Assembly: GCA_034190875.2 (NCBI GenBank) | Contig: CM067357.1 | Span: forward strand, 17,100,807 to 17,164,806 | From: Urechis unicinctus | Lineage: Eukaryota > Annelida > Polychaeta > Xenopneusta > Urechidae | Direction: 5' to 3' | Length of the DNA stretch: 64,000 nt | Shown: positions 1-64,000 of the stretch, in pieces | Position numbering within the stretch: position 1 is the first letter of the stretch | Layout of the letters: each line of letters opens with the position of its first letter | Made by a program: the position numbers and the translations under genes | The notes under the pieces: model-generated | The model's input: only the letters and a program-made list of their open reading frames with translations | Told to the model about the DNA's origin: nothing | Database searches by the model: none

Positions 1-414
1 GATCAGTCTGACAAGTCAGTCTGGTGTACCTTTGTTTGCTAATGAACTAAGTGCTATCGTTGTTTGGTGGAATCATGTAATTAAAAATGTTATTGTTTTC
101 AAGTAATTCATGGATAAATAAGTCATCTATCAGTAGCGGTATATCAAAGTCATCTATATAAATCATGCGTGGACAAATAGTGCCAAAAGATGACATGTTG
201 TGAAAATAGATGACTTTGCATATTCGATTACTTTTAAATGGCGATCATTCCACCACATTGTTTCATGAGAAAAAGTGATTTTGTCACACATTTACAGGGA
301 ACAATGGCTTATTTTTATAACAATTGAGCAACAGCTTCCACGGTGAAGTGCGTTTTCCATGCAAGACCACCCTTTCGATGTTTTAAAATATCACATGAAA
401 GCAGCTATTGATTC
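1..414 (+). repeat. ZNF1 upstream region, inverted relative of 59.9-60.3 kb
   Basis: This non-coding stretch in front of ZNF1 resembles the reverse complement of 59,891-60,340. Matching blocks in the same order include TGGTGGAATCATG, AGTCATCTATCAG, TGTTGTGAAAATA, GAGCAACAGCTT (GAGCAACAGCTT versus AAGCAACAGCTT) and AGCTATTGATTC. The last of these lies just before the ZNF1 splice acceptor. The likeness is clear by eye but diverged. It probably represents the upstream intron or promoter of a duplicated zinc-finger gene, so it marks an inverted gene duplication rather than a transposon end. Confidence 0.75.
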
Positions 415-1473
415 ATGTCTATGTGTAACAGGAAAATTCTAGCTGACGGAAACCAATACATCGGAATGGAAGACGTTAAAGCAGTCATAAAACTGGAGAA
501 CCCTGAAACTATCTGTGATGTATATTCTTGCATGCAAGGTGAACTTGACTCGGACAAATTTGCTTTGCTCCAGAATTATAAAAAGGAGAGCATTGATTGT
601 GACACCTCGGACGAGTCATCGTCCATTGACATTTCTTCTAATGGTCGCCATGAACTGGGAGCCGCTGTCATCGCTTTCAGTCGATCTGGGGCTTTTGATA
701 ACCATGTTGTGAATCATAAGTCGTTCGCTCGTGGAAGCAATATCAAAAGGCATAAAAGAACGCACACTGGTGAAAAACCTTACAAATGTGACTCTTGTGG
801 AAAGTCGTTTGCTAAAAGAAGTCATGTGACGCAACATATGAGAACGCATACTGATGAAAAACCATATCAATGTGACACTTGTGGAAAGTCGTTTGCTCAT
901 GTAAGTAATCTGACAGGGCACATGAGAACGCATACTGGTGAAAGACCTTATAAATGTGACACTTGTGGAAAGCCGTTTGCTCGTGGAAATGATCTAACCA
1001 GGCATATGACAACGCATGCTGTTGAAAATCCTTATAAATGTGACACTTGTGGAAAGACGTTTGCTTTTGGAAGTAATCTAACCAGGCATATGAGAACGCA
1101 TGCTGGTGACAATCCTTACAAATGTGACACTTGTGGAAAGTCGTTTGCTCATGGATGTTATCTAACAAGGCATATGACAACGCATACTGGTGAAAAACCT
1201 TTTAAATGTGACACTTGTGGAAAGTCGTTTGCTGATGCAAGTGATCGAACAAAGCATATGAGAACGCATACTGGTGAAAAACCTTACCAATGTGACACTT
1301 GTGGAAAGACGTTTGCTCGTGGAAGTCATCTGACACAACATATGCAAAAGCATACTGGTGAAAAACCTTACAAATGTGACACTTGTTTGAAGTCCTTTTA
1401 TAGTGGAAGTCATCTGACACAACATATGAGAACGCATACTGGTGAAAAACCTTACAAATGTGCCACTTGTTGA
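415..1473 (+). CDS. C2H2 zinc-finger protein (ZNF1), C-terminus decaying
   Basis: Encodes up to 352 residues. Residues about 9-60 carry a segment shared with ZNF2 (LADGxxY, KAVIK, SDK, LLQxYK, TSD). A degenerate finger follows, then eight complete C2H2 fingers with TGEKPYKC-type linkers. The protein stops inside a ninth finger after CATC. Zinc-finger-like coding continues past the stop to about 1,610 but is interrupted again, so the array once had more fingers. Family knowledge suggests a nuclear DNA-binding regulator; the target is unknown. A splice acceptor ends at 431 and matches the one in front of ZNF2. However, an exon starting at 432 is not in the phase used by ZNF2, whose ATG lies just after its acceptor. 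ZNF1 lacks that ATG, so the upstream ATGs at 415 or 421 would have to be used, or the start is lost. It may be a dying paralog. Confidence 0.8.
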   Translation: MSMCNRKILADGNQYIGMEDVKAVIKLENPETICDVYSCMQGELDSDKFALLQNYKKESIDCDTSDESSSIDISSNGRHELGAAVIAFSRSGAFDNHVVNHKSFARGSNIKRHKRTHTGEKPYKCDSCGKSFAKRSHVTQHMRTHTDEKPYQCDTCGKSFAHVSNLTGHMRTHTGERPYKCDTCGKPFARGNDLTRHMTTHAVENPYKCDTCGKTFAFGSNLTRHMRTHAGDNPYKCDTCGKSFAHGCYLTRHMTTHTGEKPFKCDTCGKSFADASDRTKHMRTHTGEKPYQCDTCGKTFARGSHLTQHMQKHTGEKPYKCDTCLKSFYSGSHLTQHMRTHTGEKPYKCATC

Positions 1474-1612
1474 AAATCGTTTACTCAGGGAAGTCATCTG
1501 ACATAACATATCAAAAGGCATGTTGTTGAAAAATCATACGAATGTGGCACTTGTGGAAAGTCGTTAATTAATAGTAAAAGTCATATTTGGCATGTCGGGA
1601 CCCATTCTAGTA
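1474..1612 (+). pseudogene. Decayed zinc-finger remnants 3' of ZNF1
   Basis: Directly after the ZNF1 stop the same reading frame still spells finger pieces such as KSFTQGSHLT and YECGTCGKS, with a further stop and a lost second-finger histidine pattern. This is the residue of one to two extra fingers, now outside the open frame and probably part of the 3' UTR. Confidence 0.75.
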
Positions 1613-1661
1613 AGGTGACGTTAATATATATGTGCACAAATGTATCTACGACATTCATTTT

Positions 1662-1689
1662 AATAAATGTATGATTCCCTGTGAATAAA
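1662..1689 (+). terminator. Two AATAAA polyadenylation signals of ZNF1
   Basis: AATAAA hexamers lie at 1,662-1,667 and 1,684-1,689, about 190-215 bases after the ZNF1 stop. The second has a T-rich stretch (GCTATTGTTATTATT) just after it. This is the usual arrangement of an animal 3' end. Confidence 0.6.
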
Positions 1690-3234
1690 AGCTATTGTTA
1701 TTATTCCACGCATGACTACTGTCTTGGGCTCCAAGAATGTAATATTTTAACGTATCTGCTCAGTATCCTATAGGGCAATGTAACGCGCACTTTTCATATA
1801 TTTATTGCTGGGGTGTTCTGTTTGGGATGCCATGGTATGAAATTGTGTCACGATGTGTCGCGGGACCGTGTTCCATGCCATTGACATTACTGGGCAGTAG
1901 ATTCTGTTGACTCAAATGGAGTAGTTTGGGGAAAACAAAAAGTATGTACATTTTCGAGGAAAGAATAAATCAAATATTTAATCAGAGAAAGTCAATAACA
2001 GAATAGCAATAGAATGTAACCGCGCAGGGTGCCATGCATATGATAGAATTAGTTGGAATGGCTAACTTCCTGTTCTGTAGCTTAGGAATGACACGAATGA
2101 AAACGCTAATATTCATTTTAATGCTATTTAAATATTAGCATCAAAACATCATCTGTCCTTGAGAGCGAAATAACGTTATACAAGATAGAAGTGGTTGAAG
2201 AGAATCCTGCAAACTATTCAGCATTATTTTCTCTTTGTTTGATAATTTCAGCAAAGCACCAGCGTTTTGTTGACCGAGTCGCTTACGTGACTATGTCATG
2301 TCGACGCAAAAGACAATCATCAATGGAAGTCGTAATTTAGTCCACCTGCTCCGACATACTATAACGTGGCAAAGAGACAGATGTTAACTTATAGAGCGCC
2401 ACGACCACACTACATGAATATAATACAACAATAATATAACATTTTGCAATTGGTGAGATACTTTCTTGTCATTCATATCAGCAATTAAACGGACTCAAAT
2501 AGCACTGATCAATTGACGAAAGACATTAAGTGTTATAACATTTGCTATTTTATTAATTCCTACATCCCATCCCTTCCTTCGTAGCTAATCTCTGTCTTGC
2601 GTCAAGCCTTTCGCGAACTTCCCGTTTTCGTCATTCTTTTTACACTTCTGCCTGCCTAAACCTCTCTCCCTCTACTTAAATTCCTCCAACATCAATCCTT
2701 TCTCCCCTTTTCCACCCCCTACCCTTACCCGTTTCATTCTCTGTGTCTTTCTCTCCGTTCACTCCCCCCCCCCCCACATCGCTCATAATACCTTCCACCC
2801 TTCATATTCCTTTGTAACTAAAAAACCTTCAAGGTGTCACCTGCCCCACATCAGTCTTTCCTTTGCCTCCGGGACCATTATAATCTACACGTCTGCCCGT
2901 TTGAAGTGAATAAACTGTGTCTGCCAATAACACAGACTAATAAGTCGATAATGCAGTTAAACTAAGAAACTGGTAATAATATTTAGACCGCGACATATGC
3001 ATTTATTAACTGTTAGAGATTGTGTCACAAAACCAGTATTGTTTAGTGTATGCAATACTCCCAGATCATTTGAATGGCAGTGAACATGAACAATTTACTG
3101 TTGTTCTGTCATATCGTCTTCCCAAGTTCCTTGTATGCATGAGGTACATGACAAACCCAGTGCTGACAAAACTGGCCGTTCATAATTCACGTGAGGCGTT
3201 TTAGACAGATGACTGACATCTCAACTTCTACCCC
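1690..3234. other. Intergenic, with a pyrimidine-rich tract
   Basis: I see no gene here. From about 2,565 to 2,880 the plus strand is strongly C/T-rich, with a C run near 2,766. Similar tracts occur at 8.0-8.1 kb and 23.6-24.2 kb. Confidence 0.5.
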
Positions 3235-4560
3235 CTAGCACACTAGCCTTCTCTAACCTTATAACACTTGGGCTCGCTAGCCCACATATAACCGCCTCCC
3301 ACTAGCGCTGCGTCAGTTTTGAAAGGCCCCTAAATACCAAGTAATAAAGACCGTGGCTAGTTGCTGATAAGACCAATCTTGCCTTCCTGCACCAATCATG
3401 AGTTACTGGACGCGACACTTCAAGAGTTTGGTGAAGCCAATATTGGAGTGTTTATTGAGATAACCAAAGTAGACCCAAGAATGTACAAGTTGATAAAACA
3501 TCACATAACGCTTATATATTGCAGTAGTTAACAACATTAACCTGTTCCAAGATAATATTCGGCGGTAACTGCCCGTGTAGTCCCTCAAAATTTTGCATCT
3601 TCCGATAGCTCAAACATTGCAAATGTCGCTCACGAATAGTGTATGTGATCTTTCCATGCCAGTCGCTATATTGCAGTCATTCATCGAGAGCCCGATAAGT
3701 TTAAGTAACGAGTATGGTAGACCAAGTGTTGAAGATCAACATCGCCACTAGATTCGCCACTTGATTGGTCACTAGTTTCGCCTCTCGTTTCGCTCCTGTC
3801 TTCTGGTATTCAGCCAATGTGTGCTTGCTCAGTACTAATCCATGCTGCCCACATTCGAGTGGTTACGGTCGTTGGTACGAATTCGGCAAAATCTCTTTCC
3901 CAAACAAATGCAACATCAACCCGGTAACACAAATGCGAGTATCATGCTGCTGCAATAAAGCATCAATTAAAACAAGCTGCATGTGAATACAATTAAGTTG
4001 AATGCAATGTTCATTAGATACTCACCGGCATACATATGTATGAAATGCTCGTTATCAGTCCCACATCTCTCCTTTACAGTAGAAATGTCCTGAATCCACT
4101 GAAAAGAACACAGCAATTTCACCAACTGTGTTTTTGATACACAGCTGCGCACAATATATTGTACGTGTCGCGGGTGCCTGACACAGGCCGCCTACACAGA
4201 AAAACCCCATACTCCGTTTGGAAGGACAAGAATGTAGCCCCTGTGTTTGCTGAATTTGCTGCATAAGCAAAATGACGACAATTGTCAAGCCAATAAGACT
4301 GGGCATCGCGACCTGTTGGTGGTGTTTGTTTGCTTTGCAATGGCGGTCAGCTCGCTTGTTGCTTCTGCCGGTACGACCATGCAATTACGGCCTACCACAG
4401 AGGTTCCTTCAGTAATATAGGAGCACAGCGTGTGTCCCGTGTTGGTAGATCGGAGAGCTGATGACAGGATCACATAAAGCACTACAGGATAGCACGCGTG
4501 TCTAGAGGTGCTATGATCAATAATGTACTCCACTTTTAGCCGGTGTCAGCTACAAATGCA
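3235..4560. repeat. Segmental duplication, copy A
   Basis: Shares an ordered series of near-identical blocks with 8,105-9,440. Examples are CTCCCACTAGCGCTGCGTCA, GGCTAGTTGCTGATAAGACC, GATAGCTCAAACA and TCATCGAGAGCCCGAT. The same donor-side sequence ACTCACCGGCATACAT also appears in both. The copies sit in direct orientation about 4.87 kb apart and each carries a PAN-domain gene on the minus strand. Confidence 0.85.
3700..4390 (-). pseudogene. PAN/Apple-domain secreted protein, pseudogene copy
   Basis: This is the degraded paralog of the gene at 8,537-9,345. Recognisable pieces in the order of the intact copy are NSANTGATFLSFQTEYGV, then CAQLCIKNTVGEIAVFF, then STVKERCGTDNEHF with YAGE at the conserved donor near 4,025. 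They fall in three different frames, so exon 1 carries at least two frameshifts. The second exon (about 3,765-3,905) has lost roughly 80 bases that in the intact copy code for the Cys-rich core of the second PAN domain. The Ser-Gly repeat tail is also much shorter. An intact protein cannot be made from this locus. Confidence 0.8.
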
Positions 4561-6149
4561 TTAAAATAAAGCAATGCACATTTGAAAAGTACAATTGATA
4601 TGTAAATATGTGTGCGTTACGATACGGGCAATGGTGTCGAGCTTGCTGTCATGAATAGATAGAAATGATGGATGACTGAATTGTTGGTTTTAATGGATCC
4701 GACACTTGTTCCACAAATGAGGCAGTCAAATGCAACTTGTCAGACAGTTCAGCTCCGACCAATATAATAGCAGTGGCAATCATTACTACTTTATACATTG
4801 CTAGAAGGTCTGTATATTGTTAGACATCTGATGACACGGCAGTGTTCATCGTATGTAAATGTGTGACTTTCGGATATCAGGTGAAGACACCAGCAGGTGA
4901 TAACCGTGTCGTATTGGGAAAGCATGGTACATTTGTCCGCGGATGTAGATGCATGTTATTATAAATAATAAAACAATCTTACTGGTATTACGGTCCTGTA
5001 TAGGTTATGTCTTCACATTTTAAAAGTTAATTAGCAGAGATGTAGCCCTCTGATATGGACTAGTCACTAAGCAGTGTCTCATTTACGAGTTACGCGATGC
5101 AATCAATATCAACTTGTTTTACACTGCATAGAAGTACACGGACGCTATAACGCATTCCTCTGACAAACAACGACAGTTAACTAGTGTGCCTTCTTCCGGC
5201 GGCCGGTTATCCGCCTTCCGCAGCGCATTTTTTACCACGTAACAGACTTAGTTGTTCCGATTTATTACCGCTTTTGATTACCTTCACGCATGGGACAGTT
5301 GTTCCTAACTCAGAACATGGAGTGATGGGAGTTCAAATGATCGTGCAGGGTTATTTGTTTCTCTTCTAAGATGTGGTATATTGATGGGTCCCCTTTTCGT
5401 CACTTTGGCTTGGTGTAGATATGGTCCATATTTCCCCACGGAGGCTTACCCTTCCATTGTGTCTGGCTGACAGGCCTCCTACCTGGCAATGTTGATGAAT
5501 TTTTATATTTGTCCTTATTTTAACAGCAGAAGAGGTGTATTGCGCTGCTGTTGGCTAGAGCAACACCACGATGATGCCCGTAATGTTGATTGCAATTGCA
5601 ATGGTTATTTCTGCGTGGATAATAACGTCCCTTTGCTTTTATAGTCAAATGATTCATCAACTACAAGGCATTCTTGTTGAAAACCTAGGTTTACCTAGGA
5701 CAATAACATTGCACCTGCTCAATGACTCAATTCATTAATTGCTTGTTTGCATACTTTTGCCGACAAAATTCAAATGAAATTTTTTAAGTAGCAATATCGA
5801 TAATTTATTGGTAAATATGTATACCAAATAACAAGAAATGGTTAAAATGGAGTGGCTAAAGTAATTGGACAAAAACGAAATAAAGTTAAAATATGCAAAA
5901 CACGCTTAACGCTCAGAACCTTCGTCAGCTCAAATTAGTGTACATGGTTACCCGAAGCACAACATGCCACCTCAGGCTTAACACTCATTCGATTACAAGT
6001 GCGTAATGACGACCTACAAGGTGCCCGCAAACGTCTGTACTATTAATAATCTATCTATTATAGAATTAGCCTGTTGATATGGATCCAATAATAATCGTCA
6101 ACTAACCATCTGCGCATACTTATGGGGAATGATGGGCGCCATTTTACGA
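4561..6149. other. Intergenic, nothing recognised
   Basis: Short open frames only, none resembling a known family. A TTTATT (minus-strand AATAAA) near 5,803 could serve the GT92 gene, about 340 bases beyond its stop. Confidence 0.4.
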
Positions 6150-7780
6150 TTACGGCCAACGCTGAAGAGCGCGTTGTATGCGTTGTAAACGAACGATGAT
6201 CTTGTCAAAGAATCGATGAGCCTCGAACCCAGATACAGTGTTGGTATCATTGCCACGCCTCCTGTAGTGGTGAAGATATCCAAGCTCTCTTTCTAGTTGG
6301 CATTTATCCACATATTTTCGGGTTTTTATGTATTTTGGTTGAACGAGGCGTCCTACATTATGTATTTCACAACCTTGTATTGCTCTTGGTTGAATGATAT
6401 ATTTATAGCGGCATGATCTACTTGCGTGTTCGGTATATAACAAAGAAAGTGGCCGCAGCCTAGTGACTGTGGTATTACTTGCTATTACAGGATTTGGTGG
6501 GAGGTCTAAGTTAAAAATAAATGAGTCAAGTCTTATCGCCGCATAATGTCGGCAAGTGCTTGCCTCAATCATATCTAGTATTGTATTATGTTTGCTTGGA
6601 AATAATAATTCATCCAAGTCTACAAGTATTAAGTATTTGGTTCGATACATGTACCTTTGGACGCAATCTTGAATGACCGTAAACTGACCATGATAGTGAA
6701 TCTTGCGCACATCAGCAGGTCTCCAGAAAGAAGCTATATCCACAACTCCTTGTTTTACATAATGTTCCACAACAGGTCGAAGAGCCGAACTTCCAGTGGA
6801 ATTGTACAGGGCTATTTTTGTTGCACCCAGCATCATATAAACTTCCACAAATTCGATTAACTGATAGGAATTAGAATAATTTGAATGAATAGGCGAGTGA
6901 ACACAGACACTGATGTTGTGCTGAAGTGGATCCGCTACCTTTGTGTTTTCTAATCTTAGAGCGTAGCTTATGGTGCTGCAGTTGTTTAAATCTTCTTGTT
7001 TGATAAATGTAACATAATCAGGAGTTGACCTGCTCCATTTAGATGTTTCGCATATAAAATAGCTATCAACGCAGCCTCTGGAATATGGAAGCAAAAGATT
7101 AAATGTCAAAAATGTTGAATGAATGACTGGACAATTACATGTCAATATTGAAATAGAGAACGCAAATTGATTTGCCATCCCGTATCTCATGATCGAGCAA
7201 AGTGGCAAAGAACGATGGCCTCTCAAATAATACACATATATAAATTCATTGTGATGATCACGCTGTACCATTATGACTACAGGGATGTAACATATACTCA
7301 CGGTCTGCTGCGGTGGGAAGAGATTTGGGTTGCTCTTACAATTTTACAGTGTTTCGTGCCATACCACAGTATACACGTAATGTTACAGTGATCTCGGAAT
7401 CCGATGACCCTAACTAATTCTTTGCCTTTTATGCGAGCATCATAATATGCTGAATAAACATACGCTTTACCGCATATTGGAATAAACGTTTTCCGGTTCT
7501 CGTATATTCTTGCCTCTCCAAGGCTACCATGTGGGCATAGTGGGATGGATGCAGAGATATTCCGGTGCTCAACCGGTGGTGCGATGAATAATTTCTTGGC
7601 TAATTTGCAACGTTGCACAGCTGATATATTATGGTTAAGGAGCTGTTTCTCCAACACAAAATTGTTCAGGATGCCCGCACTTGTATTAACCACACGGGCA
7701 GGTGCATTATGCAGCTTGCTTAAAATCATTTCTATAAATCGTATAGCTGGATCACTTGTATTTTGCATCTGTGCTTCCAT
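6150..7780 (-). CDS. GT92-family (DUF23) glycosyltransferase, two exons
   Basis: Exon 1 runs 7,780 to 7,302 and exon 2 runs 7,077 to 6,150. The intron of 224 bases has a GTGAGT donor and a TTCCAG acceptor, and the phases match (phase 2, rebuilding a Pro codon). The spliced product is about 468 residues. Exon 2 holds the GT92 signature: SVCVHSP, LIEFVEVYMMLGATKIALYN, the block IHYHGQFTVIQDC, and the metal-binding acidic motif LVDLDELLFP. By family knowledge GT92 enzymes are Golgi type II membrane proteins that add hexoses, for example galactose onto fucose in the nematode GALT-1 case; the acceptor here is unknown. No membrane anchor is visible in exon 1. A stop lies a few codons upstream of the first ATG, just before a possible acceptor (TTTCACCAG), so an anchor-coding exon further upstream is plausible. 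Several N-glycosylation sequons are present. The gene looks intact. Confidence 0.85.
7078..7301 (-). other. Intron of the GT92 gene
   Basis: GT at 7,301-7,300 and AG at 7,079-7,078 on the minus strand. The intron sequence is open in one frame, which hides the splice if only open frames are read, but the glycosyltransferase match resumes exactly after the acceptor. Confidence 0.75.
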
Positions 7781-8104
7781 AGTGGAAGGCTCTCCACAGG
7801 GAAACTGGTGAAATCCTTACTAGACGTAGTTTAAATGCTTAATGTGTGTTACCCGTTCCACGTTTTCCTTAACAGCGTGGTGTTGTGATGGTTGGTCCTC
7901 TAATGTTAACACTATATGATGCCGAGTATTGATTGTTCTATAGAGTTGTAGAAGCCATCTGCACTTGTTACTAAGGCCAGTAGGGTATATGCGCCTGCGT
8001 GCATATTTTCCCCTCGTTTCCGCCCCTTCCTTTCCTGTTGTCTTCTCAATGTCCTTCTATCCGTCCACGTCCCCCTCCCTCCTTATCCCCGCCTCCCTCC
8101 TACA

Positions 8105-9440
8105 TGACACTGGCCTTATCTTTCCCTGTAACACACGGTAACGCTTGCCAACATATCGACCAACTCCCACTAGCGCTGCGTCATTTATGAAAGTCCGCTA
8201 AATACCAAATAATGGCTAGTTGCTGATAAGACCGATCATGCCTTCATGAGCTACTGGAGACGTAATTAAAACAGTTCGAGATGAACTAACTTAAACAAAA
8301 GAATGTTCAAGTTGATAAATAATCAATATATTGCAGCAGTATTTTACATCAGTTCCTAGGTACTGTTCGACGGCTACTGTTTGTATGGGCCATCAATATG
8401 TCGAATCTTTTGATAGCTCAAACACTGCAAGATATCGCAGGATATCCTCAAATTCCGCGCAGTATAAATTTTGCCGAACTGAAACGTGATCTATTCATTC
8501 CACTCGAAATATTACGTTCAGTCATCGAGAGCCCGATTAGTCAAAGAAACGAGGATGGTATACCAAATGTTGAAGATCTACATCGCCAGTTGATTCGCCA
8601 CTAGATTCGCCACTTGATACGCCACTTGATACCCCACTTGTTTCTCCGTTTGATTCTCCAAATAAATCGCCACTTGATTCCCCACTTGATTCGCCACTTG
8701 TTTCGCCGCTTGAGTCGCTCCTGTCATCTGGTACTCCGGCCAAGGTGTGCTTACTCAGGTAGCAGTCCCCACCAGGTGTCCATTCAGCGGCCTGGCACAA
8801 AAACTGCTTCATGTTTGCACAAAGATCCCAACACTCATCCATGCTGCCCACGTTGGGTTGGATTTGGTCGTTGTAACCTTTGAGATAAGAATTCGACAAA
8901 CTCTCTTTTTCCCAAACACCTGCAGCATCAACACGGTAACGTGAATGTGAGTATCATGCTGCTGCGATAATGCTTCAACTTCAACAAGCTGCATGTGAAT
9001 ACAATTAGGTCAATGCAATGTTCATAGCTACTCACCGGCATACATGTATATGTGATGGTCGTAATCAGTTCCCCCAATTCTTTCCTTTACAGTAGAACTG
9101 TTCTTGACGTCACACGCATAGTTTCTTGAATCCAATGGGAAGAACACAGCTGTTTCACACAGGGTGTTCTGGAGACACAGTTGTGCACAATGTATCTTAC
9201 TGGCTACGCGCACCTGGTACAACGTGTCCGCCAACACAGACACCCCATACTCCGTTTGAAACAACAATAATCTCGCCCCCGTATTTGCTGAATTTGCTGC
9301 GAAAGCAAGATGAAAGAAAACAATCAGAGGGCAATGAATAGACATTGTGATCTGTCTGCTGCGTATGTTCGCTTTACAAATGCGGTGTGCTCGCTTATGA
9401 CTTTATCTCGCGTGAGTATGACCGTGCAATTACTGGCCTC
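8105..9440. repeat. Segmental duplication, copy B
   Basis: Partner of 3,235-4,560. This copy keeps the intact PAN gene. A C/T-rich tract stands beside it at 7,990-8,105, as one does in front of copy A, so the duplicated unit may extend into that tract. Confidence 0.85.
8537..9345 (-). CDS. Secreted two-PAN-domain protein with Ser-Gly-rich tail
   Basis: Exon 1 runs 9,345 to 9,036 and exon 2 runs 8,919 to 8,537. The donor is GCCG|GTGAG and the acceptor GCTGCAG; the phases fit, rebuilding a Gly codon. The product is about 230 residues. Residues 1-16 form a signal peptide (MSIHCPLIVFFHLAFA). A first PAN/Apple-like module has CAQLCLQNTLCETAVFF. A second module has CWDLCANMKQFLC and GGDCYL. The tail of about 50 residues is built from (S/T)-G-(E/V/D) tetrads such as GESSGESSGD. 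Acidic residues next to Ser-Gly pairs are typical of glycosaminoglycan attachment, so the protein could be proteoglycan-like; that is inference. PAN modules generally bind proteins or glycans outside the cell. The paralog at 3.7-4.4 kb is broken, so this is the surviving copy. Confidence 0.75.
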
Positions 9441-9867
9441 CCATCAAAAATTGAACGTCTGTCAAGGCGATGGTTCATCGGAGGGTTGAATGGATGAATG
9501 CATTAATAATTGCACTGTAAAAGGAACAAAAGTACCCATCGGAAGTGATCTACGTCATACATTGTGTACCACAGCCATGATCAGTTATTTATTCTGATTA
9601 TTGTCTGTGTCGCCCGTGAATTAGACCACATAAATAACGGGGCAACAATCAATATTCCCGGAATAATATATGAGCTATATGGGTGCAAAGCGCTCCGGTT
9701 TCATTGGTGGATGATGACAATGGCAGAAAGTTCATGTAAGAGGAGCCATAGCCAGAATATTTATGCTTGCATGATTGATAACACTCACCATTGACATCCT
9801 ACCATCATATTTTTATAACTAATCTTGACCCGCAACTCTGTCAAAAGGCCAGCCGTGAGATGAGTAA

Positions 9868-9986
9868 AGCGAGGGAGGGCGAGGGGTTAGTATTTCTAGG
9901 TAGGGCGAGGGATGAATAGGGCGAGGATTGGATAGGGCGAGGAATAGAATAGGGTGAGGGATGAGTAGGGCGAGGGGAATAGATGA
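9868..9986. repeat. Minisatellite, about 16-bp G-rich unit
   Basis: Repeats of the form TAGGGCGAGG plus five to seven variable bases, about six to seven imperfect copies. Confidence 0.7.
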
Positions 9987-10306
9987 AAGTAACCGTACCT
10001 GGATTGTAGACAAGGGAAATTTCGTGGTCTATCTCTACCCCAGACAGGCAGATTTATATATTTGACAGTGCTTTACCTGGAAGTCACAAACCAAATTATA
10101 AACCGACCTTCAGCAAATACGTCCCTTTATCCGCAGCTCGCCCCTACTAAGCAACCCACCTCAGGCGATTTGTCATTCGTACAATTTGCTAATTTTTATC
10201 GTGCTCACCCGTATAGCCGTATCGTAATGCACACATACCATGTGCTGAAGCGTCCTTCATTCTGGACCGAAACAATTATCAGGATATATTCTTCGACAGT
10301 CATGGA

Positions 10307-10361
10307 TGTATATATATATGTTTATATATATATATATATGTTTATATATATATATGAATAA
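10307..10361. repeat. AT microsatellite
   Basis: Alternating TA runs broken by three TATGTTTATA-like interruptions. Confidence 0.8.
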
Positions 10362-10529
10362 TTCACGTTCCCAGTTGTGATGCAAGTTGGGTACATCTTA
10401 CTTACAGTTACATTGGCAGTGTGTACTGTACAATAGGGGAAGCTTTGACGTCAAATATACACTAAGTGAAATGAGATAATACAGCGTCCGTTCTGCAATT
10501 TGCGCGATGTTATCGGTGAAAGGGTGTGG

Positions 10530-10878
10530 ACCTCTGTGACTGATGACAGAAGTGGGGGAAACCTGCTCTCCGTTGGTATCGGTAGAGAATGGGATTCTGA
10601 CGGTTGGGTGGTCCTTGCAAACGCCATAGCAGCAACACACCACTTAGGCATAGACGAGAGACTTAAATGGCCTGGTCCACTTTATAGGCGACACCTATGA
10701 TAATCGTTTACATTGGTTATTTCCATCCGCGTGTACTTTCCTATTTGTTCCATTTATCCTAGAAGGCGGCTGTTCAATAAGGTCAATAATATTCACCCCA
10801 TCTTTTCTAGGCGCCATATAACACATTGTTGTTGGCGTACCATTAAACCCTATACTTACCATACTTACCTAGGCAAGT
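10530..10878 (+). mobile_element. Old copy of the short LINE-derived element (plus orientation)
   Basis: The order of landmarks matches the 16.3-kb copy read on its minus strand. A head piece contains AACCTG, GTTGG, GGTGGTCCTTGCA and CAACACACCACTT. Next come GACGAGAGACTTAAATGGCC and CCATTTATCCTAGAAGGCGG. The tail is GCCATATAACACATTG, ACCATTAAACCCTATACTTA and CTTACC repeats ending near 10,878. Many substitutions make this the most diverged copy in the window and the only one in plus orientation. It has no coding capacity. Confidence 0.75.
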
Positions 10879-11732
10879 GATGCAAACATTATTCATGAGT
10901 ATAAAATTATTGGAATACAATCGCATATATTTCCGCTGAACACGGCATTCAATGATCATGTTGGTTTTATAGTTAATAAATGTGTGACATTATAAGACAT
11001 ACATGTAGCTTGATAGACACAGGGGGATAACCTAGTGTATATGGCTGTATCGTTCTTTATGGGCATTTTTTACCCTTTGTCGACATCATTTGTCTGCAGT
11101 ATATGCGACTATTGTAACGATCGCCTATCAAGCAACGATTCAGTTTAACTTAGAGTCAATAGATTGCTCCTGATCAACATTGCGCCACAATATATTTTAG
11201 ATACGACAATATTTGAATCCCACTGTCTTCATTTATCATCATTTAATGTACTGCCTTACGAGTAGAGTTACTTTGAATAAATTCATGCTGATATCCAGTA
11301 ACAAGAGTTTTGCGTTATGAAAGCCATCCATGTGATATGCAGGATGCATTTGACAACGAAAAACCAACAGATGCAAGACTTTGCAAAAAATCCCTGAGAA
11401 ACCAGACAGTGGTATATGAATTGTAAATGAGGCAGAACACGAACGTTTAATTTATGGGAAGACCGCGATGTTCTGCTGGTCGCAGGGGTGTGTGTGTTTG
11501 CACGATGCTACAAATATGCACCTTCTCTGGAATCGATGTCAAGCGTGCATAATGGATTTCCATCGCATCTCTGAGAGTCACTCAATTATGTGACAAATCC
11601 AGCCGCATTGCATACCTATTAGATATCTAACGCCTGGCTAGATCGATCACTACTTTCTCATCATACCTAAAATATTGAGGACTGTAAATGAGCTAGTCGT
11701 GGCAAAGTTTGCGTCATCGGCCTACTTCGTTA

Positions 11733-11740
11733 CTATATAA
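11733..11740 (+). promoter_or_regulatory. TATA box candidate for the PAN-lectin gene
   Basis: CTATATAA lies about 90 bases upstream of the ATG at 11,827, which would place a start site near 11,765. The spacing is right for a short 5' UTR. The evidence is position and sequence only. Confidence 0.4.
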
Positions 11741-11826
11741 CATAGTGCGAGTTCAAACTTATACACTTGCAGTGAAGAACCATACACTTATAGCACATAC
11801 CATACTACCAGTGTTAATCACACAAC

Positions 11827-13112
11827 ATGCAATTCGCTCTTGTGACTGTTGGCATTTTGTGGTGCTATTATGTGGACACAACGTTTATCACACAAATCCA
11901 TTCAAATGTCCAGTTTAAACTTACAGGAGTGTTACGCACTCTTCAAGTGGATTCGACTCTGGGATGCGCCTTAGAGTGTTCCCTGGAGGGTGACAGCTGT
12001 GGAAGCTTCTCTGTTGACAAAGAGCAGACTTGTAGAATAAGCTATCTACGGCTGACGTCACCCGTACACGACACTAGCCTGGTGTTCAACGAAGACTTTG
12101 AAACGATGGTATTTGGCAACATGTCGGGTAAGAAAGAAATGCTTTTCCAATATTGTTACGAAAAGTGAAATTCATAAAACCATTGGCCAAGAAGATACGG
12201 ACATATGACTATGAATCACCAACAAGAAATTTCTTATTGGTAACTTGAAGGGTAATCGTCCATATCTTCATTTGTGAACAAATATTTAAATAACATTTTT
12301 GTTTTGCTTAAATCAACATTTCCTCTGTTCCTGTGATTACTCCATGAACAGTGCCGATGCCAAGTGGGAACATTGCGCTGTTAGAAACACAGGAATCTTC
12401 GTACATCATTGGTCTGAGTCCTGTCACGTGGCACACTGCTCGTGACCTCTGTCCTCTGTACGGTCACGGTTTCCAGTTGGCATCCATTACTAGTGCCGAG
12501 GAACAGGACTTGCTGAGATCCTGGCTTCAACCACTTGTTCAGTCGGTAAGTCTTAAACTGAAGCATGAATCCAAGGCAGATGAATATCAATATCGCCACA
12601 CATACTGTAATAACGACTAGTGTCATGTCAATAACAAGGAACGCAGATTGTTCTGCTATTTTCATATATTCTTACTGCTTACTTGTTGAATATTATTATC
12701 ATCAGCAATACAGGACACCTGATGTTTAGATGTTGGAAGATTTATACAAACAGAAATGTGTTTTACACGATATCGTTGCCATTAACAACAACTGAAGTAG
12801 ACTGATATTCTATGTGATATGCTTGGTTGGCACAGTCTGTCTTCGTGTCAGGAACCGACGAGCAGCACGAGAGGATGCTGGTTATGGGCCAACCCGGTCA
12901 TCTCCAGACTGGATGATGGCTTCACTGTTTGGGGCCGTAATGAGCCTAGCAACGGGGGTGGTGACGAGAACTGCCTGTCATTGAATTCCTATTTACAGTT
13001 TAACGATGTATCATGCTTCCATCCGTCTCGGTACCTTTGTAAAAGATGGGCGCGAGGAGGATCAATAAACCAGCCTAGCATCGATGACGTACATACTAGC
13101 AGTCTGTGCTAA
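11827..13112 (+). CDS. Secreted PAN plus C-type lectin domain protein, three exons, one frame break
   Basis: Exons run 11,827-12,127, 12,352-12,545 and 12,836-13,112. Donors are G|GTAAGA and TCG|GTAAGT, and the acceptors AACAG and GGCACAG. Exon 1 gives a signal peptide and a PAN-like module (GCALECSLEGDSC, KEQTCRI). Exons 2 and 3 give a C-type lectin domain: TWHTARDLC, QLASITSAEEQDLL, then FVSGTDEQHE, CWLWA, NEPSNGGGDENCLSL, FNDVSC and YLCK. The carbohydrate/Ca site reads E-P-S where EPN is usual, and F-N-D where W-N-D is usual, so the ligand cannot be called. After correct splicing, exon 3 starts in a frame that runs into a stop, while the lectin match moves by one base at about 12,870. A single extra A in GAGAGG would explain it. 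Either a recent null mutation or an assembly error is possible. The full product would be about 256 residues. Confidence 0.75.
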
Positions 13113-13163
13113 CTTCATAAATTCTCTGTTAAGTGTTTTAGATGAGGTTTCCGGCATTATGTA

Positions 13164-13169
13164 AATAAA
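13164..13169 (+). terminator. AATAAA signal of the PAN-lectin gene
   Basis: AATAAA lies about 52 bases after the stop codon, with T-rich sequence further on. Confidence 0.5.
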
Positions 13170-14760
13170 TAACCAGTTTAATACATTGTGAAGAATTCTA
13201 CATCAATTTAATACACGTTGTTTATAGTAGACATTATTAATTTTTGCACCATGGTATCCTTTACTATGTTATCATTCTCTATGTGAGAAATTAGTCATTT
13301 ACAGGTCTGATATATTAAATACCGCACAACATTTCCGTGAATAAAACATTTCGGTGTAAGCATGGAAATATCTTACAAACTTTATCCCGCACATATAGAC
13401 AATATGCTGTATCACCAAAGACGATTGGCCATGTAATATCCCATTGTATAAATGCTTGATGCAGTTGTTGTTGCCGCTGATAACTATCAAATTATACTGT
13501 GATTCAATGACATAATTCACTTGCATAATAAGTATTAGAGCATTTGTCTGAGGCATCAACAACCTGGCAATATGGATTCACGGCATGTAGAGTGCAATGA
13601 GAAAACCATCAAAAAACACCAAGGCTACATAACCCAGTTAATATCGCATGACAAATAAATGACCTCGCAAAGTGCTTTAGAAAGACGAACCCTACAAATC
13701 CCCAATGACAACGTGAATTATACTGCAAGTGTACTGATAGTGAATCGGCAAGAACATCAGAACAAGGGATAGATGTTCTCGACAGCGATTTGCGCATGTA
13801 GTTCCATAAAAGATGCATCAGGATGTAAAATTTATTGCTGGATGTTCAGGCAGGATTCATCTTACGCAAAATATAAATTTTCCAGCAAGACTGAGAATTC
13901 ATATAGTGTTCCAGAAAAGGCTTTTTCCAGACTGAGCATATTAAATAACTTTCGTTCTTGAGTGTGTAATAATGAAACTAATAACAGGCAACGCCTATAT
14001 ATACCACGACAAATCTGTCCTGTTTGTTAGAACATAAACGGACACTCAGTGATTGTGATATACTTCACGTATCTACCGTCAGTGAAGAGCTGTGTTAAAA
14101 ACAGCGGCGAACTCAGGGTCCACTAGCAGCATCACCTTCATCACGATTGTTGCTGCTGATAAACAACCACTGAAGCATCCTATCGAACAGCATGTGAATA
14201 ACTCAAATCTTATTTCAGCCTTCCGAGGGACAATTAACCACTGCAATAGTTTCTACAAGTCAGATAAAGGCTCCATGAATATTGAAAGACATGGTATGAC
14301 GCTCACAGTTGGAAACACAGATAAATGTAGCATTTGCGGTATGAAGTCCTAGTAATATATTGAAACCCCTTAACTCAATTACATAATTGTCGAATCGATC
14401 TGCAATCAGTTTAGAGCAATATAAATCAAAAGTGCTCCCAAACGCACATACAGTTAATTACTGGGAATGTGGTTCTAGGTCAACATCGTGGGAGGAAGCA
14501 AACTGAGAGAGAGCAAAAGACATGAACGGACTAGAAAGGAAATAGGGACACAACGATTGGAAGCACATGGCGAGATAAACAAGGAGGTGATATGGGAAAG
14601 TGAAGCGGGAGCCGAGAGAGCCAGAGTGTGTCAGGGAAAGAGACATAGAGGGCTGAATAGCGGGATGGAGGCCTGCAAGAGCCAGAGCGGGATCATAACG
14701 TTCATGAGGAGGAAGGGATGAGAAAGTGGCGAGAAGAGGACCATGAGTTAGGGCAATATG
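13170..14760. other. Intergenic, with a purine-rich tract
   Basis: No gene recognised. About 14,480-14,730 is rich in A and G on the plus strand (GAGAGAGCAAAAGA-like) and creates long open frames on both strands that look like composition effects. Confidence 0.4.
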
Positions 14761-14764
14761 GACG

Positions 14765-15500
14765 TTTGAGGCGCATAGTAACAATTGTACGCACCATTGA
14801 AAAACGTTAACTTGCAGTGGTATATGTATTTTGGACGAAATGTGTTGCATAGCTTCGATTGCTCCCATGTCGTCTTGCTTCTTCTCGCCAAGTGATGATG
14901 AAACCACTATTAGTACATAACATGATAAAGGCATTCTGAAGCTCATATTTTCTACATTTCTAGCCTTGATAACAGCATTTCATACTTAAGCAGCAAGTTT
15001 TTATATCCCAACACACATAGCAACACTGCAAGTATTGCAATTGCCTTTGATGAATGTTAAAAGCAATTGTATACACCTTTAACACAACGTTTTGCTTCCT
15101 CTACCTTAAATGGTGAAACAGAACCGATGCATTCTTGCTTCCTTTCGTCAAGTGATGATGAAACCAATATTTGCACAGCTCATGATAAAGGTATTCTGAA
15201 GCTAACATTCGGGCATTTATGACATTTCTGGTCTTTGAAACAGCATTTCATACTTCAGCAAGATGTTTTTTATATCCCAACCCTCATAGCAACACTGCAA
15301 ACAGTACAAGTGATCATAATTGAACAAGCAACTGTATGCACCATTTAAAATCTACAGTGGTATTTGTATTTTGTTTGATATGTGTTGTAGCATCTATTGA
15401 CCTTAACTGCACTTTAAATGGTGAAACAAGTGATGATGAAACCCTTATTGGCCTGGCCACAGCCCACTATTAAGGTACTCTGAATTAATTGTACAAGTAT
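14765..15500. repeat. Three imperfect tandem repeats of about 260-280 bp
   Basis: The anchor AGTGATGATGAAACC recurs at 14,891, 15,151 and 15,429 (spacings 260 and 278). Further shared blocks are CAGCATTTCATACTT, ATCCCAACAC/ATCCCAACCC, CATAGCAACACTGCAA and CAGTGGTAT followed by GTATTTTG. The third unit is partial. The units are diverged, so this is an old local duplication rather than a young satellite. From 15,500 to 16,090 I see nothing. Confidence 0.8.
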
Positions 15501-16112
15501 CTTGCTGATAGTTGCAATCCAGAATCCAAAATGATTGACTTCTAAGTGTACTATCCTATAACTGTTGCAGAAAAAGTCGCAACTGATAATGACAATTAAA
15601 TTGAAGGTAGGTTATCAAACATAAGGTAAATCGTCAAAAACATTTAATAAAAACTGTGGACTGAACTTAAGGCAACAGATTAAATGCTTTTAAGAAACAA
15701 TTATACATGATTTCGCAAATAGAAACACTACCAACCATAGAATTTTTCCAGCGGTTAGTATTTAAGTATAAAGTGTTTATGCATATATTTTGTTGCGCTC
15801 GCTCGATAACATAAGATACAATTTATACTACAGCTATTCATATGTTTTACTTCTCCACTTGATATATAACCAATTTCGCTTCCTTTATGTGTTTTTAACA
15901 TAAGTGTTATGAGTTCTGTAATGAGCAGAATGCAACATTTCGCAGGGAAGATGATCATGTCAGTTGGCACTTCAGGGTAACCAATGCACCGACTGCTTCG
16001 TTGTGAAAAGAATGCATGGTGATATTTTGTCTTTCAGATACCTGCAAATCATGGACTCGTGCTTGCACAGCCTCATCTCTTAGATACAAGGTATATCGAT
16101 TCCCATTTTAGG

Positions 16113-16294
16113 TATCCCATTTGAGGCAGAGCAACCTAGCGACAGCGCAGTCGAAGATAAGTGTGAACCAAGAGTCTCCAAGATTATTAAGACATCTGAT
16201 ATCAACTTGCCACGACAGTTGGGTGAGACGTTCTCCCTAGTCAGAGATATATCAGAGGAATTCCCGGTGTCAGCTGGAAGTGGTAAATCATAAG
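16113..16294 (+). other. Exon-like open stretch of unknown family
   Basis: Open from an AG in TTTTAG to a TAA, reading IPFEAEQPSDSAVEDKC, then KIIKTSDINLPRQLG and ending SAGSGKS. It sits upstream of the broken recombinase-like gene and could be one of its exons, but no match is recognised. The short element at 16,345 follows directly. Confidence 0.25.
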
Positions 16295-16329
16295 ATCTTC
16301 ACAGATGCTTATTATCAACATATCACATT

Positions 16330-16344
16330 CGGACGCTTATTGGT
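16330..16344. repeat. Target-site duplication, left copy
   Basis: CGGACGCTTATTGGT is identical to 16,726-16,740 and brackets the short element exactly. Confidence 0.9.
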
Positions 16345-16725
16345 AAGGTAAGGTAAGCATAGGGTTTAACGGCACACCAACACTCATGTGTCATATGGTG
16401 CCAAGAAAGGTTAATAGATAAGATTGACCTGATTAAGCAGCCGCCTTCTAGGAAAAATGGAAATGGAAAAGGATATAAATGGAAACGATTATCCTAGGGC
16501 AAATCACCACAAGCCGATTCCAGCCTCTCGTCTAGGCGAAACCCGGGCCAGAGTGGTATGTTGCAGATATGGCCCTCAAAAGGACCACTCCACTCAACCA
16601 CATGGATCCCATTGTCCACCGACACGAGTCGCAACCCACGGCCAACAGGTTGCCCCTATAAGTCGCCTCTTACGACATGCAGGAGGATACAGTGGATTTA
16701 TTCTACCCTCGGACCCACAGGGGGA
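16345..16725 (-). mobile_element. Short LINE-derived element (RIME/SIDE-like) with intact TSD
   Basis: 381 bp, read on the minus strand. It begins CCCCCTGTGGGTCC, runs through a 5' part that matches the 5' end of the LINE at 29.3-33.8 kb, and then switches to the LINE's last 55 or so bases (GGCACCATATGACACA, GTTGGTGTGCCGTTAAACCC). It ends in TTACC repeats. It has no coding capacity and no tRNA-like promoter that I can see. A perfect 15-bp target-site duplication surrounds it, so it moved by target-primed reverse transcription, presumably with the LINE's machinery. Among the copies here it looks youngest. Confidence 0.9.
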
Positions 16726-16740
16726 CGGACGCTTATTGGT
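16726..16740. repeat. Target-site duplication, right copy
   Basis: Perfect copy of 16,330-16,344. Confidence 0.9.
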
Positions 16741-17239
16741 CACAGTTATTTGCTCTGTTGATCAGTCCCTGGAGAAAATGAAGATATCAATATCAATGCG
16801 GAGCTGCCTGTACCCCTTGCAAATGTAGAAGAGAACCCGACGGCCCCATAAGGCGTTCCTAATCATTCCTGGACGATAAAGTTGTATTTATTATCACCAT
16901 ATAAAAATCAGTATAGTGTAGTGAAAATGCATTGACCGTTTTTTTGACATTTCAAAACGCGATAGCGGTAATATTGGCTAACAGGCATATACACTATATG
17001 TATACTACTCAATCTATGTTGAAAACGTCTGGTCAAAACGTTGTTGGAAATCAAACTTCTATTGTCAATATGCTCCTAAACTGATCATTACCTATGTGTC
17101 AGAGCCTGAGGAACATTATATAAAACAGCAAGAAATCCTTACAAAGACCTTAGAAAGCTGGATGAGAGACAAGACCCAGGTTTAGAAGCAGAACCTAGTC
17201 TCCAGGGAGACGCCACCATAAGAATAGCAAGAACATAAG

Positions 17240-18462
17240 TGGGAGCTAATTCTAAACAAAGGCAAATCATCAACTTTACATGTCGGTGGTCAGCGATGGG
17301 AGAGGGGAGTTAGTCATGGTCAGGCGGCCTTCTTCAAGGTTCCAATCAGAAGACTTTGGCCCGTTTAATGCATGTTACCGTTGGTACCACCTTGGTGTGT
17401 TGAAAAACCATATGAGAAAATGCACCGTGGAAGGCACAAACAAGCCACAGGGAGAAATCAAAACACAATCGGAATTACTCAGTGGAAAATACGGCAAACT
17501 TTCTGCACAATTTAGTCGCGGGGTTTTGCCCATCATGCGACGTAATGAAGTGGGGATGGCGGCAAAAGGAGATCCGCTGATGTTAGCATATGGCGAGTCT
17601 TGGCTCTGCAAGGCGGCGAAGAATGAGATAAAACGTAAGAATTACACCAGTTCAAACATGAGAATGGTAGCCAAGCTCTTGATTAGTTTTCCATCAGCTG
17701 GATCCATCAAGTCAAAGTAGATTGCCAGATTGGACACATCGTTGATGCTGCACAGGTTTGTTCTAACGATCGAGATTTGTTACAGAAGAATGGAATAAAA
17801 CTCAGGCTGAAGAAACGACAAAGCCTTCAGTAGTTAATAAACTTGCAATCAAACGGGTGTTCTCGATTCAAAACGTGGAGGCAATTCAGCTGGGGAACAA
17901 AGACATGGAAGAGGGAGCGGTACAAATGTGTAAGTTCTTCGACGCAGAGTGGTCGGAAAAAGGGCAACACTGAATGAGAGGAAGTTCATGCAATCCACCA
18001 GTTTTCCATCTTCTTCTGACATGACAAAGCTCTCAGAGTTTCTAGTATCGCAGGTAAAGCGGCCTGAGAGCACCTACACTGGGTATACAGCCCAAAAACT
18101 TATCATGATCCGTCTCCTAAACGTTTAATAAACGGAGGCCAGGGGAGCTGCAAGCACTCAGGCAGGTTACTATCTATCATAGTTGATGTAACTTGCAACC
18201 ATGTGATTGTTTAGGGCTGATACATTTGCCTCCAAGCCAAACTGGCAGGACAGCAATATTGCTGAAATCCAGCAAGACTTGTCTGATGTTGAGAAACATC
18301 ATGCTAGTCAAATGGACCTGATCTATGTGCGTGGAAAGAGTGGAAGAAAGGTTCCGATCCTTATGCCGCCGGACACTAGAGATCCTTTGCAGTGCCTACT
18401 GAACTTACGAGGGAAGCTAGTTACAAATCAGGACAATCCCTACCTCTTTGCTTATCAAGGTA
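17240..18462 (+). pseudogene. Tyrosine-recombinase-fold protein relic (Crypton-like or a related host family)
   Basis: Blocks in order are GELVMVRRPSS, a C/H finger-like stretch (WYHLGVLKNHMRKC), and VLPIMRRNEVGMAAKGDPL. These are followed by LNERKF, an Arg-rich block NKRRPGELQAL, and finally DLIYVRGKSGRKVPILMP and NPYLFA. I know this order from a large family of uncharacterised animal proteins whose C-terminal half resembles tyrosine recombinases; the NKRRPGE block would hold the first catalytic Arg. Blocks lie in different frames and are broken in at least three places, and the last catalytic segment with the Tyr was not found. Whether the family is Crypton transposase or a domesticated derivative cannot be told from this copy. 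A donor-like GTATGC follows at 18,462. Confidence 0.55.
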
Positions 18463-18519
18463 TGCGTCCATGCTGTTGGCCATCAGATATCGTTATATTT
18501 CAGTCTGTTCCAACATAGT

Positions 18520-20215
18520 GATGACATATAACCACATAGATAGAGGCAATGGCTGTCAATAGGAAAAGTGTGTCTGAGGGCTGATATCGTACTGAAAGAG
18601 ATAGCTGCCGAATGTAGGGTAACATCAACTGAGATAATGACAGCAACGCTTCTCCGAATGTACACATCAACAGTGTGCCAAATGCTCGCCCTAAGTGAGA
18701 CAGATTGAGTGCCTTGCTGACCATCTTGTCCATTCAGTTCAAGTACACAAGGAGTTCTACAGATTTCAGGAATCCACATTGGAGCTGTCCAGAATTTCCA
18801 AGTTTGATGGTACACGTTAGGATGATTGTACAAAATAAGACTGATAAATGTTCAATATTATTAATGATGCATTACAATTGTATGTCATACATGGTGCATT
18901 GTATGACTGTTAATAATCTCCTGATATTTTCCAGAACTAGAATGGCCACTCCCAAGAGAAGAACGTATTATTGAGCTGCCCCAATATAGAGTGCAAAGCC
19001 TAAGTTGCATTTTAAAATTTAATATTAGCAATGCAGGTCCACTTTTTCATGACAACTTATTACCTGCTTAATATGACCATGTCTTGATTATGATTTTTTT
19101 TACACGTTCCAATACTCTTCTACATGGTCGGCATTGCGCTGCAACATAGAAGGGAGGGAGGTTCAGGATCGTCGTGACAGCCCAAGCTAACCAAACGATT
19201 CGCCTCCAAGGAAAAAAACTAAGCACTCAGGTTAGATTTTTTGATGACAACCTATTGTTCCCCAGTACATCGTTTTGAACTCGTGGTCAAATGTCTTACT
19301 ATTCCCTATTAACTAGTTATATGTTAATCATTTTACGGTGTGATACTTATCAACATTTAATCATTAGTTGTTTGATTTGTGAATAGAGGATGATTTCGAG
19401 TATCACCCCGATCAGTCGTTGGACAAGACACGTCACAACTCCAGTGAGAGGATTATTTGTTTCCGGTTGAATAATTTTTAATTTGGTTTTAATTCACATT
19501 GACCTCTATCAGGTGGATCGGTCAAGGATCGCCGATAGCTCACAGAAGGTCAGCTGGAGGGGACGGTAGTTATGACTGTCCTATCTAGAAAATACTCTTT
19601 TCCGAGCAAAATAGCATGCTCACTTTAGTCCTATGTAACACCCACACACCGACACATACAATCACACACAGACACAAACGTACTGCATTGATATCGATAT
19701 GTCCACCCTTCACCACCCCATTTCATTATCTCACAAACATGCAATAGTTTGTCAGCAAGCTTATGTGTAAGTTTCTTACGTGATGTCACTTAATAAAAAT
19801 ATCCTAATCTTTAATCTGTGCTGCTTTTTGATCCCCTCTTCTTTATGATGCCATTTAACCATAAGAATTTGAATCATGTGTAGATATGTTGTGAAGAAGT
19901 TCTTTTTAGTGTTAATAAACAAATAGAAATGATAAGATTCACCTTCAGTGAAATGCTTCAGAAAAAGCATTACCAACTGATAACCACCAAGATGGGAATC
20001 ATGATTGATTAGGTGATTAGACAGTCTGCGGTGTTCCGTGAGAGGGTCACAAATAATAGGAAGTGGGATACAATTCAATCCCTGATAGTGAGAGGGATGG
20101 AAATCAGTCCTAGATATACCATCAAATTTCATGGAATGGAATGCCATCCCTCATCATACCTGGGACGGAATACTGTCTCACATATGAGCTGGATGGAATT
20201 CCATCAAATTCCTGA
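18520..20215. other. Intergenic, nothing recognised
   Basis: Only short open frames. At 20,085-20,210 several GGATGGAA/TTCCATC-type inverted repeats occur around ATGGAATGGAATGCCATC. Confidence 0.35.
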
Positions 20216-20218
20216 CTG

Positions 20219-20356
20219 TCAAAAGGACCGCACCCTTCAACCACTTGGATCCCGACACAAGTCGCAACCCACGGCCAACAGGTTGCCCCCTATTAGTCGC
20301 CTCATACGATATGGAGGAGGATACAGTGGGCCTATTCTACCCCCCGACCAACAGGG
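20219..20356 (-). mobile_element. Isolated 5' head of the LINE/short element
   Basis: On the minus strand it starts CCCCCTGTTGGTC and runs about 138 bases through GCGACTTGTGTCGGGA and GGTTGAAGGGTG, then stops. The usual 3' tail is missing, which is the reverse of normal LINE truncation. Confidence 0.8.
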
Positions 20357-20359
20357 GGA

Positions 20360-21500
20360 TCAACAACCTTGAGACCAGCCATCTGTCTCCAGAGCTTTAT
20401 TGAGTTATTTCAGTGATAAGTACCAGAAATTAATGAAGGCGTTGGCATCAGCAAATGGAACCGAACAGAATGAAGGCTTCATGGGCACACTGTTAACGTA
20501 TCCAGTAGCAAACTCCCCACCCACCTCAATATCACGATCCCCTCAGAGCAGCCCTCTGAGTTTGGGGTTGACCAGCAGTACAATGCTAAGAGGGAGTCAT
20601 ATGTGAGGGAGTTTACTGCTAACCTAAAATAGATAGTCCAACAATCTTTACCTAGATACCCTGCAACAGAAGCAAGACAGCACATGTTGGTGGGCAAGAC
20701 GGTGAGGCATTGGTCACCTTAGACAATAGGTTGAATATATTGGGATATTTACTAGCACACGAAGGAATGAACTGGTTGTCGGAGAAAGCTACTGTCAGTC
20801 AATCACTTGTTCCGGTTTCGGTTCACGTAGTCCGCTTTTAGCTAAAAAAAAACAAGCGATTTTATCGCCAGTTGCGTCTATACAAAATATCCTTGTAACG
20901 CAGAGAGAAGAAGTATTTATCATTTTGAAGGAAAATATGTCTGAAATACAAGGAGCCGAGAGGTAGCCGATCAGGAATAGTGAATAAATAAGCATCTTGA
21001 ATTCCCAAGAAGATAGTGTGGGGAAAATATCAAAGGATTATGCAGTACATGGTTAAACTGACCCCATTCCCGTTTAAGCAATTCCTACAAGAATACAATA
21101 AGTTTGGAGCTAATGCTATAAGTTGGGCATCTGATCCAAGTCCTGATGCTAATGGAATGTCATCCACTTACATCTCAATTTCAAGAAAAGGAACATAAAG
21201 CATCGCTTTTGATCGGCATTCCTCTCCCTAATATATCAATAAGCAGTGGTAACCCTCATATCGGTCTCTTTATTCAATACGAAAGGTTAATAGTGTACTA
21301 TGTTGTGGAGAAACATTGTTATTGTGTGGACTGAGGTCATTCCAAATCAAAATATTTTCAATTGGTATAATTCAAACTCCAGTTGACGTTCAAAGATACG
21401 TGATGAAAATAATCAATCTCACCCGCACACTATCGGCAGTTACAACGCCGCCTTGGAAAGGTCCATTGTATCCTTTGCGTGCACCACAGATTTAGGATAT
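20360..21500. other. Intergenic, nothing recognised
   Basis: No gene or repeat seen, apart from the probable AATAAA of the next gene at 21,269-21,274 (minus strand). Confidence 0.35.
21269..21274 (-). terminator. AATAAA signal of the GNAT gene
   Basis: TTTATT on the plus strand, about 230 bases beyond the stop codon of the gene ending at 21,501. Confidence 0.4.
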
Positions 21501-22823
21501 TTACTTGGGCAACATATCATACGTTTTAATAAGAGCCAGCGCTGATGTATTCTGGAATGGTCCCAAGCAGTAACGTTCTCCAATAGCAGGTCGCAAAACA
21601 TTCACCATGTCTTGTGCTGGAACAATCTTTGGAAAGTGAATGAGAAGTCCAATTGATTGTGCAGGGCCGAACTTGTCTATAAGCGATGTCAATACCCAGT
21701 ACAGATGTGCCCGACAAATGTCAACGTCGTGTTCTCTTGAATACAACCAGATGTCAGCTTTCGGACCACACTTAACGTTGCACGTAGAAACAAGACTAAA
21801 AGCACATATGCTGTGATCGACAACTCTCTTGGTTAGCAAAACAAAGTCAACCGTCTGTGCAGCTTTTGCAATGTTTTCAATGTTGATATCCATGGGTATC
21901 CAGGTGAAATGATATGGAAATACACTGCCTTCCAGTTTCAGAATATCCTGCAGTTCAGTTAACGTATGGAGCCAATTGTTTGGAATCTGGTACTTTTTCC
22001 GTAACGTACCGACCACGCTCACAATTCAGTGTTTCGAGGGACACATCCAAGTGGAAATGGTACCGGACAATATTCTGATAACCACACAAACCACACAGGT
22101 AATTTATCAAGAATGATTGACTTACTCCTGCAGATTATTTGATTACTTACAAATATTTTTCAACTTACCCAATGTCTTGCAATGACAATATTGGTGCTGT
22201 TTTTAATTTGTTCATCGAGTCGTTGATCCCATTTTGCTGTCCGATATTCTAGGATGGGATTGCCGAGTAACCCCATATAGTGCTGAATACTTGTCTTGTA
22301 CAGCTTGCTAGCGATGCCCTGACCACGACAACTTGGATGAGTCCTGGCTGTCATTGCTACCACTACATTAAGACCCACCTTTTTGTAGTTGGTAAACCCG
22401 ACCTGTAAATTAATAGACAAGCTGGAAAGATGGGCATTTAAGGAAGTGTAACACCACAATTCACATATTTATTAACGGCCGAATGAGGATACAGGTACAT
22501 AATTTTCAGAGAAACATATATAGGAAGATCATCCCTTGTGTATGTCCCTTAATCTAGCTCTTTTAACCAATTTATATGCGTCTTTTACAACCGATTATTT
22601 TGCGGTTTCATTAAATGCGTCTTATACATAGGACATTTAATGTACTTACCACTTTACCACCGAGCTCGGCCACCAACATGTAACTATTTTCGTCGCGTAC
22701 CATACCCTTGTATATGACAGGCAGGTGGTCCATACCGTCGTATATATCGTCATCGATGTCCATTACAGCCACGTAGTCCTCCTCACACGCTCGCCTGATC
22801 ACCACATCACTACCAGACGCCAT
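21501..22823 (-). CDS. GNAT acetyltransferase, NAT16 / histidine N-acetyltransferase-like, three exons
   Basis: Exons run 22,823-22,650, 22,402-22,169 and 22,074-21,501, with GTAAGT donors at both introns and a strong TTACAG acceptor for exon 2. Exon 1 starts at ATG (MASGSD) and gives VIRRACEEDYVAVMDID, DHLPVIYK and AELGGKV. Exon 2 begins VGFTNY and holds the acetyl-CoA motif THPSCRGQGIASKLY. Exon 3 gives FPYHFTWIPMDINIEN and WLYSREHDVDICRAHLYWVL, typical of the NAT16/HisAT C-terminal half. By family knowledge these enzymes acetylate a free amino acid (histidine in fish) in the cytosol. The substrate here is inferred. The best acceptor for exon 3 opens a frame (VRYHFHLDVSLETLN) that is one base off the later match at about 22,020, so either the reference has an indel or the gene is disabled. 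Expected length is about 325 residues. Confidence 0.75.
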
Positions 22824-22841
22824 TTCGATAGTATTGGGCAA

Positions 22842-23332
22842 GTGGCGTTGTATTGGTTTCTACACTTCTGAACTGAGCTGTAATTGTGAGCCCAAAAAAT
22901 TATCTGTGTCGTGCATGGCTCTATTCATGTATTCAATGTCGAAAGGCTGCATCGATCAGTTCTTGGTAAACATACCAAAGAGCAAATGTTCTCAGGACAT
23001 CCGATAATCAATTACAATGATCAAAGTTTGACTGGTATATGTTATCACGCTGAAATAATTCGATTTCATAAAACAGTACTCTTTTACTTGGGACCACAGC
23101 ATAATATTATACAGTGCATTGGCGATGCGCTCGAAATGCCATTAATGAATTGTGGGCGTTATCTCATCCAAGCTGCTTCTCGCCCCAGGCACAGTTCGGA
23201 ATCTAACGGTAATACACCGCTAATGCACACACCACATTTGTTACATCTCGTCCATGTCTAGCAAACTTGACCACCAGACTAAACGTCCAACCGGAAACAT
23301 CATACTATGGCAAACACCTTTTTGATAATCAA
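22842..23332. other. Upstream region of the GNAT gene
   Basis: No gene recognised; probably contains the promoter, without a clear TATA box. Confidence 0.3.
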
Positions 23333-23520
23333 GGTAAGGGAAGGTAAGTATAGGGTTTAACGGCACACCAACACTAGTGTGTTATATGGTGCCTATTAAG
23401 GAGGGGTAAATACGAATACGAAAGGATAAGAAGAAGTCAAGGGTTAAAACTGACTAAAAATTAAACCCATTTGTATAAATTTAATTATATTAATTGAATT
23501 ATGTATAACAATTGAGAATT
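23333..23520 (-). mobile_element. 5'-truncated LINE, 3' UTR piece
   Basis: Read on the minus strand it ends GGTGTGCCGTTAAACCCTAT plus TTACC-type tail, and the body matches 29,270-29,440, including ACTTCTTCTTATCC and the ATTAATTGAATT-rich part. It has no coding part. Confidence 0.85.
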
Positions 23521-23569
23521 TTCAGTGTGACATTGTATATTCTTAACAACTTATTACTCTCACGATTCC

Positions 23570-24200
23570 ATGCATTTCCGTTTTGATTTTCCTCCTTCCC
23601 AACGTTCCTATCCTATTTCATCCGCCCCCTCCCCCTCCCCCTCCCCCTTTCCCTACCTGACCCGCCCCGCCCTGCCCCACCCATCATGCAACACCCTTGC
23701 CTCTTTTTACTTTAGATTGCGTTCAAGAACCCGGACTAACAGCCCCACCGCTAACCCGAAACACCGGACCCTTTCAATTAACAGGCTCCCCCACCGGCTA
23801 CAAACTACACGTTCATTGCTTCATCTCACCCTACCTACGCCCCCATCCCCCCAGCCCATCACGTCAACATTTCATTCTATGAACTTTATATTTTAATGCC
23901 TACCTTCTGATCGGACCCCATGCCGTTCCGTCTAAACTCATCGTCGCAACCGCTTTCTCCCCCGTCTCCCCTACAATCCGTCTCCGCTCCCACCCCCCTC
24001 TCCAACACCACCCGCTCTCTCTCTATGGAATATGCACTCCAATATCAACAATTATTCCATTTATATCCTTTCTATCTAAACCCCGCCCTTTACTGAACAC
24101 CTTTTCGCTCTGACCATACTCCTACCACCCACGCAGCAGACATCACCACCAAACCCCCATCCCAAAGCCCAGCCACACCTTTCTCCCCGGCCACCTCATC
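23570..24200. repeat. Pyrimidine-rich low-complexity tract
   Basis: Long C/T-rich stretches with CCCCCTCCCC-like runs. Open frames here are compositional. Confidence 0.6.
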
Positions 24201-24357
24201 CCCTGCTGTCCTGCACTCGTTCACATTTCCAGCATGCAACGCCCAACGGCGCACTTGAGAAAAAATAAATGGTCCCTGCGGAACGATTGAGCCTCTATCT
24301 GACCTCAAACCGCATGGCCTTGACATCGAATACTCAATATTAAATCTCTATATCAAT

Positions 24358-24463
<106 letters not shown>

Positions 24464-24904
24464 TGCTATAGTTTATCGTGACTGACTGCATGTCCTCGTC
24501 CAATGATGGTGGGTTTGAAATACATTTATGCGTGACAACATATGCTTGTTCATTTCTCTAAGTGTAAGGGCTCAAATGATTTTCGTATGACAGGGGATGG
24601 TAGCAGCCACAGGGATTAGCATTGGCTCGGTCGCAGCTATCTTCTATGCCAGAGACTGTGGCCGGGCCAATGGTAACCCCTGTCCTCAAAGCGAGTGTAA
24701 TTAGTCGATCAAAGTCGAATTTGCCTTGCCTAAGTGAATGAAAGTTTCTGGTAAATCATGTGATAAATTCCAACTACACTTACTATGATTTTGTTATCAC
24801 TAGTTACTTGTTTCTAGCTTTTCATAGCTTAGCTGCATTTATTATTTGATTGTAAATCAACCAATGTTGCTAAATGGAAATTGTGTGGTAAATTTTGGTT
24901 TTAG

Positions 24905-25371
24905 GTAAGTAAGTATAGGGTTTAACGGCACACCAACACTAGTGTGTTATATGGTGCCTACTTAAGGAGGGATAAATACGAGTACGAAAGGATAAGAAGG
25001 AGTCAAGGGTTAAAACTAACTAAAAATTAGTATTAATTGAATTATATGAATTGAATTATATATAATAATTTGAGAATTGTATGGTCTAAAATTTATAGAA
25101 AAGTCCAATTTCTCTTATGAATCCAAGTATCTTGGATGGATTCACCCTTTCAAACAATTCTGAAAGGGTTTGAACCCGGAAGAAGCGATTTCGGATCAAA
25201 ATCAAATCAGCACATTCAATGAGAATGTGCTTGACAGTATAGGCACATTGACAAGGAATACATTCAGGGATGGGCTCATCCCTTAGTAGAAAGGCATGAG
25301 TTGTATAGGTGTGTCCTATACGAGCGCGAGCAAGAATAACCTCCTCTCTTCTGCTCTCGCTGCAGCTCTGT
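24905..25371 (-). mobile_element. 5'-truncated LINE fused to ZNF2
   Basis: The 3' part of ORF2 plus the 3' UTR of the local LINE, matching 29,262-29,738. It includes the ORF2 C-terminal stretch (ESRREEVILARARIGH and CIPCQ-type Cys/His knuckle). The 5' truncation point lies at CAGAGCTGCAG, where it abuts the last zinc finger of ZNF2. No target-site duplication is seen, and zinc-finger sequence does not resume on the far side, so the insertion probably came with a deletion. Confidence 0.85.
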
Positions 25372-26359
25372 GGACGCTTATTTGAGTAAACGACCTCCCA
25401 CAGATATCACATTTATACGGTTTTTCACCAGTGTGCGTTCTGGTATGTGTTTTTAGGGCGCTAATTTGAGTGAACGCCTTTCCACAGATAACACATTTAT
25501 ACGGTTTTTCACCTGTGTGCGTTCTCCTATGACTCTTTAGAGAGCTACCATGGTTGAAACACTTTCCACAAATGTCACATTTGTAAGGCTTTTCACCGGC
25601 ATGTATTCTCAGATGTCGGTCAAGATGGCTTCCATGAATGAAAGACTGTCCACAAATGTCACATGTGTACGGTTTATCACAAGTATGTGTTATCCCCATG
25701 TCAGCCAACGACTTTCCACAGATATCACACCTATATGGTTTGTCACCAGTGTGCGTTCTCATATGTCGCTTAAGACTGTTTCTACAATTGAAACACTTCC
25801 CACAAATGTCACATATGCAAGCCTGGCCTCCGGAATTCGCTATCTTATTATTTGTTGGATTGTTCCCACAAGTGAAGGCCGTCCCATATATGACACATTT
25901 GATCTCCCATATGCGCGTCGTCGCGGAGACCATTGTATGATTCCCAGCACCACAATATATATTATCATGCACATCACAAGTTGCTTGTTTCTCTCGTACA
26001 TGTTCATGAACATTCATTTCCTGATCACCGATCCGATTTGAGGTGTCATTATTCATTTCACATCCTAGTTTGTTGGCATAATTCTCTACATGCTTCTCGG
26101 GCGCTCCAGGCTTGATGACGATGGCACCATTGACTCCAAATTCACAAGAAATATTGCCAGAAATGTCACCAGGCAATGACCCGTCTGAGGTGGTATGATC
26201 AATGCTCCCACTTTTATAATCCTGGAGCAATGTAGATTTGTCGGAGTATAAGTTACCACTGACATCATCAGGGGCCTCCTGTTTTATCACGGCTTTGATG
26301 TCTTTCATTCTCGTATATTCACTTCCATCTGCTAGTAATGACGATGGGCTGGACATCTC
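25316..26359 (-). CDS. C2H2 zinc-finger protein (ZNF2), C-terminus replaced by LINE sequence
   Basis: The exon starts at 26,359 after a GTGTTACAG acceptor, and the first ATG (26,356) is its second codon, giving about 346 residues. The N-terminal segment (SSLLADGSEYTRM, KAVIKQEAP, SDKSTLLQDYKSGSIDH) is shared with ZNF1 and with the partial copy at 26.8 kb. The finger array follows: one full finger (CDICGKCFNCRNSLKRHMRTH-type), one shortened finger (CDICGKSLADMGITH), three full fingers, and a last finger cut after QISVH. From there the frame reads HRAAARAEERRLFLLALV, which is LINE ORF2 DNA in another frame, then stops. The role is presumably nuclear DNA binding; the target is unknown. Reading on 5' of the acceptor gives a longer open frame, but the acceptor is conserved between copies, so I prefer the shorter start. 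Confidence 0.8.
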   Translation of the reverse strand, partial: EMSSPSSLLADGSEYTRMKDIKAVIKQEAPDDVSGNLYSDKSTLLQDYKSGSIDHTTSDGSLPGDISGNISCEFGVNGAIVIKPGAPEKHVENYANKLGCEMNNDTSNRIGDQEMNVHEHVREKQATCDVHDNIYCGAGNHTMVSATTRIWEIKCVIYGTAFTCGNNPTNNKIANSGGQACICDICGKCFNCRNSLKRHMRTHTGDKPYRCDICGKSLADMGITHTCDKPYTCDICGQSFIHGSHLDRHLRIHAGEKPYKCDICGKCFNHGSSLKSHRRTHTGEKPYKCVICGKAFTQISALKTHTRTHTGEKPYKCDICGRSFTQISVHRAAARAEERRLFLLALV

Positions 26360-26735
26360 CTGTAACACAGGTTCATGAATCAATGTCTGGATTAGGATAG
26401 ATAAAAAAAAGCCATATATGCTTTTTTGCATTTGGGCGCCAAAACATATATAAACTTTCAGTGGGTCACACTTCTTTTCCAAACGAGCGAAATCACCTCT
26501 AACAAATTAAACATCATTCTGGATACCACGTTTACTGTAAGATCAATGGTGACCATACAGAAGTAGACAACTGCTTATTTGTTTGGAACATATTATGGGT
26601 ACAAAGATAAGCATTAAACTTAGTGTTGGCAATATTGGTTATTTGTGCTGAAGATTTTCCTTCAGCGATAGACATTATGTTTTTCACACGCAAACAAATC
26701 ATCCTTTCGGAATACAGCAAACCATTTACAACATG
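26240..26735 (-). repeat. Tandem duplication, unit 1 (ZNF2 first segment and upstream intron)
   Basis: Homologous to 26,736-27,210 in the same orientation; the two ATGs are 521 bases apart. Shared blocks include GCCAAAACATATATA, GTGTTGGCAATATTGGT, ACTTGTGCTG/ATTTGTGCTG and CATTCTCGT(A/G)TATTCACTT. Confidence 0.8.
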
Positions 26736-26880
26736 GCATTAAACGCAGAAATGCAGATTTGTTGACGAATATTTTATCACTGACATCATAAGGGGCCTCC
26801 AGTCTTATCACGGCTTTGACATCTTCCATTCTCGTGTATTCACTTCCGTCCGCTATTAATGACGATGTGTTGGACATCTC
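26736..26880 (-). pseudogene. Partial third copy of the ZNF N-terminal exon
   Basis: Starts after a conserved TATTACAG acceptor with GAG ATG. It encodes MSNTSSLIADGSEYTRMED and KAVIRLEAP, then diverges after NKSAFL. No zinc fingers follow. It is a truncated tandem duplicate of the ZNF2 exon, but keeps the shared N-terminal segment readable. Confidence 0.75.
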
Positions 26881-27349
26881 CTGTAATACAGGTTCATTAA
26901 TGAATGTCTGGGTTAGAAAACATAAAAAAAACCCATACATTCATTTTTACATTAGGGTGCCAAAACATATATACAATTTCAGTGGATATTTTCCAGTAAT
27001 TTGGGTCACACCCCTTTTCCTAAATGGCGAAATTTCCTCAAACAATCAAAAAAATGTTCTGGATATCACGTTTAATGTGTGCTGAATGCTGGTAATATAG
27101 AAGTAGACAATTACACTCAGACATATTTGTTCGGAACACAATATGGAAACAAGGATTAGCCTTTAACCAAGTGTTGGCAATATTGGTCACTTGTGCTGGA
27201 GATGAGTGTAAAAAGAGAGTTATAATTTTGCTCGTAGTTGGATTTGAAATAAGGAACATTCCGTTATTGATGATACAGTTTTGGGCCGAGGAATTCGTTT
27301 GGTAGGCAACACCAAAAGTATTGGCGATGTTATTGAAATTGGAGGCTCT

Positions 27350-28780
27350 TGAACAATCATGTTTTAACCATAAGTGAGGGAGTGCTGTTATTTTCTTTTC
27401 CCCTGGTCCTACGAACCATGTCCAATGTACAGTGCCCATTTGAGCTCTCTGACGGTGTCTCGCCATGCATTATAAAACCATGGTTTGTATATCCGTTTGG
27501 AATATACCATACCTTTTTTGTGGACGTCTTGTTGTTCAGTTTCGACACATAGTTGTGGCAAGATTCGTGCTTGCTGGCTTTGATGGCGCGTCGAGCTTTG
27601 GCTCGGGCAGCTTCGTGCAGGTTCTTATAGACCTCAGTTATAGGCCGCATTTCAAACCTTTGCGGTCTTCGACAGCATCTCAACATGCATCGAAAAACCA
27701 TGGTTTGTATATCCGTTTAGAATCTGTTGAGGATTTCGTATATTATCTGTGGCTATATTGATTGTTGAAGCCCGAGGCGTCCGACTGGGGCTGTTTGGGG
27801 CAGATCTGAATTTAAAGGAAAGACGGACATTGTCAGTGTCTATGTAGTTTTACTTTAAATATTAGCATTTGAAACTTCACTTTTCTTGTTTGGTACAGAA
27901 GATTACTTATTTAAAGTTGAATGAACAGGGTGACTGCATTGTGTAGATATGTCTCTAGCCTTCATGGTAGTGGTAGCAGGTATTGGCACATCAGAGGCCA
28001 CCCTCTTTGGTTGGGCGCTGCCATTTGTCCACGTGTAGTCGGTCTGGGTGTCGACTGACAGTGGCCTTTTTGACAGTGCTAGCATAAGAGGGTTTGGTGT
28101 CCTGTTGTGCCTCCACTATCTTGCGTGCCGCAGATAATGAGATGTTTCTGGTGTGTCGGATTGCTTGGATTTGCTTCTCCTTGATCCATGTAGGACACAA
28201 CCAAGAGAGTGCTGGATGGTCCCCTGCGCAATTGATGCACTTTGTGGCCTGCTGGCAATCGTACTCTTTGTGGTCCTCCTGTCCACACTTTGCGCATGCA
28301 GCTGTCCTTTTGCAGGTTGAGTTACCGTGGCCGTAACGTTGGCACTTGAAGCACCGCAATGGGTTCGGGATGTAGGGCTCCACGGAGACATTCATGTATC
28401 CGACCTTGACCTTGACAGCTTTTGACTATTCCATGCTATCAAAGGTCAGGATAACCATTCCCCCGGCTTGTCGAATCCCATTGCGATTAATTATAATCTT
28501 TTTTTGCATCAGTAAATTTTTGGGACCTTAAATCCTCAACTATTTCCGAAGTTTCACAATCTTGTAATTTATTGCATCTTATGACTCCTCTTTCGGTGTT
28601 TAGGGTTCTGTGAGGGGTGACCCCTGTTGGAACCCCCGCGTGCAGCGTTGATTTTAATAGGCATCTCGCGTGGCTGGGTCGGTCCACTTCGACAAGGAAG
28701 TCTTCTGATATTTTTTGGGACTTCAGTCAACCCCTCGATTCCTTTATCTACGACAAAAGGGCTAAGTGAGGTAATGAGTT
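27350..28780 (-). mobile_element. Rearranged LINE copy (ORF1 and an ORF2 piece)
   Basis: On the minus strand, ORF1 is seen at about 28,690-27,990 with three zinc knuckles (CFKCQRYGHGNSTC, CAKCGQEDHKEYDC, CINCAGDHPALSWLC) and a long ORF1 tail. Near 27,765 the copy jumps from the ORF1/ORF2 junction straight to the end of the endonuclease region, so the endonuclease domain is gone. The following ORF2 linker (EMRPITEVYKNLHEAARAKA) is present, and a second copy of the neighbouring segment (AAACCATGGTTTGTATATCC) lies at 27,470-27,490. It is a mosaic that cannot move by itself. Confidence 0.8.
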
Positions 28781-28862
28781 TTTCGTGTTGATGTGTTATA
28801 TGGCGCCTAGAAAGGTTAATATATAAGTTTGGCCTGATTAAGCAGCTGCCTTCTAGGATAAA
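28781..28862 (-). mobile_element. Interrupted piece of a short LINE-derived element
   Basis: Contains TGTTATATGGCGCC, GGCCTGATTAAGCAGCTGCC and TTCTAGGATAAATGG and is cut there by the next element's TTACC-type tail. This suggests one short element landed in another. Confidence 0.65.
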
Positions 28863-29168
28863 TGGTAAGGTAAGGTAAGGTAAGTATAGGGTTTAACGGC
28901 ACACCAACACTCATGTGTTATATGGTGCTAAGAAAAGTCAATAGATAAGATTGACCTGATTAAGCAGCCGCCTTCTAGGATAAACGAAAATGGAGATGGA
29001 AAAATGGAAACGATTATCCTAGGGCAGGTCACCACCAGCCAGTTGACTGGACCAGGCCATTCCAGCCTCTCGTCTAGGTGAAATCCGGGCCATAGTGGTG
29101 TGTTGCAGATATGGCCCTTGCAAGGACCACTCCGCTCAACCAGCTGGAACCCATTGTCCTCCGATGAT
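28863..29168 (-). mobile_element. Short LINE-derived element, 5'-truncated
   Basis: On the minus strand it keeps the middle (CACACCACTATGGCCC, GACGAGAGGCTGGAATGG) and the full 3' tail (GTGTGCCGTTAAACCCTATA, then four TTACC repeats). About 75 bases of the head are missing. Confidence 0.85.
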
Positions 29169-29464
29169 GAAGTCTACAAACAGCGGCTGACAGTAAACTG
29201 TACATCATTGTTAACCAACATGTCACATGTGGTAGACATTGTAGATATGCTACAGGAAGGTAAGGTAAGTATAGGGTTTAACGGCACACCAACACTATTG
29301 TGTTATATGGTGCCTACTTAAGGAGGGGTAAATGCGAGTACGAAAGGATAAGAAGGAGTCAAGGGTTAAAACTAACTAAACATTAAACCTATTAGTATTA
29401 ATTGAATTATATGAATTGAATTATATTAATTTGAACTATATTAAATTAATGAGAATTGTATGAT

Positions 29465-32213
29465 CTAAAATCTATAAAAAATTTCTCTTATGAATCCAAG
29501 TGTCTTGGATGGATTCACCCTTTCAAACAATTCTGAAAGGGTTTGAACCCAGAAGAAGCGATTTCGGATAAAAATCAAATCAGCATATTCGATGAGAATG
29601 TGCTTGACGTTGTAGGTCCATTGACAAGGAATACATTGAGGGATGGGCTCGTCCCTTAGTAGAAAGGCACGAGTTGTATAGGTGTGTCCTATACGAGCGC
29701 GAGCAAGAATTACCTCTTCTCTTCGGCTCTCTCTGCAGCTCTGTTGCCACTCCCCAAGTAAGGGCTGAATTTCGTGGAGTTTGTTTGGGATGGATTCATC
29801 CCACTGGTCCTGCCATTTCTGTTTAAAATTGGACGACTTGAGGTTTAAAGTCTGTAAAGGGGACTTTGACCTCAGTCACATTCATGTTGAGTGGTTCCTT
29901 GGCAGGTCTGTCTGCCCTCTCATTACCAGGGATACCAACATGGCTCGGTACCCATACGAACAAAATATCCTTGCCACGATCTGTCAATTGAGAATATAAA
30001 AGCACAATATTTAAAATAAAAACTTAACGGAAATTACTCCCTGTTATTGCCTCCAGGGCAGACAGGGAGTCTGAAAACACAACAAAACGACTTTTACCTG
30101 ACTGGGCAATAGGTCTCAGTGCAATAGAAAGAGCTTTAAGCTCGGCGTGGAAAATTGACAGTGGAGGTGGTAGCCTCATGTTAAAAACAGATTTCCCCAT
30201 AATGGCTGCAGCTCCAATTTTATTGTCTTCTTTCGAACCGTCTGTGTAAAGGGCAGAACGGTCCGAATATTTATCCTTTATCTCTCTAAATTGGTGAAGG
30301 AAAAAATCAGGCTCGTTAGATCCCTTCGTGTAAGTTGTCAGCGATTTATCCACTGTTGGGGTTTTCAATTGCCATGGGGGAGACCCTGGCACAGTCTCAA
30401 CCGCCACGGCATTCAAGTTAGAGCATGACCCATCCAGCGATTCTCTGATACGCAGACCGAACGAAGGGATAGTATTCGGCCTACTCTCATAAAAATGGAT
30501 ATTTCCAGGATTAAAAACAGCATCAAATGCAGGATTCTTGGGGTTGGACCTTATGCGTAAGGCATACTGAATGGCAAGCTGCTCCCTTCGAACCCCAAGT
30601 GGTGCCTCGTTGGCTTCCACATGTAGACTGGGAATGGGAGAGGTTCTGAAAGCCCCGAGGCAAAGCCTCAGAGCTTGGTTTTGGACAGTTTCCAATTTTC
30701 TTAGATATGAGCGACGGGCAGCACCATATATAAAAGAGCCATAGTCCAACTTGGAACGCACTAGTGACCGGTAAAGCCGTAAAAGGACTTTCCGGTCCGC
30801 TCCCCAATCAGTATTGGACAACATCTTTAAAAGATTGATTGCTTTAAAACATTTCTTACGCAGGTAAGAAATGTGAGCTTTAAAATTGAGCTTCCTGTCA
30901 GAAATTATTCCAAGAAACTTGGTTTCTTCCACCATAGGAATAACATTGCCATCAAGGGTGAGAACTGGGTCTGGATGGATATTTCTTTTGTTGCAAAAAT
31001 GCATACAGACAGTTTTTGATTTAGAGAATTTAAATCCGTTTTCATCCGCCCATTTTTGGATGTTATTGAGGCTAAGTTGAAGCTGCCTCTCAATTGTGCT
31101 CATATTTTTTGATTTAAAATAAATCAAAAAATCATCCACGTAGAGTGAACAATCCACACCTGGCTTGATGACATTAACTATACTATTAATTTTTATATTA
31201 AAAAGTGTAACGGATAAAATACTTCCCTGTGGGACCCCCATCTCTACTTTGTACAGGTTTTTGTTGGCCTCAGTGGGCCGCATTTTGAACCTGTACAGTG
31301 CCCGTTTGCGCTCTTTGACAGCGTCACGGCATGCATCAGAAAACCATGGTTTATATAGCCGTTTAGAATCCGTCGAGGATTTCGGTACATTTTGTGTGGC
31401 TATATTAATTATTGATTGCGTAAAAAAGGATACCGGATCTTCATCTATATTTTCTAAAGTTTCTTTGTTGATAATTTCCCTGCACATAGAAGTAAAATTC
31501 GGCCAGTTGGCCTTATGGAGTTTCCATTTGGATACCCGCTCAGCGGGCATAGGCCTATCAATGTTTAGAAATATTGGAAAGTGGTCACTTCCACATTGGT
31601 CCTGACCAACTTCCCAATCAAATTCCATCAAAAGGGATGGAGAGCAGAGGCTTAGGTCTATGGCAGAGAAAGATCCGGTTCCAGGATGGAGATAAGTTTG
31701 AGATTTTTTATTTAATATAGCAAGATCATTTTGTATGATGAAATTCTCTATTTTATGACCACTGTCGTTGGTGTCCTCACATCCCCATAAATCGCTGTGG
31801 GCAATGAAATCGCCAAGCAGCAAAAGTGGGGATGGAAGTTGACTGATCAAATGATCAATGTCTCTCTGTAAAATCTTGTAGCTGGGTGGTAGGTACAGAG
31901 AGCACAAAGTGATGGTTTTGTGGAGGGTAATACTAATGGCTATAGCCTGAAGAGGAGTGTCAAGAGGAATGGGTTCATGGGGGACACCGTGTTTAACAAG
32001 CACAGATGCCCCTCCCACAGCTCTTCCGTCTCTTTGTGATAAGGATGTTTTATTATACATGGTATACCCTCTCATTGACATTTGATCAGTCTCCTTCAAG
32101 AAAGTTTCCTGAAGGCAAACAGCAATAGGTTGATGGTCATACAGAAGAGATTTTAATTCATCATAGTTGGACCGAAATCCTCGACAGTTCCATTGGATGA
32201 TGCTAGGTGACAT
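29465..32213 (-). CDS. LINE ORF2: endonuclease, reverse transcriptase, RNase H
   Basis: From MSPSIIQWNCRGF (32,213): APE-like endonuclease with VCLQETFL, LLLGDFIAHSDLWG (Ile where the catalytic Asn of GDFNAH is usual), and SDHFPIF. The linker MRPTEANKNLYK is joined directly to EMGVPQGSILS, so the first reverse-transcriptase blocks are deleted in frame. The catalytic box reads YVDD. RNase H shows LYTDGSK, AELKALSIAL and FSDSLSAL, then one in-frame stop at about 30,024, then WVPSHVGIPGNERAD. The C-terminus carries RREEVILARARIGHT and the knuckle CIPCQWTYNVKHILIEC, ending at 29,465. The missing RT fingers and the altered Asn make it inactive. Confidence 0.85.
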
Positions 32214-33227
32214 TGGGGGGATTGGTTGAAGCCCGAGGCTTCCGCCTTGGGCTGTTAGGGGCAGATGTGGGTTTAGAGGGAAGACGGACACTGTCAATGT
32301 CCATCTCCTTTAGGCTGCCGTATTTATTATGCAATTTTATGGGATCCTTAGATCCCTTAGGAGGTCTATGATTATGAGTTTTTACTTTAGTTATTACTGT
32401 TTCATTTTTTTTACTAGTCTCAGCGGGTTTTTTGTAAACAGTAGGATGGACAGGAGGACTGCACTGCGTTGACATATCTTTTGTCTTCTTGGTAGTAGTA
32501 GCAGGGTTTTTGGCACATCAATGGTCACCATTTTTGGCTGGGCGCTGCCATTTGGCATATCTTCCTTATGGTCCTCCTGTCCACACTTCGCACATGCTGC
32601 AGTTCTTTTGCAGGTTGAATTACCATGGCCGTAACGTTGGCACTTGAAGCAGCGCAAGGGGTTTGGGATGTAGGGGTCCACGGAGACATTCAAGTATCCG
32701 ACCTTGACAGCTTTAGGCAATTCAGAGCTGTCAAAGGTCAGGATAACCGTCCCCGTGGCTTGTCGAGTCCCATTGCGGTTCACTGTGATTTTTTTGGCAT
32801 CGATTACCCTTTGTGGTTGTAATTCCTTAATTATTTCAGAGACCTCACATTCTTTTAAGTCGTAGCATCGAATTACTCCTCTTTTGGTGTTGAGGGTTCG
32901 GTGAGGGGTGACTTGAATGGGAATGCCCGCGAGAAGTACTGATTTCAGTAGGCAACTCGCGTGGCTGGGTCGATGATCAACTTCAACAAGCAAGCTGCCA
33001 GACTGTATTTTCCTAATGTTTTTGGCGACACCAGCCAACCCCTCAATCCCTTTACTAATTGCAAAAGGACTTAGAGATGTCAAGGGTCTCTCTGGATTAG
33101 AAGAAGTTAAAACCAAGAATCTTGGCCATGAGGAGCAAAGATCTTTGTCCGAGTCAGAGTCCGTGTCCGTTTCATTGGGTCTAGTCCGTTTAGAAGATAA
33201 TCTTTCTTGAGTTTGTTTTTGAGCCAT
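32203..33227 (-). CDS. LINE ORF1 protein (zinc knuckle), internally deleted
   Basis: Starts at ATG 33,227 (MAQKQTQERLSSKRTRPNE). An acidic DTDSDSDKD stretch follows, then a nucleic-acid-binding region (PHRTLNTKRGVIRC, TGTVILTFDSSELPK). After that come knuckles CFKCQRYGHGNSTC and CAKCGQEDHKE. Compared with the copy at 28.0-28.4 kb, the rest of the second knuckle, the third knuckle and about 60 residues are missing after DHKE. A frame change near 32,430 separates this from the tail ending SPRRKPRASTNPPNVT. The ORF1 stop overlaps the ORF2 start in ATGTCACCTAG (32,213-32,203), hinting at coupled or re-initiated translation. Confidence 0.75.
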
Positions 33228-33774
33228 GATATTATGATAAAATTTCTTCACTGGTGCTCCCCACCCACCATGGAGCCCAACATGGGGGCGTCAGCGGCGT
33301 GCGGCTCAACCAGCACACATGACGCCAGGGATACACCAGTGCAATACTCAAATCAAATAGCAAACAGCTCAAAGAGCTGTTCACACATCAACTCAATTGA
33401 CCTGTTAAGCAGTCGCCAGGGATAAATGAAAAAGAAAAGGGAAAAAAACCATGTGGATAAGAACGAATGACAAGAAGTGGAATGAAAAAGCAAAAAGTAA
33501 TGAAAACAAATATCCCATGGCATGTCACCACAAGCCGATTGACTGGACCAGGCCATTCCAGCCTTTCGTCTAGGTGAAATCCGGGCCAAAGTGGTGTGTT
33601 GCAGATATAGCCCTCGCAAGGACCGCTCCACTCAACCACCAGGATCCCATCTTCCACCAACACGAGTCGCAAACCCACGGCCAACAGGTTGCCCCCTATT
33701 AGTCGCCTCTTACGACATGCAGGAGGATACAGTGGGCCTATTCTACCCCCGGACCCACAGGGGGCAGCTAGTAT

Positions 33775-33995
33775 ATGAGTCTTTAGAGATCTCCATGACT
33801 AATTTACCATACTGTAGTAGCCTGGCAGTTCTACAGCTGTGTGACTGTGCGAAACTGATCCGCAATCACACACGTTCTTCCTCAAACATCATGGAGATCG
33901 ACGTTTGTCTTAACGAAAGTCTATCATGCAAGTCAATAGTTACGATGTGCTGCAGTGACACCCTGTGTGTTGGGTGTGCTGAGAAGTATGGCTAA
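33775..33995 (+). other. Cys-rich exon-like stretch next to the LINE
   Basis: Open frame reading YESLEISMTNLPYC, then IMEIDVCLNESLSCKS and VTMCCSDTLCVGCAEKYG, then a stop. Another open stretch (DDEVYKQRLTVNC, VVDIVDMLQE) lies on the other side of the LINE at 29,165-29,255, so the LINE may have split one host exon. The Cys pattern is not one I can assign. The 3' half is repeated at 34,920-35,078. Confidence 0.35.
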
Positions 33996-34070
33996 ACGGA
34001 TCATGAGTGGGGGCGGGTAAGTGCAGCAAAGAGTCAGAATGCGCGGGTGAAACTGGTGTTGATGTGAAAG

Positions 34071-34405
34071 GTAAGTGTAGGTAAGGTAAATATAGGGTTT
34101 AACGGCACACCAACACTAGTGTGTTATATAGTGCCTACTAAGATGAGGAAAATATGAATCGGAAAGGATTAGAACAAATCAACATTAAAACAAACTAAAA
34201 CCATTAGTATTAATTGAATTGTATTAAATAAATGTGAGTTGTATCATCTTAAGTCTGTCATATAGTCCAATTTATCTGATGAAATCTAGTATCTTGGATG
34301 GATTCACCCTCTCAAACAATTCTGAAAAAGTTTGGACCCGGAAGAAGCGATTTCGGATAAGAATCACATCAGCACATTCAATGAGAATGTGCTTGACATT
34401 GCATC
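34071..34405 (-). mobile_element. 5'-truncated LINE piece inside unit 1
   Basis: Matches the ORF2 end and 3' UTR of the LINE, including CAGAATTGTTTGAGAGGGTG and GTGTGCCGTTAAACCC. It is more diverged from the 29-kb copy than the 24.9-kb copy is. Confidence 0.8.
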
Positions 34406-34750
34406 ACTGATGGTCCAGTTCACAAAGATGTCGTACATTATTGTTGAATGTTGACATATCTCTTTATTGGTGGTATGTCTATCAGGTGACATAGCTCACG
34501 CTAAATCCCTAGAACGATTTAATGTTATCCTGTAAGGTTGACTCGCACACTTTTTAGTCGGCCATGTTAGTCACTTTATGTCTGTAAATCATGTTACACT
34601 TAATTTACTTGTTGAAATGTTTGAATGTAATCGTGATGTGTATGATAGAATTTGCCCAGTTATTAGATGGAACTAATTGAGCCACAAGGCTGTCACAAGA
34701 TTGGACCAATGTAGCCACAATGCTGTTAGCAAAAATTGCCTACGTGTAAC

Positions 34751-34794
34751 CACAAGGAACAGATTTGTAGAATCAGCGTTCTCCGGCTGACAGC
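34751..34794 (+). pseudogene. PAN exon relic in unit 1
   Basis: Encodes HKEQICRISVLRLTA, close to DKEQTCRISYLRLTS in exon 1 of the PAN-lectin gene. The match ends where the short element begins. It is a fragment of a lost paralog. Confidence 0.6.
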
Positions 34795-34795
34795 A

Positions 34796-34919
34796 AGGTA
34801 AGTAGAGGGTTTAACGGCACACTAACACTTATGTGTTATACGGTACCTTGAAAGGTGAATAGATCTAGGATAAATGGTAAAAAGAGGGAATTATAAAGAT
34901 GAAAATGCAAACGATTATC
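34796..34919 (-). mobile_element. 3' part of a short LINE-derived element (cut by duplication)
   Basis: Carries GTGTGCCGTTAAACCCTCTA and TTTATCCTAGATC and ends abruptly at the tandem-duplication junction. Confidence 0.8.
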
Positions 34920-35159
34920 GCTGTGTGACTGTGTGAAACTGATCCGCCGTCACACACGTTCTTCCTCAAACATCATGGAGATCGACGTTTGTCTTAACGA
35001 AAGTCTATCATGCAAGTCAATAGTTACGATGTGCTGCAGTGACACCCTGTGTGTTGGGTGTGCTGAGAAGTATGGTTAAACGGATCATGAGTGGAGTGGG
35101 GGCGGGTAAGTGCAGCAAAGAGTCAGAATGCGCGGGTGAAACTGGTGTTGATGTGAAAG

Positions 35160-35494
35160 GTAAGTGTAGGTAAGGTAAATATAGGGTTTAACGGCACACC
35201 AACACTAGTGTGTTATATAGTGCCTACTAAGATGGGGAAAATATGAACCGGAAAGGAGCAGAACAAATCAACATTAAAACAAACTAAAACCATTAGTATT
35301 AATTGAATTGTATTAAATTAATGTGAGTTGTATCATCTAAAGTCTGTCATACAGTCCAATTTATCTGATGAAATCTAGTATCTTGGATGGATTCACCCTC
35401 TCAAACAATTCTGAAAAGGTTTGGACCAGGAAGAAGCGATTTCGGATAAGAATCACATCAGCACATTCAATGAGAATGTGCTTGACGTTATATC
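35160..35494 (-). mobile_element. 5'-truncated LINE piece inside unit 2
   Basis: Duplicate of the 34,071-34,405 piece; it was copied with the tandem duplication and is not an independent insertion. Confidence 0.8.
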
Positions 35495-35835
35495 ACTGAT
35501 GGTCCAGTTCACAAAGATGTCGTACATTATTGTTGAATGTTGACATATCTCTATATTGGTGGTATGTCTATCAGGTGACATAGCTCACGCTAACTCCCTA
35601 GAACGATTTAATGTTATCCTGTAAGGTTGACTCGCACCCTTTTTAGTCGGCCATGTTAGTCACTTTATGTCTGTAAATCATGTTACACTTAATTTACTTG
35701 TTGAAATGTTTGAATGTAATCGTGATGTGTATGATAGAATTCGCCCAGTTATTAGATGGAACTAATTAAGCCACAAGGTTGTCACAAGATTGGACCAATG
35801 TAGCCACAATGCTGTTAGCAAAAATGGCCTACGTG

Positions 35836-35883
35836 TAATCACAAGGAACAGATTTGTAGAATCAGCGTTCTCCGGCTGACAGC
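35836..35883 (+). pseudogene. PAN exon relic in unit 2
   Basis: Same KEQICRISVLRLTA coding relic as at 34,751, copied by the tandem duplication. Confidence 0.6.
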
Positions 35884-35885
35884 AA

Positions 35886-36294
35886 GGTAAGTAGAGGGTT
35901 TAACGGCACACTAACACTTATGTGTTATACGGTGCCTTGAAAGGTGAATAGATCTAGGATAAATGGTAAAAAGAGAAAATTAAAAAGATGAAAATGCAAA
36001 CGATTATCATGGGGCAAGTTACCAGGTGATGAAAATAATAATCCCAAGGCATGACTCCACCAGTCGATTGACTGGACCAGGACATTCCAGCCGCTCGTCT
36101 AGGTGAAATCCGCACCTTAACGGTGTGTTGCAGATATGGCCCTTTCAAAGGACCTCACCACTAAATAACCAAGATCCTACTGTCCACCGACACGAGTCGC
36201 AACCCACGGCCAACAGGTTGCCCACTATTAGTCGCCTCTCATGACATACAGGAGGATACAGCGGGCCTTTTCTACCCCAGGCCCACGGGGAGAT
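35886..36294 (-). mobile_element. Short LINE-derived element, full length
   Basis: About 409 bp from a CTCCCCGTGGGCC head at 36,294 to GTGTGCCGTTAAACCCTCTA plus TTACC at 35,886. Extra internal bases around 36,005-36,050 (GATGAAAATAATAATCCC) make it slightly longer than the 16.3-kb copy. No target-site duplication is evident. Confidence 0.85.
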
Positions 36295-36935
36295 TTTTTA
36301 GACACAGTATATATTCCAAAAACCCGTTGTGTCATAAATTAACAGATGATTGGGAATGTCAGTAAACACTGCATAAAATATCATTGCATCACATGATATG
36401 TACTGATTTGCTTAATATGGTTAAAAATTAATTGTTTCAGGAAAGGAAGAAGTCTGAAGTTCATACAATGCGAGGGAAAGGACAATCCTTATTTGAAAAT
36501 CAGAACAAAAATTATGAACTAGCAGCATAAATGTCAGACAGCTGCAAGATTGCTTAATTATTTTTTCAAAACCATTCATTCTCTTACAACTGAGTATGCC
36601 ACACATCTCCAGAGTAAAATATTTTAAAACAAATGTGTACAGATGATTACATCCATGTTGTGGCATAATAAATTTTATCTGCATTTTAGGATATTTGGAT
36701 GCAGTTTTGCTTTGTATAACATTGTCTTTATTATTCCAAACATTAGCATTCCTAATAACAAGTGGCCTCTTATTGTCAGGGATGCCAACCATATTTTGTA
36801 AAAAAAGAGGAAAATTTGCAGGGGGAATGGGGGCTGTAAAGGCCCCCTGCGAATGAATGGATCCCAATGGACCCTGGCGGGCCACGAAATCTGCGGATTT
36901 CCGCCGATCAGCGGAGAATTGGCGTCCCTGTATTG
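36295..36935. other. Intergenic, nothing recognised
   Basis: A 192-codon minus-strand open frame covers part of this and extends to 36,999 but has no recognisable domain and no exon signals. Confidence 0.3.
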
Positions 36936-36954
36936 TGTGTTGGTCACAATGCAG

Positions 36955-39081
36955 GTAATGGACAGTACTGGAGAGGGTCGCCAATGTGGCCAAGCCCAAC
37001 TGGACCTATCACTCTTACAGTTGACACCCAATCCGATGAGAACCAGGTGAGTGTTCTTATAACAAGAGTTATTTTGTATTACCTTATCTAACCTTTATCA
37101 TAAGTAAGATGTATGGTTTAATACGTGTGGTGTTATGGTCAAATATCACTTAACAAGTGGCCTCTTGTTGTGTGTTTGTCACAGTGCAGTTGATGGACTG
37201 TACCGACAACAACACCTCGTTTGTTCCTTAGAGAAGCAACTACCTACGGAAAGTGAGGTTCTCCTTGCCCAAAGTAAGGTTGGCACGAGGCCGACCCAAA
37301 GGCTCTGATAACTCAGTTATTGGTCTTCCTAAGAAAAGGCATAAACTAGGTACCTGCAGTGATAGGTATTTAACTGATATTTACAAGTAGCTGTCCTAAT
37401 ATGTTGGTCTATGCGTGTTGTGCTATGAGCAGGATTATAATGATATGATGGTGCTTGTCCACCACTATTAGTGCACCCCTACCCCCCAATTACTGCCTCA
37501 TTCAAACATTCTGGATGGGAACAAATTATTTGAAATATTTTATTCCATTTTGGCTGGGCCAGATAAGGATTCATCTAACAGCAAGCGACGAAAAAAGTGC
37601 AAGAGCCCAGACTAAAAACCAGAAACGCCACTAGAAGCCAGAGCAGACTGTGTCACAAGGTTTGTCCATCTTTTTAGAGAACTTGCCACAAGAAGTTCTT
37701 CACCAGTTACAGAAAGACCTAGCAGGAAAAGAGCTTCCATGGGAAACAAGTCTTAGTAGGATGTCCGAGATCCAGGTTCACATGTACAGTCTCTACAAAG
37801 ACATGAGTGATGACAATTTAGAGGAACAGTTTGCAGAAATGATTGGTTTATTCACCAGGAGGATGGCTGCACCCGAGACACTGCCTAATGCAGAGACAGT
37901 GAAGATTGTCAGTGCTGTTTTGCTGAAGGCCTACCTAACAGCGTCTAATCCTCTTGTGCTGACAAAACACCTCCTCGATGAATGGCCATCTTTCTTAGAC
38001 TCCTGGTCAAGATACAGGGGTATGACCTCAGCGTACAATACCGTCCAGGCCCCACAATGACATTGGTAGATACTCTGTCACGGTTCCCAGGAGACAACGA
38101 TACTGAGATAATCCTTGATCAAAACTGTATCGTGCTGGATCTTATCAACTTCTCGCCAACCAAACGCAGAGACCTACAAGAGGAAACTGCACGAGACAAA
38201 ACTCTCCATGAATTAAGCCAAATAATATACTCAGGCTGGTCAAACACAATGAAGGAACTACCTGCAGAACTGAGAAGTGATGGCTTGCTATGGAAGATGG
38301 CATCATCCTCAAAGGCAGACAAATACTTATTCCGGAAACGATGCGCAGTGACATACTATCACAGTTACACGAAAGCGATCAAGGGGTTGAGAAGACCAGG
38401 AAAAATTATAATTAGAAATTTCATGTAACATTTCAGTCCTATGAGTCATAATGATTTTCATGATTTGTTATTAAATATCATATCAAAATTTTACTTTGCT
38501 TCAAAGTGCCTATTGCTGATTTGCAGAACAGCACCAATAGCAGTAACCGAACATGACAGGGAGGTGGTAGAAGCCTTGATGTCACCAAACCCGACTGCTC
38601 TTTCAGACCTCCAAATTGGCACGTCTGCATGTATCGTTTGCAAAATTAACACAGTAAGCAAACAAATGTTTATTGATGCTCAATACAAGGAGTTATTGTA
38701 GATACAGCCCCATATCTAATCAAATATTAGGATACACTTGTAAATATAACAACTTGTTTTCCCAACTAACTAAATTAAGGGCTGACCAACAAGTATGCTT
38801 AATTGTAACTTAACATGAAGACATATTTGTTAATCATTTTGCTTGTGTGTGTCTCTTGAACTTAGATAAACAGCATTAGAGAGATTCAGGTTAAGGGGTT
38901 GCCCACTAATGTGCAGGATATTAAACTATCTGACTGGCATGGCACCACGCTATGGAGGGGCATAGACATCTCCGCTTTCTCCGTTGGAGAGTGGGTCAAA
39001 ATGACAGATATATCAGTGGGCTATTCCAATTACCACTCATGTGCAGTGATTCATGTCAATCATTCTTACCAAATACGGGTA
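36955..39081 (+). other. Candidate multi-exon gene of unknown family, with an AT-hook-like motif
   Basis: Several open segments with splice-like borders lie on the plus strand. The segment at 36,955-37,047 ends at AACCAG|GTGAGT. The one at 37,280-37,351 reads LARGRPKGSDNSVIGLPKK, where RGRPKGS is AT-hook-like. The segment at 37,650-37,980 gives a helical, acidic stretch (FLENLPQEVLHQLQKDL, MYSLYKDMSDDNLEEQ). At 38,527-38,652 it reads TAPIAVTEHDREVVEAL, then GTSACIVCKINT, before a GTAAGC. The last segment, 38,867-39,080, follows a good CTTGAACTTAG acceptor and reads VQDIKLSDWHGTTLWRGID and FSVGEWVKMTDISVGY, which resembles an OB-fold. A Ty3 fossil lies between the third and fourth segments. 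Whether these belong to one gene is inference. Confidence 0.35.
37985..38425 (+). mobile_element. Ty3/Gypsy LTR-retrotransposon fossil, pol piece
   Basis: Recognisable parts are the end of the RNase H domain and the start of the integrase zinc-binding region, in normal pol order. It is a broken internal fragment without terminal repeats. It looks like the left part of the same element as 40,235-40,860, separated by about 1.8 kb of other sequence. Probably old. Confidence 0.75.
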
Positions 39082-39089
39082 TGTTTGAT

Positions 39090-40010
39090 AAATCTTTTAA
39101 TAAACATCCTCACAATAAGATATTTTAAAAGTTAACATCAGTTATCGGTTGTGAACTTGTGAATCTTTTTAACTAACTGATATCATTCAATTATATATTT
39201 TCATTCCCCTCCAATAGTTCAATAGATGCACTATCTGGCTAAGCTCGGGCATCTATCAATTTGTTTGTTATGCCTTTTTAAAGCTTCTCGTCAAAGTGAA
39301 ATCTGGGCAAAAGTGGTGGATAGCACCAAGCTGAGTGACACAGCATTATCGGTGAGAGTACGTCAAATAATGTAGATGTAGGTATGTTGTGCTGTGGTAA
39401 TATGAACTCTTTGCTCTCGCAGACCATTGCAATTTTCAACTACAAAAATCCCGAAACTTTTGCCATGTAGCCAAGTCGCTAACAGATAGCACAGCACATG
39501 AAAGAATGAACCTTCTATCAACCAGAATGCATCAACCTCACAGGCATTAAATCCGCTGAAAGATTTTGTGTTCACCTTTAAAGCTTCCTGACTTAAGATT
39601 TGTTTTGTCGACGGATGCATTCGGGGTTGGTGGGGGCGCAATATTGATGCATACGGAATGGTAAATGCCCTTACTCAAACCAGACGAGACTCGTTACTCA
39701 GTCATTGAATGGGGATGCTCGGCATTGAGAGGTGTCTTTGCTATATGTTGTTTGGCGCTTGTAGGTTTTATTCATGAACGTTTGCCAGTTGGTACCATTA
39801 TGTTTTGTTTATATGAATGTTGCATTCACGTGCCATGGGTACTTTTAATTATAAAGCTATGGTATCCATAAATTAACGTCGTATAAAGCTTAATGAACAG
39901 TAATTAGCATAAGTGGTATTTTGCTGTTTATCCGCAATCACTAGTGATGTGTGTGTGGGCTGCATGATGTCCACGTGAGTAATGAGCAAGTGGGTCGCCA
40001 TTGAAAATCA
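39090..40010. other. No feature recognised
   Basis: Only short open frames; nothing resembles a known family. Confidence 0.3.
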
Positions 40011-40033
40011 TACATATATAAACGAAGGATCAG

Positions 40034-40174
40034 ATATCGACGATTGGTCTGATCTTCTTAACAATCAGCCTTTATCTTGCTTTCGCAGCAAGTACCGTTG
40101 TTTTGTCGTTTAGAATGGAGCAAGGGGTGTCTGTGCTGGGGCACACGCTGTACCAGGTGCAAGTGTCAAGTGAG
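40034..40174 (+). pseudogene. PAN gene exon-1 relic without start codon
   Basis: Reads ISTIGLIFLTISLYLAFAAS, then FRMEQGVSVLGHTLYQVQVS. This matches exon 1 of the intact PAN gene (LAFAANS, TEYGVSVLADTLYQVRVA). The codon aligned with its ATG is ATA here. The relic stops at 40,174, where a LINE-type tail start (GTAAGTATAGGGTTT) follows, so the rest of the domain is missing. A TATATAAA lies 13-20 bases upstream at 40,014. It is non-functional. Confidence 0.7.
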
Positions 40175-40234
40175 GTAAGTATAGGGTTTTGCAGCACAAC
40201 AACAAGTGCCAGATAATACAACTAATGGCCAGGA

Positions 40235-40860
40235 ATGACCCCCCCCCCCCCCATCAACGATTATATATCACAGTGTGACATCTGTCACAATAACGAGATA
40301 GGTCAGCAGAAAGAGACCATGATTGCTCATGAACGTCCATGCAGACCATGGGCTAAAGTGGGAACAGATTTCTGTGAGCTCATTTGGAAAGGACAAGGCA
40401 TGGAATCCAGGAAGAAATTGTGTCGGATAATGGACTACCATACTATTCCAATGAGTTCATGCAGTTCTGCAATGACTGATTTGAAAGGAGGCGACATTGT
40501 AAGAGTTCGACCAAAAGATCACCACACACCCTGGGAAATGACGAGAGAGCAAAGGAAAGTGAATATTAGGTCATATGAGATAGAGCTACAAAATGGCAAA
40601 TCACTTCGAAGAAACAGAAGATATCTTCGCAAAACCAATGAAACCATTGAAGAACCAGTACCTGACATGGAACAATCAACACGTCACCTCGACCCTAAAC
40701 ATACCTCAACAGCAACAGATCAACAATACACTCAAGTACCCTCAGCATTTGTAATTAATGATGTTACTGTTTTAAGTATTAGTTGAATGTTCTGAAATCT
40801 GTTTGCTGTACCCTAAGACATATGTTTTCTTTCTTTATGAAGAGGGAGATGTTAGGTGAA
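40235..40860 (+). mobile_element. Ty3/Gypsy fossil, integrase part and possible 3' LTR start
   Basis: Carries the integrase zinc-binding motif end, the start of the catalytic core and the C-terminal region. A purine-rich tract at about 40,843-40,852 may mark the start of a 3' LTR. It is broken, with several breaks including a missing core. The other LTR was not recognised, so age cannot be measured; it is probably old. Confidence 0.7.
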
Positions 40861-42790
40861 GTAATGTTATGATTATCATATTAACGTCATCATTACTCTG
40901 CCTGGTTTGGATGTAGTTCGTCCTAGACGTCTGTTGTTATACCTCAATTGCATCTTCTCGAGTTCTGTAACTGATACAAGTTAACGTGTCGTTAACAAGA
41001 ACTAAACACAGACTATATTTAAAGTATGCTATAGTTTTTATGGTTTAATCTTTCTGTAATGTTAATCATGTTGATATTGTCCTCAATGCCCTGCACATTC
41101 AGACTATTGTGTTACTTGTTTTGCTATGATTTTGATTGAGATTTGCAGGTTTTAACAATAAACTGTATGTATATGTTTGCAGTTCACCATGGTTTATGAA
41201 TATGTCGTTGTAAAATATCTGGACGAAGACGACTCTATCTGTGATGCCAACAACTTCGATAGTTAGCTAAGATTAAGGGAGCAACAGTTTGCACCACTTG
41301 ATACTAATTATCTGTAGACAAATATTTATCATAATTGATTTGACATTGAGTGAGGTAGGTGGTGAGGTGAAATGTGATGTGACTCATTTAATGATATTTT
41401 TAACAGAGTTTGCAATATTACTGCCCCAGGGACAAACACACAAACAGGGTAGAGAGAAGAGACAAGGCTTTTATAGACCCTGCATCATATTGTTATTCTC
41501 TCATATTGTGGTATATAAGTGCATAACTTGTTTGATATATCCTTGCCCTAAAACTGTCTGACAGCATGAATTTATATTGTCGATATTGATAACTCTCAGC
41601 CCACAATCCTTGCTATTTGGTGCATTATTATATATCTCAGCAGACTATCAGACAGTAAAGCGCAGTTCAGCGGAGGTGACGTCTAACCTCCTCACTGACG
41701 GTGAACGGCAAAAAGACTGTCCAAAAGGTTCAGACGATTTGTGAAGGATGGTAGTGGTTAGGTTACTTATAGCATGAATGACCAGTTACTTTACTTGCAT
41801 GGTCATGTAAAGAACCATGTTACATATCATATTTTATAACCATTTGAATTATGCTCTTACATATTTGAACTACAAGTTAATTCTACAATTCGTGAAATAA
41901 AGATGATGACAACAGAGTTGTACAGTTGAAAAAGAAACAAGCTGGACACAGAGTTAGTCAGTTGTCAGAAAGACTTGGATGGTCCGCAAAATCAGGACTG
42001 AGTCAACTCCTGTTATTTAGCAAATACACACTTGCTGCATGCTTTTGTTTGTATTCAAGTTAATGTACAACAAAATGGCGGCTACAAGAAAATCTTCAAC
42101 ATCTAATTCCAGTGACTCAAAGGGGGTTGAATTGTCCTAGGGGGATTGAATATATATCCGTCACTCCCTCGGCATTAGGGAAAATGATTGGCTTACATCA
42201 ATGGAAGCGCTTGACTGATTTGAAAGTCAAGAGTCAGGGCGAATCATATTGTTAAGTTTGACATTGACGTATGATCTTTGGGTAACGTCCAATGTTGGCA
42301 ATCTGACCTTGTGAGTACAAGGTAACAAGTTTACAACTCTTCTACGATTGGACAAGTTACACAACTTTTAACGCTGACATCAATGTCCTACTTTATCATG
42401 AATTAGTTAATAGCGTGAGATAATACACCGATGGCGTGTTGGGGAGTAGTTGGCGTATAATATCACGCCAAAATCCCTCTAATGTAGCCGACCCTATATT
42501 TTTAGGTTTCGCTCAGGTCGTAAAGGACAATTATTTCCAAAATCGCAATTTTGTTGTAAAACTTCCTGAAACAAATTTGTGACGCACATAGGTTGGCCCC
42601 ATGCCAAGTCGAAATCCTTCATATGGAGCTCCCATCTGGAACTCCGGACTCACTCCTCCGGACTCACTCACCCACCATCTTGAACGAAACGTATGAAGTG
42701 CAGTCATTTGCCTAGGGTTAGGAATAAATTTGGTAGCGTGTAACTAAACTTGATTTGGAAACCTCAAAATTACTTGAAGGACTTGGAATT
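40861..42790. other. Intergenic, possible LTR remnant at its left end
   Basis: No gene recognised. AATAAA occurs at 41,157 and elsewhere, but without an assignable coding region. Confidence 0.3.
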
Positions 42791-42795
42791 ACTCT

Positions 42796-44834
42796 GTGGC
42801 GAATCCTCGATTTAATTTTATTGAACATCACCCAAGACGGGGAATACCATCGCCCTGCCGGACTCGAATTAGGAATTTTGTAAAGATAAACTCACAACAA
42901 GAGGGAGACATCAATGTTACAACTGGCGACCTGGACGAGACTGTTTTAAGTTACCATGAATCAACAACAATTTCACGAATATACCCAGGCGCTCATTGTC
43001 ACGGAAACCAGAGCAATGGAGGAACGCTCCGCACACGAAGAGCGAGATCACCAATGTCAAGTCAACATGGCTGCATTGAACTGACAGTTACAGTATGTGA
43101 TGTTTCATCCCCTCTTGCTGTTAGAGAATGGATCGCGGAGGTAGAACTATCTATCCCGCTGGTTCAAAACCTAAGAGGAACCGTCATCAAGATCGCCGCC
43201 GGCAGTGTTTCTGGTTCCTTTGTAAGGAGCTGGAACAGTCTCCAGGACCACCGCAAAGCGACTCCCTGGCCCCCTCTACGGGACCATCTGGAGCATTTAA
43301 AGCAGACAACTAATAAAACTGTTGAGAGCTTCAATCGCCGCTTCCAGGAGGCCGCCGACGCCGCGTATCCAAAGCAGAGGAATGCCGACCAGATTTGCAT
43401 TCTCCTCCGCGCCTAGGGATTAAAAGACGGCAGCATTGTAAAACGATTGTTGGAAAGCGGTCTTATAACACTCTGCCTGAAGCAATGGCCCGCGTGTCAA
43501 ACTATGCGGGCGCAAAGGATGCCTACAAGCGACTAGGTATGACTGAGGAACCAATGGAGGCAAGCGTCTTCCGGGAGCCTATGATTTGTACCGTCAACAC
43601 CAATGACCAAATCCTGAAAATTGTAGAGGACCTCGGTAAATGCCACGACAAGATGTCGTCCAAAATAGCAAAAAATCGAAGTTGGAAACCGGTCGTAAAT
43701 CCCTACACACACCAGAAAATTACAGCGTCAAAGTTTGTCTTGGACCCCCGATGGACGCCCCATTTTTTTCATATGTAAACAACTCGGTCACATGGGGAAG
43801 GATTATTTCCTATGCAAGCATGCCGCAACTGCAAGCATGTCCCGTCAACAACAGCCTCGTGTATAGGTGCGTTGCGGCGATAAACGATAGACGCTCGTGG
43901 GTACCGTTGGAACTACACAGTATCACATGTGTAGCTCTCATTGATACCATTGCCTGGTTTACTCAATTACGTCGTGACGTATATGATCATATAATAACCT
44001 CCACCCGGGTTGCGAAGGAAAACGAACACGTCCTCGTGGACAAAACACCTGCAGAATGACACCAATGAAAATCCACATGACCTCACAGCCGATAAAACAA
44101 GCTGCGTACAGAACTGCACTGACCAACCGCAAAATTGCGAGTGACTGCATTGACGAATAATTAATAGAAGGCATAATGTCACCATGGGCCTCATCCATCA
44201 CTCTAGTCCCCAAGATGGCTCGATACAAATTGAACAGCGTTACAGTCAAAGACCAAATACCCTTACCTCTCATTCAGGATATTTTTGACCAGGTTGGCGG
44301 AAAGTCGGTATTTAGCACTCTAGACCTCAAAACGGGCTACCATCAAATACCAGTGTCAGAAGAAGATATTGAGAAAACAGCTTTATGTCCTCATCGTGGT
44401 CTATACGACTTTACGCGCATGCCATTATGTCTCACCACCGCCCCAGCGACATTCCAGCGCACTATGGATTACGTGTTAGAAGGCCTCATTGGACACTCTG
44501 TTATGGTTTATTTAGATGACATCGTAGTGTATTCTCGTACCAAAGCTGAACATCTTGAGCACCTTCAATTAGTCTTTGACCGTCTGCGTGAAGCTGGACT
44601 AAAGTAAAAACTGTGTCAGCAAATGGTATTAACACTGACCCGGACAAAGGATCTGCAATTGTGAATCTATCTACCCCACAGACTGTCAAAGATGTTCGGT
44701 CATTTTTAGGCATGACTGGCTACTATAGACAATGTGTACATAACTATGCTAAGATTGCCGAGCCATTAGCTTTCTGGGGGAAAGAAGATGTCCTCATCTA
44801 CCGAGCCCGGCACCCATTGGTTAACCCAATGTAG
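42796..44834 (+). mobile_element. Second Ty3/Gypsy fossil, gag and reverse transcriptase
   Basis: Gag-like capsid sequence lies at about 43,090-43,680. A Ty3-type reverse transcriptase with its YLDD box follows at 44,176-44,607, and the connection region at 44,613-44,790. It is broken at several places. No integrase and no flanking LTR pair were recognised, so it is a partial, probably old copy. Confidence 0.8.
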
Positions 44835-44839
44835 TTTAT

Positions 44840-45489
44840 GTATCACCACATTTCCACTTGGCCACTTCCATATAATAGTTATGGTTCCTCTGCCCAGATT
44901 CAAATGCTGGGAGAGGTCGGATTTGACACATACATGCATTGGAAAGGATCCGTTAGTGTGTCGGACCGGACCGGTTTACGACGACACAAGGATTCTGTGT
45001 CCCCGGGGCTTGCTTACAGGAGACCAGCGACAGTGCGAGGCGTACACTGTTACTTTGAAGAAGAGTGAACCGACAACTCAACTGGTGGAACTTCAACAAG
45101 GAGACTTTATTATTGTCACCTGGTGAGATCATTATTCATTCATGTGTGCGGGCGAGAAAGAACAAAAAGGTTCACTAACAGCCGGCGTGTATATTATTGA
45201 AGTTCCAGGTATGTGTTTCATAATGGGACACCGCTGGCATCTGAATGGAGTGGTCCAAAGGAATATAAATGCACCCATCAAGTCGACTGAGATATAATAG
45301 CCAACCCCAGTTGATCTCCCATCTATAGTGAAGCCAAATTCTGTCATAGAGTTGTTCAAAAGAAAACTACGCCAAGAGGTTAACGATTTATCTCCTCGCG
45401 GGGTAATAGAACAAACTTCATTAAAACCCTTAAAACCCCTATTCTACGGTAATGATCAAAATACTATTGTTTCAGACTTTCATATTTAT
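44840..45489. other. No feature recognised
   Basis: Short open frames only. Confidence 0.3.
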
Positions 45490-45821
45490 AAGTGAGTGAG
45501 TGAGTTTAACGGCACACAAACATGTATGTGTTAATAGATAACTTTGACCTGATTAAGCAGCCGCCTTCTAGGATAAAATGGAAAAAAGAGGGATATAAAA
45601 GTGGATGATGAAAAAGATAAAAATGCAAATAGTATTCTAGGATATGTAACCACCAGACGATTAACTGAACCAGGCCATTCCAGCCTCTCGTATAAGCGAA
45701 ATCCGGGCCTAAGTGGTGTATTGCAGATATGGCCCTCAAAAGGACCACTCCGCTCAACCACCAGGAACCCACTGCCCACCGACATGAGTTGTAACCCATG
45801 GCCAACAGGTTGCCCCCTATA
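45490..45821 (-). mobile_element. Short LINE-derived element with a variant tail
   Basis: On the minus strand it contains AACCTGTTGGCCATGGGTTA, CACTTAGGCCCGGATTTC, CCAGGCCATT-type blocks and CAGGTCAAAGTTATCTATTA. It ends GTGTGCCGTTAAACTCACTC. The tail is ACTC repeats instead of TTACC. About 75 bases of the head are missing, and the usual GGCACCATAT is deleted, so it belongs to a distinct subfamily. Confidence 0.8.
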
Positions 45822-46788
45822 ATTCGAGGTTCTTGTAAATGTGTATTTATATGTATATATCATATATGTTAATAAATGGCCGGCAGCACACTCTTGCACA
45901 AAGCCAAATGTGAACACCTAATGTAGTATATTAATAATACCAAAAGAGTCAATCCGTTATTTTTCTCGGTAAATATTACCTCGCCAAAAAGTTAGGCGTT
46001 TTCCAAATGTTTATCTCTTCTAAGAGCCATTAGTGCGTAGCAGATTCCGCGTATAAACCACGATTTACAACCATAGGGCAGAGTATTGCTATGACGCTAT
46101 AGAAGGCATGATGCTGGGATGGAACGCCGCGTTTTTGAATAATCGTGGGCTGACTATCCCGAGAACGGGATCGTTTGTGCTAGTCCCGGCTCTCGGATGC
46201 TCATTTATCGCTCTTTATTGACTACATCAGACTACACGAATAATGAAGAAAGTGAAAATACTCCGACACAGCAAAACTTGGCAAATATATATATTGAGGA
46301 GTATTTTTATTTGATGTTACTACATTCAGAGGTCACTTAATCAACTTCAGCACTTCATCATGGAAGACTCCCGATGAGGTAAGTCGCATTTCTACTCTAG
46401 ACTCCAGTCAAGAAATAAAATCCTATGTTCCACGGCAATATGTCACACTGTGTTCCGCAAATATATTATGCTTTCGCAGAAAATTGCACCCTTTTTAGAA
46501 GTTAGCTCATAGGGAACAACAGCGACGTACAGCTCATCACAATCCGCCATAGAATAGTTTTTACTGATAACACGTTAAGAGATTACTTTACAATCTTAAA
46601 TATATATTTATGGCAGTTGTATAAAAATATTTTAATGTATTTTGCTACTCGTGTGTATCATTTAAAGCCATTCTGACTTTGTGAAGAAAACTAAAAATAT
46701 GCCTACAACCAAAGTTGCCTGACTCTTCCCTGACCACAATCTATGTCTGCCTTTAACCACAACTCAAATTAATAACTTGACTTATCTC

Positions 46789-47304
46789 ATGCTATTTGGC
46801 AGCATTGTGTGCCTGTGCATTATCCTAGTAGTAATTTGCACCACATTGTTTAACCTTTGGCTAGCTAACCGGCGGAAATACTGTAAATATTCAGCATATT
46901 GGTCATGTGTATGCCATGGAGATAGGAGGAGGATAATGGGGCATGCGTATTGGGTGAGGCATTTACTCACTTTAAGTAACTGTATATGTCCACATATATA
47001 TGATATACGCATCTTACTCGACGTACTGTTTTGTTTTGGGTATAGGGGTAAATCTACCAGTGGTTTAATCTATCAGCGCCCACGGCAACACATCATAATG
47101 TTGCTGGGGACTGTTTTGTTTACACACCAGGTGGCAGTCTCGAAAAAAAGACACACTGGCTTTAAACATCATGTTAATGACCCCTTTGAGTACGATTTTG
47201 ACTATCTGTTTAATTTCAATGCAGTACTTCTTGTTGTTGTTGTTGTTGTTGCATCAAGCGTAATATGGTTTTCAGCAACTATATACTATGTACGACGGAT
47301 TTAA
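46789..47304 (+). CDS. Hypothetical membrane-like open frame
   Basis: From the first ATG it encodes about 171 residues with a hydrophobic N-terminal segment (LFGSIVCLCIILVVICTTLF), a middle hydrophobic stretch (HIIMLLGTVLFTHQVAV) and a C-terminal one (NAVLLVVVVVVASSVIWFS). The last comes largely from GTT repeats. No family is recognised and there are no splice or promoter cues, so it may be a chance frame. Confidence 0.2.
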   Translation: MLFGSIVCLCIILVVICTTLFNLWLANRRKYCKYSAYWSCVCHGDRRRIMGHAYWVRHLLTLSNCICPHIYDIRILLDVLFCFGYRGKSTSGLIYQRPRQHIIMLLGTVLFTHQVAVSKKRHTGFKHHVNDPFEYDFDYLFNFNAVLLVVVVVVASSVIWFSATIYYVRRI

Positions 47305-48008
47305 AAATGAAACAAAGCCGTTACAAAACTAAAATATTTTTACTGCGAATACTGAAGATTCAAGCAGCCAGTATCTGATAAATACTCAGCCGCCTATGCA
47401 GAGTTTGTATAAGGTACGCATGCCACGATGAGATCTTAAAGTGCCCATCGAATTCGACCAAGCGCCCCTCGGCGCGCTCGCTGATATAACTGCATCTCTC
47501 ACTCGAGGTGGGATGGAGTTGAGAGGGATCACCCTAGAGTAAATTACAGCGAGCTGATCTACTAAGAACATCTAAAGATCGAGACGACGTGTCTTGCTTT
47601 GCTCCTACCCTATGACCTTACTCCTTCCCCTGCGTTACAAACGGAATAGACAAAGTAATATTGTGTAGATCGTCTGCAGCTTACGAGTCACAGCTTACAA
47701 AAACTGCGTACTTACTATGTCTTTGGAAAAGTAGTCAGTATCATTTGGAAAAAATGTCATGGCTTATTTTCCCTGAAGCTGAATAATTCCTTCGAATCAC
47801 TGTATGTATCCTCAAGTATGCACATCGCATCACTATTTGTATCCTCGAATAATCACATTGGCTTCCTTTCTTTACCCATTGAAGAACCGACTATGAACCG
47901 TCTAATGTGTCACGAGGCGCTTGTCGCGGCGGGAACCACTACTCGTGCGGAAGGGCTTCACGCCGTTGATTCTCCCTATGTATGGGTATTGCATGGTTTA
48001 CCTTTTTA

Positions 48009-48029
48009 CCCCCCCCCCCCCCCCCCCCC
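48009..48029. repeat. C homopolymer
   Basis: Twenty-one C in a row, prone to slippage and sequencing error. Confidence 0.9.
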
Positions 48030-48698
48030 TCCCTTATCTTGACTCAATTCACGGTTGCGAATCTTATCAGGTTACGGATGTGAAGTTGTCGTGGAGCCTT
48101 TGATCGCTCGGTGGAGGACGCATCGCGTGTTTGCAGTGCGTAGGTTTGGGGTTTTGTAGTCGTACTAATGGCCTTGACAAGTAAATAACAAGATCAGCGG
48201 TACCAAGGTCTTAGCCAGGATTCCTTAACTGTCCGTCCTACCCTTGCTAACCCAACCCAACCCAACCGTCCCGTCTACACCCCTACCCGCAAACGGCCCG
48301 CCACTGGAAATGTGTTAAATTCTTATTGGATTGCTCATCAACTGCAAGCTGCAGAAGTTTTAGTGCAATGTTTTAGTTGTGAAACTGGTGCTTTCTTGTA
48401 TCGTATAATCTTAGCCTTTTCTGGAACTCAAATGCAGGGTTAGTTTCAATAGCTGACAAGCTATATCTCAAAAATCATGTTGGGAAATTATTGGATCGGG
48501 CAATAATATAAACTGCAGTGCTGTACAAGAATATTCCCGACGTGAGGGTGACGTTTACTTGCGCGATCCCAGTAATATTCTGCGTTCTATGAAAAAGGTT
48601 AGACCAAGACGTAGGTTTGTGAAAAATGTAACTAACTTAAAGAAAGTGTTTTTCTCTAAGATATACAATACAGCCCGCCGTATTTTAAAATCACTCGT

Positions 48699-48719
48699 CC
48701 AATAGGACCTGTGACGTCA
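48699..48719. promoter_or_regulatory. CCAAT plus CRE candidate
   Basis: CCAAT at 48,699-48,703 is followed by a perfect palindromic CRE (TGACGTCA) at 48,712-48,719. No gene was recognised downstream, so this is only a candidate promoter or enhancer. I see nothing else from 45,830 to 49,880. Confidence 0.3.
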
Positions 48720-49879
48720 CATCGCAGGTGACTGTCCAAACTGTCTCCTTAACACCTTTTCGCTGTAGCATTCTAGTCATGTCTGGGAGGCAATATCTCG
48801 GTGACTACGAATCGGAGAAATATCAAACTAACATGGTTATTTAGAAAATCACAGAGGTTATAAGTTATGGATGATCTACCAGCTAGAAACAATTTTAAGG
48901 ACAAGATGCTAGGCGTCGCAAGCCTTATTATCTTATATAGCAATGGACCCCCTTGCTGTTGGAGCCAGCTTGGCTGCATTCGCACCTTTTGGCGATCGCG
49001 ACAAAAGTCACCCAAGTCAATTCAACGAGCGCGTTCGGTAGTTTTCGGTTTTTCTTGGCTCGTATATTTATATCGATACATGTCACTGTTGCTTGGGGTT
49101 ATTGACTTAAGTGCCTGTGATCGCGACGTGGGGTCGGATGGGATTATGTCGACCTCGCTACGTAGCCCCATGGACGGGTGTGTCTGGCTAACCCTGCGAA
49201 GTAAGGTGGTTAGGTTGCATTCGAGTAAAATACTTGGATTTTAAAAACGGGACTGTATGACTTTCCCGTAATATAAATCGTTACTCCCACGGGACTACGA
49301 ATTATTTAACTTCAAAATTTAGTTGGCCCGTGAGAGAAATCAAATTTTTCCAATGACAATTACCTTACGTCGCATAATCCCACGTTTTTTTAAACATAAA
49401 ACCGCCAGTCATGTGACTTTGGTATTCAGTATGGGTTTCTGGTATGGTCAGTTGCTAATTTTATATTTTGTGTTTGTTTGTTTTGAGAGAATTGTCTCTT
49501 TGGGACTTAGAAAAGCGTACTTTCGCATCGACTCGGTGTTCAAGTTGCAGACATTCGGAGAAATATCGACGTCCGACATGTTAGCGGTGAAGCGCATCGA
49601 CTTTAACACTTTATCTTGGTCTCAACTTGTGGTCGCAACATGTGAGATAATGATTTTATCTGCGTGAACTGACAAATATAGGAGATAACAACAACAACAT
49701 AAAAACCCCAGAGAATTTAGTTCTAAGGCAAAACGTTAAGTATGAATCGCAAAATGAGAATCCCCTCGTGCAGTGCGTATATTAGCTCCAACAATGGTTT
49801 AATAACGGTTCACTTCTCTTGCAGCTACTACAAGCCTGAACACATTCGTACACAGTTACGCCACTGTTGAACACAGACA

Positions 49880-50820
49880 CGCACACCCACATATCATACA
49901 TGCATACATACATACGTATATATATATATGTACGTTGGAACGTACGTACATTGGAACGTACATACATACGTGCATACGTGCATACATACATACACATCAT
50001 ACGTACATACATACATACATACATACATACATACATACATACATACATACATACATACATACATACATACATACATACATACATACATACATACATACAT
50101 ACATACATACATACATACATACATACATACATACATACATACATACATACATACATACATACGCATGTGTTTGCGCACACACGCTTATACACATACATGC
50201 GCACACACATCATACATACATACACACACAATCATACGTCAATTAACATACATATATGCATACATACGTACGTACGTACAACCATGCATACACATGCACT
50301 TGAACACACATACATACAAACATACACACATACGCACGTACGTAAAGTCATATGTATGTACGTACGCACATACTTCCATACATACATGCATATACACATT
50401 CATGCATACATATATTCATACTCACTCACTCACTCACGTACATACATATATGCATGTATACATGCACACACACACGCGCACACATGCATACACACGCATC
50501 ATACATACATGCATACATACACGTACACTCACTTATATATACACCCATACATACATACGTACGTACATATGTATGACACACATACATACATACCTGCGTA
50601 CATACATACATGCTTGCATCCATGCATGCAAACATACAAACACGTATGCGCACGCACACACATATATACATTCATACACACACATCATATATACTTTCAT
50701 AAATAGATAAACACACACCAACACATATCATACATACATACACTCACTCTTACACGTCATACATACATACATACACCATGCATACATACATGCATGCATG
50801 CATACACATGCGCACACATA
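49880..50820. repeat. ACAT tetranucleotide microsatellite with degenerate flanks
   Basis: Perfect ACAT repeats (about 40 units) lie at about 50,005-50,162. From 49,880 to 50,820 the sequence is an eroded version rich in CATA, CACA and GTAC. Long open frames on both strands (periodic Tyr-Ile-His-Thr or Met-Tyr-Val-Cys) are by-products. Confidence 0.95.
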
Positions 50821-53800
50821 TATACATGTGCATGCACCAAATCCCTGTGGCATGCACCATACGTATACACGCACACATACAGTAATGCTTTATGATTGTT
50901 GCAGGTGGGGTTCTTGTGGGGTGAAGTTTTCGCTCTGAGGAGAGAATCCACGTGACTCTGTTGATCTCCTTTGTCATTAAAACATCACGTGACGTTGCAT
51001 GACATGGGAACGGGAGGAACAATAGCATCCACATCGGGGCCGCTTTGCAGAGAGTTGTGAGGAAAATTTGCAGAGCACAAAAGAAGACTGGACATCCCAC
51101 ATTTGGATTTGGCCCATGTGCTGTATAATGTAACAGTAACCACAGCTATGATAGTAGTACCAACCATCCACTATCCGGGTCTGACTACAATGATGCTGAA
51201 TTTGACAGATTCCACCAGGACAGCCCCATTGTAGTAGAGCGGAAAAACTTGAATACACTTAACCGTGAAAGTCCCCCAGAGTTAACAATGTGTTAATATG
51301 GTACATACTTTATGAATTTTTAAATGTTATTCAACTTCATCCTAGTATAAGATGATAAGATAATCAATAATAAGCAAAGAGGGAAAATGCAACATCAAAA
51401 TATATTATATTATCTATTTCAAACCTTCACTTAAAGGGGGCTTAATATTTTAGGCAACCGGCTAAATATATATGGATTTTCAAGGTTAAAGTCTGCTAAA
51501 GACAGAAGCATCATCTGTAGAAGAAAATAATTCAAGGATCCCCCCAGCCAGATCAAACAGCCACAGGTTAAATTATTATCCATACATTGTCTGTAAAAAG
51601 TGTCACAGGTGTATATATTGACAGTCTGATGCTGTGCTTTATACAGAGGCTAGGATAAAGATGAGAAGGAAAACTTCCTCACCAAGAAAAGGTACTTTTG
51701 TTTTCTATGCCCTGTCTCTCAGGATATTTTGTATCAATGGAGTGTATTCTTCAGAAGTTTAGAGTCTCATATTGTGATGTGTACAGAAACAGCAGCCACT
51801 GAGGGGAAACTGAAGGAAGGTGTGTGCCCCACAAAACCAAACTGGCAGGCCTTAATTGTCTTTGAGTCTCATTCCAGTTTTGAATTTTTGAGTCTAGACT
51901 TAGATTACTGTATTACTGATATTAGTTTACATATGCCCATTGTTATGCATTTAACTGGCAACCATTACAGTTTGGTGTAAATTTGTTTAAATCTCATTTA
52001 TAACCATATTATGTGTATCTGCACACAAAAGGCATTTGGACACTGTCTTTTGATTGAAAACAGGGAAGTCAAATACCTCTTTGCTTATCTTTGCTTTGTG
52101 CTATTCAGCAGATGCTTCCATAAGACACTCAAGGAAAGTCAGCCTTGGTTAGTATGATTTTTTCCGTCAGTACTTGGGAAGAATATACTCATATTAGGGA
52201 ATTGGATCTGAATGTTTTGAATAATTAAGAAATGTATCTGCATGCTCTTCATCTTACATATTGGGAAAGAGGGTTGACTATAAATGGGATTTTGATTAAC
52301 ATGATCTGATATACATGAGACTGATAATACAAGCATATTGTTTTCTTTTTCTTTCTATTAAAAGCTGGGCTCCCTACATTTCTTATTACTTGGGAAGAAT
52401 GGCAGCTTCGTACTTGCTCATCACGGGCCATATCCACTTTCAGCCAATGACTTTCTCAGTATCCGAGGCAGTGGATTTAACTAACTTTGACATGATGTCG
52501 TTTGTTTGCTTGCAGGAATTTAAGTCGTTTATGGTTTCATTGACCTTCTATGACTTACATGATGTCATTAACACCCAAAGGTTTATAGATCACAGTTAAT
52601 CGATGCTTACTGCACCTGGCAATACACCAGAGTCCTGGATTGAGAAACAGGTACCAGCCCTCATGTTTTGCGTAAGGATTTTCGAACACACCCTAATCAG
52701 GCGTTGGGACATGATAATACCAGTGAAATACAGTCATCCACCAAAAAGAAGTAGTAATTTTATTTTATTGACACAGTTTCACACCCTTCTAGTCCAGTCT
52801 GTTTTTCTATGAACATTGTGGTGTAATATTGCATCATTGAGTAAGCTGTGTTTTTTTTTTGTATTCAGTAACCATTGCTTGTCTGCTTTGTACTGTTATT
52901 TGCCCGGCAAGTGATTTTGACATCAGTGTTGGGGTGTATCCTCAAGGTGGTGCACATTGGACAGCAGTAGTAAGTATTGCCTATGTCATAAGATAAGTAA
53001 GATATTGTGCCCCTTATTAAATCAGCTTAGAATACTGCTGAAATGATAGAAATGTGGCAGTATTTAGTTTGTTGTCACATTATGTTAGCATATTTCATTG
53101 TAATTAGTGTATTTTAATGAGCATGGTGTAGAACGTGACATATATCTTTGGTATTATTTTTTTCCATTTTAGATACCTTACAATTCGGCATTAATAAATT
53201 GTCTGTGTAACTGGTACTTTGGAAAACTGCATTCTTACATTTAAATGGAAAAGGAATTATTGTTATGTATGTATAGATGCTACCATGAAACAAGGCAACA
53301 TACAAAGACAAAACAAGAAGAGACACATTCAGTCTACTAGAGGTGAGAACTTTTACTTCGAATGTAATGGTATGTTAATGGTTTGTGGCAATATAACACA
53401 GGTAATGAGTTTGCTTGAGCCCTCGTTATCAATCAATTTAGAATGGTATATTGTATGCATGCACATTATTAATTTGTTCTTAGTGAAATGTATTTTATGC
53501 TTATAAGTTGCAATGAACCTGTTTGAACATATTAATGTGTCTGTTATCTTCAGTTGACCCAGAAGGAATAAAGTGGAGCTGTAACTTCTAATATCTCCAT
53601 ATTCATGATATGAATATTGCATCAGTTGGTCCTTCTGGTTGCAGACTTAAACTGCATAAACTGAGGCATGATACTGACACATTGGTAAGTGATAAAATGT
53701 GTAAATGTTTTTGAGATGTGATCTTTTGGTTTATAATCTTTAAGGAGTTGTGTGGGCGTGGTAGAAACTCACTTTCAATGATTATTGATACCTTTGTGAT

Positions 53801-54134
53801 ACAACTAAATGTTTTCAAATGACAAAAAGATAAACAGGCATTAACCTTTGTGTACAGATGTACTGCAGCAAGTTCCCCTTGGGATGCACCAGATCAGACA
53901 CGGGAGAATATATTCCATGCTTTGTGTTCCCCTTAGACTCGGATGTTTGAAATAAAACTGTATCAGTCAAGCAGTTGATGTTATGTTTCTCTCGGTACTT
54001 ACTGCTTCATGTGCCTGAAAATGGCATTTTTATGCATCAAATATTGTGATGAGAGCATTGTGGGACCTCTGTTAGCATGTAACATAGCAACATTCACTTC
54101 ATGATTGAGTTTTCTCCCAGACTCTACAACATAT
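50821..54134. other. No confident gene
   Basis: A few open stretches have splice-like borders, for example 51,060-51,250 with CRAQKKTGHPTFGFGPCAV, and 51,720-51,820 after CTGTCTCTCAG. No family is recognised and they do not form a clear gene. Confidence 0.3.
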
Positions 54135-54329
54135 ATTAGCTGGTTGGTTTCCCTATAAAGCCTCATTACATGCACTTGCTGGTTTGTTCCCCTTTATAGC
54201 CTCATTAGATACACTTGCTGGTTGGGTCCCCTTCATATCCTCATTGCACAAACATGCTGTGTGGGCCACCTATATAGCCTCTCAACATACACTTGTTGTG
54301 TGGGTCTCCAATATAGCCTACCAACATAC
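54135..54329. repeat. 39-bp minisatellite, five units
   Basis: Units start at 54,135, 54,174, 54,213, 54,252 and 54,291, each exactly 39 bases, of the type ACTTGCTGGTTGGGTCCCCT followed by TCATAGCCTCATTACATAC. Because 39 is a multiple of three, one frame stays open with a 13-residue period. The array runs straight into the 172-bp satellite. Confidence 0.9.
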
Positions 54330-54333
54330 ACTT

Positions 54334-57300
54334 AACCCTCATGCATGGAACCATGCATGGTTCTGAGGTAGTCGGGGTGCCACCACCTCAGAACCATGCA
54401 TGTTTGAAGCTGGTTCATTGCAGTAGCTAAGAACCATGGGTTTTGGGGTATTTGTAGCGGAATCCGCTACCATATCATGTTTTCCCATGGTTCTTAACTA
54501 CTGGAACCCTCATGCATGGAACCATGCATGGTTCTGAGGTAGTCGGGGTGCCACCACCTCAGAACCATGCATGTTTGGAAGCTGGTTCATTGCAGTAGCT
54601 AAGAACCATGGGTTTTTTGGGGTATTTGTAGCGGAATCCGCTACCATATCATGTTTTCCCATGGTTCTTAACTACTGGGAACCCTCATGCATGGAACCAT
54701 GCATGGTTCTGAGGTAGTCGGGGTGCCACCACCTCAGAACCATGCATGTTTGGAAGCTGGTTCATTGCAGTAGCTAAGAACCATGGGGTTTTGGGGTATT
54801 TGTAGCGGAATCCGCTACCATATCATGTTTTCCCATGGTTCTTAACTACTGGAACCCTCATGCATGGAACCATGCATGGTTCTGAGGTAGTCGGGGTGCC
54901 ACCACCTCAGAACCATGCATGTTTGGAAGCTGGTTCATTGCAGTAGCTAAGAACCATGGGTTTTGGGGTATTTGTAGCGGAATCCGCTACCATATCATGT
55001 TTTCCCATGGTTCTTAACTACTGGAACCCTCATGCATGGAACCATGCATGGTTCTGAGGTAGTCGGGGTGCCACCACCTCAGAACCATGCATGTTTGGAA
55101 GCTGTTCATTGCAGTAGCTAAGAACCATGGGTTTTGGGTATTTGTAGCGGAATCCGCTACCATATCATGTTTCCCATGGTTCTTAACTACTGGAACCCTC
55201 ATGCATGGAACCATGCATGGTTCTGAGGTAGTCGGGGTGCCACCACCTCAGAACCATGCATGTGTTGGAAAGCTGGTTCATTGCAGTAGCTAAGAACCAT
55301 GGTTTTGGGGTATTTGTAGCGGAATCCGCTACCATATCATGTTTTTCCCATGGTTCTTAACTACTGGAACCCTCATGCATGGAACCATGCATGGTTCTGA
55401 GGTAGTCGGGGTGCCACCACCTCAGAACCATGCATCAGAACCATGCATGTTTGGAAGCTGGGGTTCATTGCAGTAGCTACTGGAAACCATGCATGGTTTT
55501 GGGGTATTTGTAGCGGAATCCGCTACCGGAATCCGCTACCATATCATGTTTTCCCATGGTTCTTAACTACTGGAACCCTCATGCATGGAACCATGCATGG
55601 TTCTGAGGTAGTCGGGGTGCCACCACCTCAGAACCATGCATGTTTGGAAGCTGGTTCATTGCAGTAGCTAAGAACCATGGGGTTTTTGGGGGGTATTTGT
55701 AGCGGAATCCGCTACCATATCATGTTTTCCCATTCTTAACTACTGGAACCCTCATGCATGGAACCATGCATGGTTCTGAGGTAGTCGGGGTGCCACCACC
55801 TCAGAACCATGCATGCATTTTGAAAGCTGGTTCATTGCAGTAGCTAAGAACCATATTTGTAGCGGAATCCGCTACCATATCATGTTTTTCCCATGGTTCT
55901 TAACTACTGGAACCCTCATGCATGGAACCATGCATGGTTCTGAGGTAGTCGGGGTGCCACCACCTCAGAACCATGCATGTTTGGAAGCTGGTTCATTGCA
56001 GTAGCTAAGAACCATGGGGGTTTTGGGGGGGTATTTGTAGCGGAATCCGCTACCATATCATGTTTTCCCATGGTTCTTTACTTACTACTGGAAACCCTCA
56101 TGCATGGAACCATGCATGGTTCTGAGGTAGTCGGGGTGCCACCACCTCAGAACCATGCATGTTTTTGGAAGCTGGTTCATTGCAGTAGCTAAGAACCATG
56201 GGTTTTGGGGTATTTGTAGCGGAATCCGCTACCATATCATGTTTTCCCATGGTTCTTAACTACTGGAACCCTCATGCATGGAACCATGCATGGTTCTGAG
56301 GTAGTCGGGGTGCCACCACCTCAGAACCATGCATGTTTGGAAGCTGGTTCATTGCAGTAGCTAAGAACCATGGTTTTGGGGTATTTGTAGCGGAATCCGC
56401 TACCATATCATGTTTTCCCATGGTTCTTAACTACTGGAACCCTCATGCATGGAACCATGCATGGTTCTGAGGTAGTCGGGGTGCCACCACCTCAGAACCA
56501 TGCATGTTTGGAAGCTGGTTCATTGCAGTAGCTAAGAACCATGGGTTTTGGGGTATTTGTAGCGGAATCCGCTACCATATCATGTTTTTCCATGGTTCTT
56601 AACTACTGGAACCCTCATGCATGGAACCATGCATGGTTCTGAGGTAGTCGGGGGGTGCCACCACCTCAGAACCATGCATGTTTGGAAGCTGGTTCATTGC
56701 AGTAGCTAAGAACCATGGGTTTTGGGGTATTTGTAGCGGAATCCGCTACCATATCATGTTTTCCCATGGTTCTTAACTACTGGAACCCTCATGCATGGAA
56801 CCATGCATGGTTCTGAGGTAGTCGGGGTGCCACCACCTCAGAACCATGCATGTTTGGAAGCTGGTTCATTGCAGTAGCTAAGAACCATGGGTTTTGGGGT
56901 ATTTGTAGCGGAATCCGCTACCATATCATGTTTTCCCATGGTTCTTAACTACTGGAACCCTCATGCATGGAACCATGCATGGTTCTGAGGTAGTCGGGGT
57001 GCCACCACCTCAGAACCATGCATGTTTGGAAGCTGGTTCATTGCAGTAGCTAAGAACCATGGGTTTTGGGGTATTTGTAGCGGAATCCGCTACCATATCA
57101 TGTTTTCCCATGGTTCTTAACTACTGGAACCCTCATGCATGGAACCATGCATGGTTCTGAGGTAGTCGGGGTGCCACCACCTCAGAACCATGCATGTTTG
57201 GAAGCTGGTTCATTGCAGTAGCTAAGAACCATGGGTTTTGGGGTATTTGTAGCGGAATCCGCTACCATATCATGTTTTCCCATGGTTCTTAACTACTGGA

Positions 57301-58060
57301 ACCCTCATGCATGGAACCATGCATGGTTCTGAGGTAGTCGGGGTGCCACCACCTCAGAACCATGCATGTTTGAAGCTGGTTCATTGCAGTAGCTAAGAAC
57401 CATGGGTTTTTGGGGTATTTGTAGCGGAATCCGCTACCATATCATGTTTTCCCATGGTTCTTAACTACTGGAACCCTCATGCATGGAACCATGCATGGTT
57501 CTGAGGTAGTCGGGGTGCCACCACCTCAGAACCATGCATGTTTGGAAGCTGGTTCATTGCAGTAGCTAAGAACCATGGGTTTTGGGGTATTTGTAGCGGA
57601 ATCCGCTACCATATCATGTTTTCCCATGGTTCTTAACTACTGGAACCCTCATGCATGGAACCATGCATGGTTCTGAGGTAGTCGGGGTGCCACCACCTCA
57701 GAACCATGCATGTTTGAAAGCTGGTTCATTGCAGTAGCTAAAAACCATGGGTTTTGGGGTATTTGTAGCGGAATCCGCTACCATATCATGTTTTCCCATG
57801 GTTCTTAACTACTGGAACCCTCATGCATGGAACCATGCATGGTTCTGAGGTAGTCGGGGTGCCACCACCTCAGAACCATGCATGTTTGGAAGCTGGTTCA
57901 TTGCAGTAGCTAAAAACCATGGGTTTTGGGGTATTTGTAGCGGAATCCGCTACCATATCATGTTTTCCCATCGGGGTGCCACCACCTCAGAACCATGCAT
58001 GTTTGAAAGCTGGTTCATTGCAGTAGCTAAAAACCATGGGTTTTTGGGGTATTTGTAGCA
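54334..58060. repeat. 172-bp palindromic satellite, about 21-22 copies
   Basis: The consensus unit is 172 bases and begins GGAACCCTCATGCATGG. Each unit has an 18-bp inverted repeat (CATGCATGGTTCTGAGGT with ACCTCAGAACCATGCATG). A second pair, TAAGAACCATGGG with CCCATGGTTCTTA, encloses a third, TAGCGGA-A-TCCGCTA. Copies are very alike; most differences are in G or T run lengths, plus local duplications (for example near 55,430 and 55,520) and a shortened unit at about 57,970. No transposase or coding region is attached. Confidence 0.95.
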
Positions 58061-59790
58061 TGGATTATAGGCAATGGTCACCTTGTACTTTTCAAGTTTT
58101 TCTCTAAATATTCAGTTACATTTCACGGTGCTTGCCGTCAATCAATGAATGTCTGTTCATATTCGTTCGATTTTTCTTTTGTGATAATCCGATTCGAAGC
58201 AATGATAAAAATGAACATTGTGTGGGTATTTGTTTTCTTGTCATTGAATTGCATTTACCCATTAGCGTTTCATTCTAAATAACTTAAATTTGCATAACAA
58301 GCTGTAAATTCCACCAGGCCCACCCCTACAAAAATGTACAATAAGGCTACAAAGATTGCTCTTTACATCAGTAGCTGGTAGGGCAATGTGACATATGCCT
58401 GACTTATGAGGCAGTGCCCGTTGTCCAATTGTGTCATCCTGATAAAGGCTTTGACGCAGTTAACGTTGTAAAATTTTAAGATGTATGAATAATTAACAAC
58501 AAGGCTATATGAGTTATGACTGATCGGCGAATGCGGTTACAATTACACATCAGGTCGTTGTGAACTAGTTCAGCTGTAATATGAATCACTTCATTTGAAA
58601 ACAACGTATATATGAAAGAGAATGATACTATATATATTTCTTGAAAAATATGCATCGTGCACGTTGAATAAAAAATTGGACGCTTTGCACATTGGGGCAT
58701 AACAACACCAATACATGATTTAACTGTATCAAGTGTATTAGCTCCAACTGTCAAAACAAAATGTGGTTTATGTAGTGTTTGAAACTAGAACCCAGCATCG
58801 TTCGATACGACATATTTGTATTAATGCTGTTGAAAAAAAATCCCAGGCGTATGATTGTCAGTACTACATGACAGTGTAGATTGTTTGTGTTCATGATTTT
58901 AAGGCGTAGACAACGGGTATGTTCTTTGTGTTGGTTTGAACACTGTCATGGTTGCATGAATATACCTCCGAATGCAAAATTAGATTGTCACATTGAGCTT
59001 ATCCTATGACAGTGAATATTGTATTCCTTGTGACGCACTAAATTTAACACAGTTAACTGCCTTGCGTTAAGTATTTGATTGATCGACATCGATGTAATTT
59101 GAATGTCACCCCACTTTTTTAACAACTTAAAACATAATGATATAAAATCATATGTACGTTAATATTGATAAATATTGGGTACTTAATGCGAAATCATTAT
59201 TTCGTTAAAGAAAAGCTGCATCCTGCAAACGTTATACAGTATTATAAAATTCACCTGAGGATAAACCATCTCGAATTATTGTGTATTGTAATTCAATATG
59301 TATAACTACCATGCAAAACGTTAATGTAAGCATGATTTATCAGTCAATTGGTTAATAGCCATGGGGGTCTTTCAAGAATTGTTTTTTCCGAGGAATCAAC
59401 TGACGTAAACCGAGTTCACAATCTTCTCGGATGGTAAAAAAATCTATCAAGAAGAAGACAAATACCGGTTATTCAGCTTTCGTGCACTCACTATTCACAC
59501 TAGAAATATAAAGATGACAATCTTATTACAATCCCACGTGGAGTAAATTAAAGATCATAAGACAATATGGTAAGGTTTCAGTAATTTCCAACTTTGACAT
59601 TTGAATCAGTCATGCGAAGAAATTTACGTCCAACACAAGTTGTATCGATGCGGGTGTCCTGTTTGTGATGAATTATTATCGATCATTACATATATTGTTT
59701 CAAATGAAGGCACCTCCCTTCACATGATAAATAACTTCCTATTTTCCCTGTGGTAATTCCGGTCGGAGCTTAACGAAAATGATGTAGGAC
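58061..59790. other. No feature recognised
   Basis: AT-rich sequence between the satellite and the assembly gap. Small open frames only. Confidence 0.35.
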
Positions 59791-59890
59791 NNNNNNNNNN
59801 NNNNNNNNNNNNNNNNNNNNNNNNNNNNNNNNNNNNNNNNNNNNNNNNNNNNNNNNNNNNNNNNNNNNNNNNNNNNNNNNNNNNNNNNNN
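59791..59890. other. Assembly gap (100 N)
   Basis: Exactly 100 N, the usual placeholder for a gap of unknown size. On the minus strand it begins about a dozen bases before the position where a ZNF-type exon would start. Confidence 0.99.
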
Positions 59891-60340
59891 GTACACGAAT
59901 CAATAGCTTTTTCCGTGTGATCTTTTAAAACATTTAAAACATTCATGCATCAACTTAAACGAAAGAGTGGTCTTGATTGAATAACCAGTTCAACATGAAA
60001 GCTGTTGCTTGATCTTTATAGAAATGAGTTAATGACACAATTGTATTCCCTAATGAAGCGAAGTGTTGGAATGATCACTTTAAAGAAGTAGACAGTTGTC
60101 ATATATTTTCACAACACGTGGATGCGTGGGCGCGAACCTAACCATATTTTGGCAATATTGGTGCACGCTTAGTTAATGACTTATATATACTGTCCCTGAT
60201 AGATGACTAATTTATCTGTGAATTACGTGAAAAACGATAATAGCTAAACGATTCCATGATTCCACCAGGGAACATAAGCACTTAGTACCTCTGCAAACAT
60301 AGGTACACTAGACTGACAGACTGATCAAATTGATGTCACT
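59891..60340 (-). repeat. Inverted relative of the ZNF1 upstream region
   Basis: Reverse complement resembles window bases 1-420. On the minus strand it reads from AGACTGACAG-type sequence at 60,330 to AGCTATTGATTCGTG at 59,893, so the expected splice acceptor and exon fall inside the gap. This points to another, oppositely oriented zinc-finger locus. Confidence 0.7.
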
Positions 60341-63149
60341 GCAACAATATGGGATATATTCGTTTGCGGAAGCTGGACATTCTACATTACATGTGGAACT
60401 TATATTAAGTTATAAGCTGGTTCACTTACAGTGAATCATACCCAGCCAGCATCTGGCCATCACTTGCTGTCTCTTTAATCAGTGATCTAGATATCTACGG
60501 CCAGGAGAACCATGGAAGGAACAAGGGTCCCCATTACTTTGCCCGCAGATTACTTAAGCTGAGGAATCAAGACGATGCCGCTCAAAGTAACTAGTGTATC
60601 GGGTTAAAATCTCCATTGGCTGACTAGTCGACTCTGGTTATCTGCCTTGGAATTACTTTGAAGCAGAAGGAATTCAGGGGATACTATCAACCAATGACTG
60701 CATTCAGCGGATGATTACAATTGCTTCACAGAAACAGCGTTCTTATGCTCATATGACTAAAACTGGTACTTATTGGTTATTTGAATGCATCTCGATGTTG
60801 AAAATATTATAAAAAGAGGACCAGAAATAGAACAAGGCCTATACAAAACCCATCACGCCCAGTCGACATTACTATGGATGTGTACATAATAATCACACTT
60901 TTGTAGTTTCATACCACGCCTGAAGGCTCTACTGTTTTTGACATGATTCTAAAACAAACGTTATGACAAGACTTAATCATAACGTTCATGGTTTAATATT
61001 ATATTCAATGGCACAATTCAAAGTATCACTGGGTCTCTAAGCATTCAACAAGTCATATTCACAAAAGATGCCATCTAATTCCGTGATAGTTTAGGTAACA
61101 ATAATGTGTTACACTGAGCCTGCAGAAAGATAAAGAGTTTTCTAATAGTTTTCAGGTGCAACTTTGTTTAACGTGTACTTACGATATACGTGGATTTCGT
61201 GCGGCAGGATCGAGAGAATCGTGTCGGTTGAGGCTATGGCAGAGCGTCGGCACACAACTGATCACGCGTTGACCAGCGCCAAAGGATGTATGCCACATTG
61301 GAACAAATTCCATAGAGGCTGCCTTTAATGAGGGACTTTGATTCTCAGTGGCGCGGTCAATCATTAAGGTCGCATTGAAGTGCAAACACTCGGCCCTCAG
61401 TGACAGCTGGGATCATCAAACTGTTGTTTGTATTTACAATTTAATCAATATAGCCATATTTCAATTGTAACCTGTTTCTATCCTACCCATTATTCCCACT
61501 ATGCAATGAACCCCGCCTCTGCTGCTTCACTCTACCCGCTGTTCGACCATTTGGCACAAAATATGTGGTTATTTTACATTGAAGGCGCATAGAAAGGCAG
61601 CCATCTGCTTTATGTCGCACGGATATACCTTTGTTGCAAGCTCTGACTTCAAGCCATGTGACCGCCCATATCACATATTCTTTTCCCAATTGAGAAAAAA
61701 GCGAGGAGGGGATTTATCGGCAGTTTTTCTATCAATCACTCAGAGGTCAAAGTGGACGTCCTAGTGAAGTTATATAGCAATCTTTGTTAACCAGTCTTTG
61801 TTTTAAGTCAAACTCCAATATCTCAGAGGTGAAATGTCATGCAGGGTAAATGTTTACTTTGCAAGGAAACATAAACATCTGAGATGGTCGATGTGTGAAT
61901 TCAGACAGTTATAAAGAAACAGGTCATCAACAATTAGTCACCAGTGGGTTATCAGAGTACATTATGCATACATACTTATCCAATAACTCAATGCTCAAAT
62001 GTCTTGTGGTGATGATATTTGGTTTGGAATTAGCCATCAACATAAAAGGGGTCCATGTGTTATTTTTGGAGGGTTATTTGCTTTACAAGAAAACCTGCCA
62101 CCAAGATTTACAAACAAAGGGACGGATGGCTGAGTAATGGCATTATGATGAGCTCTGTTCAAGAGCAGAGCCAACCATGGAGTGAATATTTGTGAAAAAA
62201 GGAACACAATCTTTAAAAGACCGCAATTCCATGGTGTACACCAGCAATGTCAATCAATTGTCTATTCAATTCACAACTGTACCGCAATGCAGAAAAACTG
62301 TAAACATGAGACATAAATAGAGTATCCGACTCAAGATAGAATTATGTAGAGGTGATTCTCTGTCCAGCCAATCTATTCAGATGAAGTTTACTGAACCAAC
62401 AAAAAGGACACACCAAGCAGAGGCAACAGGAAACACAGCAGCTGACCAACAGATGAACAAGTACTATGGATTCTGTCAACAAACACCCTAATCACAAGCA
62501 GAAAACACCTACCAAGTAACCTGCTGTCATTAACTAAACATTGCTAGGAATGAAGACAGACACTTAACCTTACCACTCACAATACCACAAGGTAAGCAAC
62601 GAGATATTAAACAGCTGTCAGCGAGGTATATCACTCAAAGCCACTACAGATAGATGACCAAGGTTCTGGCAGTTGACAACAACAGATTGTACATGTTGAA
62701 ACTCTAGTTAAAACTGTACGGCACAACAGAGCATCTCTTTAACAGCCAGTGTTACATGCTGATGACCTACAGCCACTGACAGAGAGCCACATGGGGAACT
62801 AATCAGGACTTGCTGTGTTGTTGTACAGGCTAAAGATGTAACTGACCATTAAGTTTGAGGTCAGTGTGATTTCACTGATTACAGTACAAGACACTGGGGT
62901 GGTGATGTAACATAACAAACTACATATACATTCTGTAATTATGTACTCTTCTTTGCATGTTCGTGAGCAACTTGGATTTAAACTTGTCTTGTGAGGATTC
63001 AGCTTACACATGTGGCGCTCTCTGATTAGTCTCGCCAGGATCACTATGTTCTTATGTGTCTGTGTAATAAACAAACACTGTGCATCCTTAAATGTTACCC
63101 ATCAGCTATGCGTGTTATTGAGCTTGGTCTACCCGCCCGGCCATAAAAT

Positions 63150-63176
63150 CACCCGTCAGTGACAGGCAGACGGGTG
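63150..63176. repeat. Short perfect hairpin
   Basis: CACCCGTC and GACGGGTG, 8-bp arms with an 11-base loop. Confidence 0.6.
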
Positions 63177-63318
63177 TTAGTCTCCAGCCCTGGGTGTTTA
63201 ATGTGCACATTTTCTACCCACAACAAAACAATTGCTGTGGAATAGCTACAAAGAGTGGACTCTGACTGACAAGACAAGAGAACACGCCACCTGTGAGCAG
63301 AGCATTGCTTAGCCCTAC

Positions 63319-63340
63319 AAGACGTCTGAGTAGACGTCTT
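63319..63340. repeat. Short perfect inverted repeat
   Basis: AAGACGTCT-GAGT-AGACGTCTT, 9-bp arms with a 4-base loop, holding two GACGTC sites. Confidence 0.7.
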
Positions 63341-64000
63341 ACTCTTTCTGGAAACGACGCAACGTAAACTACCAAACACCAAACATACACAAGTGATGGA
63401 GTAAAAGAATGCAATAATGTTTTACGGACAATTTTATCTCTTATTGGCGGGAGATTTCATCCATGGTAATTATTTATAGTTCGATCAATTTGGGAAGTGG
63501 TAAAAAGTCAGAAACACAGCAACATGTTTGTTTTCAAGTTCAAGACCACGTGCATTGCGCATGCTCAGAGAGACGACGACTTATAATAAGCCTGAGGGGG
63601 GGCACTTAAGTGAATAGATATAGTATACATGTGCCGCACAAAGGGGCATGTTTTTTCGGCCTCTCAACTTGTACGACGGGTTATACTTTCGCATCATACC
63701 TTGTACGACTGAGTATACTTTTTTCCATTCTCAACTTTTACAATGGGTACGGGTTTTCGAGGTCTGGGGCACACCCCTATCCGAGTTAGGGTAAGTGCCC
63801 GCCCCCCCTTGGGCTGCTAAGGTAATGCGGGAAATCGCGGGAATTAATATTTTCCAAAATAGCAGACATCATATCGCGATTTTTTCAGAAAAGAAAAGAT
63901 GACCCCATAGATGTTGAATCAATAGACCATGTGAGTTTCTTGGTGTAATGGTAGCAAATTATTCATATGTTTTGGATTTTTTCGGGGAGGGGAGAGGGTG

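Follow-up and report, generated by a model that had tools for sequence, protein, structure and literature searches.

A short element with both ends of LINEs of probable I type and one shared junction across the genome of Urechis unicinctus

The DNA analysed here, referred to below as the window, is a 64,000-nucleotide stretch of the Urechis unicinctus genome (contig C16, positions 17100807-17164806). On its minus strand, at 16345..16725, lies a short element of 381 bp with 90.8% identity to the consensus of its TTACC-tail subfamily. Two exact 15-bp copies of CGGACGCTTATTGGT, the left at 16330..16344 and the right at 16726..16740, enclose exactly these 381 bp, and the perfect target-site duplication (TSD) named in the first-pass annotation was thereby recovered. 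Read on the minus strand, the element has one extra T followed by CCCCCTGTGGGTCCGAGGGTAG, and its end is GGCACC...GGTGTGCCGTTAAACCCTATGC(TTACC)n. Alignment of SIDE (short internally deleted element) and LINE sequences delimits a 5′ module of about 107 nt (16617..16724, minus strand), in which the window copy shows a few changes relative to the consensus. The whole part derived from a LINE 5′ UTR spans 16423..16724 (minus strand), and its sense-strand end, CAGGTCAAT, meets CTTATCTATTAACC at the deletion junction (16422..16423, minus strand). Folding gives a 3′ hairpin, GGCACC...GGTGTGCC, common to SIDE and LINE (16371..16402, minus strand), and the element closes with GTTAAACCCTATGC and the (TTACC)n tail (16345..16370, minus strand). 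Aligned with the LINE located in the same window, the 5′-derived part is 82% identical to the LINE 5′ end (284 bp) and the 3′ part 93% identical to the LINE 3′ end (58 bp), in agreement with the earlier description of about 300 bp of LINE 5′ end joined to a LINE 3′ end with a TTACC tail. In the SIDE consensus, about 325 nt of 5′ UTR are joined to about 65 nt of the LINE 3′ end, plus the tail. Both ends come from a LINE lineage and the middle is missing; judged by its sequence, the 381-bp element is a SIDE of a LINE of putative I type.

Eight SIDE copies or pieces were found in the window, their identity to a subfamily consensus ranging from 68 to 92%, with LINE fragments alongside, so that the earlier count of at least six copies, of different ages and in both orientations, was borne out. 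The main copy is matched to the consensus at 16356-16724 (minus strand). The one copy in the opposite orientation is old (10576..10856, plus strand, 68%), and all others lie on the minus strand: a 5′ fragment recognised by consensus comparison (20219..20358), a 5′-truncated copy (28883..29164, 91%) with a further fragment directly beside it (28791..28868), for which a nested insertion is likely, fragments at 34801..34919, an old copy further trimmed at the junction (35890..36290, 77%) and a copy of the TCAC2 type (45531..45826, 88%). The fragments at 34801..34919 are inside a duplication of about 1.09 kb shared with the region at 35.9 kb; within this direct duplication (34079-36293) lie the 3′ end of a LINE and an end of a SIDE. 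Elsewhere in the window we observed a C2H2 zinc finger array (415-1473, plus strand), an open frame with a match to glycosyltransferase family 92 (6150-7301, minus strand, E 1.2e-28) and a 172-bp unit repeated in tandem in about 21 copies with 94% matches (54334-57971).

The LINE carrying the ends of the SIDE in the window, a LINE-A copy (29264..33764, minus strand), has two internal gaps relative to another LINE-A copy, L089, one of them in the reverse transcriptase (RT) part of ORF2. Its ORF1 piece (32394..33251, minus strand) gave no Pfam match, and its ORF2 piece (30024..32297, minus strand) contains an APE endonuclease and a partial RT, with RNase H below its cut-off. L089 is about 5.67 kb long, has 5′ and 3′ ends as in the SIDE and is flanked by a TSD. 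An uninterrupted stretch of 1,024 aa in its ORF2 contains APE endonuclease and RT, and a frame break precedes the RNase H end; ORF1 again had no Pfam match. A second family, LINE-C (represented by L092, also with a TSD), has endonuclease and RT, with RNase H (4.4e-14) on a piece of its own, and 40 scored copies among the matches listed are 99-100% identical over 697-701 nt. The domains expected in ORF2 of the I superfamily (APE endonuclease, RT and RNase H) are represented, RNase H by L092, and their order fits the I-group identity proposed at first pass for the partner LINE; from this domain order we classify LINE-A and LINE-C as putative I-type elements. Four LINE-A 5′ ends lie on one strand about 3.2 kb apart at C16:12687990-12698156, in a local array of copies. 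LINE and SIDE 3′ ends, oriented on a single strand, are densely clustered at C2:5.09-5.71 Mb and 54.68-54.72 Mb. Contig C16 (59.5 Mb, 5% of the genome), on which the window lies, is over-represented in the top matches, with 22/40 of the full-length LINE-C, 16/40 of the LINE-A 5′ and 16/40 of the SIDE matches listed, figures that include some local duplicates and are no census. Possibly this contig represents a chromosome of sex type or one rich in repeats.

The genome (1.19 Gb in 926 contigs) was searched with a 31-nt junction pattern, allowing up to 2 mismatches. This gave 2,081 places (1,062 forward and 1,019 reverse), and the reversed control gave 0. For a sample independent of the junction we used the intact 22-mer just before it, which occurs 1,455 times genome-wide, and followed the sequence beyond it at the 40 places on contig C1 among the matches listed. 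At 31 of these it stays within 4 substitutions of the junction over 31 nt, 2 are LINE-C, and the remaining 7 (L145, L154, L155, L157, L162, L166, L168) show divergence or indels, and visual inspection served to assign them. No other joint follows the 22-mer at the 40 places. All 38 non-LINE continuations are the junction or a diverged form of it, although they are not all independent, because several share flanks. The single common junction by which the first-pass annotation proposed to recognise a propagating family is thus what the genome contains.

To the 577 places genome-wide with the exact 26-nt 5′ end (control 0) both kinds of element contribute: the first 30 in contig order comprise 26 SIDEs, three of them interrupted by other sequence (L070, L071, L078), and 4 LINEs (L059, L085, L086, L088). 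TSDs were scored in 50 loci, from which 13 without a recognised 3′ end and 3 duplicates (L064, L020, L021) were removed; L019, with one flank, had been excluded beforehand. TSDs of at least 12 bp flank 15 of the 34 distinct SIDE insertions (one, L063, of low complexity) vs. 0 of 1,122 swapped flanks, and at a threshold of 8 bp the numbers are 18/34 vs. 11/1,122. In the other 16 of the 34 flanks an exact TSD of at least 8 bp is missing, and where found the TSD is mostly 12-15 bp long. Together with the 3′ tail, these TSDs are the marks of target-primed reverse transcription. The mean divergence from the consensus is 4.6% for the TTACC subfamily (n=18), 2.7% for TCAC1 (n=8) and 2.5% for TCAC2 (n=5), with consensuses built without L020, L021, L066, L067, L068 and L076. 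Among the TCAC1 copies, 6/8 are at 0.0-1.3% from their consensus and 5/8 within 1.0%. Seven of the eight, and most TCAC copies, were picked by their exact 5′ end, which biases towards young copies; the existence of copies so young nonetheless shows recent activity of the SIDE family.

As the same junction stands at independent flanks, it is the joined form that propagates, and the view of a self-maintaining, non-autonomous family using shared LINE ends gains support from both the junction and the TSD-flanked independent sites. The short element now occupies some two thousand places or more, which it probably reached by means of the copying enzyme of the LINE. Repeated internal deletions of the LINE, each independent and with no propagating family, could be read from the internal gaps in the window LINE and in some other copies, and from the few SIDE copies trimmed differently at the junction (window 35890-36290 and L067). 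One junction at 2,081 places, no other joint in 40 sampled and its recurrence at TSD-flanked independent sites speak against such an origin, which is already refuted as the main explanation because the junction is shared, and which we regard as exceedingly improbable. In favour of spread mainly by segmental or tandem duplication instead of retrotransposition, flanks are common to L060/L064, L018/L020/L021, L010/L013/L016, L070/L071 and L138/L139/L141, and six junctions stand about 1.65 kb apart at C2:61.27 Mb (C2:61269728-61278036, at intervals of about 1,655 bp), where the SIDE is apparently part of a tandem array. Yet removal of the duplicates still leaves the 34 distinct flanks, more than half of them with a TSD of at least 8 bp, and we consider duplication highly unlikely as the main route.

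A conventional SINE, in which a small-RNA head took its tail from a LINE and the LINE 5′ end later acquired the SINE head, would also be abundant and short as this element is, and the LINE ends do look exchangeable. The tRNA- or 5S-derived head that would have contradicted the first-pass reading was searched for, and neither Rfam nor ARAGORN detected a tRNA, 5S or 7SL head: Rfam at gathering thresholds gave 0 matches in the window, ARAGORN gave 0 tRNAs, and Rfam at lax settings gave chance-level hits only (E 6.4 and 9.2, one overlapping the 5′ end; E 0.086 and 0.9 outside the elements). An A-box-like word at position 126, which would suit a SINE, matches 10/11 and is reached by 64/1,000 shuffles; the best B-box match is 8/11, reached by 493/1,000 shuffles and so not beyond chance. 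The tRNA/7SL/5S-type head with A and B boxes that marks a SINE was not detected, and the element resembles SIDEs in being without a Pol III-type head. Against a SINE origin stands also the homology of about 325 nt with the LINE 5′ UTR, up to CAGGTCAAT, in two LINE families, and we judge this origin very unlikely. No Rfam ribozyme model matched the 5′ end, a search for an HDV-like ribozyme in which the models may miss divergent ones, and this sets the element apart from the ribozyme-bearing SIDEs (R2 SIDE, RIME). Shuffled sequences fold as well as the 5′ 110 nt (z -0.60). A tRNA-like fold, with CCCCCT pairing to AGGGGG about 73 nt further on, was rejected as ARAGORN and Rfam were empty. An origin by splicing, considered as CAGGTCAAT and CTTTCTAG resemble splice sites, was rejected because both splice-site halves are retained.

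The 5′ ends of SIDE and LINEs were compared column by column. Over the first 100 alignment columns the TTACC and TCAC2 consensuses, L089 (LINE-A) and L092 (LINE-C) are 100/100 identical, an identity that extends to about column 107, and the TCAC1 consensus agrees at 98/100. Past about 107 nt, the TTACC SIDE retains 100/110 (91%) and then 87/108 (81%) identity with L089, and 96/110 (87%) and then 78/112 (70%) with LINE-C. The last ~27 bases before the junction of the TTACC SIDE are nevertheless those of LINE-C, though LINE-C is otherwise more distant than LINE-A. From the earlier derivation of the element from the window LINE the shared ends remain, but a simple deletion of that very LINE does not agree with these ~27 bases; the deletion probably arose in an ancestor common to these LINEs.

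Identity between the two LINE families is 97-100% for the first ~200 nt, mainly ~45-70% in mid-element and 86-100% over the last ~550 nt. We compared fourfold sites in those ORF2 codons of LINE-A and LINE-C that have the same first two bases. Agreement was 62/190 in the upstream ORF2 pieces (40/120, 19/43 and 3/27), where 491/898 residues are identical, 15/31 in the next pieces and 36/40 in the last 137 aligned codons. Because selection at the protein level is not expected to give such fourfold agreement, the 3′ end appears to have been swapped between the LINE families, and LINE-A and LINE-C are most likely mosaics. The pattern holds across the LINE-C family, as 40 LINE-C matches span the break. 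The identity of the 5′ end, which is non-coding, is compatible on the data here both with exchange and with a promoter under strong selection. Variation counts do not support the idea that the 5′ module is conserved because it is a mutational cold spot: across 28 LINE-A copies, changes are more frequent at positions 1-108 (82/3,021) than at positions 109-210 (11/2,854) and 211-330 (40/3,356), and across 16 SIDE copies the first of these segments is somewhat less variable than the other two (59/1,727 vs. 82/1,587 and 92/1,760); L058 was excluded from these counts and one of 30 loci was not recognised. A 23-nt word of the 5′ module had 0 matches in IMG/VR.

At the 3′ side, exact ends of the TTACC type number 1,104 genome-wide and those of the TCAC type 266. 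Twenty TCAC ends, taken from the heads of the match lists on C1-C2 (minus six already seen as SIDE and two unseen, plus one each from C3 and C7), comprised 18 SIDEs, 0 recognised as LINE and 2 unassigned. Twenty TTACC ends from C1 only (minus two already fetched and two unseen) comprised 11 SIDEs, 2 LINEs and 7 unassigned, several of the latter too truncated to tell. The LINE-type 3′ end (GTAGGCACC context) followed by TTACC occurs 547 times genome-wide and followed by TCAC 0 times, a search that a LINE with another pre-hairpin context could escape; in the fetched loci, 16/16 LINE-context ends have TTAC(C) tails. The tail type goes with the hairpin loop: 50 distinct ends include 19 SIDEs with ATAC/TCAC as loop and tail, 10 LINEs with ACTA/TTACC, 6 SIDEs with ATGA/TTACC and 3 SIDEs with ACTA/TTACC. 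Exceptions to the rule are two SIDE ends with ATGA/TCAC, one end in L058 with an ATAC loop and a TTAC-type tail, and one diverged end of uncertain context in L054 with a CTCACTTACTC tail. The recent SIDE subfamily has the TCAC tail, without a matching LINE-type end in our search. A third tail type, (TTAAC)n, was seen in SIDE copies L138, L139 and L141, a local duplication at C1:12.714-12.718 Mb. The 3′ hairpin shows no more covariation than shuffled controls do (93.4% paired vs. 93.2%; one pair with a double change, reached by 257/500 shuffles), and its putative role therefore rests on conservation and precedent.

We favour, with a probability of roughly 0.87, the reading that the SIDE is a non-autonomous retroelement copied by LINE machinery, which arose, most simply a single time, when an ancestor of this genome's putative I-type LINEs underwent an internal deletion or a template jump. 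The 5′ end of the SIDE would carry the LINE's own internal promoter, and a full-length SIDE RNA would start at or beside CCCCCTGTGGG. The enzyme encoded by LINE ORF2 would then recognise the 3′ hairpin and GTTAAACCCTA, and the RNA would be copied into new sites through target-primed reverse transcription. The slippage-type tail, (TTACC)n or (TCAC)n, and the TSDs are products fitting that mechanism. In this most likely scheme, transcription of the SIDE and its mobilisation by the protein of a partner LINE are putative. Tentatively, and at rather less than even odds, the LINE ends could be interchangeable parts moved by template switching, with the SIDE as both product and carrier; one SIDE lineage would have changed its 3′ end (mostly to the ATAC loop and TCAC tail) away from that of LINE-A and LINE-C, serving an unseen LINE or having evolved its own tail. 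The modules in this end-exchange reading are 5′ ~107-205 nt and, on the 3′ side, the last ~137 ORF2 codons with the 3′ UTR, in LINEs whose ORF2 proteins are ~55% identical.

SIDEs are already known as a class, and this family is a further one of them. In trypanosomatids, the short RIME/SIDER elements and the LINEs ingi and L1Tc share a 5′ hallmark of 77-79 nt that activates transcription. Compared by description only, this system differs from ours in belonging to a different kingdom and in its hallmark, which here is ~107 nt with no HDV-like ribozyme found; on the descriptions available, it is nevertheless this trypanosomatid system, RIME/SIDER with its 5′ hallmark, that comes nearest in logic. 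SINEs with a tRNA or 5S head and a LINE tail are generally known to have a borrowed LINE 3′ end, TSDs and a short repeat tail as here, but their head comes from a Pol III gene, whereas here it is the LINE 5′ UTR. To our knowledge, no SIDE of an animal I-type LINE is on record, and the open-access literature yielded no prior report of this element or of such a SIDE, Repbase and most subscription papers being outside that scope.

The term SIDE, as the available text of PMC3414825 applies it to R2 and that of PMC6740152 to Persaeus, covers the element. The latter text describes SIDEs of non-LTR elements as rare, and reports 115,283 copies of Persaeus, whose CR1 partner in Lepidoptera is Zenon, in one butterfly. 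Abundance of a SIDE, which the first-pass annotation had thought notable in such a genome, therefore has an animal precedent. As described there, Persaeus is like our SIDE in its size of ~260-390 bp, its composition of LINE 5′ UTR and 3′ UTR without a Pol III head, its high copy number (in several species) and its activity contemporaneous with its LINE. It is unlike our SIDE in its CR1 partner, poly-A tail, variable break points, unrelated central region and supposed origins, thought to be at least four (PMC6740152); our family shows a single junction, tails of pentamers or tetramers, a LINE that has RNase H, and one 5′ module that two LINE families carry in identical form. By that account, Persaeus comes nearest to our SIDE in its size, its abundance and its occurrence in an animal. 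The R2 and R2/R1 hybrid SIDEs of Drosophila, in the available text of PMC3414825, likewise keep both LINE ends, include hybrids with mixed ends and use target-primed reverse transcription, but are site-specific to rDNA and carry an HDV-like ribozyme, for which no match was found here. The available text of a survey of mollusc transposable elements (PMC10294476) has no such element in it.

What goes beyond the routine in this family is the 5′ module identical across LINE families, the apparent exchange of 3′ ends and a tail class without a known LINE. The fourfold sites are evidence, at the level of sequence, that LINE families can swap ends. Very young LINE-C copies, recent SIDEs and at least two tail classes coexist in this genome, and the signals for promoter use and for recognition by the RT are therefore testable by comparison.
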